From Blastococcus colisei (lineage in GTDB: Bacteria > Actinomycetota > Actinomycetes > Mycobacteriales > Geodermatophilaceae), in the NCBI RefSeq assembly GCF_006717095.1, contig NZ_VFQE01000001.1:2294001-2358000 (forward strand): a stretch of DNA of 64,000 nucleotides. The letters are read 5' to 3'. The notes under the pieces were generated by a model. That model ran no database searches, was not told the origin of the DNA, and saw nothing but the letters and a program-made list of their open reading frames with translations. The position numbers were made by a program, and so were the translations under genes. Below are positions 1-64,000 of this stretch, in pieces (position 1 is the stretch's first letter; each line of letters starts with the position of its first letter).

Positions 1-727
1 CGGTGCGGTACCGCTGCGGGTCGCCCTCGTAATGCCCGTGCCAGCGGTAGGTCTCGGCCTCGACCAGAACCGGGCCGGGGGAGTCCCGCAGCCGGGTGAC
101 CAGTCCGGTCATCAGTTCGGCGACGGCCACGACGTCGTTGCCGTCCACCCAGGCGTAGTCGATGCCGTATCCCGCGGCGCGGTCCTGGAGCGAACCCCGG
201 GACTGCGTCGGTGCGGCCGAGAACTCGGCGTAGTGGTTGTTCTCGCAGAAGAAGACCACTGGCAGGTCCCAGACCGCGGCCAGGTTCACCGACTCGTGGA
301 AGGCCCCCTGGGCGACGGCGCCGTCACCGAAGAAGGCGACGGCGATCCGGCCGGAGCCTCGCAGCCGGGCGGCGGTCGCGGCGCCGACGGCGATGGGCAG
401 CCCGGCGCCCACGATGCCGTTGGCCCCGTAGATGCCCAGATCTGGGTCGGCGATGTGCATAGAGCCTCCGAGGCCCCGGCACGTGCCCGACTCGCGGCCC
501 ATGAGCTCGGCGAACATGGCCGTCATGTCCATTCCCTTGGCCAGGCAGTGGCCGTGTCCGCGGTGGTTGGACACGACGACGTCGTCCTGGTCGAGCGGCC
601 AACTGGCGCCGACCGCGCAGGCCTCCTGGCCGATGGACAGGTGCAAGAAGCCGGGGACCTCGGTGGCCCGGTACAGCTCCGACGCCCGCTGCTCGAACCG
701 TCGGATACGAGCCATCCGCCGGTACAT
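1..727 (-). CDS. Thiamine-diphosphate-dependent dehydrogenase E1 component, alpha subunit (3' end outside window)
   Basis: The visible 242 codons give the N-terminal part of a pyruvate/acetoin/branched-chain 2-oxoacid dehydrogenase E1 alpha subunit, which decarboxylates a 2-oxoacid or acetoin on ThDP. Readable motifs are an N-terminal YRRMARIRRFE helix, RGHGHCLAKG, and the ThDP/Mg site starting GDGAVAQGAFHES and ending CENN about 25 residues later. The frame opens only after a TGA at the 3' end of the upstream livF, so the first usable start is ATG at 727; a second ATG at 715 has no better ribosome site. It is the last gene of the liv transport operon, 13 nt after livF, which suggests it acts on the transported compound or its breakdown product. 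The beta and E2 subunits would lie beyond the window. The exact substrate cannot be read. Confidence 0.88.
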   Translation of the reverse strand, partial: MYRRMARIRRFEQRASELYRATEVPGFLHLSIGQEACAVGASWPLDQDDVVVSNHRGHGHCLAKGMDMTAMFAELMGRESGTCRGLGGSMHIADPDLGIYGANGIVGAGLPIAVGAATAARLRGSGRIAVAFFGDGAVAQGAFHESVNLAAVWDLPVVFFCENNHYAEFSAAPTQSRGSLQDRAAGYGIDYAWVDGNDVVAVAELMTGLVTRLRDSPGPVLVEAETYRWHGHYEGDPQRYRT

Positions 728-740
728 CTCCAGCTGGTCG

Positions 741-1511
741 CTAGTCGTGGTTCGTCCCCAGGCTCAGGTAGCGTTCGGCGACCTCGGGATGGGCGTCGAA
801 CTCGTCCCAGCGGCCCTGGAACACCATGGTCCCGCTCTCGCTGGCGAGGACGCCGACCGTCTCGGTCACCTCTCGCGAGAACCACTGCTTGTGTTCGGCC
901 ACCACGATGGTCAGCGACAGCTGCCGGCGCAGATCCTTGATCGTGTCCACCAGGTCCTCGACGATTCGAGGGGCGAGCCCCTCGCTGGGCTCATCGAGCA
1001 GTAGGACGGACGGCCGGGCGCGAACCGCGCGCGCGATGGCCAGCATCTGCTGCTCGCCGCCGCTCAGGCGTCCGGCATCCCGGGTGCGCATGCCCGCGAG
1101 CAACGGGAACATGTCGTAGACGTCGTCGAGCGCGAGCTGCTTCGAGGCGGTCTTCTGGCTGGGCACCTCCAGGTTCTGGGTGACCGTCAGGCCCGGAAAG
1201 ATCCGGCGGTCCTCGAAGACCAGCGCGAGCCCCCGGCGCGCGCGCTTGTAGGGGCTCTCACGCTGCACGTCGGTGCCGTTGAGCATCACCGTGCCGGTAG
1301 TCTTGGCCAGCAACCCCATCCCGCTGCGCAGGGTGGTGGACTTGCCCGCCCCGTTGCGACCGAGGATGGCCATGCCGTGGCCGCGACCCACCTCGAAGTT
1401 GAGCCCCTTCACGACGTGGCTGCTGCCGTAGTACGCGTGCAGGTCGCCGAGGGCGAACGCCACCGAGCCCGGTTCCGTGGCGCTCTGCCCCTGGATGGCC
1501 TCGGTACTCAT
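741..1511 (-). CDS. livF: Branched-chain amino acid-type ABC transporter ATP-binding protein LivF
   Basis: 256-residue cytoplasmic ATPase of the LivF class, one of two nucleotide-binding subunits of a HAAT-family importer. Visible are Walker A GRNGAGKST, the signature LSGGEQQML, Walker B LLLDEPS and the switch histidine in VVAEH. The ATG at 1511 overlaps the livG stop by 4 nt (ATGA), which fixes the start; the frame is open further upstream but only as the antisense-free extension inside livG. It ends in TAG. Neighbouring acyl-CoA genes suggest the transporter carries an organic acid rather than leucine, but the substrate is not encoded in the ATPase. Confidence 0.93.
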   Translation of the reverse strand: MSTEAIQGQSATEPGSVAFALGDLHAYYGSSHVVKGLNFEVGRGHGMAILGRNGAGKSTTLRSGMGLLAKTTGTVMLNGTDVQRESPYKRARRGLALVFEDRRIFPGLTVTQNLEVPSQKTASKQLALDDVYDMFPLLAGMRTRDAGRLSGGEQQMLAIARAVRARPSVLLLDEPSEGLAPRIVEDLVDTIKDLRRQLSLTIVVAEHKQWFSREVTETVGVLASESGTMVFQGRWDEFDAHPEVAERYLSLGTNHD

Positions 1512-2284
1512 GACGCCGCCTTTCCGAGGTATGCCTCTCGCACCGCCGGGTCGGATCGGACCTGATCCGGTTCGCCAGAGGCGATGACCACCCCGTCGGC
1601 CAGGACACTGACCTGCGACGCCAGACGGAAGACCGTCTCCATGTCGTGCTCCACGAGGAGCACCGTCAGGTCTGTCTCGGCATGGAGCCGGGCGAGCACG
1701 TCCGCGCAGCGCAGCACCTCGTCGGGCGACATCCCCGCCATGGGCTCGTCGAGCAGCAAGATGGACGGCTCCTGGGCAAGAGTCAGCGCCAGTTCCACCA
1801 GCTTGCGGTCGCCGTGCGCCAGCTCGGCCACCGGGCGCTCGAACAGCTGAGGGATACCGAGGGTCTCCAGCCGCTGGTGCGCCTCCTCCCGGACCCAGGA
1901 CCGCGGGGACCCCACCCAGCGACCGTCGCGGCGGCTGCCGGAGTTCCGCCATCGGTCCGCCGCTTCCAGAGCGATGGTCAGGTTCTCCTCGACGGTCAGC
2001 CCGTTGAAGACGCGCGGGACCTGAAAGTTGCGCCCAACGCCGCGCTTGGTGAGGAGGCGGGGCGCGATGCCGGTGATGTCGTCCCCGCGCAGTTGCACCC
2101 GGCCGGCAGTCGGATCGATCTCTCCGCTGATGATGCGGAAGAGCGTCGTCTTGCCCGCGCCGTTGGGTCCGATGAGGGCGTGGATCTGGCCCTGCTGCAC
2201 GCTGATGTTCACGTCGCGGAGTACGGGGGTGACCCCGTAGTTCTTGGCGATGCTCACCGCTGCGAGCGCGACCGGACGGTTCAT
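1508..2284 (-). CDS. livG: Branched-chain amino acid-type ABC transporter ATP-binding protein LivG
   Basis: 258-residue ATPase partner of LivF. Walker A is GPNGAGKTT, the signature region is ELAHGDRKL (the usual LSGGQ serine-glycine pair is replaced, as is common in LivG proteins, which read LSYGQQR), Walker B is LLLDEPMAGM and the switch is LLVEHDM. The LivG-type insertion after Walker A (DDITGIAPRLLTKRGVGRNF) is present. ATG at 2284 overlaps the livM stop by 4 nt and its own stop overlaps livF, so translation of the three genes is coupled. Confidence 0.93.
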   Translation of the reverse strand: MNRPVALAAVSIAKNYGVTPVLRDVNISVQQGQIHALIGPNGAGKTTLFRIISGEIDPTAGRVQLRGDDITGIAPRLLTKRGVGRNFQVPRVFNGLTVEENLTIALEAADRWRNSGSRRDGRWVGSPRSWVREEAHQRLETLGIPQLFERPVAELAHGDRKLVELALTLAQEPSILLLDEPMAGMSPDEVLRCADVLARLHAETDLTVLLVEHDMETVFRLASQVSVLADGVVIASGEPDQVRSDPAVREAYLGKAAS

Positions 2285-3303
2285 CGGGACACGCCCTCTC
2301 CGGTGGGTGCCACAGCAGCGCCCGGATCGCTCTCGGTCGCCGGCTTGCGGCGACGGTCGAGAAGTGATCGGACGGCGCCCATGACGCCGCCTGGTGCGAC
2401 GAGGATGACCAACAGCAGCAGCGCCCCGGTGAAGACGATCCGCCAGGACTCCAGGTCGCGAGCCAGGTAATCCAGAGTCGCGAAGAGGCCCGACCCCAGA
2501 ACGGGTCCGAAGAACGAGTTCACCCCACCCAGCAGGGTCGCCAGGATCGGTTCGGCGGAGCGGGCCCAGCCTGCGTTGGCCGGCACCATGAGCCCGACCA
2601 GTGGCGCGAAGAGCGCGCCGGCCAGGGACGCGAAACCGGCGGAGATCGTGAAGGACGCCGCGCGGTACCTCTTCACCGGAACGCCGAGGTACGCGGCCCG
2701 GACGTCGTCCTCCCGGATGGCGTTCAGAGTTCTTCCGAAACGGGAGTAGGTGATCATCCGTAGCGCGGCGGCGCCAAGGCTGGCGACCACGACCAGGACC
2801 CAGTAGTAGACGACCGGGTCGGTCAGGTCCAGACCCAACCAGGTGCCGGCCGAGATGCCGGACAGACCGTTGTCACCACCGGTGACTTCGGTCCACTGCA
2901 GCAGGATGATGCGGATGATCTCGCCCAGCCCCAGCGTGAGGATGGCGAAGAAGATGCCCGATGCGCGCAACGCGACGGTGCTGAAGAGACCCCCTACCAC
3001 GGGACCGGTCAGGCACGCCAGGAGGAGGGCCAACGGCCAGCTCAGGCCCGCGTCCAGCGCCAGGCCGATGGCGTACCCGCCGAGCGCGAAGAACGCCGCG
3101 TGCCCGAAGGAGATCAGGCCGGTCGTGCCGAAGAGCAGGTTGAGGCTCAGCGCCAGCAGGGCCGCGGTGACCGCGGCGCCCACGCGGAACATGATGCTCG
3201 AGGTGACCATGAAGGGCACGAGCAGGAGCGCGACCACCAGCACCAGCGCGGCGACCCCTTCCCAGCGGCTGCGCGTGCGGCCCGCCTGCCCCAGGACGGT
3301 CAT
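2281..3303 (-). CDS. livM: Branched-chain amino acid-type ABC transporter permease LivM
   Basis: 340-residue inner-membrane permease with 8-10 hydrophobic segments. The LivM hallmarks LSLNLLFGTTGLISFGHAAFFALGGY (around residues 45-70, quoted in part) and the EAA-like loop near LRMITYSRFGRTLNAIREDD are visible. ATG at 3303 overlaps the livH stop by 4 nt. A frame open upstream of this ATG lies inside livH and is not part of the gene. It forms the translocation pore together with LivH. Confidence 0.92.
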   Translation of the reverse strand: MTVLGQAGRTRSRWEGVAALVLVVALLLVPFMVTSSIMFRVGAAVTAALLALSLNLLFGTTGLISFGHAAFFALGGYAIGLALDAGLSWPLALLLACLTGPVVGGLFSTVALRASGIFFAILTLGLGEIIRIILLQWTEVTGGDNGLSGISAGTWLGLDLTDPVVYYWVLVVVASLGAAALRMITYSRFGRTLNAIREDDVRAAYLGVPVKRYRAASFTISAGFASLAGALFAPLVGLMVPANAGWARSAEPILATLLGGVNSFFGPVLGSGLFATLDYLARDLESWRIVFTGALLLLVILVAPGGVMGAVRSLLDRRRKPATESDPGAAVAPTGEGVSR

Positions 3304-4172
3304 GCCTTGGCTCCCATCAGGCCGGTGGGCTTGAGCACGAGGATCGCGATCAGGGCCACGAAGACTCCAACCTGGGGGACGTCGGGCAGGTAGGTGAACC
3401 ACAGGGAGTCGGCGAGGCCCAGGATGACGGCCGCGATCCATGCTCCGGCCACGCTGCCGAGCCCCCCGAGCACGACGGCGACGAACGCCTGGATGATGAA
3501 CAGATTGCCCAGTTCAGGCTGGAGCGCCTGGGCCGGTGCCAGCACCGCGCCGGCCAGGCCGGCGAGCATGCTGCCCACGATGAAGACGCCGGTGAGCACG
3601 AACGGCACGTTGACGCCGAGGGTCATGGCCGCATCCCGGTCGTGCGCCGCCGCCTTCGCCAGGTGGCCGAACGAGGTGCGCTGCAGCCAGTAGTAGAGGC
3701 CGCCGAGCGCCAGGAGCGCGACCGCGATGATGAACAGGGAGAGAGACGTGACCGACACCGGACCAAGGTCCACGCTGTCACGGAGGCCCCGCGGAGCGGG
3801 TGAACTCTTGGGATCCAGTCCCCAGATCAGTTGCAGTGCGCCGTCGAGGATGAGCAGCAGCGCGTAGGTGCCCAGGAGCATGTACTCGTGCCGGAGCGGA
3901 TAGAACTTCCGGACGAACAGCACCTCGGCGATCGCCCCGAGCGCCGCTGCCACGGCGATCGCGACGAGCGCAGAGACGGCAAAGGCCCACCAGCTGGCGC
4001 CCAGCTGGGATGACACCGTGTACATCGTGTACGCACCGATGGCGAACACTCCGCCGTGCGCGAAGTTGAGCACGCCCCCGATGCCGAAGACCAGTGTGAG
4101 CCCGGCCGCGACCAGGAACACGATGGATCCCGAGGTCAGGCCGTTGATGCACGCGAGCAGAAACTCTGCCAT
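3300..4172 (-). CDS. livH: Branched-chain amino acid-type ABC transporter permease LivH
   Basis: 290-residue permease of the LivH class. The N-terminal GLTLVFGIGGVLNFAHGG motif is diagnostic for this family, and the C-terminal half carries the conserved AFVAVVLGGLGSVAGA stretch. About eight membrane segments are evident. The gene starts 38 nt after the binding-protein gene, in the same direction, and overlaps livM by 4 nt. Confidence 0.93.
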   Translation of the reverse strand: MAEFLLACINGLTSGSIVFLVAAGLTLVFGIGGVLNFAHGGVFAIGAYTMYTVSSQLGASWWAFAVSALVAIAVAAALGAIAEVLFVRKFYPLRHEYMLLGTYALLLILDGALQLIWGLDPKSSPAPRGLRDSVDLGPVSVTSLSLFIIAVALLALGGLYYWLQRTSFGHLAKAAAHDRDAAMTLGVNVPFVLTGVFIVGSMLAGLAGAVLAPAQALQPELGNLFIIQAFVAVVLGGLGSVAGAWIAAVILGLADSLWFTYLPDVPQVGVFVALIAILVLKPTGLMGAKA

Positions 4173-4210
4173 TGCCGCCTCTGCGCTGTCGTCGCCGTAT
4201 CAGGGGTGGG

Positions 4211-5476
4211 TCAGATCTCCGTTTCGGGGCCGTAATCGACAGCCTCGCCCGGCGTGGCCGGCTCGATGATGTCGGTTCCGTCGATGGTCCGCGTCTCGAC
4301 GACCTCGAAGCCCTCGGGGCAGGTCTCGCAGCCGCGGAGGCGGACGAAGTTCACGTCCTTGACCGTCTGGTGGTCCTCGGCCCGCATGAGCCGCTCACCG
4401 CTCGGGGTCTCCCACTCGAGTCCTTCCAGGTTCTCGATCAGATCGTCGGTGGCCGTGCTGCCGCCGGCCTCGGCGGCCGCGGCCACGGCGAGCACCGCGG
4501 AGAAGGCCTCGCCGACGAAGCCGGTCGGCTCCACCCCGTGCTCCTCCATGTAGTTCTCGGCGATGAACGTGCTCATCTCGTTGTCATATGCGCCGTGGTA
4601 CCAGTGGAAGGCCGTCCAGTGGTCCGGGGTCTGGGCCTTCATCGCCCGGGCCACGAAGAACTCGTTCGCCGAGTCCATCAGCAGTGTGTTCTCCCACAGC
4701 CCCATGGCCTGCGCCTGCTGGTAGGCGGTCACGGCGTCGTTCGCGTAGAGGGCACTGAAGACGCCCTCCGGCTGCTGCGACATGACGCTGGACATGGCGT
4801 TCCGGTAATCCGAGGCGCCAAAGGGGGCGAGGATTGGATCATTGATGGTCGCGTCGGGTGCGAAATCGTTGAGGCCCGACATGAACGAGCGCATGGTGCT
4901 CACGCCGTAGGCGTGGTCGGGTCCGACGAGCGACCACGAGTCCACGTCAGGAGCCACCTCGGTGGCCAGCTGCGCCTGAGCTCGCTGGCGCATGTACGGG
5001 TTGTCCGTCACGCGGAACACGTGCTCGTTGAAGTTCTCGTGGTTGACCTCCATGGCGTGCGCCGCGGTGGTCAGGAGCACGCTGTCGGTCTGCTGCATGA
5101 CCGGGCCGAGGGCGAGAGCGACGGGGCTGTTCACCGTGCCGATGAAGATGTGCACGCCCTGGTCGGTGAGTTCACGCACGCCGGCGACGGCGACCTCGGG
5201 ATCGGACTGGTCGTCGACGGTGGTCAGCTCAATCTCGCGATCGGTCCCGCCGTTCTCCTCGAGCCACTGGACGGCGAGCTCGGCGCCGATCGGGAACTCC
5301 GCACCGAAGAGGGCGGAGCCACCGCTCATGGGGCCGACGACGCCGATCCTGATCGGTCCATCGGCGGCCGCCTCGTCACCACCCCCGCCGGAGACGGCGC
5401 TGCCGCCGCAGCCGGCTACCAGCATTGCCGAAGTCACCAGGGCCGCGCCCGGAAGCGCCCTCCTGAACATGGACAC
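4211..5476 (-). CDS. ABC transporter substrate-binding lipoprotein (LivK/urea-amide type)
   Basis: 421-residue extracellular binding protein of the type 1 periplasmic fold (Peripla_BP_6). The N-terminus has a positively charged region, a hydrophobic core and the lipobox LVAGC followed by a Gly/Ser linker, so it is a lipid-anchored receptor. The mature part begins IRIGVVGPMSGGSALFG, the typical ligand-cleft start. The chosen start is GTG 5476, which has GAGAGG 9 nt upstream; ATG 5470 is the alternative. It is the first gene of the liv operon, directly downstream of the palindromic operator at 5508-5546. The resemblance to amide/short-chain acid receptors is only general, so the ligand is unknown. 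Confidence 0.9.
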   Translation of the reverse strand: MSMFRRALPGAALVTSAMLVAGCGGSAVSGGGGDEAAADGPIRIGVVGPMSGGSALFGAEFPIGAELAVQWLEENGGTDREIELTTVDDQSDPEVAVAGVRELTDQGVHIFIGTVNSPVALALGPVMQQTDSVLLTTAAHAMEVNHENFNEHVFRVTDNPYMRQRAQAQLATEVAPDVDSWSLVGPDHAYGVSTMRSFMSGLNDFAPDATINDPILAPFGASDYRNAMSSVMSQQPEGVFSALYANDAVTAYQQAQAMGLWENTLLMDSANEFFVARAMKAQTPDHWTAFHWYHGAYDNEMSTFIAENYMEEHGVEPTGFVGEAFSAVLAVAAAAEAGGSTATDDLIENLEGLEWETPSGERLMRAEDHQTVKDVNFVRLRGCETCPEGFEVVETRTIDGTDIIEPATPGEAVDYGPETEI

Positions 5477-5507
5477 GGGGACCGTCCTCTCAAAGACGTC
5501 GATGTCT

Positions 5508-5546
5508 ACCTTCCGGCCGGAAGGTTTCTTCCGACCGACTGGTAGG
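5508..5546. promoter_or_regulatory. Palindromic operator pair between livK-type gene and tetR
   Basis: ACCTTCCGGCCGGAAGGT at 5508-5525 is an 18-bp perfect palindrome. Immediately beside it, the minus strand of 5529-5546 reads CCTACCAGTCGGTCGGAA. The second site matches 16 of 18 bases with a site upstream of the hydratase operon (11809-11826). Placement between the divergent transporter operon and the TetR gene, plus the dyad, is the normal arrangement for TetR operators. Assignment to this TetR is inference. Confidence 0.7.
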
Positions 5547-5665
5547 GAGTATGGTGACGGTCACATCGGAGGGCAACCCTTCGAGTCCATCTCGAGACCC
5601 TCCGCTGGTCTACGGCAGTCTGCGCCTAGTCTTCGTGGCCCGGACACTCGGAAGGATCGGCAGTT

Positions 5666-6367
5666 ATGACGGCGTCGTACGCGGCGGGCACTCCATGGCC
5701 ACGGCGTCCTCCGGGCCCGAACCGTGCCGACGAGAGATACGCGCAGATCTATGAGACTGCCGCTCGGCTGTTCTACGAGAAGGGCTATTCCCGGACCTCG
5801 CTCCAGGACCTGGCCAACGCCGTAGGTCTGCAGAAGGGGAGCCTGTACCACTACATCGACTCCAAGGAGGACCTGCTTTTCGGCATCACGGAGTATGCCC
5901 ACAACTTCTTCCTCCAACTGCTGGAGGGCGTCGACGAAGAGAATCTGTCTCCGCTGGCGAAGCTGGAGCGCATGTTGCGCCTGCACGCCGAGTTCGCGGC
6001 CGCCCACTTCCACGTCACAGCGGCCTTCTACAACGACCGGTCGGCGCTGTCCGAGGAGCGCCAGGAGCGTGTGGTGCAGACCCGCGACGCCTACGAGGCG
6101 AGGCTGCGCCAGCTCGTCCGGGACGGGCAGGCGGCTGGTGAGGTGGCCGCGGACGTCGACCCGCGAATGGCGGTCTTCGGGGTTCTCGGCATGATCAACT
6201 GGATCAACCAGTGGTACCGGCCTGAAGGACGGATGTCACCACAGGAGATCGCGACCGTGTTCGCGACCCTCAGCGTCCGTGCCCTGCGGCCGGTCTGCAC
6301 CTGTACCGACGGGGACGGCGGACGTCAGGCGCCGTCGAGCGCGAAGGCGTCCCCGGCGGCTCCGTAG
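5666..6367 (+). CDS. TetR/AcrR family transcriptional regulator
   Basis: 233-residue repressor-type protein. The DNA-binding helix-turn-helix is at about residues 36-70 (TSLQDLANAVGLQKGSLYHY followed by IDSKEDLL), very like the KstR2/FadR-like TetR proteins that sense acyl-CoA thioesters. The remaining helical part is the ligand/dimer domain. ATG 5666 has AAGGA nine bases upstream. The gene diverges from the liv operon, and its last 43 nt overlap the convergent SDR gene. The C-terminal tail (Thr/Gly/Ala/Pro-rich) lies in this overlap and is likely not functional. Together with the operator sites at 5508-5546 and 11809-11846 it probably controls both minus-strand operons; a CoA-ester effector is inferred from the target genes. 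Confidence 0.9.
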   Translation: MTASYAAGTPWPRRPPGPNRADERYAQIYETAARLFYEKGYSRTSLQDLANAVGLQKGSLYHYIDSKEDLLFGITEYAHNFFLQLLEGVDEENLSPLAKLERMLRLHAEFAAAHFHVTAAFYNDRSALSEERQERVVQTRDAYEARLRQLVRDGQAAGEVAADVDPRMAVFGVLGMINWINQWYRPEGRMSPQEIATVFATLSVRALRPVCTCTDGDGGRQAPSSAKASPAAP

Positions 6368-7119
6368 GCACACCAGCCCCCGTCCACCGGCAGCGAGACG
6401 CCGTTGATGTAGCCAGCAGCGTCCGAGGACAAGAAGAGGACCGCTGCGCTGATGTTGTGCGGTTCGCCCAGGTGGCCGGCGGGAATTCGTCGGCGGAGCA
6501 CGGCTTCGTCCAGTCGACCCGCCGCGACGAGCGCATCCAGCATGGGGGTGCGGATGTACCCCGGCGCCACCGCGTTCACCGTGATTCCCCGGCCCGCCCA
6601 CTCAGCGGCCATGGTCCGGGTCATCATGACGATGGCGGCCTTCGAGGCGCTGTACGCGTTTCGCATGGGCAGGCCGACGACGCCGGCGATAGACGCGATG
6701 TTGACGATGCGGCCCCGGGCCTGCGGTAGGAAGAAGTCCTTGGCGAACTGGCGGCTGCACAGGTAGGTGCCCCGGAGGCACACGTCCACGACCCGTTGCC
6801 AGTCGCCGAGCTCCTGCTCGATCGTGGGTGTCAGGCTGTCGGCGAGGCCGGCGTTGTTCACCAGCACGTCGACCGGCGCCGACTGCCGCCTCGCCAGCCT
6901 CGACAGGCTCTGTATCGACGCCTCGTCGGCGACGTCACCGCCGTGTGCGACCGCTGTTCCTCCGGAGGCCTCGATCTCGCCCCCCACCTGCTCGGCCGCG
7001 TCGAGTCGGACGTCGTTGATGATCACGGTGCAGCCCTCGGCCGCGAAGGACAGGGCGATGTCCCTGCCGATCCCGCTGCCCGCGCCCGTGACGACGACGG
7101 TGCGCCCTGCGGCGGTCAC
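6325..7119 (-). CDS. Short-chain dehydrogenase/reductase (FabG-like)
   Basis: 264-residue classical SDR. Seen are the NAD(P) motif TGAGSGIG near residue 12, NNAG near residue 90, the catalytic Ser in IASIAG, YSASKAA with Tyr and Lys, and the C-terminal VDGGWCA. Asp in NDVRLD after the second strand suggests NAD rather than NADP use. The start is GTG 7119, overlapping the ligase stop by 4 nt. As the last gene of the hydratase-dehydrogenase-ligase operon it most likely oxidises a 3-hydroxyacyl-CoA or a ring hydroxyl during degradation of the substrate. Confidence 0.9.
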   Translation of the reverse strand: MTAAGRTVVVTGAGSGIGRDIALSFAAEGCTVIINDVRLDAAEQVGGEIEASGGTAVAHGGDVADEASIQSLSRLARRQSAPVDVLVNNAGLADSLTPTIEQELGDWQRVVDVCLRGTYLCSRQFAKDFFLPQARGRIVNIASIAGVVGLPMRNAYSASKAAIVMMTRTMAAEWAGRGITVNAVAPGYIRTPMLDALVAAGRLDEAVLRRRIPAGHLGEPHNISAAVLFLSSDAAGYINGVSLPVDGGWCAYGAAGDAFALDGA

Positions 7120-8708
7120 TCGGTCAGCCGGTCGCGCAGGCGGAATTTCTGGATCTTTCCGCTGGCGGTCTTGGGCAGCTGGTCCACGAGCACGAGGCGT
7201 TCGGGCAGCTTCTGGTTGGCGATGCCGTGGGACTTCAGGAACGCCACCAGTTCCGGCAACTCGAGTTCGGCTCCGTCCTCGGGCACCACCACGGCACAGA
7301 TCCGCTCCACCATCACGGGGTCGGGGTATCCGACGACGGACACCTCGGCGACCTTCGGATGCTCGAAGATGAGGTCCTCGACCTCCTTGGCGCTGATGTT
7401 CTCGCCGCCACGGATGATAATGTCCTTGATCCGGCCGGTGATGGACAGGAACCCCTCGGCGTCGGCCACTGCGACGTCCCCGGTGTGGAACCAGCCGTCG
7501 GGGGTGAAGCTGTCGGTGTTGAGCTCCTCGTCGAGATAGCCCAGGAAGAGCTCCGGCCCCCTGACCTGGAGCTCGCCCTCGACTCCGGGCGGAGCCTCCT
7601 CGCCGTCCAGGGCGACGATCCGGACCTCTGCGGCGGCGATGCGCCGGCCGTCGGTGGTGGCCCGCTTCTCCAGCGGATCCCGTGGGCCGCTGGACATGGC
7701 GGTCGGAAACTCGGTGGACCCGTACACGCGGGTGACGAACGTGCCGAGCCGGTCGGTCGCCTTCCGGATGAGGTCGGGCGGCACATCGGCGCCGCCGCAG
7801 GCGAACACCCGCAGGGGGCTGGCTGTCCCGGCGCCGGATCGGTTGAGGACGCCGTGCAGGAACGGTGTGGCCCCGACGCAGAACGTGCACCGGTACTGCT
7901 CGATGAGTGCCACGGCCTCGTCCGCGTCCCAGATGTCCTGCAGGACGACGGTGCTGCCGAGCATGAAGGGCAGCTGCATGCCGTACAGGAGTCCGGTGAT
8001 GTGCGTGATCGGGGAGGGCATGAAGATGACGTCGGACTGCCCGAGTTCGAACAGGTCGATGATGCTGCGGTTCTCGTAGTCCAGCGTGTTGTGCGTGTGC
8101 AGGGCGCCTTTCGGCGCCGATGTCGTCCCGGAGGTGTAGAGCAGGAGCACGACGTCGTTCGCGGAGCGATCCGGTTCGGGCGTCGACGGTACGGCCCGCT
8201 CCATGAGCGCATCGAAGGACAGCACGCCGTCGCGTTCACCTCCCACGACGATCACATCGCCCAGATCAGGCAGGTCGGGCAGGAGCTTCTGCGCCATGTC
8301 GACGTAGTCGAAGGTGCGGAAGGATGCCGGGACGAAGAACAGGCGGGATCGCGCCTGCTGGAGGATGAAACTCACTTCGCGCTCGCGGTAGATGGCGACG
8401 ATGGGGTTGCTGACCGCCCCGATGCGCAGCGCCGCCTGGTGGAGAACGATGCCTTCCAACCAGTTGGGGAGTTGCCAGGACACCGCCTCGCCGCGTTGCA
8501 CACCGAGCTCGCGCAGCATCGAGGCCACACGGGACACCGCGTCGTCGACTTCGCGGAAGGTCCAGGAGCGGCCGCGGTCGACGACGGCGAGGTCGTCGGG
8601 GAACCGCCGGGCCGCCTCGGTGAGGTGATCGTCGATCAGCCGGTCTTCCCACAGGGTTGGCCGGGTGTACCGCTCGACCAGTTCCCGGGTCAACCTCGGG
8701 GCGCGCAT
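7116..8708 (-). CDS. Acyl-CoA ligase, AMP-binding superfamily (cyclohexanecarboxylate/short-chain type)
   Basis: 530-residue ANL-superfamily enzyme that activates a carboxylic acid to its CoA thioester via an acyl-adenylate. Core motifs are YTSGTTSAPKG (P-loop), VYGSTEFPT, GWFHTGDVA with GRIKDIIIRGGENIS (hinge and CoA-binding turn), and PKTASGKIQKFRLR with the catalytic lysine. Overall layout resembles cyclohexanecarboxylate-CoA ligases. It sits between the dehydrogenase pair (28 nt after) and the SDR (4-nt overlap), so it probably supplies the entry step of the pathway encoded here. The acid itself cannot be deduced. Confidence 0.9.
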   Translation of the reverse strand: MRAPRLTRELVERYTRPTLWEDRLIDDHLTEAARRFPDDLAVVDRGRSWTFREVDDAVSRVASMLRELGVQRGEAVSWQLPNWLEGIVLHQAALRIGAVSNPIVAIYREREVSFILQQARSRLFFVPASFRTFDYVDMAQKLLPDLPDLGDVIVVGGERDGVLSFDALMERAVPSTPEPDRSANDVVLLLYTSGTTSAPKGALHTHNTLDYENRSIIDLFELGQSDVIFMPSPITHITGLLYGMQLPFMLGSTVVLQDIWDADEAVALIEQYRCTFCVGATPFLHGVLNRSGAGTASPLRVFACGGADVPPDLIRKATDRLGTFVTRVYGSTEFPTAMSSGPRDPLEKRATTDGRRIAAAEVRIVALDGEEAPPGVEGELQVRGPELFLGYLDEELNTDSFTPDGWFHTGDVAVADAEGFLSITGRIKDIIIRGGENISAKEVEDLIFEHPKVAEVSVVGYPDPVMVERICAVVVPEDGAELELPELVAFLKSHGIANQKLPERLVLVDQLPKTASGKIQKFRLRDRLTE

Positions 8709-8736
8709 GGCTGCTCCCTCTCTCGGCGGTCGGGCG

Positions 8737-9837
8737 TCATGCGGTCAGCTTGCGCCGGCCGATCTCGATGGCGAGTTCGCGCTCGTCGCCGTACCAGGTG
8801 CGGAGCGACAGCGCGCGCTTGTAATACCAGTGCAGGTCGTACTCGTAGGTGAATCCGATCCCGCCGTGCATCTGGAGCGCGTTCTCGCAGGCGAACCGCG
8901 CCGTCTCCGCCGCCGTGGCCTTGACCGTCATGGCGGCGACCTCGAGTTCCTCTGGCGTGAGCGATGCCGAGTCGGCCGCGACGGCCTCGCAGAAGTTCTC
9001 CAGCAGGATCACCCGCTGGGCCACCGACGCGGCGATGTGGCGGATCGCCTGGAAGGTCGCGATCGCGCGGCCGAACTGTTCCCGCTGCTGGATGTACTCC
9101 AGGCTCATCTCGAGTACGTGCCGGGCGATCCCGGCGAGCTCTTCGGCGATCAGCAGCCGATGCCAGGCCCGCAGCTGCAGGACCACCGACGCTGCGGCGG
9201 AACCGCGGGCGAGCACGTCGCCGGGTCCGGCCTCGACGCCGTCGAAACGCACGTGAGCGAAGGAGGCGCCCGGATCGACGCTGGGCCGCTCGGTGACGGT
9301 GATCCCGGCCCGGGTGGCGGGCACCAGGGCGACCACGGACTCGGTGCCGTCCTGTGCGACCACGACGATCTCGTCGGCGCCGGCGCCGAACCGCACCAGC
9401 TCCATCGACCCGTCGAGCCGGTCGGACCCGTGGCGCAGCTCGCCCGTGGCCTGCCGCCAGTCGTTGGTGACCCCGGGGTCGGCCACGGCGATCCGCGTCC
9501 CACCCGACGAGACGTCCTGCAGGCGGGAGCGGAGCCCGTCGCCCTGCGGGACCGCGGACAGCAGTAGACCGGGGACCAGCATCTGCTCGAGCATCGGGCC
9601 GGTGAGGAGCTCCCGTCCGAAGAGCCTGAACACTGGCGCAAGCTCTGCGGGGTGCAGCCCGAGGCCGTCCTGCTCCTCGGGGGCGACGAGGGAGTACCAG
9701 CCCAGCCGGCCGACGTCCTCGACCAGCTCGTCATCCGAGCCGTTGGCGTGCAGCATGGCCAGCCGTCGGTCGGCCGTGAAGGACCGCTTCAGGTACTCGC
9801 TCACCGGGGCGACGAGCCCGCTGTTCGTGTCAGCCAC
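8737..9837 (-). CDS. Acyl-CoA dehydrogenase-like subunit lacking an obvious catalytic Glu
   Basis: 366-residue acyl-CoA dehydrogenase homologue, short compared with the usual 380-390. The C-terminal FAD-side motif MHGGIGFTYEYDLHWYYKRA is present, but there is no YEGT loop or convincing catalytic Glu. In actinobacteria such short FadE proteins commonly form alpha2beta2 complexes with an adjacent full subunit (the ChsE type of Mycobacterium tuberculosis). The next gene upstream is such a partner, overlapping by 8 nt (GTG start at 9837 inside the partner's stop region). Inference: structural/FAD-binding half of a heteromeric dehydrogenase acting on a bulky acyl-CoA. Confidence 0.85.
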   Translation of the reverse strand: MADTNSGLVAPVSEYLKRSFTADRRLAMLHANGSDDELVEDVGRLGWYSLVAPEEQDGLGLHPAELAPVFRLFGRELLTGPMLEQMLVPGLLLSAVPQGDGLRSRLQDVSSGGTRIAVADPGVTNDWRQATGELRHGSDRLDGSMELVRFGAGADEIVVVAQDGTESVVALVPATRAGITVTERPSVDPGASFAHVRFDGVEAGPGDVLARGSAAASVVLQLRAWHRLLIAEELAGIARHVLEMSLEYIQQREQFGRAIATFQAIRHIAASVAQRVILLENFCEAVAADSASLTPEELEVAAMTVKATAAETARFACENALQMHGGIGFTYEYDLHWYYKRALSLRTWYGDERELAIEIGRRKLTA

Positions 9838-11005
9838 GAGGCAACCCCAGCAATCTCTCGGCGATGATGTTGCGCTGGACCTGGGACGTGCCGCCGTAGA
9901 TGGAGGCGGCGCGGGAGTAGTAGTGCTCCTTGGTCCAGCGAGCGGCGTCGAGCCCGAGCGGACGTGCGTCCGTGACGTTGCGCAGCGGGCCGAGCAGGTC
10001 GGTGATCGAGGTGTACATCAGCTGTTCGGTCTCGTTGAGGCTCAGCTTGTCGACCGAGTCGTAGGCGCTGGGCCCCTCGCCGTTCATCTTCCGTTCCATG
10101 GTCTTGCGCGTCTGCCCCTCGAGCCCTTGGACGGCGGTGTAGGCGCGCCCCACCTGCTCGCAGACGTGATCGTCGGGCCGGTTCCCGGACGCCGCGAAGT
10201 GACTGCGGAGCTCCTGGACCGCATCCTCGACGGCCACCTCGTACTCGACACATCGGCGAAGGGTGTAGGAGCCCCGCTCGTCCCCGAGCGTGTGTTGGGC
10301 GATCGACCATCCGGCGTTGAGCTCACCCACGAGGTTGCTCACCGGCACGCGGACGTCCTCGAAGAAGACCTCGCAGAACTCCTCGTCGCCCGTCATCTGG
10401 ACCAGCGGCCGAACCGTGACCCCCGGCGTCGACATGTCGACGAGGATGTAGCTGATGCCCTTGTGCTTGGGGGCATCGGGATCGGTCCGGGCCAGCAGCG
10501 CGCACCACTGGGCCTTGTGCGCCCACGAGGTCCAGACCTTCTGACCGTCGATGACGAACTCGTCACCCTCGACCCGCGCGCGGGTGCGCAGCGACGCGAG
10601 GTCGGAGCCGGAGTTCGGCTCGGAGAACCCCTGGCACCAGATGTCGTCACCGGAGAGCAGGCGGGGCAGGAGCGTCGCTTTCTGCTCCGGGCTGCCGTAG
10701 TGGTCGATCGATGGGCCGACCACGTCCAGGCCGATGAGCCCGATGGGCTGAGGTGCGCCGGCCCGGGCCAGTTCCTCGGCGAAGACCATCTGGTGCAGCG
10801 GTGTGAGCCCCTGCCCCCCGGCCTCACGAGACCAGGAGATCCCGATCCAGCCGGCGTCGAAGAGGGCTCGCTGCCACTGGCGGAGGACGGCGAAGCGCCC
10901 GTCGAGGTCGAGCGGCACGTCAGGCTTCTCCACCTGTGCCAGCCAGCTCCGCACGGATGCGCGGTAGTCCTCCAGGGAGGGAGCGTCGTGGTTCGTCTCG
11001 GTCAC
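9830..11005 (-). CDS. Acyl-CoA dehydrogenase, probable catalytic partner subunit
   Basis: 391-residue acyl-CoA dehydrogenase with the FAD-binding stretch GFSEPNSGSDLAS (about 126-138) and VWTSWAH. The C-terminal loop reads IYGGTSQVQRNIIAERLLG, with Gly where MCAD-type enzymes have the catalytic Glu. Instead, Glu243 in LGDERGSYT lies where IVD/LCAD- and FadE26-type enzymes keep their base. The frame extends to a GTG at 11041, but GTG 11005 has GAGG eight bases upstream and follows the hydratase stop by 10 nt, so it is preferred. Pairing with the short FadE-like gene downstream suggests an alpha2beta2 dehydrogenase forming the 2-enoyl-CoA used by the neighbouring hydratase. Confidence 0.87.
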   Translation of the reverse strand: MTETNHDAPSLEDYRASVRSWLAQVEKPDVPLDLDGRFAVLRQWQRALFDAGWIGISWSREAGGQGLTPLHQMVFAEELARAGAPQPIGLIGLDVVGPSIDHYGSPEQKATLLPRLLSGDDIWCQGFSEPNSGSDLASLRTRARVEGDEFVIDGQKVWTSWAHKAQWCALLARTDPDAPKHKGISYILVDMSTPGVTVRPLVQMTGDEEFCEVFFEDVRVPVSNLVGELNAGWSIAQHTLGDERGSYTLRRCVEYEVAVEDAVQELRSHFAASGNRPDDHVCEQVGRAYTAVQGLEGQTRKTMERKMNGEGPSAYDSVDKLSLNETEQLMYTSITDLLGPLRNVTDARPLGLDAARWTKEHYYSRAASIYGGTSQVQRNIIAERLLGLPRG

Positions 11006-11015
11006 GACAGCCGCC

Positions 11016-11789
11016 TCACTTGCCGGTGTACTGCGGCTCACGCCGCTCGAAGAAGGCCTGGACGGCTTCCTTGGCGTCCTCGGTCCCGGACAACTCGGCG
11101 GTGAGGCTCTGCTCGAACTGGTAGCCCGACTTCAGGTCCATGTACTCGATCTGGTTCAGGCTGCGCTTGGCGATCTTGATAGCGACGGGGCTGTGTCGGG
11201 TGATCCGGTGCGCCAGTCGGGTGGCCGCCTGCTCCAGCTCCTCCGAGGAGACGATGCTCGCGATACCGCCGTACTGGACCAGATCCTCCGCCGGAATCAG
11301 GTCCGCCGTGTAGTGCATGAGCCGGACGACGCCCTGCGGTACCAGTCGCGACATGTGCTTGGCGCCGCCCATCACTCCGACCCCGATCTCGGGAAGGCTG
11401 AAGCGCGCACCTTCGGCGGCGACGACGAGATCGCAGGAGGCGGCCAGGGCCACCCCGGTACCGACCGCGACGCCCCGTACCGCGGCGATGACGGGAAGAG
11501 CCGAGTCGTAGATCGCCCAGAACGCCTCGCGCACCGCCATCATCCGGGGGCCCGAGTTCTGCGGGCTGAGGGTTTTGAACTCCTCAAGGTCATTGCCGCC
11601 GCAGAAGTGCTTGCCCTCACCGACGAGGACGACAGCGCGCGCGTCGGGGGCGTACTCCTCGATCCGCGAGAACAGCCGCTTTATCTCGGCGTACATCGGT
11701 TGGTTCACCGCGTTCACGGGAGGCCGTCTCATGGTGACGGTCGTCACGTGGTCCTCGGTGACGACGTCAAGGAACTCGAACCCGGCCAC
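11016..11789 (-). CDS. Enoyl-CoA hydratase/isomerase family protein
   Basis: 257-residue crotonase-fold protein. Visible are the oxyanion-hole segments GKHFCGGNDLEEF and RGVAVGTGVALAASCD, and LPEIGVGVMGG, which keeps the second catalytic Glu. The first Glu of true hydratases is Val in GTGVALA, so it may be an isomerase, a hydrolase-like or a ring-active crotonase rather than a standard hydratase. The start is GTG 11789 preceded by GGAGAG. It heads the operon and is preceded by the operator-like sites at 11809-11846. Confidence 0.87.
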   Translation of the reverse strand: MAGFEFLDVVTEDHVTTVTMRRPPVNAVNQPMYAEIKRLFSRIEEYAPDARAVVLVGEGKHFCGGNDLEEFKTLSPQNSGPRMMAVREAFWAIYDSALPVIAAVRGVAVGTGVALAASCDLVVAAEGARFSLPEIGVGVMGGAKHMSRLVPQGVVRLMHYTADLIPAEDLVQYGGIASIVSSEELEQAATRLAHRITRHSPVAIKIAKRSLNQIEYMDLKSGYQFEQSLTAELSGTEDAKEAVQAFFERREPQYTGK

Positions 11790-11808
11790 TCAACTCTCCG
11801 TCCGTCGA

Positions 11809-11846
11809 CCTTCCAGTCGGTCGAAATCTCCCGACCGATTGGGAGG
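11809..11846. promoter_or_regulatory. Inverted pair of operator-like sites upstream of the hydratase-dehydrogenase-ligase operon
   Basis: The plus strand at 11809-11826 reads CCTTCCAGTCGGTCGAAA and the minus strand of 11829-11846 reads CCTCCCAATCGGTCGGGA, two copies facing each other. They match the site beside the TetR gene at 16/18 and 15/18 positions. They lie 20-57 nt upstream of the hydratase GTG, where a repressor could block the promoter. Assignment to the TetR at 5666-6367 is inferred from sequence sharing. Confidence 0.65.
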
Positions 11847-11929
11847 TTGCCATCGCCGAGGTCGAGAAGCAATAGAGGGGCGCGCCTCCGGAGCGGTGCG
11901 CGGCCCGGCACTGCACGACCGGCAGGACG

Positions 11930-12730
11930 TCAGTGTCCGGTGTAGCGCGGCGGGCGCTTCTCGCGATAGGCCTCGAGCGCCTCGGCCATGTCGGCGGTCC
12001 GGCTGGTGAGCACCTGATTGTGGTTCTCCAGCTCCAACGCCGCCTCGAGCGACGGCGCATCGACGTTGATCTGCACGACCTGCTTGGTCAGTCGCACCCC
12101 GAGAGGGCTGTTGCCCGCGATGACCTCTGCGAGGTCGAGCGCCTCATCCACCAGGTTCTCCCCGCCGACCACGAGGTTCACCAGACCGATCCGCGCAGCT
12201 TCCTCCGCCGCGACGAGGCGACCGGTCAGCAGGATCTCGTAGGCCTGCCCCAGGCCGACGATCCGGGGAAGCATCCACGAGCTGCCGCAGTCACCACCGG
12301 TCAGGCCGATCTTGATGAATGCTGCGTTGAAGCGGGCCTCGGGAGCCGCGTACCGGATGTCCGCGGCCAGGGCCAGCGAGAAGCCGGCTCCGGCCGCCGG
12401 CCCGTTGACAGCGGCGATGACCGGTTGGGGCAGTCGCCGGAATGCTGCCACGGCGTCGGCCCACGACTCCTGCCCGTCGAGCATCTCCGTGGTGGTCATC
12501 CCCGGCAGCGTGTCCGCCGCGTCCAGGTCGAGGCCGGCGCAGAACCCGCGCCCAGCACCCGTGAGGACGACCACGCGGACCGTGTCGTCATCCGCCGTGG
12601 TGTCGCAGAAGGAGCGAAGCGCACGGAACATGTCGAAGGTCAGCGCGTTCAGACGGCCCGGTCTGTTGAGAGTGACCAGCACGATGCCGTCTCGCGGCCG
12701 GGTCACGATCAGCGTCTCGTCACTCGACAT
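11930..12730 (-). CDS. Enoyl-CoA hydratase/isomerase family protein (second copy)
   Basis: 266-residue crotonase-fold protein. It carries NRPGRLNALTFDM, the oxyanion segment GRGFCAGLDL and NGPAAGAGFSLALAAD. The usual catalytic Glu region reads GLTGGDCGSSW, with Asp, as in many actinobacterial EchA proteins of the 2-(1,2-epoxy)/isomerase-like group. ATG 12730 has GGGAG eight bases before it; a GTG at 12766 is the longer alternative. It lies 140 nt upstream of, and in the same direction as, the first hydratase operon and diverges from the FadD-type gene. Confidence 0.85.
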   Translation of the reverse strand: MSSDETLIVTRPRDGIVLVTLNRPGRLNALTFDMFRALRSFCDTTADDDTVRVVVLTGAGRGFCAGLDLDAADTLPGMTTTEMLDGQESWADAVAAFRRLPQPVIAAVNGPAAGAGFSLALAADIRYAAPEARFNAAFIKIGLTGGDCGSSWMLPRIVGLGQAYEILLTGRLVAAEEAARIGLVNLVVGGENLVDEALDLAEVIAGNSPLGVRLTKQVVQINVDAPSLEAALELENHNQVLTSRTADMAEALEAYREKRPPRYTGH

Positions 12731-12910
12731 CTCACTGACTCCCTCGAACGTGGACGCAAGGTCCACAAGCTACGGGGAGGTGGACAGCCGCCTGTGCTGG
12801 ACACCTCGACTCCCCGGCCCGCATGATGGCCGGCACGCCGCCATGGTTCGCGACGGGCCTCGTCCTTCGGCACCGCCGGTCAACGCCCTACGTCCCGCAA
12901 GGAGCCCTGG

Positions 12911-14530
12911 GTGAGGGGACTCATGATGGATCGGCCGCTGTTGCTGCGGTCGTTCCTCCAACGCAACGAGCAACTCCATGGTCGCCGCACGGTCTCCGCC
13001 GTGGCCGACGACGGGCTCGTGACGCGCACGTACGCCGACATCGGGCGACGCGCCCGCCTGCTGGCGTCGGGACTGGCGGGGATCGGCATCGGCACAGGTG
13101 ACCGCGTCGCCACGATCGGCTGGAACACGCTGACGCATTTCGAGGCCTACTTCGCCGTTCCGTGCATGGGGGCGGTGCTGCACACCGTCAACTTCCGGCT
13201 CTTTCCCGACCAGGTGGCCTACATCCTTGGCCACGCCGGCAGCAGGGCCGTGCTGATCGACGCCGACCAGTGGCCGCTGCTCGAACAGGTCATCGATCGT
13301 TGTCCGGACCTGCAGACGATCGTCGTCATGAACGGCCCACCGCCCGGGAGCCGGCTGGCCGGGCGGGCGGTCCACGGCTACGAGGATGTCATCGCCGCCG
13401 GGGATGCCGACTACGACTTTCCCGAGTTCGACGAGAACACCGCTGCCGGCCTCTGCTACACGTCAGCGACGACCGGCAATCCCAAGGGGGTCCTCTACTC
13501 GCACCGGAGCATGGTGCTGCACAGTCTCGCGCACTGCCTGGCCGACGCCTTCGGTCTCAGCGAGCGGATGCGGATCCTGGTCGCGACGCCGATGTTCCAC
13601 GCAAACGCGTGGGGAATTCCCCACTCTGCGGCGCTGACGGGCGCGGTGCTGGTACTCCCGGGGCGGGCCCCGGATGCGGCGCGCCTGGTCGGCCTGGTCG
13701 AGGACCTGCAGGTCACGCACCTCTGCGGGGCCGTCTCCGTTGGCGTGATGATCCGGGACTTCGTCGATCCAGCGGCCGCGCGGCACGACCTGACCAGCCT
13801 CGAGGCTGTCTGGCTCGGCGGGCAGGCGCCGACCGAGGCGCTGGTCCGGTGGTTCGAGGAGCACGCCGGTGCCGAGGTGTGGCAGGGGTGGGGGATGACC
13901 GAGGCATCACCCTTGGCGACGTTCAACCACGTCGACCACGACCTACGGGCGGAGCCGACGGAGGACCGCCACCGTCGGGCGCTGCGACAAGGGGCGCCCC
14001 TGCCGCTGGTCGAGCTGGCACTCGTGGACAAGGACGGGCACTCGGTGCCCTGGAATGGCACATCGGTCGGAGAGTTCCGGCTGCGCGGTCCGTGGATAGC
14101 CCGGGAGTACTTCGACGATCCCGAGCGCACCGCGGAGGTGTTCGTCGACGGCTGGTATCGCACGGGGGACGTGGGCGTGGTGGACCCCGACGGGTACATG
14201 CGGCTCCACGACCGGGAGAAGGACCTCATCAAGAGCGGGGGAGAGTGGATCTCCTCGGTGGAACTGGAGAACGCGCTGCAGGCGCACCCGGGTGTGTCCG
14301 AGGCTGTCGTCGTCGCCGTGCCGCACGAGAAGTGGCGGGAACGTCCGCTCGCCTGCATCGTGCCGGCCGACCGGGCGAATCCTCCCGACCCCGCCGAGCT
14401 GGATGATTTCCTGGCGGCGCGGGTAGCCAAGTGGTGGATCCCCGACCGGTACGAGTTCGTGTCGTCGATTCCCAAGACGGGGGTGGGGAAGACCGACAAG
14501 AAGCAGGTCCGCGAGCAGTTCCGGTCCTGA
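12911..14530 (+). CDS. Fatty-acid/medium-chain acyl-CoA synthetase (AMP-binding)
   Basis: 539-residue ANL enzyme of the AlkK/medium-chain type. Motifs are YTSATTGNPKG (P-loop), GWGMTEASPLAT, DGWYRTGDVGVVD, the hinge KDLIKSGGEWIS, and PKTGVGKTDKKQVRE with the C-terminal lysine. GTG 12911 has AAGGAG six bases upstream and gives the family's usual N-terminus (a short leader, then MDRPLLLRSF); ATG 12923 or 12926 are alternatives. It diverges from the second enoyl-CoA hydratase with a 180-nt gap that contains no clear operator. Confidence 0.9.
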   Translation: MRGLMMDRPLLLRSFLQRNEQLHGRRTVSAVADDGLVTRTYADIGRRARLLASGLAGIGIGTGDRVATIGWNTLTHFEAYFAVPCMGAVLHTVNFRLFPDQVAYILGHAGSRAVLIDADQWPLLEQVIDRCPDLQTIVVMNGPPPGSRLAGRAVHGYEDVIAAGDADYDFPEFDENTAAGLCYTSATTGNPKGVLYSHRSMVLHSLAHCLADAFGLSERMRILVATPMFHANAWGIPHSAALTGAVLVLPGRAPDAARLVGLVEDLQVTHLCGAVSVGVMIRDFVDPAAARHDLTSLEAVWLGGQAPTEALVRWFEEHAGAEVWQGWGMTEASPLATFNHVDHDLRAEPTEDRHRRALRQGAPLPLVELALVDKDGHSVPWNGTSVGEFRLRGPWIAREYFDDPERTAEVFVDGWYRTGDVGVVDPDGYMRLHDREKDLIKSGGEWISSVELENALQAHPGVSEAVVVAVPHEKWRERPLACIVPADRANPPDPAELDDFLAARVAKWWIPDRYEFVSSIPKTGVGKTDKKQVREQFRS

Positions 14531-14555
14531 TCAGCCGGATGTGCCCACCGATGCC

Positions 14556-14585
14556 GGCTACTTCAGGATGCGGGCTACTTCAGGA
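14556..14585. repeat. 17-bp tandem duplication over the 3' end of the SDR gene
   Basis: GGCTACTTCAGGA occurs at 14556-14568 and again at 14573-14585. On the minus strand this duplicates the last codons and stop of the SDR (LK-stop), leaving a second copy just past the real stop. It looks like a small replication slippage event with no coding effect. Confidence 0.75.
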
Positions 14586-15384
14586 GGAAGCCCGCATCGA
14601 CGGGGATCGCCGCGCCGGTGAGCCACCGCGCCCGGTCCGACACCAGCCAGCTGACCACCTCCGCGACATCGGCCGGTTCGATCGCCCCGACCGGCAGCAC
14701 GTTCTCGGTCATGAACCGACCCAGCTGCTCGCGCGTGGACAACCAGTCGCCGAAGAACTGGTTGAAAGCCATGGGAGTGGCCACCCCGGTCGGATGGATG
14801 GTGTTGACCCTGATGTTGTGCCGGCCCAGCTCGTGGGCGAGGTTGCGCATCAGTCCGACCACCCCGTGCTTGGCCGCCGTGTAATCGGTGAGTGCCGGGT
14901 AGGACCGCAGGCCGGCGACCGACGACGTGATGACGATCGAGCCACCGCGGCCGCCCTCGATCATGTGCGGGATTACCGCCCGGCAGGCCTTGAAGACCCC
15001 GGTGAGGTTGACCCCGACCGTCTCGTCCCACTGCTGGTCGGAGATCTCCCAGACGTTCTCCGTCACCGTCATGATGCCGGCGTTGGCCAGCAGGACGTCG
15101 ATCCTGCCGAACTCGGCCATGGCGCGGTCGGTGAGGTTCTGCATTGCCGCGGTATCACGCACGTCGGCGATCACGCCGATGCACCGCCGGCCGGTCCTCT
15201 CGACCAGCTGAATCGTCTCCTCGAGGTCGGCAGGTTCCGCCATGGGGTACGGCACGGACCCGAGCTGGGCGGCGAGGTCGCACAGCACGATGTCGGCGCC
15301 ATCCCGGGCCAGCCGAAGGGCGTGGGCCCGTCCTTGCCCACGGGCGCCGCCGGTGATGACCGCGACCTTGCCTTCCAACTCCAC
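14575..15384 (-). CDS. Mycofactocin-coupled SDR family oxidoreductase
   Basis: 269-residue SDR with the features that set apart the mycofactocin-associated subfamily: GGARGQGRAHALRLARDGAD at the nucleotide site, the acidic insertion YPMAEPADLEETIQLVE, and GRRCIGVIADVRD. Catalytic residues are Ser in TSSVAG and Tyr/Lys in YTAAKHG. In this subfamily the NAD(H) stays bound and is reoxidised by the peptide-derived redox cofactor mycofactocin. GTG 15384 has GGGAG six bases upstream. No mycofactocin synthesis genes are in the window. It may oxidise an alcohol produced in the adjacent catabolic island. Confidence 0.85.
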   Translation of the reverse strand: MELEGKVAVITGGARGQGRAHALRLARDGADIVLCDLAAQLGSVPYPMAEPADLEETIQLVERTGRRCIGVIADVRDTAAMQNLTDRAMAEFGRIDVLLANAGIMTVTENVWEISDQQWDETVGVNLTGVFKACRAVIPHMIEGGRGGSIVITSSVAGLRSYPALTDYTAAKHGVVGLMRNLAHELGRHNIRVNTIHPTGVATPMAFNQFFGDWLSTREQLGRFMTENVLPVGAIEPADVAEVVSWLVSDRARWLTGAAIPVDAGFLLK

Positions 15385-15599
15385 TCGTGACTCCCGTCAG
15401 CTAGGCATCCGTAGCAGGATCGTAGGGGCGCAAGGTCAGAAGCGCCGTGGGCAGTCCTGGCGGCGGTCCGGCACGGCTGCCCTCGCCGAGCGCTTCGCCG
15501 ACGTGGAACAGCGGTCGGCTTCACTCAGCGCCCCCCGGCCCGGGTGGTGGAGAACGGAGGAGGAACGCGCCCTCTTCGCCATGCAGGACGCCCCGATGG

Positions 15600-15880
15600 A
15601 CACCGGGCCCGTCCCGGGCCGACCGGTAGCTGGTCGTCGGGGCCATCAGCACGGTCAACGAGTATCCGTACTGCGCGACCCGGCTGGCCGCCGAGCCGAC
15701 GGCCCCTCACGCAGGCCGATGTCGAGTCGCTCACCGTTCACGGTCTGACCCAGGATGACGTGGGGGACGTCGGGATGGTCACGTCGTCCTTCCCGCTGTC
15801 AGACCGGCTCGCGCTCTTCGCAGCGATCATGCCCAACCTCGAGTTCCTCCTCATGGGCCGCATCGCCGAGCGGGGACATT
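15600..15880 (+). pseudogene. Remnant of a carboxymuconolactone decarboxylase/peroxidase-related protein
   Basis: Fragments in two frames resemble the AhpD/CMD peroxidase-related family. LVVGAISTVNEYPYCATR (about 15630-15683) corresponds to the strand-helix with the CxxC site but keeps only one Cys. PLTQADVESLTVHGLTQDD and following residues (about 15705-15865) correspond to the C-terminal helices. A TAG at 15627-15629 and a frame change between the fragments interrupt it, and the central part is missing. Nothing intact can be translated. Confidence 0.5.
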
Positions 15881-15904
15881 CCTCCGGCTGGGCATCTCTC
15901 GGGA

Positions 15905-16165
15905 CCACGCGGTGCGGATGCTGATCCGTCGCGGTTGGCCACCGCCGTCGCGATCGGCCGTCACCTGCACATCGCCGGAGCCACGGTCCACAAGCACCTG
16001 GAGCACATCTACGGCAAGCTCGGCGTGGGGGACCGCCTTACCGCCGTCCTCGCGGCGCAGCGGGCCGGGATCCTGCCGGCCGCCGGAGCGCGGGCGCGCA
16101 ACGGTGGGCCGATGCCACGACACGCGGGCCCGGCGACGCCGCCCGGTCCGGGTCAGCCGCCGTAG
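15905..16165 (+). pseudogene. Remnant of a LuxR-type regulator C-terminus
   Basis: The residues VAIGRHLHIAGATVHKHLEH, followed by IYGKLGVGDRLTAV (about 15945-16055), are the recognition half of a LuxR/GerE helix-turn-helix. The first helix (LTPREREVL) and everything N-terminal are missing or out of frame. The tail is Pro/Gly-rich and overlaps the convergent VOC gene by 13 nt. Best read as a decayed gene end. The 768-nt gap 15385-16152 holds only this and the preceding remnant. Confidence 0.55.
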
Positions 16166-16527
16166 GGCCGGGTGACCAGCTCGAGGACGTGCCCGTCCGG
16201 GTCGTGCCAGTACACGCCGCGCCCGCCGTCGCCGGTGTTGATCCGGCCGGGCTGCCGCTGGAAGGGATCGGCCCAGAAGTCGAGTCCCCGGGCCCGGATA
16301 CGCCCGAAGATCTCGTCGAACTCCTGCTCGGTCACCAGAAACGCGTAGTGCCGTGGATGCACCTCCTCGTGGTCCATGAAATCCAGCGACACCCCGTTGG
16401 CCAGCTTCACCACCGCGAACGGCCCGAACGTGGTGGGCGGGCCCAGGCCGAGCACCTCGGCGAGGAACGTCGCGGACGTCCGCTTGTCGCTGGCGCCGAC
16501 GATGGTGTGGTCGAGCTGGACGGGCAT
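16153..16527 (-). CDS. VOC/glyoxalase family protein
   Basis: 124-residue vicinal-oxygen-chelate protein with two beta-alpha-beta-beta-beta modules. An N-terminal His in QLDHTIV, Glu-containing strands and the C-terminal DPDGHVLELVTRP motif, which supplies the metal-ligand Glu, are visible. ATG 16527 follows GGAGG by five bases; two GTG codons just upstream lie too close to that site. Such proteins bind metals for lyase, isomerase or dioxygenase chemistry or give drug resistance; the role here is unknown. Confidence 0.85.
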   Translation of the reverse strand: MPVQLDHTIVGASDKRTSATFLAEVLGLGPPTTFGPFAVVKLANGVSLDFMDHEEVHPRHYAFLVTEQEFDEIFGRIRARGLDFWADPFQRQPGRINTGDGGRGVYWHDPDGHVLELVTRPYGG

Positions 16528-16624
16528 CACCACCTCCGGCGTCGTCCTGAGGTCGATCGACTGCGGACCGACCCAAGCACGTCGAGGGCCGGAGAGGGGC
16601 CCCTGGCGTCGCGGGTGGGGGGAG

Positions 16625-18253
16625 TCAGGCCCGATCGGTGACGACGCGGTCGCGCCCCGCGCGCTTGGCCAGGTACAGGTGCGCGTCGGCGCGGCCGAGC
16701 ACCTCCGGCGGCGAGGTGTCGGTGCGGCCGGCGGTGCCGGCGGCGCCGATGCTGGCCGTCACCGGCAGGTGGCCGGTGAGCTCCGCCCAGGGGTGCGTCC
16801 GGATGCTCCGCCGGACCTCCTCCAGCCGCTGGGCCGCCTCGTCGTCGTCGCCGCCGACCAGGACGAGGAGGAACTCCTCGCCGCCCATCCGCGCGACGAA
16901 CGACGCGGTGCCGGCAGCTGAGCAGGCCTCCTGGAGCAGCTCGGCGACGGTGCGGAGCACCCGGTCTCCGACCTCGTGGGACCAGGTGTCGTTGATGCTC
17001 TTGAAGTGGTCCAGGTCGAGCAGGGCGACGGTGACGGTCGTCGTCCCCGCGGTGGCCTGGTCGAGCAGCCCCGGCAGGTGGTCGTCGACGTACCGGCGGT
17101 TGTAGAGGCCCGTGAGCGGGTCACGCAGGGAGAGCTCGCGGTAGCGGCGGGTCTGCCGCCGGGCTTCCGTGGTCTCGTACATCGCCTGGAGCGCGCGGGC
17201 CCGGGCGTCCCGCTCTGCCGACTGCAGGTCCATGAGCTCGTCGGAGTAGAGCTTGTGCTCCTCGTAGGCCGCCCGGAAGTCGCCGTATGCGGCGTGCAGC
17301 TCCGCCTGCTCCCGCCGGGCACGCACGCGGATCGAGGTCAGCCCGTGCTCCTCGCACCGGCGCACGCAGTCGTCGAGCGTCGTCCGGGCCTCGTCGAGGT
17401 GGCCGCGACGGCGCCGGACCTCGGCCACGGTCAGCAGGAAGTCCGCACCGGCGTCCCCGTCGCGCGAGGCGTCGAGGGCCTCCGGGCACAACCCGGGCAG
17501 CATCGCGGTCTCGGCGTCCTCGAGGCGGCCCAGCTCCATCAGTGCCCGGCCCACGGTGTCCAGCTGGCCGACGCGCAGGGGCACGTCGTGCCGGGCGGCC
17601 AGGTGCTGGAGCTTGGTGCTCCAGACCAGCGCCTCCTCGAAGGCGCCGGCGACGGTCTCGCAGTACGCCCGGTTGTTGAGCGCGAGCAGCTGGCGGCCGA
17701 TGTCGCCGAGCTCCTCGGCGAGCTGCAGGACGTCGTCGTAGCGCTCCCGCGCCGCGACGTCGCCGCTGAGGCCGAGGCAGTCGGCGAGCCGCGCCAGATG
17801 GTCGATCCGCACCTCGCGCCCGGCGTCCTCGGCCAGCAGTTCCACGGCGCGGACGGCGTGCTCGAGGGCCAGCGAGAGGTCTCCCAGCTCCTGGAAGGCG
17901 GCGGTGAGCACGAAGTGGCTGCGGGCCTGGAGGTGCCGCGAGTCGTGCTCCGTGGCCCAGCGCTGGATCTCCTGCACCCGCCGTCCGGCCTCCGCCACGT
18001 TGCCGCGCCGTCGGAGCAGGTCGGCCTGGACGAGGCGGGCGCGCAAGGCCAGGTCGGTGCGGCCGAGGTGCTCGGCGGTGGCGGCAGCCAGCTCCGCCCG
18101 CTCGGCGATGTCGTCGCGGTCGAATCGCGAGAGGTTCTCCAACTCGCCGATCGACGCCGCCAGCTCGCGGGCGCGTACGCCGGCGAGCGGCGAGGACGCA
18201 GCGGGACTGCGCTCCTCGCTCGCCGCGTCGTGGACGTCCGCGGTGCTGGTCAC
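16625..18253 (-). CDS. TPR-repeat diguanylate cyclase (GGDEF)
   Basis: 542-residue cytoplasmic protein. Residues ~40-340 are a run of helical TPR-like repeats, followed by a coiled linker (~345-372) and a GGDEF domain with RDPLTGLYNRRY at 378-388 and the active loop MGGEEF at 456-461. The catalytic residues of a cyclase making c-di-GMP are present. No RxxD inhibitory site is seen just before the loop, so product feedback may be absent. The start GTG 18253 has GGAG four bases before it; the open frame continues upstream with no better start. It diverges from the LLM oxidoreductase gene. The signal sensed by the repeats is unknown. Confidence 0.9.
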   Translation of the reverse strand: MTSTADVHDAASEERSPAASSPLAGVRARELAASIGELENLSRFDRDDIAERAELAAATAEHLGRTDLALRARLVQADLLRRRGNVAEAGRRVQEIQRWATEHDSRHLQARSHFVLTAAFQELGDLSLALEHAVRAVELLAEDAGREVRIDHLARLADCLGLSGDVAARERYDDVLQLAEELGDIGRQLLALNNRAYCETVAGAFEEALVWSTKLQHLAARHDVPLRVGQLDTVGRALMELGRLEDAETAMLPGLCPEALDASRDGDAGADFLLTVAEVRRRRGHLDEARTTLDDCVRRCEEHGLTSIRVRARREQAELHAAYGDFRAAYEEHKLYSDELMDLQSAERDARARALQAMYETTEARRQTRRYRELSLRDPLTGLYNRRYVDDHLPGLLDQATAGTTTVTVALLDLDHFKSINDTWSHEVGDRVLRTVAELLQEACSAAGTASFVARMGGEEFLLVLVGGDDDEAAQRLEEVRRSIRTHPWAELTGHLPVTASIGAAGTAGRTDTSPPEVLGRADAHLYLAKRAGRDRVVTDRA

Positions 18254-18356
18254 AGCACTCCATCGGCCGCCCGTCCCCGCACCTTGAGCGCCTGCCCGAC
18301 GTGATCTACCCCGCACGGGTGCGCCCGGCCAGGTGCGGCCTGCTTGACTGGCGGCC

Positions 18357-19385
18357 ATGCACCTCGGCGTCGACAGCTTCGTCTCGGCGGTGACCGATCC
18401 CGCCACGGGGCACGTCGTCGGACCCGAGGAGCGGATGCAGCACCTGCTGGAGGAGATCGAGCTCGCCGACCGCGTCGGGCTCTACTCGTTCGGCATCGGC
18501 GAGCACCACCGCAGCGAGTACTACGACTCCGCCCCGCCGGTGATCCTGGCGGCCGCGGCGGCACGGACGTCCCGCATCCGGCTGGGCAGCGCGGTCGCCG
18601 TGCTGAGTGCGGCCGACCCGGTCCGCGTCTTCCAGCAGTTCGCCACCCTCGATCTGATCTCCAAGGGCCGGATCGACCTGGTGGTCGGGCGCGGATCGTT
18701 CACCGAGGCGTTCCCGCTGTTCGGCCTGAGCCTGGCCGACTACGACTCGCTGTTCACCGAGAAGCTCGACCTGCTGCTGCGCATCCGGGAGTTCGAGCAC
18801 GTCACCTGGTCCGGCCGGCACCGTCCCGCCCTCACCGGGCAGGGCGTCTACCCGCGACCGCTGCAGGACCCGCTGCCGATCTGGGTGGGTGTCGGAGGCA
18901 CCCCCGAGTCCTTCGTCCGGGCCGGCCTGCTCGGGCTGCCGCTCATGGTGGCGATCATCGGCGGGGAGCCCCGGCAGTTCGCGCCGCTCATCGACCTCTA
19001 CCGCCGGGCCGGTGCGCAGGCGGGTCACGCTCCCGAACAGCTGCAGGTGGGGCTGCACGTGTTCGGCTTCGTCGCCGAGAGCACCCGGGCCGCGGCCGAC
19101 ACCATCTACCCCGGCTGGCACGAGATGTTCGAGAAGGTCTCCCGCGAGCGGGGTTTCGCGCCGCCCACCCGGCGGCAGTTCGACGCGACCAGCGGGCCGG
19201 ACGGCGCCTTCTTCATGGGCGACCCGGAGACCGTGGCCACCAAGCTCGCGCGGGTGGACGAGCAGCTGGGCGGGGTGGATCGCATCTCGCTGCAGATGAC
19301 CAACCCACGCCTGGCCCACGCCGACCTGCTGCGCGGCATCGAGCTGCTGGGCACCGAGGTCGCGCCCCGGGTCGCCGGGATCTGA
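18357..19385 (+). CDS. LLM-class flavin-dependent oxidoreductase
   Basis: 342-residue luciferase-like monooxygenase fold protein. Typical segments are FGIGEHHRSEY (flavin/substrate site), TSRIRLGSAV, GRIDLVVGRGSF and PIWVGVGGTPESF. Actinobacterial members use FMN or F420; the sequence alone does not decide which. ATG 18357 gives the normal N-terminus. It stands alone between a divergent GGDEF gene and a convergent DNA ligase gene, so the substrate is unknown. Confidence 0.88.
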   Translation: MHLGVDSFVSAVTDPATGHVVGPEERMQHLLEEIELADRVGLYSFGIGEHHRSEYYDSAPPVILAAAAARTSRIRLGSAVAVLSAADPVRVFQQFATLDLISKGRIDLVVGRGSFTEAFPLFGLSLADYDSLFTEKLDLLLRIREFEHVTWSGRHRPALTGQGVYPRPLQDPLPIWVGVGGTPESFVRAGLLGLPLMVAIIGGEPRQFAPLIDLYRRAGAQAGHAPEQLQVGLHVFGFVAESTRAAADTIYPGWHEMFEKVSRERGFAPPTRRQFDATSGPDGAFFMGDPETVATKLARVDEQLGGVDRISLQMTNPRLAHADLLRGIELLGTEVAPRVAGI

Positions 19386-19407
19386 TCCCTGACCGCTGGA
19401 GTTCGGT

Positions 19408-20952
19408 TCAGCCGCCGGCGAGCAGGGCGCGGACCGCGTCGAGGGTGTTCGCCTCGGCGGGGGACTTGTCCGGGCGGTAGCGCAGCACGCGGGCGAAGCG
19501 CAGGGCGACCCCGCCGGGATACCGGGTGCTGCGCTGCGCCCCGTCGAGGGCGATCTCGACGACCAGTTCCGGCCGGAGCACCAGCCCCCACTCGGGTCGT
19601 TCCCGCGCCAGCTCGGGGAAGGTGCGGGTCTGCCAGTCGAGCAGCTCGTCGGTCATCCCCTTGAAGGTCTTGCCCACCATCACCGGCTCGCCGCCGTCGG
19701 GGTCGCGGGCGCCGAGGTGGATGTTCGACAGCTTCCCGGTGCGGCGGCCGTACCCCCATTCCGCACCGATGACGACGAGGTCGAGGGTGTGCACCGGCTT
19801 GACCTTCTGCCAGGCCTTGCCGCGTCGTCCGGCGGCGTAGGCGGCGTCCAGCGCCTTGACCACGACCCCCTCGTGGCCGGCGGTGAGCGCGTCGTCGAGC
19901 ACCTCGGCCGCCTGCTCCGGGCGGGGGGAGCGGACGCCGGGCATCCGCAGGGCGGCGTGCTCGTCGGCGGCCAGCAGCTCGGCCAGGGCGTCCAGCCGGA
20001 CGTTCAGCGGCTCGTCGAGGAGGTCGCGGCCGTCTACGTGGAGCAGGTCGAAGAAGAACGGGCTGAGCAGCACGCCCTCCTCGACCATCTCCCCGCCCAC
20101 CCCACTGCCGAAGCGGCTCATCGTGTCCTGGAAGGCACGCGGCCGGCCGTCGTCGTCGAGGGCCAGGGTCTCGCCGTCCAGGACGGCGGTGGAGCAGGGG
20201 AGCGCCCGCACCCGGTCGACGAGCTCCGGGACGCCGTCGGTCACCTCCCGCAGCGTTCGTGTCCACACCCGCACCTCGTCGCCGTCCCGGTGCACCTGGA
20301 TGCGGGCGCCGTCCAGCTTGAACTCCACCGTCACGTCGTTGCCCAGATCGGCGAGCGCGGCGTCCAGCGAGGAACCCGGGCTGGCCAGCATGGGCCGGAC
20401 GGGGCGACCGACCTGGAGGCGTACAGCGTCCAGCGCCTCGACACCGCCGGCGAGCGCGGCGGCCGCCGTCTCGGGCAACCTGCCGGAGAGCATGAACGCC
20501 CGGCGGACGCTCGTGGCCGGGACGTCGGCCGCCGCCGCGACGGCGTCCAGCACGACGCCCTCCAGCGCCCCTTGGCGTAGCTCGCCGGCGAGCAGCCGAA
20601 CGAGGAACTGCCGTTCGTCGGCGGTGGCGGCCGACAACAGGGCCGTGAGGACGGCGTCGCGCCGGGCGGCGGAGCCCGCGCCGGAGGTCGCCGCGAGGTC
20701 CGCGAGGCCCTGGTCGACGGCGGCGACCGTCAGCGACGACGTCGAGGCAGGCGCCCCGCCCGTCCGCGACAGCGTGCGCCAGCCGACGCCCAGCCGCCCC
20801 TGCCGGATCTCGCCCGACAGCCAGGCGGTCACCGGCTCGACCTCGCCCCGGCCGGCCTGGCGCAACACCTCCGCGATCGTCCCGGCCTTCGCGGTGCGCG
20901 ACCGCGTGGCCGCGACGGCCGCGGAGGCGGCGACGACGTCGGCGAACAGCAC
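19408..20952 (-). CDS. ligB: ATP-dependent DNA ligase LigB type
   Basis: 514-residue ATP-dependent ligase, close to the ~507 residues of mycobacterial LigB. Residues 1-200 form the helical DNA-binding domain. The adenylation domain has the nucleophile Lys212 in FKLDGARIQV, then DGETLAL and EGVVVKALD. The OB-fold part has KVKPVHTLDLVV and the C-terminal RFARVLRYRPDK. It seals nicks using ATP and supplements the NAD-dependent LigA. GTG 20952 is the only start giving the usual N-terminus; its ribosome site is weak. Confidence 0.93.
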   Translation of the reverse strand: MLFADVVAASAAVAATRSRTAKAGTIAEVLRQAGRGEVEPVTAWLSGEIRQGRLGVGWRTLSRTGGAPASTSSLTVAAVDQGLADLAATSGAGSAARRDAVLTALLSAATADERQFLVRLLAGELRQGALEGVVLDAVAAAADVPATSVRRAFMLSGRLPETAAAALAGGVEALDAVRLQVGRPVRPMLASPGSSLDAALADLGNDVTVEFKLDGARIQVHRDGDEVRVWTRTLREVTDGVPELVDRVRALPCSTAVLDGETLALDDDGRPRAFQDTMSRFGSGVGGEMVEEGVLLSPFFFDLLHVDGRDLLDEPLNVRLDALAELLAADEHAALRMPGVRSPRPEQAAEVLDDALTAGHEGVVVKALDAAYAAGRRGKAWQKVKPVHTLDLVVIGAEWGYGRRTGKLSNIHLGARDPDGGEPVMVGKTFKGMTDELLDWQTRTFPELARERPEWGLVLRPELVVEIALDGAQRSTRYPGGVALRFARVLRYRPDKSPAEANTLDAVRALLAGG

Positions 20953-21050
20953 CGCGCCATCCTGGCAGGCCGCAGGAACTCCCCCGGTGGGCCGGCGCCG
21001 CGGCGGATCGTGGTGGTGCCGCGGGGCCGGGCCGGACCGAGGATGACGGG

Positions 21051-21464
21051 ATGAGCGTGGATTCCGGCCTCGAACCGGACATGGTGCCGACCCTCGACGA
21101 GTTCCTGCTGGCCCGCATCGCCGAGGACAAGCGGATCGCCGTCGACGCCGCGACGGCCGCCGGCCGGGAATCGTGGCAGGCCGGCGACGTCGCGGTGCCG
21201 TCGCCGGCATCCCTGCACCGAACGGAGCACGTCGCACGGCACGACCCGGCGCGCGTCCTGGTCGAGTGCGCCGCGAAGCGGCGGCTGGTCCTCGCCTGCC
21301 GGGACGCGGGGTTCGACCGGAGCTTCCTCGGCGCACGGCCACCCGGGCTGGCCGACTTCCCGCTCCCACCCCGCGACCAGCACCAGCTCGCCGCTCTCAC
21401 CCTCGGTCTGTTGGCCCTGCCCTACGCCGCCCACCACGACTACCGGCCGGAGTGGCGGCCCTGA
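21051..21464 (+). CDS. DUF6221 family protein
   Basis: 137-residue small soluble protein. The pattern of a short N-terminal helix (DEFLLARIAEDKRIA), the central HVARHDPARVLVECAAKRRL and the C-terminal LLALPYAAHHDYRPEWRP matches the DUF6221 family common in actinobacteria. No catalytic motif is evident and no function is known. It diverges from ligB with a 98-nt gap. Confidence 0.8.
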   Translation: MSVDSGLEPDMVPTLDEFLLARIAEDKRIAVDAATAAGRESWQAGDVAVPSPASLHRTEHVARHDPARVLVECAAKRRLVLACRDAGFDRSFLGARPPGLADFPLPPRDQHQLAALTLGLLALPYAAHHDYRPEWRP

Positions 21465-21530
21465 CGGCCGGCAGGCGGGCACGGTCGGGGCCGCCGGGCG
21501 TCCTCCGGCGGTGGCACGCAGGATGTCGGC

Positions 21531-22760
21531 ATGGCTGAGAGCGCACGCGACCACGACCTCGTCGTCTTCGGGGCCACCGGCTTCGTGGGACGGCTGCTCG
21601 CCGCCTACCTCGCCGAGCACACCCCGCCGGGAGTCCGCGTCGGACTTGCCGGGCGGTCCCGGACCCGGCTCCTGGAGGTCCGCGCGGCCCTCCCACCGGC
21701 CGCCCGCGAGTGGCCGGTCCTCGAGGCCGACGCCGGGGACCCGGCGTCGCTGACCGCGCTGGCCGAGAGCACGCGGGTGCTGGTGACCACGGTCGGCCCG
21801 TACGCGCGGTACGGCATGCCCGTGGTCGAGGCCTGCGCCGCCGCCGGCACGCACTACGCCGATCTGACCGGCGAGCTGCTGTTCGTCCGCGAGGCCATGA
21901 GCCGGTCCGACGCCGTCGCACGGGAGACCGGCGCCCGGATCGTGCACGCCTGCGGGTACGACTCGATCCCCTCGGACCTCAGCACCTTCCTGCTCGCCGA
22001 GCGGGCCCGCGCCGACGGGGCGGACGGCCTGCGCGACGTCCGTCTGGTCGCCACCCTCCGCGGCGGTCTCAGCGGCGGCACGATCGACTCCATGCGCGCC
22101 CAGGTGGAGGCGCTCCAGGGGGACCCGTCGCTGCGTCGCGTGGCCGGTGACCCGTTCGCGCTCAGCCCCGACCGGGCGGCGGAGCCGGACACACCGCAGC
22201 CGCGGGATGCCGGCCTGCCCGTCCGGATGCCGGACGGACGGTGGACCGCGGCGTTCGTGATGGCACCGTTCAACACGCGCATCGTGCGGCGCAGCAACGC
22301 GCTGCAGGGCTGGGCGTACGGGCGGGGGCTCAGTTACGGCGAGGTCATGGGCGTCGGCCGCGGTCCGCTGGGCGCCGTGACGGCGGCCGGGGTCAGCGCC
22401 GGCCTGGTGGGCGCCGTGTCCGCCCTGAGCTTCGGACCGACCCGCGCGGTGCTGGACCGGGTGCTCCCGGCGCCGGGCAGCGGCCCGAGCGAGGCCGTCC
22501 GCCGCAACGGCTGGTTCCGCATGACCGTCGACGCGGAGACCGAGTCCGGCCGCCGGTACCGGGCGATTGCCGCGGGCAAGGGCGACCCCGGGTACAGGGC
22601 GACCGCCGTGATGCTGGGCGAGAGCGCGCTGGCGCTGACCCTGGACGCTGACCGGCTGCCCGACCGCGCCGGCTCGCTCACCCCGGCGACGGCGCTGGGC
22701 GACGTCCTCGTCGAGCGCCTGCGGGCTGCCGGGCACACCTACGAGGCGACCGGGGTCTGA
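21531..22760 (+). CDS. Saccharopine dehydrogenase-like NAD(P)-binding protein (trans-acting enoyl reductase family)
   Basis: 409-residue protein with an N-terminal Rossmann motif VVFGATGFVGRLLAAYLAEH and the family markers TTVGPYARYG, THYADLTGE and HACGYDSIPSDL. This arrangement is that of the mycobacterial trans-acting enoyl reductase/saccharopine reductase-like group, some of which reduce polyketide-derived lipids. ATG 21531 follows the DUF6221 gene by 66 nt. A lipid substrate is only a guess here, since no polyketide synthase is nearby. Confidence 0.85.
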   Translation: MAESARDHDLVVFGATGFVGRLLAAYLAEHTPPGVRVGLAGRSRTRLLEVRAALPPAAREWPVLEADAGDPASLTALAESTRVLVTTVGPYARYGMPVVEACAAAGTHYADLTGELLFVREAMSRSDAVARETGARIVHACGYDSIPSDLSTFLLAERARADGADGLRDVRLVATLRGGLSGGTIDSMRAQVEALQGDPSLRRVAGDPFALSPDRAAEPDTPQPRDAGLPVRMPDGRWTAAFVMAPFNTRIVRRSNALQGWAYGRGLSYGEVMGVGRGPLGAVTAAGVSAGLVGAVSALSFGPTRAVLDRVLPAPGSGPSEAVRRNGWFRMTVDAETESGRRYRAIAAGKGDPGYRATAVMLGESALALTLDADRLPDRAGSLTPATALGDVLVERLRAAGHTYEATGV

Positions 22761-22827
22761 GCGCCAAGTGTGACGACCCGTAACCCCCACCGGCGTCCCG
22801 CGTTGTCCTACCGAGTTCCCCCCTCGG

Positions 22828-23691
22828 ATGGAGCAACCCGTGCAGCGCATCGCCGCCTGTGTCCTCGCCGCCCTCGCTCTCGTGCTGCTCGGCGCTCCGT
22901 CGACCGCCGGGGCACACGGCCCCCTCCGGTACGTGGCGCTGGGTGACTCCTACAGCGCGGCCTCCGGCGTCCTGCCGCCGGACCTTGCGGCCCCGCCGCA
23001 GTGCCTGCGCTCGACCAGCAACTACCCGCACGTGATCGCCGCCGCGACCGGCGCCCAGCTCATCGACGTGACCTGCGGCGGGGCCGACACCGGCGACTAC
23101 GTCGCCGAGCAGCATCCGGGCGTCGCGCCGCAGCTCGACGCGCTCTCGCGCGACACCCAGCTGGTCACCATGACGATCGGCGGCAACGACAGCGGCGTGT
23201 TCATCAACTCGATCGTCCAGTGCGGGGCCGCCGGCCTGTCGACCCTCGGCACGGGCAGCCCGTGCAAGGACCGGTACGGCTCGTCCTTCGAGGACACCAT
23301 CCGGAACACGACCTACCCGGCGCTGGTGAGCACCCTGCGGGCCGTCCGAGAGGAGGCGCCACGGGCGGAGGTCGCCATCCTCGGCTACCCGTGGATCATG
23401 CCGAGGAGCGGTGGCTGCTTCGACCGCATGCCGGTGGCCGAGGGCGACGTGCCGTACCTGCGCAGTTTGCAGGCCACCCTCAACGACGCCGTCCGGCGAG
23501 CCGCCGCCAGAACCGGGGTGACCTACGTAGACATGGACCGGGTCTCGGAGGGGCACGACGCCTGCCAGCCGATCGGCGTCCGCTGGATCGAGCCGGTGCT
23601 GCAGGGCACGAACGCCGTGGTCGTCCACCCGAACGCCCAGGGAGAGCGGGAGATGGCGGCGCAGGCGATGAAGGTCCTGCGCCTGCGCTGA
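22828..23691 (+). CDS. Secreted SGNH/GDSL-type lipase or esterase
   Basis: 287-residue exported hydrolase. The first ~30 residues form a signal peptide (hydrophobic ACVLAALALVLLGAP ending AGA). SGNH blocks are all present: GDSYSAASG with the nucleophilic Ser, CGGADTGDY with Gly, IGGNDSG with Asn, and VVVHPNAQGE with the catalytic His. Paired cysteines suggest disulfides. It resembles Streptomyces secreted lipases and would hydrolyse esters outside the cell. It stands alone. Confidence 0.9.
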   Translation: MEQPVQRIAACVLAALALVLLGAPSTAGAHGPLRYVALGDSYSAASGVLPPDLAAPPQCLRSTSNYPHVIAAATGAQLIDVTCGGADTGDYVAEQHPGVAPQLDALSRDTQLVTMTIGGNDSGVFINSIVQCGAAGLSTLGTGSPCKDRYGSSFEDTIRNTTYPALVSTLRAVREEAPRAEVAILGYPWIMPRSGGCFDRMPVAEGDVPYLRSLQATLNDAVRRAAARTGVTYVDMDRVSEGHDACQPIGVRWIEPVLQGTNAVVVHPNAQGEREMAAQAMKVLRLR

Positions 23692-23779
23692 GGCCCGTTC
23701 GACCACGCGGGCCGACCGACAGCTCCGCGGGAGGTCGCGCACCGACGATCGGCTCGCCGACCTGGTGGTCGACCGGTGG

Positions 23780-26317
23780 TCAGCGCCCGGCGGCTTCCTG
23801 TCCCGTTCGAATCGCCAGCCCGAGCGCGCGTTCGAGGACGCGGAACCGGTAGGCGGCGCTCAGGACGGTCAACCAGAGGACGAGCGCCGGCAGCACGGTG
23901 AAGAAGACCGGGTCGGCGGCGCCCGTGAGGCCGAAGTAATCGCTGACGGCCGGGATGAACAAGCCGCCGGTGAACACCGCGACGAGCACGACGACGAGCA
24001 CCGCGGGCCGCCGGTCGCCGTCCGGCCGCGTCCAGGACGCGAACAACCGGTTCGGTGGCTTGAGGAAGAGGATGAGCAGGAAGGCGGCGAAGGAGACGAA
24101 GGTGGACAACGCCGTCTGGGCCCCGATGGTGGCCGCCGCCTCGGTGAAGCCGACGTCGTCGGAGGAGAGGCCGGTGTAGCGCTCGAACGCGGTGAGCACC
24201 TCCTCGGGAGTGCCGGAACGGCTCAGCCCTTCGAAGAGGAACGTGTAGTGGTAGGCGTACAGCGCCACGCCGCCGGCGGCCGTGATCACCGCCGCCGGGA
24301 CCACGAATCGGCCCAGGTTCGGGAGCAGGTGCGGGTCCGGTGGGGTCGGGCGCGCCCACGCGGTCAGGAACAGCGTGGGCACTCCGACGGTGAGCAGGGT
24401 CAGGCCGACGTTCGCGGGTGAGTACGGGAAGCCCAGCCCCAGCATGGTGACGGCCAGGATGACGAGGGCCTGGGTGCCGACGCGGGCCAGGAAGACCTGC
24501 ATCGACGTGCCGATGCCGTTGATGATCCGCCGGCCCTCGTGCTGGGCGGGGCGCAGCGCTCCGAGCGAGTCGTCGGTCAGCACGATGTCGGCGACGTCCC
24601 GGGCGACGGCACTGCCGCTCTTCATCGCCACGCCGACGTGCGCCCGCTTGAGGGCGCGGGCATCGTTGACGCCGTCCCCGATCATCGCGACGTAGCGGCC
24701 CTGCCGTCGCAGCGACTCGACGAGCCGCTCCTTCTGCTCCGGGGCGATGCGGCCGAAGACCGTCGTGCGCCCGACGACCCGGTCGAGCTCGGGGTCGGAC
24801 AGGCCGTCGAGGTCCCGACCGGCCACCGGGAGCCCGGCGTCGAGGCCGGCCTGCCGGGCGAGGGCGGCGACCGTGCGTGGGTCGTCGCCGGACACGACCT
24901 TCAGATCGATGCCGTCCCGCGCGAACCCGGCGATGGTCTCGGGCACGTCGGGGCGCAGCTCGTCGGCGAGGGAGACGACGGCGACCGGCTCGAGGGCGGG
25001 CAGGTGCGGTCGTCCGGCGGTGTCCCGGAGCGGCGTGTCGGCGCCGGCCCGAGCGACGACGAGGACCCGCAGGCCCTGCGCGGTCAGGTCGCCCACGGTG
25101 TCGGTGAGCGCCGGACCGGAGAGGTGGGGGGCCAGGCGGTCGGGCGCCCCCAGGACGTAGAGGCCGTCGTCCGTGCGCAGCGCGCTCCAGCGCAGGGTCG
25201 ACGAGAAGGGGATCTCGTCGCGGACGGGCCACACGTCACCAGGCAGCGCGGTGGCCAGTGCCGTGGTGGTCAGGTTCGGTGCCGCCGTGCTCCGGGCCAT
25301 CGAGCCGACCAGTCGCCCGACCGCCTCGGACCCCATCGTCCCGACCGGCTGCACCTCCGCGAGGCCGAGCCGGCCGGTCGTGAGCGTGCCGGTCTTGTCG
25401 GTGCACACCACGTCGACGTTGCTGACCGATTCCACGGCGTTCACCTGCTGCACCAGCGCGCCGCGGCCGCTGCTCTTGGCGGCGCCCACGGTGTAGGCGA
25501 CGGCCACGAGGAAGAACAGGCCGTAGGGCACCAACCCCGAGAGCACGGCGGTGGTCTGCACGACCCGGACCAGGGTGAACCCCTCGAGCGCCGCCTGGAA
25601 CAGGATCGTCACGCTCATCAGCGCGACGAGCAGCATCACCAGGCGCACGACGAACTCGATCCGGTTCTGCAGGGGCGTCCGGTCGGTGGTGGTCTGCCGC
25701 GCGTCGGCGGTCAGCCGGCTGGCGTAGCTGGAGGCGCCGACCTCGCGTGCCAACTGGTGCCCCTCGCCGCCGACGCAGAAGCTGCCCGACAGGAGATCGT
25801 CGCCGGGCAGCTTCCGCAGTGGCTCGGACTCGCCGGTGAGCAGGGACTCGTCGACGTCGACCCGGCCGCCGTCGAGCACCGGCCCGTCGACGACGAGCTG
25901 GTCACCGGGTCGCACGTGGACGACGTCGCCGCGGACGATCTCCTCCGGAACCACCTCGACGTCCCGGCCGTCGCGCACGACGGTGACCCGGCTGCGGTCG
26001 AGCAGCTGCAGCCGGTCGAGCTTGCGCTTGGCCCGGATCTCCTGCACGGCGCCGATCGCCGCGTTGACCAGGCCCAGCCCGACGCTGGTGAAGGCGTCGC
26101 TGTAGCGGCCCAGGGCGAGCAGCGCGGCGCCGATGACGAACAGGATGAGGTTGAAGAAGGAGAAGACGTTCGTGCGGAGGATCCGGGTGTAGCTCCGGGA
26201 CGACGCGCTGACGGCGACGTTCCCCTCACCGCGCCGGTGCCGGACCTCCGCCTCCCGCTGGGTCAGCCCGGCCGCCACCTCGCTGCCGAGCGAGGCACCC
26301 GACTCCTCCACGTCCAT
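23780..26317 (-). CDS. P-type cation-transporting ATPase (CtpE-like)
   Basis: 845-residue membrane pump. The actuator motif TGES is at 161-164, the phosphorylated Asp is 307 in CTDKTGTLT, and the hinge GDGVND is in the second half. About eight to ten membrane segments are visible. The fourth segment reads LVPYGLFFLV in place of the usual PEGL, and no N-terminal heavy-metal domain is present, which argues against a copper/zinc pump. The layout is nearest to actinobacterial CtpE proteins, implicated in calcium transport. The ion is not certain. Confidence 0.88.
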   Translation of the reverse strand: MDVEESGASLGSEVAAGLTQREAEVRHRRGEGNVAVSASSRSYTRILRTNVFSFFNLILFVIGAALLALGRYSDAFTSVGLGLVNAAIGAVQEIRAKRKLDRLQLLDRSRVTVVRDGRDVEVVPEEIVRGDVVHVRPGDQLVVDGPVLDGGRVDVDESLLTGESEPLRKLPGDDLLSGSFCVGGEGHQLAREVGASSYASRLTADARQTTTDRTPLQNRIEFVVRLVMLLVALMSVTILFQAALEGFTLVRVVQTTAVLSGLVPYGLFFLVAVAYTVGAAKSSGRGALVQQVNAVESVSNVDVVCTDKTGTLTTGRLGLAEVQPVGTMGSEAVGRLVGSMARSTAAPNLTTTALATALPGDVWPVRDEIPFSSTLRWSALRTDDGLYVLGAPDRLAPHLSGPALTDTVGDLTAQGLRVLVVARAGADTPLRDTAGRPHLPALEPVAVVSLADELRPDVPETIAGFARDGIDLKVVSGDDPRTVAALARQAGLDAGLPVAGRDLDGLSDPELDRVVGRTTVFGRIAPEQKERLVESLRRQGRYVAMIGDGVNDARALKRAHVGVAMKSGSAVARDVADIVLTDDSLGALRPAQHEGRRIINGIGTSMQVFLARVGTQALVILAVTMLGLGFPYSPANVGLTLLTVGVPTLFLTAWARPTPPDPHLLPNLGRFVVPAAVITAAGGVALYAYHYTFLFEGLSRSGTPEEVLTAFERYTGLSSDDVGFTEAAATIGAQTALSTFVSFAAFLLILFLKPPNRLFASWTRPDGDRRPAVLVVVLVAVFTGGLFIPAVSDYFGLTGAADPVFFTVLPALVLWLTVLSAAYRFRVLERALGLAIRTGQEAAGR

Positions 26318-26458
26318 CCGGCCCGCCCTCCGTCAACCGGCCCGACCGGGACCGTGCGCCCTTCGGAGTCTGCCGGGCCGGGAGGGGCCATGCCCGCCCA
26401 TGGGCGGTTCTCACAGCAGGCGCACAGCCCGCGCTGGGGGCGGTCGGTCCGCCGGCGG

Positions 26459-26776
26459 TCAGCGCCCGACCGGACCCGACATCCCCGTGAGCAACCGCTC
26501 CACCTGGGGTGAGCGGTGGACGCGCACCGGCCGACCTGCCCGCCCGGCCGCCTCGAGATGGTCCAGGACGAGGTCGAACGCAGCCGGCGAGAAGCGGGTC
26601 ACCGACCCGGCGTCGATGCCGTCGATCCGCGCCGGCTCCCAGCCGTACCGCCTGCGGAAGGTGTCGACGGCGGCGCCGTCCACCTCCCCGGCCAGCACGA
26701 GCAGACGCCCGCCGGCGGTGTTGAGCAGCCGGACGATGCCGCGGGGTGCGGGACGCGGGGAAATCGGCGACGTCAC
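26459..26776 (-). CDS. STAS-domain-like protein
   Basis: 105-residue protein with alternating strands and helices (RLLVLAGEVDGAAVDTF, IDAGSVTRFSPAAFDLV, GRPVRVHRSPQVERLL) typical of STAS/anti-sigma antagonist folds. The usual D-S-S/T phosphorylation site is not clear; DAGSVTRFSP is the aligned segment. GTG 26776 has GGAG very close upstream. It diverges from the DNA polymerase gene, with a 75-nt gap. A role in anti-sigma partner switching is possible but not shown. Confidence 0.65.
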   Translation of the reverse strand: MTSPISPRPAPRGIVRLLNTAGGRLLVLAGEVDGAAVDTFRRRYGWEPARIDGIDAGSVTRFSPAAFDLVLDHLEAAGRAGRPVRVHRSPQVERLLTGMSGPVGR

Positions 26777-26851
26777 CGCTCCAGTGTGCCGCCGCGGCCG
26801 CCCGCCGGGCGGCACAACTGTGCTGTCGGGCCCGTGGGCGAGACTGCACCC

Positions 26852-28510
26852 GTGAACCGCCTGGTCCTCGTGCGCCGCGGCGAGGGCGGGATCGATGCGC
26901 TCGAGTCCGCCGAGGACGGGACGGTGGTGCAGACCACCCGGCTGCCCGCGGCCGGTCTCCCGGGATTCGTCCGCGCGCAGGGACGCCGGCCGGTGCGCTG
27001 GGTCTGGGACGACACCACGCGGTGGTATCCGCAGTTGCTGGACGCCGGTGTCCGGGTGGAGCGCTGCTGGGACCTGCGGCTCGCCCACGCCGTCCTCCGG
27101 CGGTCGCCGTTCGTCGACCAGGCCGTGCTCGTCGGAAGCGACACCCCGGGATGGGACGGGCTCCAGCCGGTGACCGTGGCCGACCCTGCGCTCTTCCCGC
27201 TCGAGGACCCGGCCGACCGGCTCGACCCGGTGGCCGAGCACGCGCGCCAGCAGGCGGCCGTGGCGGCGTCGGCGGAGCGGGGGCGCCTCGGTCTGCTGCT
27301 CGCCGCCGAGGCCTCCGGTGCGCTGGTGGCCGCCGAGATGACGCACGCCGGGCTGCCCTGGCGGGCGGACGTGCACGGCCGACTGCTGACCGGTCTGCTC
27401 GGCCCCCGCCCGGCATCCGGCCAGCGGCCGGCGGTCCTCGAGCGGCTCCTGACGGAGATCCGCGCCGCCTTCGCGGCCCCGGCTCTGAACCCGGACTCGC
27501 CCGGCGACCTCCTGCGCGGACTCCAGGCTGCGGGACTGCCGGTGAGCGACACCCGTTCGTGGACGCTGCAGGAGCTGGAGCATCCAGGCATCCCGCCGCT
27601 GCTGGAGTACAAGAGGCTGTCGCGGCTGCACCAGGCCAACGGCTGGAACTGGCTGGACACGTGGGTCCGCGACGGCCGGTTCCGGTCCTACTTCCTCCCC
27701 GGAGGGGTCGTGACGGGCCGCTGGGCCTCCAACGGCGGGGGAGCGCTCTCGGTCCCGACCCAGATCCGGCCCGCGGCGATCGCCGACGAGGGCTGGCGGT
27801 TGGTCGTCGCCGACGTCGCGCAGCTGGAGCCACGGGTCCTCGCCGGCATGAGCCGGGACGACGCCATGGCGGAGGCGGCGCGGTCGCGGGACCTGTACCA
27901 GGGGATGGTGGCCGGCGGCGCCGTGGCGACGAGGGCCGAGGCGAAGGTCGGCATGCTCGGGGCGATGTACGGCGGCACCCGGGGTGAGAGCGGCCGCATG
28001 ATGCCCCGGCTGACCCGCCGGTACCCCCGGGCGATCGGACTGGTCGAGGAGGCGGCGCGGGCAGGGGAGCGCGGCGAGGTGGTGCACACCCTCCTCGGCC
28101 GGGGCTCCCCGTCGCCGGGCGGAGGCAGCGGGGACCCCGACGGGCTGGGGGAGCCGGGGGAGCAGGCGGGATCGCCCGGGGACCGGGACCGACGGCGTCG
28201 CGCCTGGGGGCGGTTCACCCGCAACTTCGTGGTGCAGGGCACCGGCGCGGAGTGGGCGCTGTGCTGGCTGGCCGACCTGCGCAACCGGCTGTGGCGGCTG
28301 GGCGGCACGGGCAGGCTGGAGCAGCGACCGCACCTGGTGTTCTTCCTGCACGACGAGGTGGTCGTGCACACGCCCGAGCAGCTCGCCGACGAGGTGGTGG
28401 AGGAGGTCCGCCGGGCGGCGGCCGAGGCCGGGCGGCTGCTGTTCGGCTCGTTCCCGATCGACTTCCCGCTCGACGTCGCCGTCGTCCGGTCCTGGGCCGA
28501 CGCGGACTGA
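26852..28510 (+). CDS. Bifunctional 3'-5' exonuclease/DNA polymerase (family A, stand-alone)
   Basis: 552-residue protein of the actinobacterial group annotated as bifunctional 3'-5' exonuclease/DNA polymerase. Polymerase motif A is VVADVAQLEPRVLAG (Asp near 320), motif B is RAEAKVGMLGAMYGG (near 360) and motif C is FFLHDEVVVH (near 498). The N-terminal third resembles a degenerate exonuclease domain. No 5'-nuclease domain is present, unlike PolA. GTG 26852 is the only start between the divergent STAS gene and the conserved part; upstream open frame is antisense to that gene. A Gly/Pro/Ser-rich insertion lies at about residues 418-450. Probably a repair polymerase. Confidence 0.88.
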   Translation: MNRLVLVRRGEGGIDALESAEDGTVVQTTRLPAAGLPGFVRAQGRRPVRWVWDDTTRWYPQLLDAGVRVERCWDLRLAHAVLRRSPFVDQAVLVGSDTPGWDGLQPVTVADPALFPLEDPADRLDPVAEHARQQAAVAASAERGRLGLLLAAEASGALVAAEMTHAGLPWRADVHGRLLTGLLGPRPASGQRPAVLERLLTEIRAAFAAPALNPDSPGDLLRGLQAAGLPVSDTRSWTLQELEHPGIPPLLEYKRLSRLHQANGWNWLDTWVRDGRFRSYFLPGGVVTGRWASNGGGALSVPTQIRPAAIADEGWRLVVADVAQLEPRVLAGMSRDDAMAEAARSRDLYQGMVAGGAVATRAEAKVGMLGAMYGGTRGESGRMMPRLTRRYPRAIGLVEEAARAGERGEVVHTLLGRGSPSPGGGSGDPDGLGEPGEQAGSPGDRDRRRRAWGRFTRNFVVQGTGAEWALCWLADLRNRLWRLGGTGRLEQRPHLVFFLHDEVVVHTPEQLADEVVEEVRRAAAEAGRLLFGSFPIDFPLDVAVVRSWADAD

Positions 28511-28696
28511 GCCCTACGGTCCACCGCGAGGGAGGACCGGCACCGATGCGTCCCCGACGGGAGGAAGCGCATCGCCGACAAGTTCGGCGCCGTCGGCACG
28601 TCCCCCCGCCCGCGCACCCCGACGGTGCCCGGCGACGACGAGACCGCGCTCCTCCCGGTGCCCGTCTCCTCGCCGGTCCGTCGCCTGCTGCCGAGC

Positions 28697-30172
28697 CTAG
28701 GTGCCGCAGAAGGTCCGGTAGACGCCGAAGTCCTGCGGAGCCGGTGCCGCGTATCGCTCGAGGCCGGGTCGCTCGTCGTACGGGGCGCTCACCGCGTCGA
28801 GCAGCCGGCCGAGCGGATCGAGGTCGCCGCCGGTGGCGGCGTCGAGCGACTCCTCGACGAGGTGGTTGCGCGGGATGTAGACGGGATTGACCCGGTCCAT
28901 GGATCCGGCGTCCGGCGCCAGGGCACGCCACCGGTCCAGCCAGCCGTCGAAGGCGGCGAGGTCGAGAACGAGGTTGCGCGCCGGCTCGAGGTCCCCTCGC
29001 GCGGCCCGGCCCAGGGCGCGGAAGAACGACGTGTGGTCGACGTGGCCCTGCTGGAGGTGGGCGAGCAGCTCGTCGACCAGCGGCCCGGCGACGTCGTCGT
29101 CCAGACCCTCGGGCAGGCCGAGCTTCGCCCGCATCCCGGACGACCAGGCGGCGTCGTACGCCGGGCCGAACGTCTTCAGCGACTCCACGGCGCGGGCGAC
29201 CGCCTGCTCCGGATCGTCGGAGATCAGGGGGAGCAGCGTCTCGGCGAAACGCGCCAGGTTCCACTCGGCGGCCAGGGGCTGGTTGCGGTAGCGGTAGCGC
29301 CCGCCCTCGTCGATCGAGCTGTAGACCGCGTCGGCGTCGTAGGCGTCCAGGAACGCGCACGGCCCGTAGTCGATGGTCTCGCCGGAGATCGTCATGTTGT
29401 CGGTGTTCATGACGCCGTGGACGAAGCCCACCAGCATCCATCGGGCGACCAGCGACGCCTGGGCGGCGGCGACCGCCTCGAACAGAGCGAGGTAGGGCTG
29501 CTCCGCGTCCGCGGCTCCACCGTCGCCCGACCCGCCCCAGTGCCGGGCGATCGCGTGGTCGGCGAGGCGGCGCAGGAGGTCGACGTCGCCGGTCGCGCGG
29601 GCGTACTGGAAGCTCCCGACGCGGAGGTGGCTGCTCGCGACCCGGGCGAGGACGGCGCCCGGCAGCACGGTCTCCCGGCGCACGGGACGACCGGTCGCCA
29701 CCACGGCCAGGGCTCGCGTCGTCGGGATGCCCAGGGCGTGCATCGCCTCGCTGATCACGTACTCGCGCAGCATCGGGCCGACGGCCGCCAGCCCGTCGCC
29801 ACCGCGGGCGAACGGGGTGCGCCCGGAGCCCTTGAGGTGCAGATCGCGGACGCCCCGGTCGACGGTCAGCTCGCCGAGGAGGAGGGCCCGCCCGTCGCCG
29901 AGCCGGGGGGAGTACCCCCCGAACTGGTGCCCGGCGTAGGCCTGCGCCACAGGGGTCGCGCCGTCGGGGACGAGGTTCCCCACCAGCAGTCGCACGCCGT
30001 CGGGCCCCCGCAGCCAGGCGGGGTCCAGGCCGAGCCCGGCGGCCAGGTGCTCGTTGAGCACGAGCAGCCGCGGGTCGGGCGCCGGCTCGGCCTGCCAGGC
30101 CAGCGCCAGTTCCGGCAGCTCACGGGCGAAGCGGTCGTCCAGGGCGACGGGGAACGGCGGTGCGATGCTCAC
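28697..30172 (-). CDS. selO: Protein adenylyltransferase SelO (cysteine form)
   Basis: 491-residue pseudokinase-fold AMPylator. The N-terminal [35 protein letters not shown] (nucleotide site), [20 protein letters not shown] (metal/catalytic loop with Asn and Asp) and the C-terminal TFCGT tail are all seen. The penultimate-region Cys takes the place of the selenocysteine found in animal SelO. SelO transfers AMP to Ser/Thr/Tyr residues, in bacteria mostly on redox-related proteins. GTG 30172 fits the family N-terminus. Confidence 0.92.
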
Positions 30173-30300
30173 CCCGTCCAGGGTACGAGCGGCAGCGGGA
30201 TCCCCGCGGGGAGCTGAGGGCCGTATTCCGGCGGCGTCCCCGGCCCTCCTGCCTGCGAGATCCCGGCTCCGGTGCGGGGTCCGCGTGGATCGAGGTCCCG

Positions 30301-30930
30301 GTGGACGGCATCTGGGCGTTCGTGGCGATGAGCGTCCTGCTGTCCGTCTCGCCGGGGCCGGATGACGTGCTGGTCCTGCGCAACACCCTCCGCGGTGGCG
30401 CGCGCCTGGGTCTGGCGACCGTGGCCGGGGTCGCGGTGGGCACGCTCGCCTGGGGCCTGGCCGCGGCGGTCGGCCTCGCCGCGGTGGTCGTGCGGTCGCC
30501 CACCGCGTACGACGTGCTGAGTCTGGCCGGGGCGGGGTACCTGGTCCTCCTGGGTGTCGTGCCCCTGGTCGCCGAGCTGCGCGGACGGTCGGGTCCGGGG
30601 GTCGGCGTCGTTCCGCCGCGGAGCAGGCGGGGAGGAGCCGGACGCGCCTTCTCAGCGGGGTTGGCGAGCGACCTGCTCAGCCCGAAGATCGGGCTGTTCT
30701 ATCTCGCCGTCGTCCCGCAGTTCGTGCCCGACGGAGCCCCGGCCCTGCAGTACTCGTTGCTGTTGTGCGCCGTCGACGTGGGCGTCGCGGCGATCTGGCT
30801 CGCCGGCCTCGCCTGGCTCGCGCATGCCGCCGTTCCCTGGCTGCTCCGACCGGAGGTCGTCCGATGGACGCAGCGGACCTTCGGCGCGTCGCTCATCGGG
30901 CTCGGCGTGTCCTCAGCCGTCGGGCTCTGA
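30301..30930 (+). CDS. LysE/RhtB family amino-acid exporter
   Basis: 209-residue membrane protein with five to six hydrophobic segments. The family signature is [19 protein letters not shown] near the N-terminus, and the second repeat has [20 protein letters not shown]. It would export an amino acid or related solute. GTG 30301 has GAGG five bases upstream and starts right at the first membrane helix. Confidence 0.87.
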
Positions 30931-30971
30931 CCGACGCCCGCACGGACCACGGGGACTCCGCCCCCGGCCGG

Positions 30972-31229
30972 TCAGCCCATGCCCTCCATGCCCTCCATGG
31001 CCTCCGCGCGGAACTGGGCGAGGAACTGGTCGCGGGTGATGCCCCGCCGCTCGGCCTCCCGCTCGCAGAGCATCGCGATCACCAGCGAGGACTGGCGGAC
31101 GACGTCGGCGCGCGTGTCCTCGTCCAGGGCGGCCAGCACCTTCGTCCAGGCCGTCCAGTCGCCGTTCCCCGCGGCCTCGGCCATCTCGAGCACGAGCCCG
31201 AACCGACGCAACGACTCCAGGTTGGCCAT
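30972..31229 (-). CDS. Small hypothetical helical protein
   Basis: 85 residues, predicted all-helical (MANLESLRRFGLVLEMAEAA...). It ends in a Met-Glu-Gly repeat, MEGMEGMG, coded by tandem 9-bp units at about 30978-31000. ATG 31229 has GGAGAGG six bases upstream, a strong ribosome site, supporting a real gene. It lies 72 nt downstream of the MetE-like gene in the same direction. Function not recognised. Confidence 0.6.
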   Translation of the reverse strand: MANLESLRRFGLVLEMAEAAGNGDWTAWTKVLAALDEDTRADVVRQSSLVIAMLCEREAERRGITRDQFLAQFRAEAMEGMEGMG

Positions 31230-31301
31230 CAGGCACCTCTCCGATCGTGGTCGCCCGCTGTGGCCACCGGACCCCGACGGTATCCGCGCCGCCGGGCCGG
31301 G

Positions 31302-32348
31302 TCAGAGTTCGGACCGGAGCAGCGCGGCCGCCTCGGCCAGCGCCCGCATCTTGCCCGCCGCCGACGCCCGGGGGAGGTACTTCAGCCCGCAGTCGCTGGA
31401 GAGCACGAGGCGGTCGACGTCGACGTGGTCGAGGGCCCGCCGCACCCGGTCGGCGACCGTCTCCGGCGTCTCGACGTCCGGCGTGGACAGGTCCAGGACG
31501 CCGAGCGCGATCCCCTTGCCGCGCAGCGGCCGCAGGGTCGCGGGGTCCAGGTGCGACTGCGCCGTCTCCACCGAGACCGCGTCGGCCGGGGTGTCGGCCA
31601 GCTCGGGCAGGAACGAGTAGCCCTCCGGGCGGTCGGCGACCATGGCCGCGTAGCCGAAGCAGAGGTGCACGTGCACCGGACCGGCCGCGCCGGTGAGCGC
31701 CCGGCTCACCGCCTCCGCGCCGTACTTCCGGGCCACCTCCGGGCGGGCCTGCAGCCACGGCTCGTCGATCTGGACGATGTCGGCACCCGCCGCGAACAGG
31801 TCGGCGATCTCCTCGCGGACGACGTCGGCGTAGGCCATGGCCAGGCCGCGGTCGTCGGCGTAGTGGTCGTTCTGCGCCTGCTGCGCCATGGTGAACGGCC
31901 CGGGCACGGTGATCTTGACGGCGCGGTCGGTGTGCGCCCGCAGGAAACGGACGTCGTCGGTCTGCACGGGAGCCGGCCGCCGGATCTCGCCGGTCACCCG
32001 GGGCACCGGGATGTCGATCCCCGAGCGGTTGCGCACCGTTCCCGGACGGTCGAGGTCGAGGCCGTCGAGGGCGGTGGCGAAGTGGTTGGAGTAGGACTCC
32101 CGGCGGATCTCGCCGTCGGTGACGACGTCGAGGCCGGCCTCCTCCTGGCTGCGGAGCGCGACCAGGGTGGCGTCGTCCTGGGCCTCCCGCAGCAACGGCG
32201 CCGGGACGCGCCACAGCTCCTGCGCGCGGACCCGCGGCGGGAACTGGTGTCCGAGCCTGTCGCGGTCGATGAGCCAGTCGGGCTGGGGGAGGCTGCCGAC
32301 GATCATCGTGGGCAGCGGTGGCAGCGACGTCTTCATCGGCCGGGTCAT
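31302..32348 (-). CDS. MetE-like cobalamin-independent methyltransferase (C-terminal-domain-only form)
   Basis: 348-residue TIM-barrel protein equal to the catalytic half of MetE. Visible are TMIVGSLPQPDWL, DVVTDGEIRRESYSNHF, the zinc ligands in VHVHLCFGY and SSDCGLKYLPR, and VQIDEPWLQ. Such short forms transfer a methyl group from a pterin or other donor to a thiol; some are true methionine synthases, others are catabolic. ATG 32348 and ATG 32336 are both possible; neither has a strong ribosome site. The tail shared with MetE supports a thiol methyltransferase but not a specific donor. Confidence 0.82.
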   Translation of the reverse strand: MTRPMKTSLPPLPTMIVGSLPQPDWLIDRDRLGHQFPPRVRAQELWRVPAPLLREAQDDATLVALRSQEEAGLDVVTDGEIRRESYSNHFATALDGLDLDRPGTVRNRSGIDIPVPRVTGEIRRPAPVQTDDVRFLRAHTDRAVKITVPGPFTMAQQAQNDHYADDRGLAMAYADVVREEIADLFAAGADIVQIDEPWLQARPEVARKYGAEAVSRALTGAAGPVHVHLCFGYAAMVADRPEGYSFLPELADTPADAVSVETAQSHLDPATLRPLRGKGIALGVLDLSTPDVETPETVADRVRRALDHVDVDRLVLSSDCGLKYLPRASAAGKMRALAEAAALLRSEL

Positions 32349-32389
32349 GCCCGGAACGTAGCGCGCAGGCCGGGGCGGCGTCCGCGCAG

Positions 32390-33025
32390 TCACCTCGGCG
32401 GGGACGCCCGGCTGCCGGGACCGGCAGGCACGCCGACGAGGACGTTCAGCAGGGCGCCCACCGCCAGCCCGGCGCATGCGCCGCCCACGACGTCGAGAGG
32501 GGCGTGCGCGCCGAGGTAGACGCGGGCCAGCGAGTTCAGCACCGCCACGGCCACGACGACGAGGAGCCAGCGGCGGCGCAGGTACGGGGCGAGCAGGGCC
32601 ACGAGGCCGAACGCGATGACGGCGTGACCCGAGGGAAAGGACGGCCCGGCCGAGGGGACGTCGCGCAGGACCGCCCCGGGGATGGTCGTCCCGGGGCGCT
32701 CTCGCGGCACGAGCGCCTTCAGCAGCTCGCGCTCGAGGCCCAGCTTCGCCGGCACCAGCAGCACCGATGCGAGGGCCAGCCGCAGGCGCCGCAGCACCAG
32801 CGCCGCGGCGGCCACTCCCAGCGGCACCCCGAGGACCCCGACGGTCTGGAACAGCCACAGCGGCGTCCGCAGCAGATCGGGCAGGCCGTTCACGGAGGTG
32901 AAGAGCCGCCGCTCGAGGGAGCCGACCGTGCCCGGCGCCACCGCCCACGCGCAGAGCGAGGTGACGGCAGCCGCCCACACGGCCGTGCCCGCGTCAGCCC
33001 GTCGGCGGCGGTAGGACGTGGTCAT
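32390..33025 (-). CDS. PAP2-family membrane phosphatase
   Basis: 211-residue integral membrane protein with five to six helices and the three phosphatidate-phosphatase motifs: KALVPRERP, SFPSGHA, and LARVYLGAHAPLDVVGG. It would remove phosphate from a lipid phosphate or polyprenyl diphosphate at the membrane. It begins 18 nt after the larger PAP2 fusion gene in the same direction, so the two are probably cotranscribed. Confidence 0.88.
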   Translation of the reverse strand: MTTSYRRRRADAGTAVWAAAVTSLCAWAVAPGTVGSLERRLFTSVNGLPDLLRTPLWLFQTVGVLGVPLGVAAAALVLRRLRLALASVLLVPAKLGLERELLKALVPRERPGTTIPGAVLRDVPSAGPSFPSGHAVIAFGLVALLAPYLRRRWLLVVVAVAVLNSLARVYLGAHAPLDVVGGACAGLAVGALLNVLVGVPAGPGSRASPPR

Positions 33026-33043
33026 GCCGGCACCTGTGCGGAG

Positions 33044-35455
33044 TCACGTGACGAAGCGGTGCTCGAAGCGCGCCGCGAGCAGCAAGCCCAGGCCGGCCGG
33101 CAGCCAGAAGACGAGCAGCCGGAAGCCGAGCACCCCCGCGCAGGCACTCGCGAGAGGGGCGCCCAGCGAGGTCAGGGCCAGCAGCAGTGCGGCGTCGGCG
33201 GCGCCGGGCAGTCCGGTCGGCGGCACCATCGACCAGAGCAGGTGCAGCGCGCCGTACACGGCCGCGGTGGCGAGCAGGGGCACGTCGCCGCCCACGGCGT
33301 GCACGGCGGCGGCCAGGGCTCCGGCCTCCAGGGCGATCCCCAGGCTGGTCCAGCAGAGCTGGGGCCACCAGTTCCACCCGGCCGAGGCGCCGCCGGTCCG
33401 CCAGGTGAGGGCCGACCGCAGGGTTCGCGTCACGTGCCGCTGAGGTTCTTCCTCCTCCGCCGACCCGCCCGCCCTTCCGTGACCGCGGGCCAGCACCTGG
33501 CCCAGGAGCACCAGCGCCCACGCCACGACGCCGAGGAGCAGTGCGGGGACGAGCGACTCCGGCGTCCGCCAGCCGGTGAGCCGGCCCTCCACGGCCGCGA
33601 GGACGAATGTGCCGACGGCGACGACAGCGGCCGCGGCGATCGCGCCGGCGACGAACCGGTCGATCGACTGCCGGGCGGCGTCCGGCAGGACGCCTGCGCG
33701 TTCGAGGAAGCGGGCTGCCGAGCGCCGCCAGCCGGTGCGGCCGCGCAGCAGGGTCGCGCCGTCGGCCACCATGGCGGCACCGACGGTGCGGCCCAGCGCG
33801 ATCCGTCGCTCGACCGTCATCAGCGCGGCGGCCGCCATCGCGACCCGCGCCAGCACCACGAGGGCGAGGGCGCCGCCCAGCCACCGCCAGCCACCGAGCT
33901 CGACCGACTGCACGACCGCGGTCGCCCCGCCGAGCAGCGGGACCCCGACCAGGATGAGCGCGGCGCCGGCACCCACGGCCGCCCGGGCGGCGGGGCCGGC
34001 CGGAGCGAACTGCGGCCGGCGCGGATCGGGCAGGTCCAGCCGCCGCCGCACCTCGCGGCGCAGCGCGCTCAGCCGGCCGGGTCGCGCGCGTTCACCCGCC
34101 CGGGTCGCGGCCGAGAGCGGCAGCGGGGCGAGGCTCGGCAGCGCCGCGGCGACCACCTCCGGGCCGAGCGCGTCCAGCGCGGTACCGACGACCAGCGCCG
34201 GATCGATGCGCAGCGCGAGGGAGGCCATCAGCTCGGCCACGTCGGCGTCGAGTGCCTGGTCCTCGGCGCCGGTCAGCGCGTTGCCGAAGTCCACCACCCA
34301 CGGCTCGCCGTTCCCGTCGACCAGCACGCTGGAGGCGACCAGGTCGTGGTGGGCGACCCGTGCCGCCCGGAGCCGGGCCACCTGGCGCCACACCCGGGCC
34401 AGGAGGTGGGGGGTGACCTCCTCGGGCGGGAGGTCGTCGAGGTTCCGCCCCGGCACGTGTTCCTGGACGACGACGCCACCGCGGTCGGTGCCGCGCGCCA
34501 GGACCACCGGAGGCACCCGGACGCCGCGCTCGCGGGCGGTCATCGCGGCCACCGCCTCGTGCTCGGCCTGCTGACCCAGCGGCGCCACGGCGTCGGCGTC
34601 CTTGATGTCGCGGACGGCGACGAGGCGGTAGAGCCGGTAGAGCCAGTCCCGCTCGAAGCGATCGGGGTCGAGGACCTTCACGTAGAGCCGGCGGCCGTCC
34701 TCGTCGACGGCGGTGAACGGGTGCGAGCTGCGGGCTTCGACCGCCGCGGGCCACAGGTCGCGCACGGGGAGCCCGAAGCGGCGCAGCATGCCGGCCACCC
34801 CCGCCGGGGCCGGTTCCCAGCGCGGCACGCCGAGGACGTAGTGCACGAGGGAGCCGATGGCCCACCCCACGGCGGCTCCGCCCAGGATGTCCAGCGGCAG
34901 GTGCGCCCCCACGTAGACCCGGGCGAGAGCCACGGACCAGGCCAGCGCCCACGCCACCCGGCGGCCCCTGCGGGTCAGGTACGGCACCGCCGCGGTGGCC
35001 AGCGCCGCGGCGACGGCGGCGTGCCCGGAGATGAAGCCGATGCCGCCGACGTTGCCGTCGAGCAGGTTGGCGTCGACCAGGCCGGCCGGGCGCTCCCTCC
35101 CGACGATGCTCTTGACCAGGTCGGCGGCCAGGTACGCCAGCGACCCGGACACCAGCATGTCGCGGGCCATCCGGAATCGCTTCGTGAGGGCGGCGATCGC
35201 GGCGACGACCGGGACGGCGACGACGTTGCCCAGTTGCATGACCGCCCAGACGACCGGGAAGACGATCGCCGGCAGGTCGTTGACCACGCGGAACAGGTCG
35301 CGCTCGAGCACCGGGAGCTCGCCCCGCTGCGCGACCAGGAAACCGATCCCGAAGACGGCCAGTCCGAGGAACACGCGGACGAGGTCGACCGGATGCCGCT
35401 GGACGGCGCCCGGGCGGCGGGTTCCCTCGTGCCCGCGCGAGGTCGCTCCCTGCAT
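33044..35455 (-). CDS. Three-part membrane protein: PAP2 phosphatase, kinase-like region, MprF/UPF0104-type flippase region
   Basis: 803-residue protein. Residues ~10-215 are a PAP2 domain with KSIVGRERP, FISGHAA (Ile replaces the usual Pro) and LARVYVGAHLPLDILGG. Residues ~230-420 resemble a small-molecule/lipid kinase of the RIO/LPS-kinase fold, with LYVKVLDPD, VVVQEHVPG, AHHDLVASSVLV (Ser where Asn usually follows the catalytic Asp) and VVDFGNA. Residues ~500-800 hold seven or so membrane helices ending in PTGLPGAADAALLLALTSLG, the lysylphosphatidylglycerol-synthase transmembrane type. ATG 35455 is chosen; a GTG slightly upstream is possible. It combines modules normally found in separate cell-envelope proteins, likely acting on lipid-linked phosphates. 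Confidence 0.82.
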   Translation of the reverse strand: MQGATSRGHEGTRRPGAVQRHPVDLVRVFLGLAVFGIGFLVAQRGELPVLERDLFRVVNDLPAIVFPVVWAVMQLGNVVAVPVVAAIAALTKRFRMARDMLVSGSLAYLAADLVKSIVGRERPAGLVDANLLDGNVGGIGFISGHAAVAAALATAAVPYLTRRGRRVAWALAWSVALARVYVGAHLPLDILGGAAVGWAIGSLVHYVLGVPRWEPAPAGVAGMLRRFGLPVRDLWPAAVEARSSHPFTAVDEDGRRLYVKVLDPDRFERDWLYRLYRLVAVRDIKDADAVAPLGQQAEHEAVAAMTARERGVRVPPVVLARGTDRGGVVVQEHVPGRNLDDLPPEEVTPHLLARVWRQVARLRAARVAHHDLVASSVLVDGNGEPWVVDFGNALTGAEDQALDADVAELMASLALRIDPALVVGTALDALGPEVVAAALPSLAPLPLSAATRAGERARPGRLSALRREVRRRLDLPDPRRPQFAPAGPAARAAVGAGAALILVGVPLLGGATAVVQSVELGGWRWLGGALALVVLARVAMAAAALMTVERRIALGRTVGAAMVADGATLLRGRTGWRRSAARFLERAGVLPDAARQSIDRFVAGAIAAAAVVAVGTFVLAAVEGRLTGWRTPESLVPALLLGVVAWALVLLGQVLARGHGRAGGSAEEEEPQRHVTRTLRSALTWRTGGASAGWNWWPQLCWTSLGIALEAGALAAAVHAVGGDVPLLATAAVYGALHLLWSMVPPTGLPGAADAALLLALTSLGAPLASACAGVLGFRLLVFWLPAGLGLLLAARFEHRFVT

Positions 35456-35584
35456 CAGCGTCCGGGCCGTCACACCGACAGTGCACTGGAGACGGGAAGG
35501 CCCCGGCAAGGTGTTCCGGCACCGCCCTGCCGTCGTCCCGCCGTGTCGTCGTCCCAGCATGCAGGTGCGGGTGGACCGCCGGTG

Positions 35585-36631
35585 TCAGGCGGCCGTGCGT
35601 CCCCTGCCCCTGGCAGCGACGGGCGCGGAGTGGCCCGGCGCCGACCGCCGGGGCGGCACGTGCCGGCCGAGCCGATCATGGATCCGCTCGAGGTAGGCCC
35701 GGGCCTGCAGGTGGAGGGCGCCCGACGACGGGACGACCGCTCCCGGCGCCGACTCCAGTTCGGCCCTCAGGACGTCGCGCCGCTGCTCGAGCTCCGCCAC
35801 CTCGGCCAGGAGGACGGCCCGCCGCGCGGCGACGTCGCGGTCCAGGCGCTCCCGGATCGCGGCCGCCTCGGCGTCGGCCCGGCGGCGCTCCTCGCGGCCG
35901 GTGCTCAGCATCCGCACGATGTCCTGGCGGGCCTGCAGCCGGGCCGCCTGGGCGTCGTCCCGGGCGCGCAGCCGGATCTGCTCGGCCGCCTCGGCGGCGT
36001 GCTGCTCGGTCTGCCGCGCCGACTCCAGCCGTGCCGTGGCCTCCGCACGGGCGTCCCTGCCCGTCCGCTCGGCGGCGGCGACGATCCGGCCGGCCTCGGC
36101 GGTCATGTCCGCCACCTCCACCGCGGCCGCGTCGAGCAGTCGCGTCGCCTCGGTCTCTGCGTCGGCGAGCACCGCGCGGGCACCGGCGGTGACGACCTCC
36201 GCCTGGGCGCACGCGACGGATCGGTGATTCTCGGCCTCGGCCCTGATGGTCTCGGCCTCGTCGGCGGCCGCGGCGAGCATCGACCCGATCCGGCGGGACT
36301 GCCGCAGGAACTCCCCGCCTCCCGACGAGTGGGAGAGCAGCTGCCGGGCCTCGTCGAGCTCGGCGCGCGTGCTGACGTGGACGGCGAGCAGGTGCTCGCG
36401 CTCGCGATCGGCGGTGGCCAGCTCGTCCTCGGCCCACTGGGCGTAGGTGTCGACCTGGAAGCGGTCGTAGCCGGCCACGGCGCGACGGAACATGGGCCCG
36501 GTATGGAGGACCGAGGGCAGGTCTCCGGAGACGTGCGGACGCTCACGCTCCCGCGGCCCGGTCTCCAGGACCGTCTCCGGTGCCGACACGGGGCGGGCAG
36601 CCCCCTCCTCGGCATGCAGCTCGACGCTCAT
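35585..36631 (-). CDS. DivIVA-like coiled-coil protein
   Basis: 348 residues. After a ~45-residue disordered start, MFRRAVAGYDRFQVDTYAQW resembles the membrane-targeting N-terminal motif of DivIVA/Wag31 proteins. Then comes a long Ala/Glu/Arg-rich coiled coil (~70-300) and a basic Arg/Gly-rich tail. ATG 36631 is preceded by AGGTGGG. It is probably a cytoplasmic scaffold at membranes. It diverges from the small membrane protein and SpoIIE-type phosphatase genes. Confidence 0.72.
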   Translation of the reverse strand: MSVELHAEEGAARPVSAPETVLETGPRERERPHVSGDLPSVLHTGPMFRRAVAGYDRFQVDTYAQWAEDELATADREREHLLAVHVSTRAELDEARQLLSHSSGGGEFLRQSRRIGSMLAAAADEAETIRAEAENHRSVACAQAEVVTAGARAVLADAETEATRLLDAAAVEVADMTAEAGRIVAAAERTGRDARAEATARLESARQTEQHAAEAAEQIRLRARDDAQAARLQARQDIVRMLSTGREERRRADAEAAAIRERLDRDVAARRAVLLAEVAELEQRRDVLRAELESAPGAVVPSSGALHLQARAYLERIHDRLGRHVPPRRSAPGHSAPVAARGRGRTAA

Positions 36632-36854
36632 CCCACCTGCCTCCCCACGCAGTTCGGGTACGGGTCGAGGAACGCTACGGCTCCGGATCGGCCCCGGGGC
36701 GGTGTGGCGGACAGGGGTCACTCGGAGGGGCTGGGTCCGCCGCTCGATCCGGCTGCCGGGTCGGCGACGCTCGCTCTGGCGTGACGTCGCTCACGAGGGT
36801 GAGCCCTGGGCGCCGGGATGCTCCGGAACCGTCGACGTGGCGCACCCTCGTCCC

Positions 36855-37172
36855 ATGGCGCCAGAGCTGACCCCGCCGCCTCCGGGCAGCATGACCGTTC
36901 CGCCGCTGTTCGGCTGGGAGGAGATCGCGACCGTCCTGGTGCTCCTCGTCGCCCTCGGCGTCGCGTTCCTCGTGGTCGCGACGACCCGGGCGGGCGCGGC
37001 TGAGCGGTCGGAGTGGCAGGCATGGCTGGACGCGCGGTCGAGTCGCGGGCAGGACCCGCCGACGGTCCCGCGGGACTGGCGACGACGTGGTCTGGCGCCG
37101 GTCGGCCGACAGGAGACCGACGCGGTCCCGAACCCCGGCGCGGCGCGCCGAAGGCGGGACCCCGACGGCTAG
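36855..37172 (+). CDS. Small single-span membrane protein
   Basis: 105 residues with one clear hydrophobic helix (IATVLVLLVALGVAFLVVA at about 24-42). A basic cytoplasmic tail rich in Arg and Pro follows. No family recognised. It lies 12 nt upstream of the SpoIIE-type phosphatase gene, same direction, so it may belong with that signalling protein. Confidence 0.6.
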   Translation: MAPELTPPPPGSMTVPPLFGWEEIATVLVLLVALGVAFLVVATTRAGAAERSEWQAWLDARSSRGQDPPTVPRDWRRRGLAPVGRQETDAVPNPGAARRRRDPDG

Positions 37173-37184
37173 GCTGTCGGCGAC

Positions 37185-38738
37185 ATGCCGAGGATCGCGC
37201 CACGCACGCTCAGTGTCGTCGTCGCGATGTCGTTGCTGGCGCTCACGGTGGCCCTGAGCTTCCTCACCTGGCACGTCAACGACAACAGCGAGGAGAGCCT
37301 GCTCCGCCGTCAGCTGGCCCAGATCGGCACGCTGCTCGGCAACGAGGCGACGGTCCTGGAGGTGCAGCTGGCCGACATGGGACTGGTCGCCGTCGCCACC
37401 GATGCGGACCCGGGTGCGTTCGCCCGTATCGCCGACAGGCAGGTGGACGAGACCGGCCAGTCGCTGTCGCTGTGGCGGGTGGGCGACGGAGTGGCCGAGC
37501 AAGTGGCCTCGCAGGGCCTCCCACCGCTGCTCCCGGAGGGTGGGACGGAGTCCCTCGCCGCGGTGCAGCCGACCGGCGACCTGGTGATCCTGGGGATCGT
37601 GCCCGGAGAGCCGGACCGGCTGGCGTACGCGCTGATGCCGGCGGAGGACGACACGGATCTGCTCGTCTACGCCGAGGCACCGCTGCCGCCGGACCGCCGG
37701 CTGGTCGTCCCCGAGGACTCTCCGCTGTCCGGTCTGGAGCTCGCGCTGTACCTGGGGGAGGAGGTGGAGCCCGAAAACCTGCTGCAGGCGACGGTGCCCA
37801 CCCCCCTCCGCGGTGACACCGAGACCATGACGGTGCCGTTCGGCGACACCTCCATCACCATCGTCGGCTCGTCCCGGACCCACCTGACCGGTGCGCTGTC
37901 GGCGGCGCTGCCGTGGATCGTCCTGGGCGTCGGCGGCGTGCTCGCGGTGGGCGGGGGCCTGGTCCTCGAGTACGTGTCCCGCCGCCGGGTGGTGGCCGAG
38001 CGGCTGGCCGAGGAGAACGAGCGGCTCTACCGCCAGCAGCGCGGCATCGCCGGAACGCTGCAGCATGCGCTGCTGCCCGCCGTCCCGGAGGTCGACGGCG
38101 TCGAGGTCGCCGCGCGTTATGTCGCGGGCGTCGACGAGCTCGAGGTCGGCGGCGACTGGTACGACGTCATCGCCCGCGGCCCCGGTTGCTGCGTGTTCGT
38201 CGTCGGCGACATCTCCGGTCGCGGGCTCCCTGCGGCGACCACGATGGCCGCGCTGCGTTTCGCCGTCCGTGCCTACGTGTCCGAGGGCCATGACATCGAG
38301 GTGGTGATGGCCAGGCTGCGCGATCTGCTGGACATCGGCACCGATCACCAATTCGCCACCGTGCTGCTCGGTGAGCTGGACTCGACCGCCGGCCGGTTGC
38401 GCCTGGTCTCCGCCGGGCACTTCCCCCCGGCGCTGATCACCGACGACCAGGTGACGCTGCTGGAATGCCCGGTCGCACCCCCGGTCGGCGTACCCGCTCC
38501 CGCTCCGGCGCCTGCGGCGGTCCTGTCCGTCGGCAGGAGGGCCACGTTGCTCGCGTTCACCGACGGTGCCGTGGAGCGCCGGACCGAGACCATCGACGAC
38601 GGGCTGGCGAGACTGGCGGCCGCGGCGGCCGCCGCGCGGTCGAGGCCGCTCGCCGCGATGGTCGACGAGCTGCTCGGGGCGCTCACCACCAGGGAGGACA
38701 AGGACGACACGGTGCTGCTGGGGTTGCGCTGGGGCTGA
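37185..38738 (+). CDS. Membrane sensor PP2C-type serine phosphatase (SpoIIE domain)
   Basis: 517 residues. A first membrane helix (~8-28), a ~200-residue extracellular sensor region and a second helix (~238-262) are followed by a short coiled coil (RLAEENERLYRQQRGIA) and a SpoIIE phosphatase domain. The domain has LQHALLPAVPEVDGVEVAAR, EVGGDWYDV, VVGDISGRGLPAA, LVSAGHFPP and AFTDGAVERR, with the metal-binding Asp residues of PP2C present. Such proteins typically dephosphorylate STAS anti-anti-sigma factors; the STAS-like protein at 26459-26776 is a distant candidate, by inference only. The start ATG 37185 fits the signal-anchor. Confidence 0.9.
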   Translation: MPRIAPRTLSVVVAMSLLALTVALSFLTWHVNDNSEESLLRRQLAQIGTLLGNEATVLEVQLADMGLVAVATDADPGAFARIADRQVDETGQSLSLWRVGDGVAEQVASQGLPPLLPEGGTESLAAVQPTGDLVILGIVPGEPDRLAYALMPAEDDTDLLVYAEAPLPPDRRLVVPEDSPLSGLELALYLGEEVEPENLLQATVPTPLRGDTETMTVPFGDTSITIVGSSRTHLTGALSAALPWIVLGVGGVLAVGGGLVLEYVSRRRVVAERLAEENERLYRQQRGIAGTLQHALLPAVPEVDGVEVAARYVAGVDELEVGGDWYDVIARGPGCCVFVVGDISGRGLPAATTMAALRFAVRAYVSEGHDIEVVMARLRDLLDIGTDHQFATVLLGELDSTAGRLRLVSAGHFPPALITDDQVTLLECPVAPPVGVPAPAPAPAAVLSVGRRATLLAFTDGAVERRTETIDDGLARLAAAAAAARSRPLAAMVDELLGALTTREDKDDTVLLGLRWG

Positions 38739-38760
38739 CCGGTGGGTGCGGGTGAGCCGG

Positions 38761-39381
38761 TCAGCTGCTCTCGGGCACCCGGAGCTCGGCGATCGAGAGG
38801 TCGAACTCCGCGGTGTCGGTGACCTCGATGCCCAGCGACGGGCCGAACTCCTCCCGGAACTCCCGGGCACCCTCGGCGGCCTCCTCCAGGTCCGACCAGC
38901 TGTCGTAGGAGACCGTCGCGACGCCGATGCCCTCGCTGCGCCGCACCATGACGCTGACGCTGCAGAACCCGGGCAGGTCGTCCAGCTTCGGCATCAGGGA
39001 CAGGCGGACGGCGTCCACGGCCTTGTCCACGTCCTCCGGGGCGGTGCGCGTCCAGGTGACGCGCGAGCAGGCGCCGTGGTGGGAGTCGTGCACCCGGTGC
39101 ATGGCGGCGATCTCCCACTCGTCGACCTGCGAGGTGCCGCCGAGCACCTCGATCGTGCGCTGCTGGGAGGCCCGGACGGCGTCCTCGCTGGCCCGCATGG
39201 CGGCCTCGTCGCGCCAGGACGTCGTGACGATGCACCGGCCGGACTCGCGGTCGGCCAGCATCGACAGGCCGATGCAACCGTCCAGCTGCCGCACCGCCGG
39301 CATGTCCTCGGTGCGGACGACGGCGATGCCCTCCTCCACCGCCCGCGTGTTGCCGCGGATCGTCGTCGAGCGGGCGTACAT
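38761..39381 (-). CDS. Tandem ABM-like (dimeric alpha-beta barrel) protein
   Basis: 206 residues built as two similar halves (about 1-95 and 100-200). Each has the strand-helix pattern of antibiotic-biosynthesis monooxygenase folds (IVTTSWRDEAAMRASEDAV; VATVSYDSWSDLEEAAEG). ATG 39381 has AGGGG five bases upstream. It is the last gene of the kynA-kynU operon, 37 nt after kynU. Function is unknown; placement suggests a role around kynurenine or anthranilate. Confidence 0.65.
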   Translation of the reverse strand: MYARSTTIRGNTRAVEEGIAVVRTEDMPAVRQLDGCIGLSMLADRESGRCIVTTSWRDEAAMRASEDAVRASQQRTIEVLGGTSQVDEWEIAAMHRVHDSHHGACSRVTWTRTAPEDVDKAVDAVRLSLMPKLDDLPGFCSVSVMVRRSEGIGVATVSYDSWSDLEEAAEGAREFREEFGPSLGIEVTDTAEFDLSIAELRVPESS

Positions 39382-39418
39382 GCGGTCCCCTCTCGCGGGT
39401 GCCCGGTAGCGGTGATGC

Positions 39419-40663
39419 TCAGCTGTACTGACTCTCCAGGATCTGCTGGACGTGCGCGAGGGCTGTCGCCAGTTCGCCGAAGCTGGTGCTCAGCGGCGAG
39501 AGCCCGATGCGCAGGCCGCGGGCCGGGCGGAAGTCGGGGATGATGCCGCGGCGCCACAGCTCGTCGACGACCGACTTCATCGCGTCGTGCTCGAGGGTGA
39601 CGTGTCCCGCTCGGCGTTCGGCGTCGCGAGGCGAGGCGACGACGACCCCGAGCGGGGCGAGGACCTCGTCGGCGACGGCGATCGCGTAGCCGGTGAGCAG
39701 AGCCGACTTCGTCCGGATGGCCGGCATGCCGGCTCGGTCGATGAGCGCCAGCATGTCCTCGATCGGGATCATCGAGAGGATCGGCGGCGTACCGCTGAGG
39801 AACCGCCGGATACCCGTCGCGGGGACGTAGGCGCCGCCCATCGCGAAGGGCTCGGCGTGCCCCATCCAGCCGGTGACGGGCTGCGTCAGCTCGTCGTGGA
39901 GCCGGCGGGCGACGTAGCCGTAGGCAGGCGCCCCGGGCCCACCGTTGAGGAACTTGTAGCTGCAGCCCACGGCCAGGTCGACGTCCGCGGCGTCCAGGTG
40001 CACGTCGACGACGCCGGCGGAGTGGCAGAGGTCCCACAGCACCAGGGCGCCGGCCCGGTGCGCCGCGGCCGTGATGCCCGGCAGGTCCGCGATGTAGGCC
40101 GACTTGTAGGCGACGTGGCTGAGCACGACCAGGGCCGTCCGGTCGTCCACCACCGCCGCCACCTCCGCCGTCTGCACGCCCGTCGCCGGGTCGGGCTCGA
40201 TCCAGCGGATCGTCCGGCCGGTCTCCGCGGCGACGGAGGCGAGGATGAAGCGGTCGGTGGGGAAGTTCTCGGTGTCGGCGACGATCTCCGAGCGCCCGGG
40301 CCGGGCGTCGACCGCCGCGCGGACGAGCTTGTAGAGCATCACCGTGGTCGAGTCGCCCACCACCGTCTGCCCGGCCGCGGCACCGAGCACGGCGCGGCCG
40401 ATGAGGTCACCCACGGCGGTCGAGCGGTCCAGCCAGCGCTCGTCCCAGGCGCGGATCAGCCGCTCGCCCCACTCGCCGTCGACGAAGCCGGCCAGCCGCC
40501 CGCGGGTGACCGTCAGCGGCCGGCCCAGCGAGTTGCCGTCGAGGTAGGCGAGCACGCCGTCGGGCAGCACGAACTCGGACCGGAACGCGGCCAGCGGGTC
40601 GCGCTGGTCCAGCTCTGCGGCGAGATCGACGAGCTCCTGCGGGAGGCGGATGTCCTCAGGCAC
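39419..40663 (-). CDS. kynU: Kynureninase
   Basis: 414-residue PLP enzyme that cleaves kynurenine to anthranilate and alanine (or the 3-hydroxy analogue). Family landmarks: YLDGNSLGRPL, ADTENFPTDRF, HVAYKSAY, LWDLCHSAGVVDVHLD and the PLP-lysine Lys237 in CSYKFLNGGPGAPA. It ends with RGLRIGLSPLSTSF. The start is GTG 40663, overlapping the kynA stop by 8 nt. Cytoplasmic, third step of the tryptophan-to-anthranilate route. Confidence 0.95.
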   Translation of the reverse strand: MPEDIRLPQELVDLAAELDQRDPLAAFRSEFVLPDGVLAYLDGNSLGRPLTVTRGRLAGFVDGEWGERLIRAWDERWLDRSTAVGDLIGRAVLGAAAGQTVVGDSTTVMLYKLVRAAVDARPGRSEIVADTENFPTDRFILASVAAETGRTIRWIEPDPATGVQTAEVAAVVDDRTALVVLSHVAYKSAYIADLPGITAAAHRAGALVLWDLCHSAGVVDVHLDAADVDLAVGCSYKFLNGGPGAPAYGYVARRLHDELTQPVTGWMGHAEPFAMGGAYVPATGIRRFLSGTPPILSMIPIEDMLALIDRAGMPAIRTKSALLTGYAIAVADEVLAPLGVVVASPRDAERRAGHVTLEHDAMKSVVDELWRRGIIPDFRPARGLRIGLSPLSTSFGELATALAHVQQILESQYS

Positions 40664-41504
40664 CGATGTGCGTCCGCACCGCGTAGAGCTCCGGGAAGAA
40701 GGTCAGGTCCAGCGCCCGCTTCAGGAAGCCCACGCCCGAGCTGCCGCCGGTGCCCGACTTGAAGCCGATCGTCCGCTGGACCGTCCGGAGGTGGCGGAAG
40801 CGCCAGAGCTGGACGGCGTCCTCGAGGTCGACCAGGTCCTCGCAGGTGGCGTACTCGGCCCAGTGGGCCGCGGTGTCCTCGTAGATCGCCGTGTACACGG
40901 GCAGCAGCGACGCGTCCTCCACCCACGCCTTCCGCACGTCGCGGTCGAGGAGGTGCGGCGGGACCCGGTGGCCACTGCGCGCCAGGAAGGACAGGAAGGA
41001 GTCGTAGACCGTCGGCGAGTCGAGCAGCTCCGCCAGCATGTCCTGGGCTTCCGGCCGCGACTCGAAGACGGTCAGCATGCGCTCGTTCTTGTTGCCGAGG
41101 ATGAACTCGACGGCGCGGTACTGGTAGGACTGGAAGCCCGACGCGTTGCCCAGGACGCCGCGGAACTCGGTGTACTCGCTGGGCGTCAGCGTCGCGAGCA
41201 CCGACCACTGGTCGGTGATGGTGCGGAAGATGTGCTTGACCCGTGCCAGACCCTTGCGCGCGCGCCGGACGTCGTCGGCGTCCAGACAGCTCCGGACGGC
41301 GCGCAGCTCGTGCAGCGCCAGCTTCAGCCAGAGCTCGGTCGTCTGGTGCGCGATGATGAACAGCGGCTCGTCGTGGTGGTCGCTGATCGGGCGCTGCGCC
41401 GACAGCAGCGTGTCGAGCGCCAGGTAGCCGCCGTAGTCCGTCCTCGCGCTGAAGTCCGTCGTCACGCCCGCTTCGATGGCGCGGACGCCGTCCTCGATCG
41501 CCAT
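40656..41504 (-). CDS. kynA: Tryptophan 2,3-dioxygenase
   Basis: 282-residue heme dioxygenase that converts tryptophan to N-formylkynurenine. Conserved parts: YGGYLALDTLLSAQ, FIIAHQTTELWLKL (substrate His53), SGFQSYQYR, heme ligand His238 in LWRFRHLRTVQRTIG, and GTGGSSGV. The length is normal for bacterial enzymes. It starts the operon kynA-kynU-ABM protein and diverges from the alpha/beta hydrolase proposed as the formamidase. Confidence 0.95.
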   Translation of the reverse strand: MAIEDGVRAIEAGVTTDFSARTDYGGYLALDTLLSAQRPISDHHDEPLFIIAHQTTELWLKLALHELRAVRSCLDADDVRRARKGLARVKHIFRTITDQWSVLATLTPSEYTEFRGVLGNASGFQSYQYRAVEFILGNKNERMLTVFESRPEAQDMLAELLDSPTVYDSFLSFLARSGHRVPPHLLDRDVRKAWVEDASLLPVYTAIYEDTAAHWAEYATCEDLVDLEDAVQLWRFRHLRTVQRTIGFKSGTGGSSGVGFLKRALDLTFFPELYAVRTHIGA

Positions 41505-41573
41505 GGCGCCTCCCTCGTCCCCCCGGACGCTATCGCTGTCCGGTGCCCCGCCGAGGCGTCGTCGACCGATCGA

Positions 41574-41583
41574 GTAGTACTAC
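41574..41583. promoter_or_regulatory. Short palindrome between the divergent kynurenine genes
   Basis: GTAGTACTAC is a perfect 10-bp palindrome in the 111-nt space between kynA and the divergent hydrolase gene. Nearby GATCGAGT and CTATCGCTGT add weak symmetry. It could be part of an operator for coordinated control, but no regulator gene is adjacent. Confidence 0.3.
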
Positions 41584-41615
41584 CGCATGGACAGTTCCGA
41601 CCGGACGGTGTCGTA

Positions 41616-42371
41616 GTGGCGACGGATGCCGAGGACCGGTCGGTGCTGACCCGGCAGGCGTCGCCTCCGGACGCCGTCGTCCCCTACGGCCCGCACGAGG
41701 AGCAGGTGGCCGACGTCCGGTTCGCCCGGGATGCCGCGCCCGGCCGGCCACTCGTGGTGCTCGTGCACGGTGGCTTCTGGCGTCCCCGGTTCGACCGGGC
41801 GCACCTGCGGCCGATGACCGAGGCGCTCGCCGCGGCCGGCTGGACGACGCTGACGCCGGAGTACCGGCGCATCCCCGGCCACCCCGATCTGGCCGTCGAG
41901 GACGTGCATGCGGCCGTGCGCGCCGTTCCCCGGTTGCCGGGGCTCGCCGGCCGGCGGGTCCTGCTCGCCGGGCACTCGGCCGGCGGCCATCTGGCGCTGC
42001 ACGCGGCCGCGACCTTCGAGCTCGCACGTGCCCCGGCCGGTGTCCTGGCTCTCGCGCCGGTCGCCGACCTCCGGCGGGCCCAGGCCCTGCGCCTGGGCGG
42101 GGACGCGGTGCCGGCCTTCCTCGGCCGGGACGCCGGTGCCCGTCCCGACCTGGACCCTGCCCGGCTGCCGACGCCGGTGGGGCCGGTCCGGATCGTGCAC
42201 GGCACCGGGGACGGCATCGTCCCGGTCGGGGTGAGCGAGTCCTACCTGCGGCAGCACCCCGGGGCGGTGCTGGCCGCCGTCGACTGCGGGCACTTCGCGC
42301 TGGTCGACCCGCTCAGCGCCGCATGGCCGACGGTGCTCGCTGCCCTCGAGGAGCTCGCCGGAGGGGCGTGA
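41616..42371 (+). CDS. Alpha/beta hydrolase, probable N-formylkynurenine formamidase
   Basis: 251-residue alpha/beta hydrolase. Oxyanion motif LVHGGFWRPRFDR and nucleophile elbow LLAGHSAGGHLA match the esterase/arylformamidase (BNA7-like) group, whose hallmark is HGGxW. The acid is probably in HGTGDGIVPV and the His in DCGHFALV. No kynB-type formamidase is seen elsewhere in the window, and this gene diverges from kynA-kynU, so it fits the missing middle step. GTG 41616 overlaps the TAG of a nine-codon reading frame (ATG 41587) by one base, which may couple translation. Confidence 0.78.
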   Translation: MATDAEDRSVLTRQASPPDAVVPYGPHEEQVADVRFARDAAPGRPLVVLVHGGFWRPRFDRAHLRPMTEALAAAGWTTLTPEYRRIPGHPDLAVEDVHAAVRAVPRLPGLAGRRVLLAGHSAGGHLALHAAATFELARAPAGVLALAPVADLRRAQALRLGGDAVPAFLGRDAGARPDLDPARLPTPVGPVRIVHGTGDGIVPVGVSESYLRQHPGAVLAAVDCGHFALVDPLSAAWPTVLAALEELAGGA

Positions 42372-42398
42372 GACCGCTGACTGTTCCGCGGAGGCGGA

Positions 42399-42569
42399 TC
42401 AGGCGGGCTCGGGCACGCCGCCCGGGTCGCCACCGGGATCGTCGGGCGATGCTTCGATCGGCGCCGGCGGAAGCTGCTCGGGTGCGTCAGGGAGCAGCTC
42501 GGCGGGGTCGTCGGGCACCGGCTCGTTCGGATCGATCTCCGGATCCGGCTCCGGCATGGGTGCAACCAT
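42399..42569 (-). CDS. Small proline/aspartate-rich hypothetical protein
   Basis: 56 residues from ATG 42569, nearly all Pro, Asp, Glu and Ala (EPDPEIDPNEPVPDDPAELL). Likely disordered. No good ribosome site is visible; a TTG at 42581 and ATG at 42557 are other possible starts. Convergent with the hydrolase gene. It could be spurious. Confidence 0.3.
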   Translation of the reverse strand: MVAPMPEPDPEIDPNEPVPDDPAELLPDAPEQLPPAPIEASPDDPGGDPGGVPEPA

Positions 42570-42581
42570 GCGATGAGTCAA

Positions 42582-42911
42582 CCAGCGCCTCGTCCCGAGC
42601 GCAGGGGCGCCGGCGCGGTCCCGCCCGGACCGTCAGGCGTTAGTATCGGTCCAGCACCGATCACCGTGCGGACGGCGCTCGTCCTGTGACGCACGTCCGT
42701 GCGCGCTCGTCGCGCCCCGGCCGGCGACCGGCGGGTCCGGGTCGACACCGGCGCGGGCTCTCGGGCCGAGCCCGTCGATCTCTCGGAGATCCCCGGGCCG
42801 AGTCGCCTCTCGGAGCGGCCGCCCCAGGCCTGTCGTCCGTCGGCCCGACCGCGGGACGGTGTGCGGTGCTCTGCCGCGGCGACCGTGCCGGGCACAGCGG
42901 AGGAGGAGTCT
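42582..42911. other. Leader region of the SNF2 helicase gene
   Basis: 330 nt without a supported gene. It contains a TAGTAT hexamer at 42641-42646 that could be a -10 element for the downstream helicase, without a clear -35. The helicase frame is open through most of it but encodes low-complexity sequence and has no better start than GTG 42912. Confidence 0.35.
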
Positions 42912-45041
42912 GTGGCTCGACCAGGACGGCGCGGGACGGGCAGTCGCCGCACCGCCCCGCGGAGGCAGCGTCGCGTGCGCGACGGCGACGATGTCATGGC
43001 GGTGATCGCCCGCGCCGTCCGTGAGGTCGAGGCGGCCGTCGGGCGCGGCCGTGTGACGCCCGCTGTGCGCACGAAGTTCCAGGTGGTCGCGCTGCTGGTG
43101 CGCGAGGAGCACGCCCGGGTCCGCGCGGAGCAGACCAGCAGCTCGACCGAGCGCGCCGAGCGGCTCAAGCGCCTGGACGGGATCGCGACGATCCTCGCCA
43201 AGACCGCCGTACGCGACCCCGCGCTCCTGGCGCTCCTCGCCGAGGACGCCGTCGTCTCGGACGCGGCCAGGTCCCTCAAGCGGGACATGCTGAGCGACGC
43301 CGGGATCGAGTCGCCCCCCGACGAGGTCGCGCCTCCGGACCGCGCGGCCGCCGCTGCACCTCCCGAGCGTCGGGTCGTGCCGCAGTCCGTCGTCTCGCGG
43401 CAGCTGGCCAACCCTTTCCTCGCCCCCGACTTCTCTGCCGCTCCGCCGCCCCAGGCCCGTCCCCGCCGGCTTGCCGGCTGGGAGCTGCTCGGCCCGCTGC
43501 TCAGTTCGTTCGAGCGCGCCGGCGGCGGGGCCTCGGCGTGCATGGCCCTCCCCGCGCCGTCCTCCCGGCCGGTGCCGGGTGGCCGGGAGCTGATGCCGCA
43601 CCAGGCGCAGGTGGTCGCCGCTGCCGCTGCCGGCCACCGGACGTTCCTGCTCGCCGACGAGCCCGGCCTGGGCAAGACCGCTCAGGCACTGCTCGCGGCG
43701 GAGGCGGTCAACGCCTACCCGCTGCTCGTGGTCGTACCGAACGTCGTCAAGACCAACTGGGCGCGCGAAGCCGGGCTCTGGACGCCGCACCGCTCGGCCA
43801 CCGTGGTCCACGGCGACGGCGAGACGGTGGACGGCTTCGCCGACATCGTCGTCGTCAACTACGAGGTGCTCGACCGCCACGTGGGCTGGTTCGGCGACTT
43901 CGGCTTCCGCGGCATGGTCGTCGACGAGGCGCACTTCATCAAGAACAAGACCTCGCAGCGCTCGCAGCACGTCCTGGAGCTCTCCGACCGCATCCGGTCC
44001 CGCACCGCGCGCCCCTTGCTCATGGCTCTGACGGGCACCCCGCTGATCAACGACATCGAGGACTTCCGGGCCATCTGGCAGTTCCTCGGCTGGATCGACG
44101 AGGCCAAACCGCTCGGCGAGCTGATGGAGTCGCTCGAGGAGACGGGACTGACGCCCGCCGATCCCGGGTTCTACCCCGCCGCCCGCGCCTGCGTGATCGA
44201 CCGGGGCATCGTCCGTCGCCGCAAGGTCGACGTGGCGGCCGACATCCCCGCCCGCCGCATCGCCGACCTCCCCGTCGAGTTGGACGAGAAGGCCGGTCGC
44301 TCGATCCGGGCAGCCGAGCAGGACCTCGCCCGCCGGATGGTGCGGCGGTACGAGACCGCCCTGGCGAACCGCTCCTCCGACGTCGTCGTCGAGGGCATCG
44401 ATCGGGAGCTGGTGCGCAGGGTGGCCCGGGCGGAGCTGAAGGACGCGACCGCGACGCAATCCGGGGAGAACGTCTTCAGCATGATGCGGCGCATCGGCCA
44501 GGCGAAGGCCGGCCCGGCCGCCGACTACGCGGCACAGCTCGCGCGCAGTGCGGGCAAGGTGGTCTTCTTCGCCAAGCACGTCGATGTGATGGACGCCGCC
44601 GAGGACGTCTTCGACCGGAACGGGATCCGTTACTCGTCGATCCGCGGCGACCAGACGCCCGGGTCGCGGCAGCGGAACATCGACGCCTTCGTGAAGGATC
44701 CCGGCGTCGCCGTCGCGGTCTGCTCCCTGACCGCGGCCGGCGTGGGGCTCAACCTGCAGGTGGCCTCCAACATCGTGCTCGCCGAGCTGTCCTGGACCGA
44801 CGCGGAGCAGACCCAGGCCATCGACCGCAGCCACCGCATCGGTCAGACCGAACCCGTCACCGCGTGGCGCATCATCGCCGCGCAGACCATCGACTCCAGG
44901 ATCGCCGAGCTCATCGACAGCAAGGCGGGACTCGCCGCCAGGGCGCTCGACGGGTCGGACGAGGAGGTCCCGTCATCGGCCGACGTGCAGCACGAGGCGC
45001 TCGTCGCGTTGCTGACCGACGCGTTGTCCGCGTCGCAGTAG
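42912..45041 (+). CDS. SNF2-family DEAD/DEAH-box helicase
   Basis: 709-residue ATP-dependent DNA translocase. An N-terminal ~190-residue helical region with a basic start precedes motif I DEPGLGKTAQA, VVVPNVVKTNW (Ia), motif II VVDEAHFI, motif III ALTGTPLIND, motif V AAGVGLNLQVASNIVL, and motif VI QAIDRSHRIGQ. This is the two-lobed SNF2/RapA core. GTG 42912 has GGAGG five bases before it. It may act in chromatin remodelling-like protein displacement or defence; no restriction or defence genes are adjacent, so function is open. Confidence 0.9.
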   Translation: MARPGRRGTGSRRTAPRRQRRVRDGDDVMAVIARAVREVEAAVGRGRVTPAVRTKFQVVALLVREEHARVRAEQTSSSTERAERLKRLDGIATILAKTAVRDPALLALLAEDAVVSDAARSLKRDMLSDAGIESPPDEVAPPDRAAAAAPPERRVVPQSVVSRQLANPFLAPDFSAAPPPQARPRRLAGWELLGPLLSSFERAGGGASACMALPAPSSRPVPGGRELMPHQAQVVAAAAAGHRTFLLADEPGLGKTAQALLAAEAVNAYPLLVVVPNVVKTNWAREAGLWTPHRSATVVHGDGETVDGFADIVVVNYEVLDRHVGWFGDFGFRGMVVDEAHFIKNKTSQRSQHVLELSDRIRSRTARPLLMALTGTPLINDIEDFRAIWQFLGWIDEAKPLGELMESLEETGLTPADPGFYPAARACVIDRGIVRRRKVDVAADIPARRIADLPVELDEKAGRSIRAAEQDLARRMVRRYETALANRSSDVVVEGIDRELVRRVARAELKDATATQSGENVFSMMRRIGQAKAGPAADYAAQLARSAGKVVFFAKHVDVMDAAEDVFDRNGIRYSSIRGDQTPGSRQRNIDAFVKDPGVAVAVCSLTAAGVGLNLQVASNIVLAELSWTDAEQTQAIDRSHRIGQTEPVTAWRIIAAQTIDSRIAELIDSKAGLAARALDGSDEEVPSSADVQHEALVALLTDALSASQ

Positions 45042-45170
45042 CCGGTCGCACCGTCACGGACCGCACATCCGCCGATGCCGCAGCGACCCGCCGTCGATCG
45101 TCCGTGCCGGCATCGAGGCTTGTAGCGCCCCTGCACGGATGGCGCAGTGTTGTGGAGGCCTGAGGGTGGA

Positions 45171-45755
45171 TCAGTCGACGAGCAGGGCGAGCCACGACTC
45201 GGTCAGCACCGAGTGGGTCTCGTCGCGGTCGACGTCCCAACCGTGCCGCATCCACCGCCGGGAGGCGAACTCCAGCTGCCCGAAGGCGAGAGTGCCGCGC
45301 ACCCGGCGCGACGACGGCGCGAACCGGTCAGCTCGGTCGAGTCCCCGGTGGATGTCGCCGATCGCGCTCTCGAACCAGACGTCGATCGCTTCCTGGATCT
45401 CCGCGTCCTGGGCCGCCGCCTCGTGCGCAGCGGTGACGTAGGGCTTGATCGCCGGCCACTGGTCGATCTTCTTGCCCAGCCAGGCGTGGATCTGCTCGCG
45501 GTCCCCGGACTCGACGACGGCCGACAGCCGCGGGTCGTCCACGGCGATCAGCAGGTGGTCGACAGCGGTGATGAGCTCCCTCATCAGCGCCGGCTTGGAG
45601 CCGAAGTGCTGGTAGAAGGTCTGCCGCGTCGTCCCTGCCGCGGCGGCGATGTCGTCGATGGTCGTGGCCGCGTAGCCCTTGGCCTCGAACAGGGCCAGCC
45701 CTTCCCCGAGCAGCAGCTCACGGGTCAGGCGCTTCTGGGCTTGGCGAAGACTCAC
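45171..45755 (-). CDS. TetR/AcrR family transcriptional regulator
   Basis: 194 residues. The helix-turn-helix is at ~28-55 (TTIDDIAAAAGTTRQTFYQHF). The rest is a helical ligand/dimer domain. GTG 45755. It is the fourth gene of the permease-binding protein-ATPase operon (79 nt after the ATPase), so it likely autoregulates the operon and the divergent P450 operon through the GACACnGTGTn sites at 49792-49889. The inducer is unknown, perhaps the transported substrate. Confidence 0.88.
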   Translation of the reverse strand: MSLRQAQKRLTRELLLGEGLALFEAKGYAATTIDDIAAAAGTTRQTFYQHFGSKPALMRELITAVDHLLIAVDDPRLSAVVESGDREQIHAWLGKKIDQWPAIKPYVTAAHEAAAQDAEIQEAIDVWFESAIGDIHRGLDRADRFAPSSRRVRGTLAFGQLEFASRRWMRHGWDVDRDETHSVLTESWLALLVD

Positions 45756-45834
45756 GGGCCAACCTTAGGCAGAGCGCAGCCGCCCCGCCGCGATCGGTGA
45801 CTGTCGTCGCGGGCCGCCGTCGACGGCACGGGAC

Positions 45835-47427
45835 TCAGCCCCCCGCTGCCGGCGTGGCCGACCGGAGCCGCTTGCGGATGTGTCCCGAGAAGATCGACTC
45901 GACGACGTCGTCCGGCGTGAACGCACCGGTCAGCTCGGAGACCGGGCGGCCCTCGCGGAACAGGAGGACCCGGTCGCAGAGCAGGGTCAGCTCGGTCTCG
46001 TCGGTCCCGGCCACGAGCACGGCGCAGCCGGCGGCCGCGGCCTGCCGGACGGCGGCGGTGATCGTCTGCCGGGCCCCCACGTCGACCGCCTGGGTCGGCT
46101 CGTGCAGCACCAGCAGCCGCGGGCCCGTGGCCAGCCACTTGGCGAGCAGCACCTTCTGCTGGTTGCCGCCGCTCAGCTTGCCGACCAGCTGTGCCGGGTC
46201 CGGCGGTCGCACGTCGAGCCGGTGGACCCAGTCGTCGACGACGGCTGACTCCGCCTTCCCGTCGACGGGCAGGACGGCCGCGCGCGAGCTGCGGCGGGGG
46301 AGCAGCACGTTGTCCGCGACCGAGAGCTCCAGGGCCAGCCCGGCGTGCTCGCGCCCCTCCGGCACGAGCACCACGCCGGAGGCGATCGCCGTCCGGACGT
46401 CCCACCGCGTCAGGTCCTGCTGGACGTCGCCGAACTGCAGCGTGCCGCCGCGGACCGGTCGGGCGCCGGTCAGCAGGTAGGGCAGTTCGTCGTGGCCGGA
46501 CCCGGCCAGCCCGGTGACGCCCACGACCTCGCCGGGACGCAGGTCGAGGTCGACGTCGGTGACCAGGTGCCCACGGAGTCCGCGGACGGCGACGGCGTCG
46601 CCCTGCACGGCCGGCTCGACGGCGTGGGTCGCCGACTCGAGCGAGCGCCCCATCACCGCGCGCACCAGGTCGTTCTCGGTGAGGTCGGCGGTGCGCAGCC
46701 CCGACTCCACGACGACGCCGTCGCGCAGCACGGTGACGCGGTCGGTCGCCTCGAGCACCTCTTCCATGTGGTGGCTGATCAGCAGCGCCGACGTCCCGGT
46801 CGACACGATCCCCTCGAGCATGTCGTAGAAGTGCTCGAGGCTGGCCCGGCTCAGCGACCGGGTCGACTCGTCGAAGATGACGATCCCGCGCCCGGGCTCG
46901 GCGTCCTGCAGCGCGCGGGCGATGGCGACCGTGGCGCGGTCCTCCTCGGAGAGGTCGGCCACGCGCGCGTCGAGCGGAACCGGGTGGCCGAGCCGTTCCA
47001 GCACGGCCGCGGCCTCCCGGCGCTCGCCCGCCCACCGGATGGCCCGGGTGAGCCGGTTCGCGCGGAACCGGCCCACCCGGAGGTTCTCCACCACGGTGAG
47101 GTCCCCGACCAGGCCGAGGCTCTGGTGCACCACGGCGAGGCCCCGGGCCGAGGCCTCCCGGGGGCGGACGGGGAGCCGCAGCGGCTCCCCGTCCACCAGG
47201 ACCCGGCCACCGGGATCGGGCGCGTGGTACCCGGTCAGGACCTTGGCCAGCGTCGACTTGCCTGACCCGTTCTGCCCGATCAGACCGTGGATCTCACCGG
47301 GGGCGACATCCAGGTGCACCGACTGCAGCGCCCGGTAGCGGCCGAACGTCTTCGAGACGTCGTCCACCCGGAGCCGGGAACCGGTCGGACCGTGCCCGGA
47401 GGACGCGGGTGCTGGTGCGTCGGTCAC
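45835..47427 (-). CDS. Sugar-type ABC transporter double ATP-binding protein (RbsA/XylG class)
   Basis: 530-residue fusion of two ABC ATPase domains. The first has Walker A GQNGSGKST but a degenerate signature LSEEDRATV and VIFDEST. The second has a degenerate Walker A (GLAGSGHDE), signature LSGGNQQKV, and VLHEPTQAVDVGA. This asymmetry is typical of CUT2 importers such as ribose or xylose systems. GTG 47427 lies 8 nt after the binding-protein stop; TTG 47439, overlapping that stop, is an alternative. It powers the permease at 48658-49665. Confidence 0.9.
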   Translation of the reverse strand: MTDAPAPASSGHGPTGSRLRVDDVSKTFGRYRALQSVHLDVAPGEIHGLIGQNGSGKSTLAKVLTGYHAPDPGGRVLVDGEPLRLPVRPREASARGLAVVHQSLGLVGDLTVVENLRVGRFRANRLTRAIRWAGERREAAAVLERLGHPVPLDARVADLSEEDRATVAIARALQDAEPGRGIVIFDESTRSLSRASLEHFYDMLEGIVSTGTSALLISHHMEEVLEATDRVTVLRDGVVVESGLRTADLTENDLVRAVMGRSLESATHAVEPAVQGDAVAVRGLRGHLVTDVDLDLRPGEVVGVTGLAGSGHDELPYLLTGARPVRGGTLQFGDVQQDLTRWDVRTAIASGVVLVPEGREHAGLALELSVADNVLLPRRSSRAAVLPVDGKAESAVVDDWVHRLDVRPPDPAQLVGKLSGGNQQKVLLAKWLATGPRLLVLHEPTQAVDVGARQTITAAVRQAAAAGCAVLVAGTDETELTLLCDRVLLFREGRPVSELTGAFTPDDVVESIFSGHIRKRLRSATPAAGG

Positions 47428-47435
47428 GGCGAGGC

Positions 47436-48590
47436 TCAACCCCGGCCCCAGAGCGCGGCGAACTCGTCGGCGAACTCCGTCTGGCCGTACCAGGAGCCCG
47501 ACGCCTGACCCTCGTCGCTCAGGTCCAGGTCGTCGACGTTGTCCTGGGTGAACAGCCGGAAGGAGTAGTCGTACTCGGGGATCTCCTGGCCGGCCACCAG
47601 CCGGAACAGTGCGTCTGCGGTCGCCCAGCCCTGGAAGGCGAAGTTCTGGCCGGCGTCGGCGTGCAGCTGGCCGCCGTCGGCGAGCATCTGCAGACCGCTC
47701 AGCGTGGCCGCGCTGGACACGATCTTGATCTGCGTCGCGTTCGGGGTCTGCTGCACGCCACCGAGGGTGGGCTGCACGAAGTGCTCGAACTCGGCCAGCA
47801 CGTAGCGGGTGTCGGGGTTGGCCAGGATCGCCGAGCTCGTCGACGACGGGATCAGCGGGAAGTTCGAGGCAGACACCTCGTTGACCACGACGGTGCAGTC
47901 CGGGCAGCGCTCGTCGATCTGCTGCTCGGCGGCCTCGGCCCAGGCGATGGTCGAGGGATTGTCGGTCACCTTCTGCAGCACGATGGTGGCCTCGCCGTCG
48001 GAGTCGGCGACGATCCAGTCGGCGACGCTGGTGATCATCTCCGTCGCCGGGCCCTGCACGTAGGCCAGCGAGTCATCGGCCGGGAACGCGGGGTCGGGGA
48101 TCTGGTTGGCGATGAGCACCGGGATGCCCGCGGCCCGCGCGCCGTCGAGGGCGTTGGCGGCCATGCCGTACGGCACGTTGTCGGTGATGATCGCCGCCGC
48201 CGACGCGCCGACCGCCTGGTCGATGCAGCCGGAGATCTGCGAGGGGTTCGACCCGCCGTCGCAGATCTGGAGGTCGGCGCCGACGGTCCCGAGCGCCTCG
48301 CCGATCTTCTCGCCGTAGACCTGGAAGACGCTGATCTGGGCGGTGATGGGGACGTAGTAGACCGTCTTGCCTTCCCAGCCGGAGACGTCGACGGGCTCGC
48401 TGGGGACCTCGAACGAGTCCTGGGCCTGGCTGGCCGCCTCGACGTCTGCGACCACCTCGGCGAGGGGGCCGTCGGCGGCGGCGCCACCGTCGGACCCGCT
48501 GCCGGATTCGGTCGTACCGGAGGAGCAGGCCGCGAGGAGGCTCACGGCGAGGACCGCCGCGCCGGTGGAGCCATACCGACGGATGCGCAT
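47436..48590 (-). CDS. ABC transporter substrate-binding lipoprotein (RbsB/CUT2 type)
   Basis: 384 residues. Signal sequence with lipobox LLAAC near residue 22 and a Ser/Gly-rich linker, then a type 1 periplasmic-binding fold: TVYYVPITAQISVFQ, AIITDNVPYGMAANAL and ADALFRLVAGQEIPEY. ATG 48590 has AAGGTGA seven bases upstream. Although the class is sugar-binding, the coupled genes (P450, esterases, lactonase) suggest a different, perhaps terpenoid or lactone-like ligand; that is inference. Confidence 0.88.
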   Translation of the reverse strand: MRIRRYGSTGAAVLAVSLLAACSSGTTESGSGSDGGAAADGPLAEVVADVEAASQAQDSFEVPSEPVDVSGWEGKTVYYVPITAQISVFQVYGEKIGEALGTVGADLQICDGGSNPSQISGCIDQAVGASAAAIITDNVPYGMAANALDGARAAGIPVLIANQIPDPAFPADDSLAYVQGPATEMITSVADWIVADSDGEATIVLQKVTDNPSTIAWAEAAEQQIDERCPDCTVVVNEVSASNFPLIPSSTSSAILANPDTRYVLAEFEHFVQPTLGGVQQTPNATQIKIVSSAATLSGLQMLADGGQLHADAGQNFAFQGWATADALFRLVAGQEIPEYDYSFRLFTQDNVDDLDLSDEGQASGSWYGQTEFADEFAALWGRG

Positions 48591-48657
48591 GGGGGAATCA
48601 CCTTTCGACATGGGCGGCAGGGCCCAGGGGAGGGGAAGTGCGGGGTGTGGCGGAGGG

Positions 48658-49665
48658 TCAGCCCGCGCGGCGGTGGAAGAGCGAGGAGACGGTGACGGCG
48701 ACGACGAGCACGCCGCCGTAGAAGACGCTCGTGACCCAGCCCGTGTAGCCGAGCAGGTTGAGGCCGAGGATCCCGGTGGCCAGGAAGTAGACGGCGATCA
48801 GCGTGCCGAGCGGGTTGAACCGGCCCGGCTGCAGCACGGCGGTGCCCAGAAAGGTCGCGGCGAAGGTCGGCAACAGGTAGCTCTGCGACGTCGTCGGGTC
48901 GAAGCCACCCACCGCGGCGGCGGCCAGGACCCCGCCGAGGCCGCAGACCAGGCCGGCGGTGACGAATGCCCCGAACCGGATCCGGTCGACGCGGACGCCG
49001 GCCAGCCGGCTGACCTCGCGGTTGGCCCCGACGAAGCGCATGTTGCGTCCCAGCGGCGTGAACGCCAGCACGTAGGCGAACACCAGCATGAGGACCAGGC
49101 CCCAGTAGAAGCCCAGCGGCAGGCCGGCGACGCGGTACAGCGAGACCTCGCCGAACTCCCGCGGCAGCCCGCTCTTCGCGGTCAGGTTCGTGAGCCACAG
49201 GGCGACACCGAGCAGCAGCGTGCCCATGCCGAGGGTGACGACGATCGTGTTCACGCCGACGCGGACGACCAGGAACCCGTTGACGGCGCCGACGACGCCC
49301 CCGGCCACGATCGCGGCCAGGGAGGCGGACCAGATGTTCCAGCCGTGGTCGACCACCAGGACCGGCAGCAGCGTGGCCGAGAGCCCGAGCACCGACGCGA
49401 CGGACAGGTCGACGAATTCGCCGACGCAGATGGTGCACAGCAGGGCGGCGGTGAGGAACACCAGGGCCAGCTGGCTGCCGAAGATCGTCTGGAAGGTGCC
49501 GGTGGTGAGGAACGTGTCCGGCTCCAGGATCCCGTAGACGGCGATGAGCGCCAGCCACACGCCGATGACCGCGAAGCGGGCGGCGAACAGCCCGGCGGAC
49601 GAGCGGCGCGGGGCCGCCGCCGGGGCCTCGGGGGCTGCGGGCGCGTCGGTGGCGGGAGCGGTCAC
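48658..49665 (-). CDS. Sugar-type ABC transporter permease (RbsC class)
   Basis: 335-residue inner-membrane protein with 8-10 helices. The CUT2 loop FTPLGRNMRFVGANREVSRLAGV and GEFVDLSVASVLGLSA are diagnostic. An Ala/Pro-rich cytoplasmic N-terminus (first ~25 residues) precedes the first helix. GTG 49665. It is the first gene of the operon, facing the P450 operon across a 377-nt regulatory gap. Confidence 0.88.
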   Translation of the reverse strand: MTAPATDAPAAPEAPAAAPRRSSAGLFAARFAVIGVWLALIAVYGILEPDTFLTTGTFQTIFGSQLALVFLTAALLCTICVGEFVDLSVASVLGLSATLLPVLVVDHGWNIWSASLAAIVAGGVVGAVNGFLVVRVGVNTIVVTLGMGTLLLGVALWLTNLTAKSGLPREFGEVSLYRVAGLPLGFYWGLVLMLVFAYVLAFTPLGRNMRFVGANREVSRLAGVRVDRIRFGAFVTAGLVCGLGGVLAAAAVGGFDPTTSQSYLLPTFAATFLGTAVLQPGRFNPLGTLIAVYFLATGILGLNLLGYTGWVTSVFYGGVLVVAVTVSSLFHRRAG

Positions 49666-49791
49666 GGCGCGTCGCCACCGGTGAGGGGAGCGGGGTCACT
49701 GGGGGACTGGGCAGGTCGTGCGGGCACGGCGGCCTCCTGCGGCACGGCGTTGTGGCGGAGCTAACAGTCAGGACAGGCTGACAGTCAATTA

Positions 49792-49889
49792 GACACGGTG
49801 TCAAGACTCAGGTCGCCATGTCGTCTCCGGCCGGAGCGGCGGACGGCGGCCGCCGTCGACGCGCCCCGCCTTTTGGTTGACACTGTGTA
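49792..49889. promoter_or_regulatory. Two TetR-type operator candidates in the divergent promoter region
   Basis: GACACGGTGTC at 49792-49802 is a perfect 11-bp dyad, within TTAGACACGGTGTCAAGA. The core GACACTGTGTA at 49879-49889 is a near copy, within TTGACACTGTGTAAAG. Both sit in the 377-nt gap (49666-50042) between the ABC permease and the P450 genes. The second carries a TTGACA that could be a -35 hexamer for the plus-strand operon. A pair of ACAGTCA repeats lies at 49764-49786. Control by the TetR at 45171-45755 is inferred. Confidence 0.65.
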
Positions 49890-50042
49890 AAGCGAGGTGA
49901 CATGGTGCACAACGAGCTCGTGACCGTAGGCACACCGCCCCGGCACGGCCAGAGGTCCGAACAGGCGCGCTCACACCGGCGGCCTCAGCGGACCGACCAC
50001 CGCAGTGCCCGACAGCGACGTCCGACTCCCCGAGGTGGCCCC

Positions 50043-51215
50043 GTGTCCGTCCCGTCCTCCGACATCGACCTCTTCTCCGACGAGGTCCTGCTCGACCCGT
50101 ACCCGTATTACGCGCAGCTCCGCGAGCTCGGCGCGGTCGTGCACCTGCCGGCCAACGACGTCTATGCGCTCACCCGCTACGACGTCATCCGGGACGCCCT
50201 GGGCGACTGGGAGACCTTCTCCTCGGCCCACGGCGTCGGCTTCAACCCCATGGTCAACGAGGCACTGCAAGGCACCTCGCTCGCCTCTGACCCGCCGCAG
50301 CACACGGCCCTGCGGGCAGCGCTGACCGAGAACCTCTCGCCGCGCGCCCTGCGCGGTCTCAAGGGGCAGATCGACGCCAAGGCCGACACGCTCGTCGCGG
50401 ACCTCGTCGAGTCCGGCTCCTTCGACGCGATCGACTCGATCGCGCGCGCTTTCCCCCTGGAGATCGTCGCCGACCTCATCGGGTTCACCGGTGAGGTGCG
50501 CAGCCACATGCTCGACTGGGGCAAGGCGGCCAACCAGGTGATCGGTCCGCTGAACAAGCGGACCGCCGAGAGCTTTCCGATCGCCGGGGAGCTCTATGCC
50601 TGGTGCTCGACCGTCACCAAGAGCGACCTGGCCGAGGGCTCGATCGGCCGCGGCATCTTCGAGGCCGAGGAGCGCGGTGCGATCCCGCCGGGCTCGGCCG
50701 GGCCGATCATCCACCAGTACCTGGCGGCCGGTGTGGAGAACACCGTCAGCGCGATCGGCAACATCATCGCCCTGTTCGCCGCGCATCCCGAGCAGCTGAC
50801 GCTCGTCCGCGAGGACTTCTCGCTCGTCCCGGCCGCCTTCAACGAGGTGCTCCGCTTCTGGGCACCGATCAACGTCTGGGGCCGGGAGGCGACGAAGGAT
50901 GTCGAGCTCGAGGGCGTCACGATCCCTGCGGGTGCTCGCGTGGCCGTCTGCCTCGGCGCCGGGAACCGTGACCCGCGGCACTACGAGAACCCCGACGAGT
51001 TCCTGGTCGAGCGCAACCCCGTCGACCACCTCTCCCTCGGGTACGGCATCCACGGCTGCGCCGGCCAGGGGCTGGCCCGGCTGGAGGCGCACGCCGTGAT
51101 CGACGCGCTGGCCCGTCGCGTGAAGCGCCTCGTGGTCGGCGCGGAGGTGCGGGTCCCGCACAACGCGACCCGGAGCATCGACTCGCTCCCTGTCCTGGAA
51201 GTCGTGCCGGCATGA
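50043..51215 (+). CDS. Cytochrome P450
   Basis: 390-residue soluble bacterial P450. The I-helix reads AAGVENTVSAIGN (about 228-240), the ExxR motif is NEVLRFWAP (E268-R271), and the heme loop is LGYGIHGCAGQGLARLE with Cys339 as ligand; Leu replaces the usual Phe at its start. GTG 50043 follows GAGGTGG; the open frame upstream has no P450 character. It heads a tightly packed run of 12 genes and is followed with a 4-nt overlap by its ferredoxin. It should hydroxylate or epoxidise the pathway substrate. Confidence 0.93.
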   Translation: MSVPSSDIDLFSDEVLLDPYPYYAQLRELGAVVHLPANDVYALTRYDVIRDALGDWETFSSAHGVGFNPMVNEALQGTSLASDPPQHTALRAALTENLSPRALRGLKGQIDAKADTLVADLVESGSFDAIDSIARAFPLEIVADLIGFTGEVRSHMLDWGKAANQVIGPLNKRTAESFPIAGELYAWCSTVTKSDLAEGSIGRGIFEAEERGAIPPGSAGPIIHQYLAAGVENTVSAIGNIIALFAAHPEQLTLVREDFSLVPAAFNEVLRFWAPINVWGREATKDVELEGVTIPAGARVAVCLGAGNRDPRHYENPDEFLVERNPVDHLSLGYGIHGCAGQGLARLEAHAVIDALARRVKRLVVGAEVRVPHNATRSIDSLPVLEVVPA

Positions 51216-51415
51216 GGATCGTGGCCGACCGCGACCGGTGCGAGGGCCACGGCCTGTGCGCCGACGTCGCACCGGAGGTCTACGAGCTCGACGACGAGGC
51301 GATCGTCGTGCTGCTGCACGAGACGGTGCCGCCGGAGCTGGAGCGCAAGGCGGAGGCCGGCGCCCGGGTGTGCCCCGTCGCCGCGCTCCGCGTCGAGCAG
51401 AGCACGGGAGCCTGA
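51212..51415 (+). CDS. [3Fe-4S]-type ferredoxin
   Basis: 67 residues with Cys10, Cys16 and Cys54 (CEGHGLC and CP). The cysteine expected at position 13 is replaced by His, as in P450-associated 3Fe-4S ferredoxins. ATG 51212 overlaps the P450 stop by 4 nt. It passes electrons from the reductase encoded next to the P450. Confidence 0.93.
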   Translation: MRIVADRDRCEGHGLCADVAPEVYELDDEAIVVLLHETVPPELERKAEAGARVCPVAALRVEQSTGA

Positions 51416-51417
51416 TC

Positions 51418-52578
51418 GTGCGGGACGTCGTCGTCGTCGGCGGCTCCATCGCGGCGCTGACCGCGGTGGAGACGCTGCGCATGGAGGAGTTCGACGGACG
51501 GATCACCGTGCTCAGCGACGAGGACCTCCCGCCCTACACGCGGGTGCCGCTGTCGAAAGGCGTCCTCGCCGGGCGGGAGAGCGCCGACGACGTGGTCCTG
51601 GCGCCGCTGTCGGACGAGGTCGACCTGCACCTGCGCACGCCGGCCACCGGGCTGGACACCGCCAACCGCACCGTCCTGACCCCGGCCGGGCCGGTCGGCT
51701 ACGACGGCCTGATCATCGCCACCGGTGCGCGCGCCCGCCGCATCGGCACGGTCAACCAGGCCGAGCGCGTGCTGCGCACCTACGACGACGGCCTGCGGCT
51801 GCGCGACCACCTCGACCGCGCAGCCTCGGTGCTGGTCGTCGGCGGCGGCTTCCTGGGAATGGAGGTCGCCTCCACGGCCCGCGCCCTGGGCAGGGACGTC
51901 ACCGTCGTCGACCTGGCACCCCCGCTCGACCGGCTGCTCGGGACGGCGGTGGGCGGCCACGTCCGCACCGTCGCGGCGCAGGCCGGCGTCCGGTTCGTGC
52001 TCACGCACGGCGGCGTCCGGCTGCTGGGCACGCCGTTCCCGACCGCGGTCGAGACCGCCGACGGGCAGCGGCTGGAGGCCGACCTGATCGTCTCCGCGGT
52101 CGGCGACGTGCCCAACGTCGAGTGGCTGGCCGGCTCCGGCCTGCCGGTCGCCGGCGGGGTGCTCGTCGACGAGCGCTGCCGGGTCAGCCCGCACGTGGTC
52201 GCCGCCGGTGACGTCGCGGTCTTCGCCACCGGCGACGGCGCCCTGGCCCGCATCCCCAATTGGACCAACGCCGTCGAGCAGGCGCGCGCCGCGGCGAAGA
52301 CGCTGCTGCACGGGGACGACGCCCCGGTCTACACGCCGTCCCGCTACGCGTGGACCGAGCAGTTCGGCCTCGACGTGAAGATGGTCGGCTCGGCGGACCC
52401 GCAGGGCGAGCCGGCCGTGCTCGACGGCTCGCTCGACGCCGGCTCGGCCCTCCTGGCCTGGCCCGACGCCGGTGCGCCCCGGACCGTCGTCGCGGTCAAC
52501 CACCCCACCCCGCCCGCCAAGCTCAAGCGGCTGCTCGCCAAGGCTCCCGCACCCACCACCACAGGAGCCGCCGCATGA
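51418..52578 (+). CDS. Ferredoxin reductase (FAD/NAD(P)H)
   Basis: 386-residue reductase with FAD motif VVVGGSIAALTAVE near the N-terminus, LIIATGARARR, second Rossmann motif VLVVGGGFLGMEVAS, DLIVSAVGDVPN, VVAAGDVAVF, and a C-terminal domain with YAWTEQFGLDVKMVG. The start is GTG 51418, three bases after the ferredoxin stop. It completes a three-component class I P450 system. Confidence 0.92.
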   Translation: MRDVVVVGGSIAALTAVETLRMEEFDGRITVLSDEDLPPYTRVPLSKGVLAGRESADDVVLAPLSDEVDLHLRTPATGLDTANRTVLTPAGPVGYDGLIIATGARARRIGTVNQAERVLRTYDDGLRLRDHLDRAASVLVVGGGFLGMEVASTARALGRDVTVVDLAPPLDRLLGTAVGGHVRTVAAQAGVRFVLTHGGVRLLGTPFPTAVETADGQRLEADLIVSAVGDVPNVEWLAGSGLPVAGGVLVDERCRVSPHVVAAGDVAVFATGDGALARIPNWTNAVEQARAAAKTLLHGDDAPVYTPSRYAWTEQFGLDVKMVGSADPQGEPAVLDGSLDAGSALLAWPDAGAPRTVVAVNHPTPPAKLKRLLAKAPAPTTTGAAA

Positions 52579-53543
52579 GCGCCACCGTGAACACCGTCCT
52601 CGGGCCCGTACCCGCCGACTCGCTCGGCGTCGTCGCGGTCCACGAGGCCCTCCTCTCGGTCGTCCCCGGAGCGGAGCACGGCTACGACATCTCGATGGAC
52701 CGGGCCGAAATCTTCGAGGTGCTGGCCGGCAAGCTCACCGCCTTCAAGCAGGCCGGCGGCGGCACCGTCGTCGACAGCACCGGCATGTTCCACGGCCGGG
52801 ACGTCACGCTGCTCGAGAACCTCTCCCGGTCGACCGGCGTGCACGTCGTCGCCTCGACCGGCATGGGCCCCGAGGACAACCTCGGCGGCTACTTCCTCAC
52901 CCCGCAGACCAACCCGCCCACGCCCTGGCCCGCGGAGAAGTTCGCCGACCTCTTCGGCCGCGAGGTCTCCGAGGGCATGGTGGTCCCGCGGGTCGAGCGC
53001 CGCGGCGCCGCCGGCCTGGTCGCCACCACCGGCACCCGCGGCGGGCTCACCCCCACCGACGAGAGCCTGTTCCGCGGCGCGGCCCGCGCGGCGCTCGCCA
53101 CCGGCGTACCGGTCTCGATCCGCTACGGAGCCGACGCCGTCGCCGAGCTGCAGCTGGTCCTCGCCGAGGGGCTGGCCGCGGACCGCGTCGTCGTCGGCGA
53201 CCTCGACCGGGCCGAGGCCGTCGCCGCCGGCTGGCCCGCCGTCGTCGCCGAACGCGGCGCCTACGTCGCGATCGACCACGTCGGCCTGAACGACTCCGAC
53301 GAGCACCTCCGGGACGCCGGGCGGGCCGAACTGGTCGCCGGGCTCGTCGCGGCCGGGCACGCGGGCCGCGTCCTGCTGTCGGGCAACGCGGTCGGCGTCG
53401 CCAAGGGCCACGCCCCCTACGAGCTGCCCTACGCGCACGCGCTCACCGCGTTCGCCCCGCTGCTCGCCGCGCGCGGCGTCGCCGACGCCGACATCCAGCA
53501 GATCCTGGTCGCGAACCCGCGCGACCTCCTCGCGGTGCGCTGA
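52575..53543 (+). CDS. Phosphotriesterase-family protein with lost metal ligands (pseudoenzyme)
   Basis: 322 residues, the same length as the intact paralogue encoded just downstream, and clearly homologous (NTVLGPVPADSLGVVAVHEA versus NTVLGPIAAEELGLVAVHEH). Of the six binuclear-metal ligands only His23 remains. The second His is Ala25, the carbamylated Lys is Ala150, the third and fourth His are Arg183 and Asp209, and the Asp is Asn271. It should not hydrolyse esters or lactones by the family mechanism. The frame is intact and packed (ATG overlaps the reductase stop by 4 nt), which argues for a retained structural or regulatory role. Confidence 0.88.
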   Translation: MSATVNTVLGPVPADSLGVVAVHEALLSVVPGAEHGYDISMDRAEIFEVLAGKLTAFKQAGGGTVVDSTGMFHGRDVTLLENLSRSTGVHVVASTGMGPEDNLGGYFLTPQTNPPTPWPAEKFADLFGREVSEGMVVPRVERRGAAGLVATTGTRGGLTPTDESLFRGAARAALATGVPVSIRYGADAVAELQLVLAEGLAADRVVVGDLDRAEAVAAGWPAVVAERGAYVAIDHVGLNDSDEHLRDAGRAELVAGLVAAGHAGRVLLSGNAVGVAKGHAPYELPYAHALTAFAPLLAARGVADADIQQILVANPRDLLAVR

Positions 53544-53567
53544 GCGCCGGACCTGGAGAGAGAGAAC

Positions 53568-54536
53568 ATGTCCCGCGTCAACACCGTCCTGGGCCCCATC
53601 GCGGCCGAGGAGCTCGGCCTGGTCGCCGTCCACGAGCACATCGGCTACGGCATGCCCGGCTCGGAGCTCGACACCCAGTGGTGGAAGACCCCCGAGCAGC
53701 GCTACGAGGAGACCGTCCCCACGCTGCGCCGGTTCGCCGAGTACAGCCGGCAGTACGGCGGCTGCACGTTCGTCGACGCCACCGGCATCTGCAACGGCCG
53801 CGACGTCGACTACTACCGGTCGCTGTCGGCCAAGACCGGCGTGCACATCGTCGCGGCCACCGGCTTCGTCGGCGGCGACACCGCCCTGCGCTTCTTCGCC
53901 GAGGCCAGCGTCGACTACCTGATGCGCCAGTTCGTCCACGAGATCACCGTGGGCATCGGCACCACCGGCGGCAAGGCCGGGATCATCAAGGTCGGGGTCA
54001 GCCGCGGCTTCCGGATGAAGGAGCTGGACCTCCGCATCTACCGGGCCGCCGCCCGCGCCGCGCTGCTCACCGGCGTCCCGATCTTCACCCACCTCGCCGT
54101 CGACGTGGAGCCGGCACTCGCCGTCTTCGCCGAGGAGGGCCTGCCGCTGGACCGGGTGCTCTTCGGGCACGCCGACGACGGGGTCAGTCAGGGCAAGGTC
54201 AACGAGACGGCGATCCTCGGCGGCGGTGGCCGGATCGGCTTCGACACCTTCGGCTACGACCTGGAGCTGCCCGACCCGCCGTTCTGGGGCCGGCATCGCC
54301 GCGAGCGCCTGGAGCACTTCCTCCGGCTCATCGGCGAGGGCCACATCGACCAGGTGCTCGCCTCGGCCGACGCCAACTGCAGCCCGCTGGGCTGGCCCGG
54401 CGTCAAGGGCCACACCGTCAACTACATCTACGAGCAGCTCATCCCCGACCTGCGGCAGGAGGGGATCGACGACGCCACCATCCACCGGATCTTCGTCACC
54501 AACCCCGCCGACTTCCTGACCCTCACGACGAACTGA
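53568..54536 (+). CDS. Phosphotriesterase-family metal hydrolase (probable lactonase)
   Basis: 322-residue amidohydrolase-fold enzyme with the full PTE ligand set: His22 and His24 (VAVHEHIGYG), Lys140 (GKAGIIKVGVSRG), His174 (VPIFTHLAVD), His200 (VLFGHADD) and Asp267 (LASADANCSP). PTE-like proteins of this type usually open lactones, with weak phosphotriesterase activity. A good GGAGAGAGAG ribosome site precedes ATG 53568. It follows its inactive paralogue by 24 nt. Likely the lactone- or ester-opening step of the pathway. Confidence 0.9.
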   Translation: MSRVNTVLGPIAAEELGLVAVHEHIGYGMPGSELDTQWWKTPEQRYEETVPTLRRFAEYSRQYGGCTFVDATGICNGRDVDYYRSLSAKTGVHIVAATGFVGGDTALRFFAEASVDYLMRQFVHEITVGIGTTGGKAGIIKVGVSRGFRMKELDLRIYRAAARAALLTGVPIFTHLAVDVEPALAVFAEEGLPLDRVLFGHADDGVSQGKVNETAILGGGGRIGFDTFGYDLELPDPPFWGRHRRERLEHFLRLIGEGHIDQVLASADANCSPLGWPGVKGHTVNYIYEQLIPDLRQEGIDDATIHRIFVTNPADFLTLTTN

Positions 54537-54549
54537 GAGAAGCACAGCC

Positions 54550-55662
54550 ATGGACATCACGAACCTGAAGATCGCCGTCGTGGGTGCGGGGTACGGCGGC
54601 GCCGCCGTCGCCAAGGGCCTGAGCCTGCAGGGTGCCGACGTCACCGTGTACGAGCAGGCGAACGAGATCCACGAGGTCGGTGCCGGCATCGGCCTGCGCC
54701 CGTCGACCATGGACCTGTTCCGCCGGTGGGGCATCTTCGACGCGATCGCCCGCGTGAGCTCGCCCAGCGACTACTTCGAGATCCTCGCCGCCACCGGCGA
54801 CCCGATCGCCAAGGACTCGTGGCCGGGCATGGACGACTACGAGGTGAAGACGCACACGCACCTCATCCACCGCGGCGACTTCATCGACGCCCTCACCGGC
54901 GTGCTGCCCGAGGGCATGATCAAGCTCGGTCACAAGCTCGAGAGCCTCGAGGACCGCGGGTCCAGCACCGTGCTGCGCTTCACCAACGGCGAGACGGTCG
55001 AGGCCGACCTCGTCATCGGCGCCGACGGCATCAAGTCCACCGTGCGCCAGCAGCTGTTCGGCGAGCACGAGCCGGTGTTCGCCGGCGAGCACGCCTACCG
55101 CGTGGTCATCCCCACCAGCGCCTGCCACGGCATGGTCGTCGACGACAACCTGCGCATGTACATCGGTCGCGGCACGAAGGTCTACCTGCTGCCGCTGCGC
55201 CACCGCGACGGGCTCTCCTTCGATGTCACCGCGCTCGACGCCGACGGCACCTGGGTGCCGCAGGTGACCAAGGAGGACCTGCTGTCCAAGGTGCAGGGCT
55301 TCGACGAGCGGATCATGGCCATCGCCCGCGACCTCGACCTGGCCACCGTGAACGTCCGTGCCGTGTACGACATCGACCCGGTCGACACCTGGCACACCGG
55401 CTCGGTGACCCTGCTGGGCGACTCGGCGCACGCGATGCTGCACCACCAGGGGCAGGGCGCGAACTCGGCCATCATGGACGCCGGCGCGCTGGTCGACGCC
55501 CTGCTCGCGGCCGATTCGGTGCCCGCGGCGCTCGCTGCGTTCCAGGCCGAGCGCAAGCCGGTCACCGACGAGCTGCAGGCCATCTCCCGCCACGGCTGGA
55601 CCGACGACGAGCTCGACGACGTCTTCCCCGGTCAGAAGCCCGCGTCGCAGGGCACCCGATGA
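54550..55662 (+). CDS. FAD-dependent aromatic-ring/enol monooxygenase (group A)
   Basis: 370-residue flavoprotein of the salicylate hydroxylase-like group. Motifs: VVGAGYGGAAVAKGL (FAD), LVIGADGIKSTVR (DG) and VTLLGDSAHAMLHHQGQGAN (GD). It uses NAD(P)H and O2 to hydroxylate a phenolic or enolic substrate. ATG 54550 follows the lactonase by 13 nt, after GAGAGAAG. Confidence 0.9.
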   Translation: MDITNLKIAVVGAGYGGAAVAKGLSLQGADVTVYEQANEIHEVGAGIGLRPSTMDLFRRWGIFDAIARVSSPSDYFEILAATGDPIAKDSWPGMDDYEVKTHTHLIHRGDFIDALTGVLPEGMIKLGHKLESLEDRGSSTVLRFTNGETVEADLVIGADGIKSTVRQQLFGEHEPVFAGEHAYRVVIPTSACHGMVVDDNLRMYIGRGTKVYLLPLRHRDGLSFDVTALDADGTWVPQVTKEDLLSKVQGFDERIMAIARDLDLATVNVRAVYDIDPVDTWHTGSVTLLGDSAHAMLHHQGQGANSAIMDAGALVDALLAADSVPAALAAFQAERKPVTDELQAISRHGWTDDELDDVFPGQKPASQGTR

Positions 55663-56597
55663 CCCTGCACCCCCAGGTCGCGGCCGCGCTGGCCTCGATG
55701 CCGGCGCCGCCTCCCGGCCCGCTGGACCCGGCGGCCATGCGCGCCGGCGAGGAAGCGCACGTATCGCCGGTCGCCGAGCGGCTGCCGCTGCACGCGGTGG
55801 AGGACCGCACGGGGCCGACTCCGGCCGGCGACGTCCCGGTGCGGATCTACACGCCGGTCGAGGCCGACTCCTACGGCCTGCTCGTCTACTTCCACGGCGG
55901 CGCGTTCTTCCTCGGCAGCCTGGAGACCCACGACCACGTCGCGCGGTCGCTGGCGAAGGAGACCGGGTTCACGGTCGTCTCCGTCGGCTACCGCCGGGCC
56001 CCCGAGGACGCGTTCCCCGCCGGGCTGCAGGACTGCTACGGCGTCGTCCGGTGGGCGGCCGGTGACGATTCCGGACTCGGTTGGGACGGCGGCACCCTGG
56101 CGGTCGCCGGTGACAGCTCGGGGGGCACCTTCGTGGCCGCGGTCGCCGCGATGGCGCACGACGACGGGTTCGATGCGATCACGCACCAGGTGCTCTTCTA
56201 CCCCTCCCTGGACCTGGACTTCGACGTCGACCGGTACGCCTCCCTGCGGGAGAACGCTGTCGGCTACGGCCTGGAGACCGCTGGGCTGAAGCCGTTCAAC
56301 GCCTTCTACCTCGACAGCGGAGCCGACCCGGCCGACCCGCTGGTCTCGCCGATCAAGCGCGCCGACCTGTCGGGCCTGCCCCCGGCACTGGTCGTCACCG
56401 CCGAGCACGACCCGCTGCGCGACGAGGGCGAGCTCTACGGGCAGCGGCTGCGTGACGCCGGCGTGCCGGCCACCGTGTCGCGATACGACGGCGCCGGGCA
56501 CGGCTTCGTGCAGCACTTCTCCTGGATCCCGGAGTTCGCCCGGGTGTTCGAGGAGACCGCCATGTTCGTGAATGAGCATGGCCTCGGCCGGGGCTGA
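55659..56597 (+). CDS. Alpha/beta hydrolase, hormone-sensitive-lipase family
   Basis: 312 residues. HSL motif YFHGGAFFLGS forms the oxyanion hole, GDSSGGT the nucleophile elbow (Ser in AVAGDSSGGTFVAA), EHDPLRDEG holds the acid, and GAGHGFVQHF the His. Acts on esters of short to medium acids. ATG 55659 overlaps the monooxygenase stop by 4 nt. Confidence 0.9.
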   Translation: MTLHPQVAAALASMPAPPPGPLDPAAMRAGEEAHVSPVAERLPLHAVEDRTGPTPAGDVPVRIYTPVEADSYGLLVYFHGGAFFLGSLETHDHVARSLAKETGFTVVSVGYRRAPEDAFPAGLQDCYGVVRWAAGDDSGLGWDGGTLAVAGDSSGGTFVAAVAAMAHDDGFDAITHQVLFYPSLDLDFDVDRYASLRENAVGYGLETAGLKPFNAFYLDSGADPADPLVSPIKRADLSGLPPALVVTAEHDPLRDEGELYGQRLRDAGVPATVSRYDGAGHGFVQHFSWIPEFARVFEETAMFVNEHGLGRG

Positions 56598-56602
56598 CCG
56601 CC

Positions 56603-57535
56603 GTGGCCGTCGACATCCACCCGTTGGTCTCGCCGTGGGGCCGGTTCGGGCTGTACAGCTTCTTCATCGATGCGCCGGAGCCGGCGATCGTCGACACCGG
56701 GGTCGCCTCGTCACCGGCCGAGGGCATGGCCCCGGCGCTCGAGGCCCTCGGCCGACGCATCGAGGACGTCCGCTGGATCTTGCTGACCCACGGTCACATC
56801 GACCACGTCGGCGGGGCACACGCGCTGTGGGAGCTCACCGGCCGGCGTGCGCAGGTCGTGATCTCCGAGGCCGACGCGCCCCTGCTGCGGTCCCGCCGGG
56901 CGCACGTGCAGAACTACCTCGACGTGCGGGCGCGGTACCTGTCCGACCCGGAGGCCGAGGCGAAGCAGACCGCGATGGCGGCCGGCGCGATCTCCGGCGA
57001 GATGGAGCCGCACATGCTCGTCCGCGGCGGGGAGACGCTGTCGCTCGGCGGCGACGTCACGGTCTCTGCGCACGCGATCCCCGGCCACACGGCCGGCTCG
57101 GTCGCCTACGTCGTCGACGGCCAGGACGACGTCTTCGTCGGTGACGCCGTCCAGGTGCACGGCGCGGCCAACGGCTTCCCCGGTTACGAGGACCCGCGGG
57201 CCTACCGGGCGAGCCTGGAGCGCCTCCGGGACGTCGTCCGCCCCCGGCGCCTGTACCTCGGGCACCCGTACCGCACGGCCGACGCCGTGCCGTACGGCGT
57301 CGAGCTCGACCGGAACCAGGCGCAGCAGGCCCTCCAGGGCAGCCTCGACATCGAGGCGCGCGTCGCCGGGGCGGCCGCGCGGGCACTGGCCGAGGGGCTG
57401 AGGCAGACCGACTCGGCGTACTCCCCCTTCGCCCGCGTCGCCGAGGAGGCCGGCTACACCGGCGACCCCACGCTCGAACCGTCCCCGTTCTTCACGACCC
57501 TGCACGGATACAAGGAGCTGCACTCCCATGGCTGA
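56603..57535 (+). CDS. Metallo-beta-lactamase-fold hydrolase
   Basis: 310 residues with the metal motif LLTHGHIDHVGG (HxHxDH) near residue 62, IPGHTAGSVAYV and the Asp in VFVGDAV. The C-terminal ~70 residues are helical. Likely a thioesterase, lactonase or glyoxalase-like hydrolase. GTG 56603 is five bases after the HSL gene; its stop overlaps the CocE gene by 8 nt. Confidence 0.87.
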   Translation: MAVDIHPLVSPWGRFGLYSFFIDAPEPAIVDTGVASSPAEGMAPALEALGRRIEDVRWILLTHGHIDHVGGAHALWELTGRRAQVVISEADAPLLRSRRAHVQNYLDVRARYLSDPEAEAKQTAMAAGAISGEMEPHMLVRGGETLSLGGDVTVSAHAIPGHTAGSVAYVVDGQDDVFVGDAVQVHGAANGFPGYEDPRAYRASLERLRDVVRPRRLYLGHPYRTADAVPYGVELDRNQAQQALQGSLDIEARVAGAAARALAEGLRQTDSAYSPFARVAEEAGYTGDPTLEPSPFFTTLHGYKELHSHG

Positions 57536-59261
57536 CATCCGCCAGGTCCAGGCCGGCACGCAGACGATCGCCGTCCGCAAGGACCTGCGCGTCCCGATGC
57601 GTGACGGCGTGACGCTGGCCGCCGACGTCTACTCCGGCGTCGAGGACAGGCCGCGCCCGGCGCTCGTCGCGCTCAGCCCGTACGGCAAGGAGCTGCAGGC
57701 GCTGGCGCTCACCATGCCGCCCCAGCGCCGTCCCAGTCCGATGTGGGACGGCTGCATCGAGGCCGGCGACGTCGCCCGGGTCGTGCAGGAGGACTACGCC
57801 CACGTCATCGGCGACCTGCGCGGGTCCGGTGCCTCCGACGGCGAGCACGTCGGCAACTACAACGCCGGGGGAGTGCCACTCGGCCAGGACGCGTACGACG
57901 TCATCGAGTGGGTCGCCGAGCAGCCGTGGTGCGATGGCAACGTCGGCATGATCGGCATCTCCTACTTCGGGTCGATGCAGGTGCTGGCCGCCGCCGAGCG
58001 CCCGCCGTCGCTCAAGGCGATCTTCGTCAGCGGCGGCCACTTCGACTTCTACGAGACCACGTACCACGGCGGGATCATGTGGCTGATGCCGCGCGCGGCC
58101 CGCGAGGGCCGGGGCGGTGACTCCGGCTGGGCGTTCACCGACCGGATCACCTCGCGCATGCTCGAGACGTACTCCGCCGAGGAGGTGCGCAAGCGCGTCG
58201 CCGAGCGCCTGCAGGACCCCGACGTCGCCGCCTGGCCGAACCTCGTGCACGTCCTGCACTACCCGAAGCACCACGAGGCGTGGTTCGACATCGTGCTCAA
58301 CGAGCTCGACGGCGAGTGGTACGAGGAGCGCAACCCGATCAACCTCGCCCGGAACATCGACATCCCGGTCTACCTGCAGATCGACCAGGGCCGCGGCTGG
58401 ACCGTCGACGGGCACGTCGAGCTGTTCGAGGCCCTGACGGGGCCGAAGAAGCTGGTCATCGGCTCCTACCCGCCCATGCAGTCGCGCCCCTGGGTCGAGG
58501 AGCACGACGAGATGTTCCGCTGGTACGAGTACTGGCTCAAGGGCGTCGACAACGGGGTCATGGACGAGCCGGCCGTGAGCGTCTTCGTCGAGGGCTCGCG
58601 GGACGTGGTCACCGCCGGCCAGTGGCCCCCGAAGGACGTCGAGTACCGGTCGCTGTACCTGCGCCCCCGCGGCAAGCTCTCCCCGGAGCCGGAGCTCATG
58701 GGCCCCGAGCACGCCGCGCCGGACGGCTGGTACCAGGCGCCCCTCACCGTGACCGACAAGGTCGAGATCCTCAGCTGGAGCACCCCGCCGTTCGAGCAGC
58801 CCACCGAGCTGATCGGCACCGGTGCGGCGCACCTGTTCGCCGAGATCGACCAGCCGGACACGAACTTCATCCTGCGGCTGTGGGACGTCGCGCCGGGCGG
58901 CGGTCGCCAGCTGATCACCTCCGGCTACCTCAAGGCGTCACACCGGGAGCTGGACGAGCGGACCACCGAGGGCAACCCGCACCACCCGCACACCCGCGCG
59001 GTGCCGGTGGAGCCGGGGGTGATCGAGGAGTACGTCCTGCGGCTCTACCCGTTCGCGGCCACGTTCCGGCCGGGCCACCGCCTGGTCGTGGAGCTGTCCA
59101 ACGACGAGCCGCTGGCCGACGAGCACAACGCCCTGCTGCCGCCGGACGCCTTCCACCTGCCGGTGGGCCGGCCGGTCACCCACAAGATCTACCGCGACGC
59201 CCTCCACCCCTCCCGGCTCGTGCTGCCGTTCACGACGGTCGAGGCGGTGCAGCCGCAGTAG
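57528..59261 (+). CDS. CocE/NonD-family (X-Pro dipeptidyl-peptidase type) hydrolase
   Basis: 577 residues. The N-terminal alpha/beta hydrolase part begins KDLRVPMRDGVTLAADVYSG, has the nucleophile in GMIGISYFGSMQ, and carries GDLRGSGASDGE. The C-terminal ~200 residues are the jelly-roll domain with RLWDVAPGGG and FRPGHRLVVELSNDE. The family cleaves esters (cocaine esterase) or amides. No signal peptide, so it acts in the cytoplasm. Confidence 0.9.
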   Translation: MADIRQVQAGTQTIAVRKDLRVPMRDGVTLAADVYSGVEDRPRPALVALSPYGKELQALALTMPPQRRPSPMWDGCIEAGDVARVVQEDYAHVIGDLRGSGASDGEHVGNYNAGGVPLGQDAYDVIEWVAEQPWCDGNVGMIGISYFGSMQVLAAAERPPSLKAIFVSGGHFDFYETTYHGGIMWLMPRAAREGRGGDSGWAFTDRITSRMLETYSAEEVRKRVAERLQDPDVAAWPNLVHVLHYPKHHEAWFDIVLNELDGEWYEERNPINLARNIDIPVYLQIDQGRGWTVDGHVELFEALTGPKKLVIGSYPPMQSRPWVEEHDEMFRWYEYWLKGVDNGVMDEPAVSVFVEGSRDVVTAGQWPPKDVEYRSLYLRPRGKLSPEPELMGPEHAAPDGWYQAPLTVTDKVEILSWSTPPFEQPTELIGTGAAHLFAEIDQPDTNFILRLWDVAPGGGRQLITSGYLKASHRELDERTTEGNPHHPHTRAVPVEPGVIEEYVLRLYPFAATFRPGHRLVVELSNDEPLADEHNALLPPDAFHLPVGRPVTHKIYRDALHPSRLVLPFTTVEAVQPQ

Positions 59262-59326
59262 TCCGCCGCCATCCCGGTCCCGGATCCCCGTTACCGGGCA
59301 GTTCCCCGAGGAGATGGAGACACGAC

Positions 59327-60530
59327 ATGTGTGACGTCCTTGCCCGCGTAGCGGGCGATCCGGCCATGCCGGAGTCCAATCGGCGGGCCTTCCTCAAGGT
59401 CCTGGGTGCCACGGCGGCGGCCGGTGGCATGGTCGCAGCCGGCGTGACCCCCGCCCGGGCGGCGGGGCCGGGCTCGTCCGGGCGTGGCCGCAGGGGTCGC
59501 ACCCGTCTGGTCCTGCTGGGCACCGCGGGTGGACCCGGCCTCCTGACGGGCGAGCGCTCCGGCATCTCCACCGCCATCGCGTACGGGGACCGCGTGTACG
59601 TCGTGGACCTCGGCGTGGGCTCGCTCCTCCGGCTGCGCCAGAGCAGCCTGTCGGGGCGGGTCGGAGCAGCCACGGCGCTGACCAACGTGCGGGGCGTGTT
59701 CTTCACGCACATGCACAGCGACCACCTGCTGGACTGGCCGGCGACCTATGCCACCGGACCCATCAACACCACCGGGCGCGCGGGGCAACCGATCCAAGTC
59801 TTCGGGCCGGGGAACCGCGGCTCGCTCACCAGGTTCGTAGGGAGAGTGGAGCCGGGCGTGTACAGCCCCGACGATCCATCGACCGAGCAGTTCGAGCCCA
59901 CGCCGGGAATCTCCGAGATGACCGCGCGTCTGGCGCACGCTTGGGCCGCGGACTTCAACGACCGCGCCCGCGACTCGGGCTTCCGCCCCCCCGTTCAGCG
60001 TCTTCGACGTCCGGGACATCGATCACCGCGTGGTCTGGCCGTCGATCGGTCCGGCCGGTGTGCCGCCGCGCCTGGAGGCGCCCCTCGACGTGTGGACCGA
60101 CGGCGACGTGCGCGTCACCGCCACGCTGGTCGACCACCGGCCGACCGCGCCGTCGTACGGGTTCCGCTTCGACACTCCGGACGGCTCGATCACCGTGTCC
60201 GGTGACACCACCGTCAGCCAGAACCTGATCGACCTCGCCCGGGGTACCGACTACCTCGTCCACGAGGTGATCGACCTGGCGTGGGTGGAGAGCCTCGGCT
60301 CGGTGCTGCCGAAGGAATTCTTCGAGCCGCTCAAGCAGCACCTGATCGAGTCGCACACCACCATCGAGCAGGTCGGCCGCGACGTGGCCGAGCCCGCCGG
60401 CGCGAAGAACCTGGTGCTCACCCACCTGCTCCCGGAGAACAACCCGAAGGGCCGCTGGCAGCAGGCGCGGCGGGGTTACTCCGGGCGACTCATCGTCGGG
60501 GAGGATCTGATGGAGCTCAGCGTGGGCTGA
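59327..60530 (+). pseudogene. Tat-exported metallo-beta-lactamase-fold hydrolase, frameshifted
   Basis: Two overlapping frames together give a ~400-residue protein. The first part has a twin-arginine signal (NRRAFLKVLG followed by a hydrophobic stretch and ARA) and the metal motif FFTHMHSDHLLDWP. The second part, continuous to 60530, has VSGDTTVSQNLIDLARG and LVLTHLLPENNP. They join at a run of seven C at 59986-59992: dropping one C gives DSGFRPP, then FSVFDVRDIDHRVVWPS in one frame. Either a recent one-base insertion, a sequencing error, or slippage. ATG 59327 has GGAGA upstream. It lies 65 nt after the CocE gene. Confidence 0.75.
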
Positions 60531-60587
60531 CGCGACGGGGCCCACCGTCACGGGGCGGTCGGGTGGGGCACGGGCTAGCGTCGGCCC

Positions 60588-61985
60588 ATGCGCCTCCCGG
60601 ACGGACTCGTCGCGGTGGTCAAGCACGACTGCCCCACCTGCGTGCTGGTCGAGCCGGTGCTGCGGGAACTGGGTGCCGCCGTCTGGTGCCAGGACGACGC
60701 CGACTGGTTCGACGGCGACGACAGCGAGCTCGAGCTGTCCTACCGGCTGGGCATCGAGACGGTGCCCACCCTGCTGCGCGTCCGGGAGGGGCAGGAGACC
60801 GCGCGGGTCGTCGGCTGGAGCCGCGAGCAGTGGGAGCAGCTCACCGGCGTGCCCGGGCTGGGGCCGAACCTGCCCGACCACCGCCCCGGCTGCGGATCGC
60901 TGTCGGTCGACCCCTTCCGGATCGACGAGCTCGAGGCACGCTACGGCGGCAGCGGGCTGACCAGCCGCCGCGTCGAGCTGGCCGACGCCGAGGACGAGCA
61001 CGAAGCGCTGTTCGACCGCGGCTGGACCGACGGGCTCCCCGTCGTCCCGCCGACCCCTGAGAGGGTGCTCCGGATGCTGCGCGGCACCACGCGCGCCCCC
61101 GGTGACGTCGTCGCGATCGTGCCGCCCGACCTCGTGGAGTGCACCGTCGAGAAGGTGGCCGTCAACGCGGTGATGGCCGGCTGCCTGCCCGAGTACCTGC
61201 CGGTCGTGCTGGCCGCCCTGGAGGCGGCGTGCACGGAGGAGTTCGCCCTGCACGGTCTGCTGGCGACGACGTACTTCTCCGGTCCGCTCGTCGTCGTCAA
61301 CGGCCCGATCGCGAAGCGGATCGGGATGAACAGCGGAGTCAACGCGCTCGGGCAGGGCAACCGCGCCAACGCCACGATCGGCCGGGCGCTGCAGCTCGTC
61401 GTGCGGAACGTGGGGGGTGGCCGACCCGGGAAGGTCGACCGGGCGACGCTGGGCAACCCCGGAAAGATCACCTTCTGCTTCGCCGAGCGGGAGGAGGGCA
61501 GCCCGTTCGCGCCGCTGGCCGCCGACCGCGGCGTCCCCGGGGACGCGGTCACCCTCTACGCCGGCTCGGGGGTGCAGCCGGTGGTCGATCAGCTCAGCCG
61601 GAACCCGGACTCCTTGGCCCGGACGTTCGCCGCCTGTCTACGCGTCAACGCGCACCCGAAGCTGCCGATGGCCTTCGATGCGATGCTCGTCGTCTCTCCG
61701 GAGCACGGGCGGGTGTTCCGCGAGGCGGGATGGGACCGCTCCCGGCTGATCGGCGAGCTCGAGGTGCTGCTCACCCTGCCGGCCGACGAGCTCATCAGAG
61801 GCGTAGGGAGCGTGGCCGAGGGGGTGCCGGACTCGATGGCGGGGCGCGACCTGCCCAAGTTCCGGCCGGGTGGCCTGCTTCTGGCTCACGCAGGCGGCGA
61901 GGCGGGGTTGTTCAGCGCGATCGTCGGCGGTTGGGTCGGCGGGGAGACGGGCAGCGTTCCCGTGACACGAGAGGTGCGCACATGA
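60588..61985 (+). CDS. Thioredoxin-like domain fused to a large conserved domain (UGSC partner protein)
   Basis: 465 residues. The first ~90 residues are thioredoxin-like with Cys15 and Cys18 in KHDCPTCVL, and a cis-Pro-type ETVPTLLR. The remaining ~330 residues start FDRGWTDGLPVVPPTPERV and include VEKVAVNAVMAGCLPEYLPV, YFSGPLVVVNGPIAKRIGMN and GNRANATIGRALQL. This second domain is conserved but I cannot assign a reaction to it. The stop overlaps the UGSC gene by 4 nt, so the two proteins are made together and probably form a redox pair. Confidence 0.8.
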   Translation: MRLPDGLVAVVKHDCPTCVLVEPVLRELGAAVWCQDDADWFDGDDSELELSYRLGIETVPTLLRVREGQETARVVGWSREQWEQLTGVPGLGPNLPDHRPGCGSLSVDPFRIDELEARYGGSGLTSRRVELADAEDEHEALFDRGWTDGLPVVPPTPERVLRMLRGTTRAPGDVVAIVPPDLVECTVEKVAVNAVMAGCLPEYLPVVLAALEAACTEEFALHGLLATTYFSGPLVVVNGPIAKRIGMNSGVNALGQGNRANATIGRALQLVVRNVGGGRPGKVDRATLGNPGKITFCFAEREEGSPFAPLAADRGVPGDAVTLYAGSGVQPVVDQLSRNPDSLARTFAACLRVNAHPKLPMAFDAMLVVSPEHGRVFREAGWDRSRLIGELEVLLTLPADELIRGVGSVAEGVPDSMAGRDLPKFRPGGLLLAHAGGEAGLFSAIVGGWVGGETGSVPVTREVRT

Positions 61986-62494
61986 GGACCGTGCTGGACC
62001 CGACCGGGCAGCGACAGGCACCGGGCCGCGCGCTCCTGCCCCGTCCGTCCACGCTGGACGGCCGCACCGTCGGGCTGCTCGACATCAGCAAGGCCCGCGG
62101 CGACGTCGTCCTCGACCGGCTGGAGCAGCTGTTGACCGCGGACGGGGTCCATGTGCGCCGGTACCGCAAGCCGACGTTCGCCCGCACCGCCCCGGTCGAC
62201 CTGCGGCACGAGATCGCCGAGCAGTGCGAGGTGGTGATCGAGGCGCTCGCCGATTAGGGCTCGTGCACGTCGTGCAGTGTGCACGACATCGCCGATCTCG
62301 AACGCCGCGGCGTGGTGGCCCTCTTCCTCGCCAGCGAGGCCTTCGCCGAGGCCGCGCGCGTGCAGGGCGAGGCGCTCGGCTTCCCCGCCCCGTTCGTGCT
62401 GGTGCCCCACCCGGTCCAGGACCGGACCGACGACGAGCTGCGCGCCACCGCCGAGCAGGTCTACCCCGACGTGGTCGCCGCGCTGACGGCGTAG
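61982..62494 (+). CDS. UGSC-family protein, putative selenoprotein with UAG-encoded selenocysteine
   Basis: 171 codons including the stop. The frame runs from ATG 61982 through TAG 62255-62257 (codon 92) to a second TAG at 62492-62494. Around the first TAG it reads ALAD-x-GSCTSCSVHD, exactly the U/C-GSC motif that names the UGSC family, with TAG at the Sec/Cys position. Both flanking parts are in the same frame and family-like (TVGLLDISKARGDVVLDRL before; LERRGVVALFLASEAFAEAA and VLVPHPVQ after). UAG-decoding tRNA-Sec has been reported in Geodermatophilus and Blastococcus. If read as a plain stop, the product would be 91 residues without its active site. Function of the family is unknown, presumably thiol/selenol redox chemistry. 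Confidence 0.82.
62255..62286 (+). promoter_or_regulatory. Recoding codon TAG and putative bacterial SECIS hairpin
   Basis: TAG at 62255-62257 is followed after three bases by TCGTGCAC (62261-62268), a 10-base loop GTCGTGCAGT, and GTGCACGA (62279-62286): a perfect 8-bp stem. Bacterial SECIS elements lie inside the coding region just after the Sec codon, with the loop recognised by SelB. The loop opening GUC resembles the GGUC of the E. coli fdhF element. No such stem follows the terminal TAG closely. Confidence 0.7.
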
Positions 62495-62499
62495 GAGGG

Positions 62500-62901
62500 T
62501 CAGTCCCGCCGGGTGCGCCGCAACCAGCCGCCGCCGAACAGCGCCAGGAGCACGAGGAGGGGTTGGAAGAACAGCCGGACGAGTCGCTTCCGGTCCGTGT
62601 CGAGGCCGAAGGCGTCGGTGCCCTCGAGGTACTGGGCGACGTTGCCCGGGAAGACCACCACGAAGAACGCCGCCAGCAGCGCTCCGACGAGCCGCCGCTT
62701 CTTCGGGAAGACGATGAAGGACGCGCCCAGAACGATCTCGGCGACGCCGGAGCCGAGCACCGTGAGGTCCTCGTCGAGGGGGAACCAGGCGGGCACCTGG
62801 GCCTGGAACTCCTGCCGCTGGACCGTCAGGTGGGCCACCCCCGCGCCCACCATGGCCGCGCCGAGCAGGAGACGGGCAGCGGTGCGGGCGACGGAAGCCA
62901 C
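62500..62901 (-). CDS. DoxX-like small membrane protein
   Basis: 133 residues with four hydrophobic segments (ARLLLGAAMVGAGVAH, LGSGVAEIVLGASFIVF, RLVGALLAAFFVVVFPGN, LVRLFFQPLLVLLALF), the DoxX/DUF417-like layout. GTG 62901. It follows the flavin monooxygenase gene by 52 nt in the same direction and converges on the UGSC gene with five bases between stops. Function unknown. Confidence 0.8.
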   Translation of the reverse strand: MASVARTAARLLLGAAMVGAGVAHLTVQRQEFQAQVPAWFPLDEDLTVLGSGVAEIVLGASFIVFPKKRRLVGALLAAFFVVVFPGNVAQYLEGTDAFGLDTDRKRLVRLFFQPLLVLLALFGGGWLRRTRRD

Positions 62902-62953
62902 GGCCGCACCGTAGCCGGGCGGGCCGGCGCGCCCCGCTGACGGCCGTCCGCCC

Positions 62954-64000
62954 CTACCGGGCGTCGACCAGGATGCCCGCCAGGAAGTCCGCCAGCTCGT
63001 CGTGCGCGTCCAGGGGCAGCACGTGGGCGACGTACTGGTCCGGCCGGACGACGACGACGCAGCCCGCGTCCCGGTCGATCCCGCGCAGGTCGAAGATGTC
63101 GCCGGCCGCGGGGTCGGGGCAGAAGGCCTTCTCGTAGTCGACCAGGCCGAACCGTCCCTTCCTCGGCTGCAGGACCGCCGGCATCGCGTCGACGGGCAGG
63201 TCCCGGTGCCCCTGCTGGAAGACGGCGCGGACGTCGATGACCGAGTCCGGGTCGGCCCCGGCCGGCGTGTGCCGCGCGATCGGGGACTTCTCCGACACCA
63301 GGAAGTCGCACAGTGCCCGGGCCCGTGAGTCCGGGCTCGCCGGGTCCGACCGGTCGGCGAAGACGTAGAGCCGCCAGGCGCCGTCGGCCCGGGCGACGTG
63401 GCCCAGCTGCACCGGTTTGGCGTCGGCCAGGCGGACGACCGGAGCGGAGTGGAAGCGCATGCCGACCGGGAGGCCCCGCGCCAGGTCCTGGAACTCCGGA
63501 GAAGCGGTGATCATCGACGGCGCGTACCGGGTGGCGACGCCCGCGGTGAAGCGCCCCTGGGCGGCGAAGTACCGCTGGAATCTCTCCGGATCGATATCCT
63601 CGTCATCGCCGCTGTCACCTCCCTCCTTCGGGGCCGCGCTGAACATCCGGGAGAACTCGCGGTCGAACGCGATGAGCTCGGCCGCGACCTCCTGGCGCTC
63701 CGCGGAGTAGGTGTGCAGCAGGTCGGGCACGGCCGTCCCCCGGAGCACGGCGGCCAGTTTCCAGCCGAGGTTCCAGGCGTCGGCCATCGACACGTTCATG
63801 CCCTGACCGGCCTTGGCGCTGTGCGTGTGACAGGCGTCGCCCGCGATGAAGACGTGCGGGTGGCGGGAAGGGGTCTCCGCGGCCGGCACGTCGTCGAACT
63901 TGTCGCACAGCCGCTGGCCGATCTCGTACACCGACCACCAGCCGACGTCCTTCACCTCGATGGTGTACGGATGCAGGATCCGGTTCGCGACCGCGGCGAG
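62954..64000 (-). CDS. Phenol 2-monooxygenase-type FAD hydroxylase (5' part outside window)
   Basis: At least 348 residues of the C-terminal part of a large group A flavin monooxygenase. The GD motif is FIAGDACHTHSAKAGQGMNVSMADAW (quoted in part: GDACHTHSAKAGQGMN). After it comes the thioredoxin-like C-terminal domain of phenol hydroxylases (GAWRLYVFADRSD, CVVVVRPDQYVAHVLPLD). It would ortho-hydroxylate a phenol. The reading frame is open to the window edge, so the start is not visible. Ends in TAG, a normal stop here. Confidence 0.88.
   Translation of the reverse strand, partial: LAAVANRILHPYTIEVKDVGWWSVYEIGQRLCDKFDDVPAAETPSRHPHVFIAGDACHTHSAKAGQGMNVSMADAWNLGWKLAAVLRGTAVPDLLHTYSAERQEVAAELIAFDREFSRMFSAAPKEGGDSGDDEDIDPERFQRYFAAQGRFTAGVATRYAPSMITASPEFQDLARGLPVGMRFHSAPVVRLADAKPVQLGHVARADGAWRLYVFADRSDPASPDSRARALCDFLVSEKSPIARHTPAGADPDSVIDVRAVFQQGHRDLPVDAMPAVLQPRKGRFGLVDYEKAFCPDPAAGDIFDLRGIDRDAGCVVVVRPDQYVAHVLPLDAHDELADFLAGILVDAR

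Follow-up and report, generated by a model that had tools for sequence, protein, structure and literature searches.

A UGSC-family gene of Blastococcus colisei in which an internal UAG is probably read as selenocysteine

The UGSC-family gene at 61982..62494 on the forward strand of the window, a stretch of 64,000 nucleotides of Blastococcus colisei DNA, very probably encodes a selenoprotein whose residue 92, selenocysteine (Sec), is specified by UAG. Comparative sequence evidence carries this reading. A natural UAG-recoded selenoprotein had been proposed in the original prediction, and the proposal was upheld by a tRNA-Sec with a CUA anticodon, the sel genes, a TAG column shared in the family and intact orthologues. 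UAG is still used as a stop besides its probable role as a Sec codon, as at the end of the UGSC gene itself.

The UGSC gene and the selenocysteine machinery of its genome

The UGSC gene was delimited by profile matches and an AF2 model. It starts with ATG at 61982 and runs through 91 codons, an in-frame TAG at 62255..62257 (codon 92, forward strand), 78 further codons and a terminal TAG at 62492..62494 (forward strand), giving 170 residues. After the codon-92 TAG, the frame continues with GSCTSCSVHD, and the U/C-G-S-C motif is present as TAG-GSC at 62255-62266; the family column and the CUA tRNA-Sec indicate that residue 92 is the Sec (U) of this motif. The TAG at 62255-62257 was the sole internal in-frame stop, in agreement with the original prediction of a single frame interrupted only at the U of UGSC. 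Its family assignment was also confirmed, with Cys written in place of TAG in the searches: PF24696 matched residues 3-169 over profile positions 1-171 of 172 (E 1.9e-45; 155.5 bits, cut-off 25), and NF041046 reached 151 bits (cut-off 125). Standard ORF calling broke the gene into one ORF ending at 62257 and another at 62279-62494, which was the split foreseen for annotation. Further upstream, at about 59300-60530 (forward strand), a gene resembling an MBL-fold hydrolase was noticed by eye (HMHSDH motif); its frame is broken near 59990 at a C run, and the break may be real or a sequencing error.

The host genome (5.16 Mb, 4 contigs) contains one tRNA-Sec with a CUA anticodon at G000:C1:3455422-3455513, which fitted RF01852 with 66.4 bits (cut-off 47). 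The second RF01852 match over the cut-off (48.2 bits) was a tRNA-Ser. ARAGORN likewise gave the anticodon cta (CTA) for the tRNA-Sec, under the label tRNA-Pyl, and a G precedes the encoded CCA. The selA and selB genes adjoin the tRNA-Sec on the same strand, and selD lies less than 1 kb away on the other side. Their scores were 417.9 bits for selA, 280.5 bits for selB and 387.6 bits for selD, against curated cut-offs of 267.9, 242.25 and 125 bits, respectively. The four components anticipated by the original prediction were all present, in one region and above their cut-offs.

TAG was also found at other Sec sites of this genome. A second UGSC gene (C2:802702-803196), fused in frame with a domain that resembles the partner protein described below by eye, has TAG at the same column. 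Two FDH-like genes (G000:C1:2061803-2062534 and G000:C2:724565-725311) carry it in [IV]ENQARI-TAG-HSSTVPGLG, a position which we take to be the FDH Sec site; with TIGR01591, the best stretches of these matches reached 161 and 185 bits and so stayed under its cut-off of 666. Inspection by eye showed in the FDH-like genes, from 18 bases past the TAG, a stem with a GGTCT loop. The features found for a UAG-decoding Sec system were the CUA tRNA-Sec, selA, selB and selD, TAG at several Sec sites and a conserved hairpin.

In the bacterial Sec pathway, SerRS charges the tRNA, and SelA together with SelD turns Ser to Sec. In the host, SerRS would charge the CUA tRNA-Sec, SelA and SelD would convert Ser to Sec, and SelB on the putative hairpin would bring the Sec-tRNA to UAG 92 in competition with termination. 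A UAG without the hairpin, for example that at the end of the UGSC gene, would remain a stop. Among 49 window ORFs, which were chosen by a crude codon-position rule and include some false ones (one is antisense to the UGSC gene), 8 ended in TAG and 41 in TGA. The UGSC gene was absent from this set, and its own end is one further terminal TAG. This TAG at 62492-62494 was taken as a true stop from the frame and from the folding of the 51 bases past it, which was no better than that of shuffles (z +1.49).

The Sec column, the downstream hairpin and alternative readings

A putative bacterial SECIS hairpin lies at 62269..62287 (forward strand), with a stem of 62269-62276/62280-62287, a GUG loop at 62277-62279 and a closing A-U. 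It starts 11 bases downstream of the TAG, and its loop begins 19 bases past the TAG. At the same place, 72/72 UGSC genes with TAG had a hairpin whose loop is A-GUN-U, with compensatory changes; the stem has 8 pairs in two subgroups of these genes and 6 in a third. The loop was found in 0/22 UGSC genes with Cys. Covariation was scored on the 23 distinct sequences among the 72 hairpins, from which the structure had itself been derived. The score was 0.397 compared with 0.125 for shuffled alignments (0/500 reached it), and sliding the partner gave at most 0.166. In the same 23 sequences, 90.2% of cells could pair, and pairs with double changes were no more numerous than in shuffles (475/500 reached the count).

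The codons of this region also showed constraint. The Ser codon in the loop was AGT in 36/36 orthologues, compared with 2 of the 226 Ser codons at its other positions (38 of 262 over all Ser codons, the 36 loop codons included). Moreover, 9 of the 11 codons past the TAG had no synonymous change, their mean entropy being 0.125 against 0.650 in 112 other codons, of which 19% showed none; the synonymous variation was lower in the 11 codons with p 1.7e-4. In folding tests, the 51-base MFE fold with the hairpin was not exceptional (z -1.35), while the 19-base hairpin alone gave z -3.44. When the UAG bases were omitted from folding, a competing hairpin won (z -0.45). This energetic rival, which lies nearer the TAG, was set aside since it is the stem at 62269-62287 that 72/72 genes with TAG preserve.

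It is very unlikely that UAG 92 receives a canonical residue by plain amber suppression or release-factor read-through, with the hairpin acting as a read-through stimulator and not as a SelB site. The frame would look identical in that case, but the CUA tRNA-Sec occurs together with the sel genes. Furthermore, TAG stands at the Sec column of the UGSC and FDH-like genes of the host and of GRDB-type genes in three relatives of the genus, and in other actinobacteria the Sec site of 24 GRDB loci is TGA.

Across the bacterial family, 96 UGSC matches were obtained in 55 of 112 Geodermatophilaceae genomes. The Sec column of these matches was TAG in 72, TGC in 20, TGT in 2 and Ser in 1, and was not covered in 1. 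The search among homologues suggested by the original prediction therefore returned TAG or Cys in 94 of the 96 matches, one divergent Ser copy and no TGA at the Sec column among the 96 matches in the 112 genomes. The count of 94 genes leaves out the match of genome G034, which is short of the column, and the divergent second UGSC copy of genome G066, which has the Ser codon TCG at the aligned column; alignment A2 took 40 of the 94. In the genera with a UCA anticodon (G066 and G072), the UGSC genes had Cys at the column, except for this second G066 copy. A codon switch in the UGSC gene itself was not seen, because no UGSC gene with TGA turned up among the matches in the family.

TAG was present at codon 92 in 36/36 orthologues (70-94% identity), with no other stop in the 170 codons, and also at the Sec column of 36 paralogues. 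The median dN/dS against the window gene was 0.24 before the TAG and 0.21 after it (35 pairs), equally low on both sides. The decay in relatives that would mark a pseudogene was accordingly absent among the orthologues. A fresh nonsense mutation, or a miscalled base in a Cys codon, would look alike in one genome, as one stop in a frame that is open everywhere else; with the same TAG conserved across the family and equal constraint on either side of it, a pseudogene or sequencing error has a negligible probability. Pyrrolysine at UAG 92 is equally improbable, since for all the CUA anticodon and the ARAGORN label tRNA-Pyl, the tRNA scores 66.4 bits with the model for tRNA-Sec and has selA, selB and selD close by, and the alternative residue at the column is Cys.

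tRNA-Sec anticodons in the Geodermatophilaceae

A tRNA-Sec over the cut-off was found in 108 of the 112 genomes, and the exact CUA anticodon arm was present in 101 of them, covering 9 of 12 genera. The 11 genomes without this arm were the 9 of genera g5, g6 and g7 together with G097 and G098, two incomplete genomes in which no tRNA-Sec was found; 2 of the 9 genomes of g5-g7 also gave no tRNA-Sec. ARAGORN, applied to 31 tRNA-Sec loci, gave CUA for 23 and UCA for 8, of which 7 belonged to g5-g7 (L022-L027 and L030) and one was a second copy in genome G058. Between the UCA and the CUA arm, one flanking stem pair was changed (U-A to C-G). The class was sampled with 394 genomes, and a scan for the exact CUA tRNA-Sec pattern, which would miss variants, gave hits in 2, both of them Geodermatophilaceae and the only two members of the family in the sample.

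Probably UCA was ancestral and CUA was derived once in the family, because a g7 genome was 53% identical to a G058 protein, compared with 76-100% in the ten other genomes tested (G058 included). The comparison was one of sequence identity and took in g7 alone of the three UCA genera. The published picture is extended by the CUA arm in 101 of the 112 genomes and by three genera with UCA.

Genome G058 contains two tRNA-Sec genes, one with CUA (65.3 bits; L084:7837-7928, reverse strand, contig G058:C11) and one with UCA (81.8 bits; L080:1173-1263, reverse strand, contig G058:C17). About 300 bases from the UCA gene lies a CMD/AhpD-like gene (L080:1579-2157, forward strand; PF02627, 28.2 bits, cut-off 23). 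This CMD-family gene has an in-frame TGA in CFY-TGA, where 8/8 homologues have Cys, and an A-GUU-U hairpin 17 bases after the TGA, whose folding was not exceptional (z -0.74). It is a putative UGA selenoprotein gene. The island genes on G058:C17 had a third-position GC of 0.65-0.76, below most of the contig. The neighbours of the island looked transposase-like by eye, and an Rfam ALIL pseudoknot (RF01497, 65.8 bits; L080:9125-9253, reverse strand) was noted near the transposase-like genes. Judged by its sequence, the contig belongs to the host G058: one of its proteins occurs as a single copy in G058 and has counterparts of 85-86% identity in six further genomes of the genus. A chimeric join at the island may be present.

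It is possible, although somewhat doubtful, that G058 reads two codons as Sec, UAG by means of the CUA tRNA-Sec and UGA by means of a UCA tRNA-Sec that it acquired, presumably with one SelA/SelB; the family would have switched from UGA to UAG once, and G058 would have regained UGA by horizontal transfer. In the open-licence literature, no report of a genome carrying CUA together with UCA tRNA-Sec was found. The accessible part of PMC5330540 describes genomes with several tRNA-Sec genes and contains no mention of mixed anticodons.

The partner protein, the fold and the relation to known systems

The partner protein upstream of the UGSC gene (60588..61985, forward strand, 465 aa) was defined by ORF, profiles and model. 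Its stop overlaps the UGSC start in ATGA, and the two genes are therefore probably translated together. The partner has a thioredoxin-like N-terminal stretch with CPTC, below the Pfam cut-off, and also a conserved domain that recurs in the neighbourhood of UGSC genes. Neither Pfam nor NCBIfam had a family that matched the partner above the cut-off. Its model (pLDDT 72.6), in which the thioredoxin-like N-terminus sits in a low-confidence part, had no PDB match at E <=0.001, the best being 0.044. Among 80 loci of up to 8.6 kb from Cys relatives, 76 had a partner-like match; alignments A3 and A4 used 53 and 37 of these loci, together with the window protein. The 80 loci are uninformative on TAG or TGA because the contig scan used the Cys-codon pattern only.

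The AF2 model of the UGSC protein (mean pLDDT 92.7) has five strands and five helices, with Sec92 directly after the third strand, at a helix start. Its PDB matches were weak (best E 3.8e-5, TMq 0.31-0.54); the top one was a TIR domain, followed by the SsuE FMN reductase, flavodoxins and other Rossmann-like chains, and no thioredoxin was named among the 50 of these weak matches listed. When profiles were searched against the sequences of PDB chains, no convincing match emerged (the best E was 0.12 for UGSC and 0.038 for GRDB).

In profile-profile comparison, UGSC and GRDB (PF07355) aligned with an hhalign probability of 91%, Sec on Sec, and the control comparison of the partner with GRDB gave 0.3%, no similarity. 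Compared with GRDB, which is of the selenoprotein B / PrdB type, UGSC has the same UxxC...E..G[VI]P spacing. GRDB is far longer, 11 of 27 matches spanning the whole 347-position profile, and membership is not claimed. When 54 UGSC proteins were searched with E up to 10, PF07355 was not among the families found; HMMER filters discard most weak matches in such a search. Within the window's genus, 3 of 16 genomes had GRDB matches over the cut-off, the host genome, one of the 16, being without one. These GRDB-type genes, L245 (G028:C16), L246 (G026:C65) and L247 (G038:C26), have TAG at the Sec site (U-P-V-C). The 246 sampled genomes of the phylum contained 27 GRDB matches, with TGA at the Sec site in 24/24 examined; the other three (L259-L261) covered the N-terminal part only, and the GRDB alignment used 21 of 27 prepared sequences. 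L245 and L266 were near-identical over 48 bases at the Sec site apart from TAG versus TGA. The GRDB-type genes with TAG, where the sampled relatives have TGA, are an addition of our study. Because of the GRDB profile link and the partner-like match in 76 of 80 loci, we infer a reductase of two components, in which the UGSC protein is probably the subunit that bears selenium, Sec92/Cys95 would form the redox pair and the upstream gene would encode the second component.

UAG-encoded selenoproteins of Geodermatophilaceae were reportedly described by Mukai et al. in 2016. UAG-encoded Sec in this family, UGSC included, is already published: the accessible part of PMC5330540, citing Mukai et al. 2016, gives FDH and UGSC selenoproteins in Geodermatophilaceae with a CUA tRNA-Sec and the matching codon, and adds AhpC with TAG. 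This agrees with the UAG-reading tRNA-Sec that the original prediction named for Geodermatophilus and Blastococcus. GRDB is absent from the UAG list of FDH, UGSC and AhpC given there. As far as that text goes, the bacterial family, CUA anticodon, UGSC family and codon are the same as in our study, with no difference in principle; it covers three genomes, to which the CUA arm in 101 of 112, the SECIS covariation and the UCA-bearing genera are added here. Recoding to Sec is reported for UAG, for UAA and for ten sense codons in the part of PMC10778597 consulted, and the UGSC family is listed in that of PMC13188914.

The window protein agrees with the UGSC-containing selenoprotein family (PF24696, NF041046), as presented in the accessible sections of PMC2398784, in its full-length profile match and the Sec in UxxC. 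In both cases a partner domain is beside or fused to UGSC; those sections give a UGSC fusion with an 'Unknown_1' domain, which would be the partner domain here. The Sec codon is UAG here and UGA in the family of PMC2398784. In addition, a Trx-like fold was expected there for UGSC, whereas our model weakly matched flavodoxins, TIR and Rossmann-like chains.

The results give comparative-genomic support for a stop codon taken for Sec over most of a bacterial family with its stop role kept, and for both roles of UAG even inside one gene. Standard ORF calling breaks such UAG-Sec genes in two. Both states occur in the family: three genera carry UCA and nine carry CUA, and in G058 the two may coexist. 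The way in which a Sec codon is swapped thereby becomes testable.
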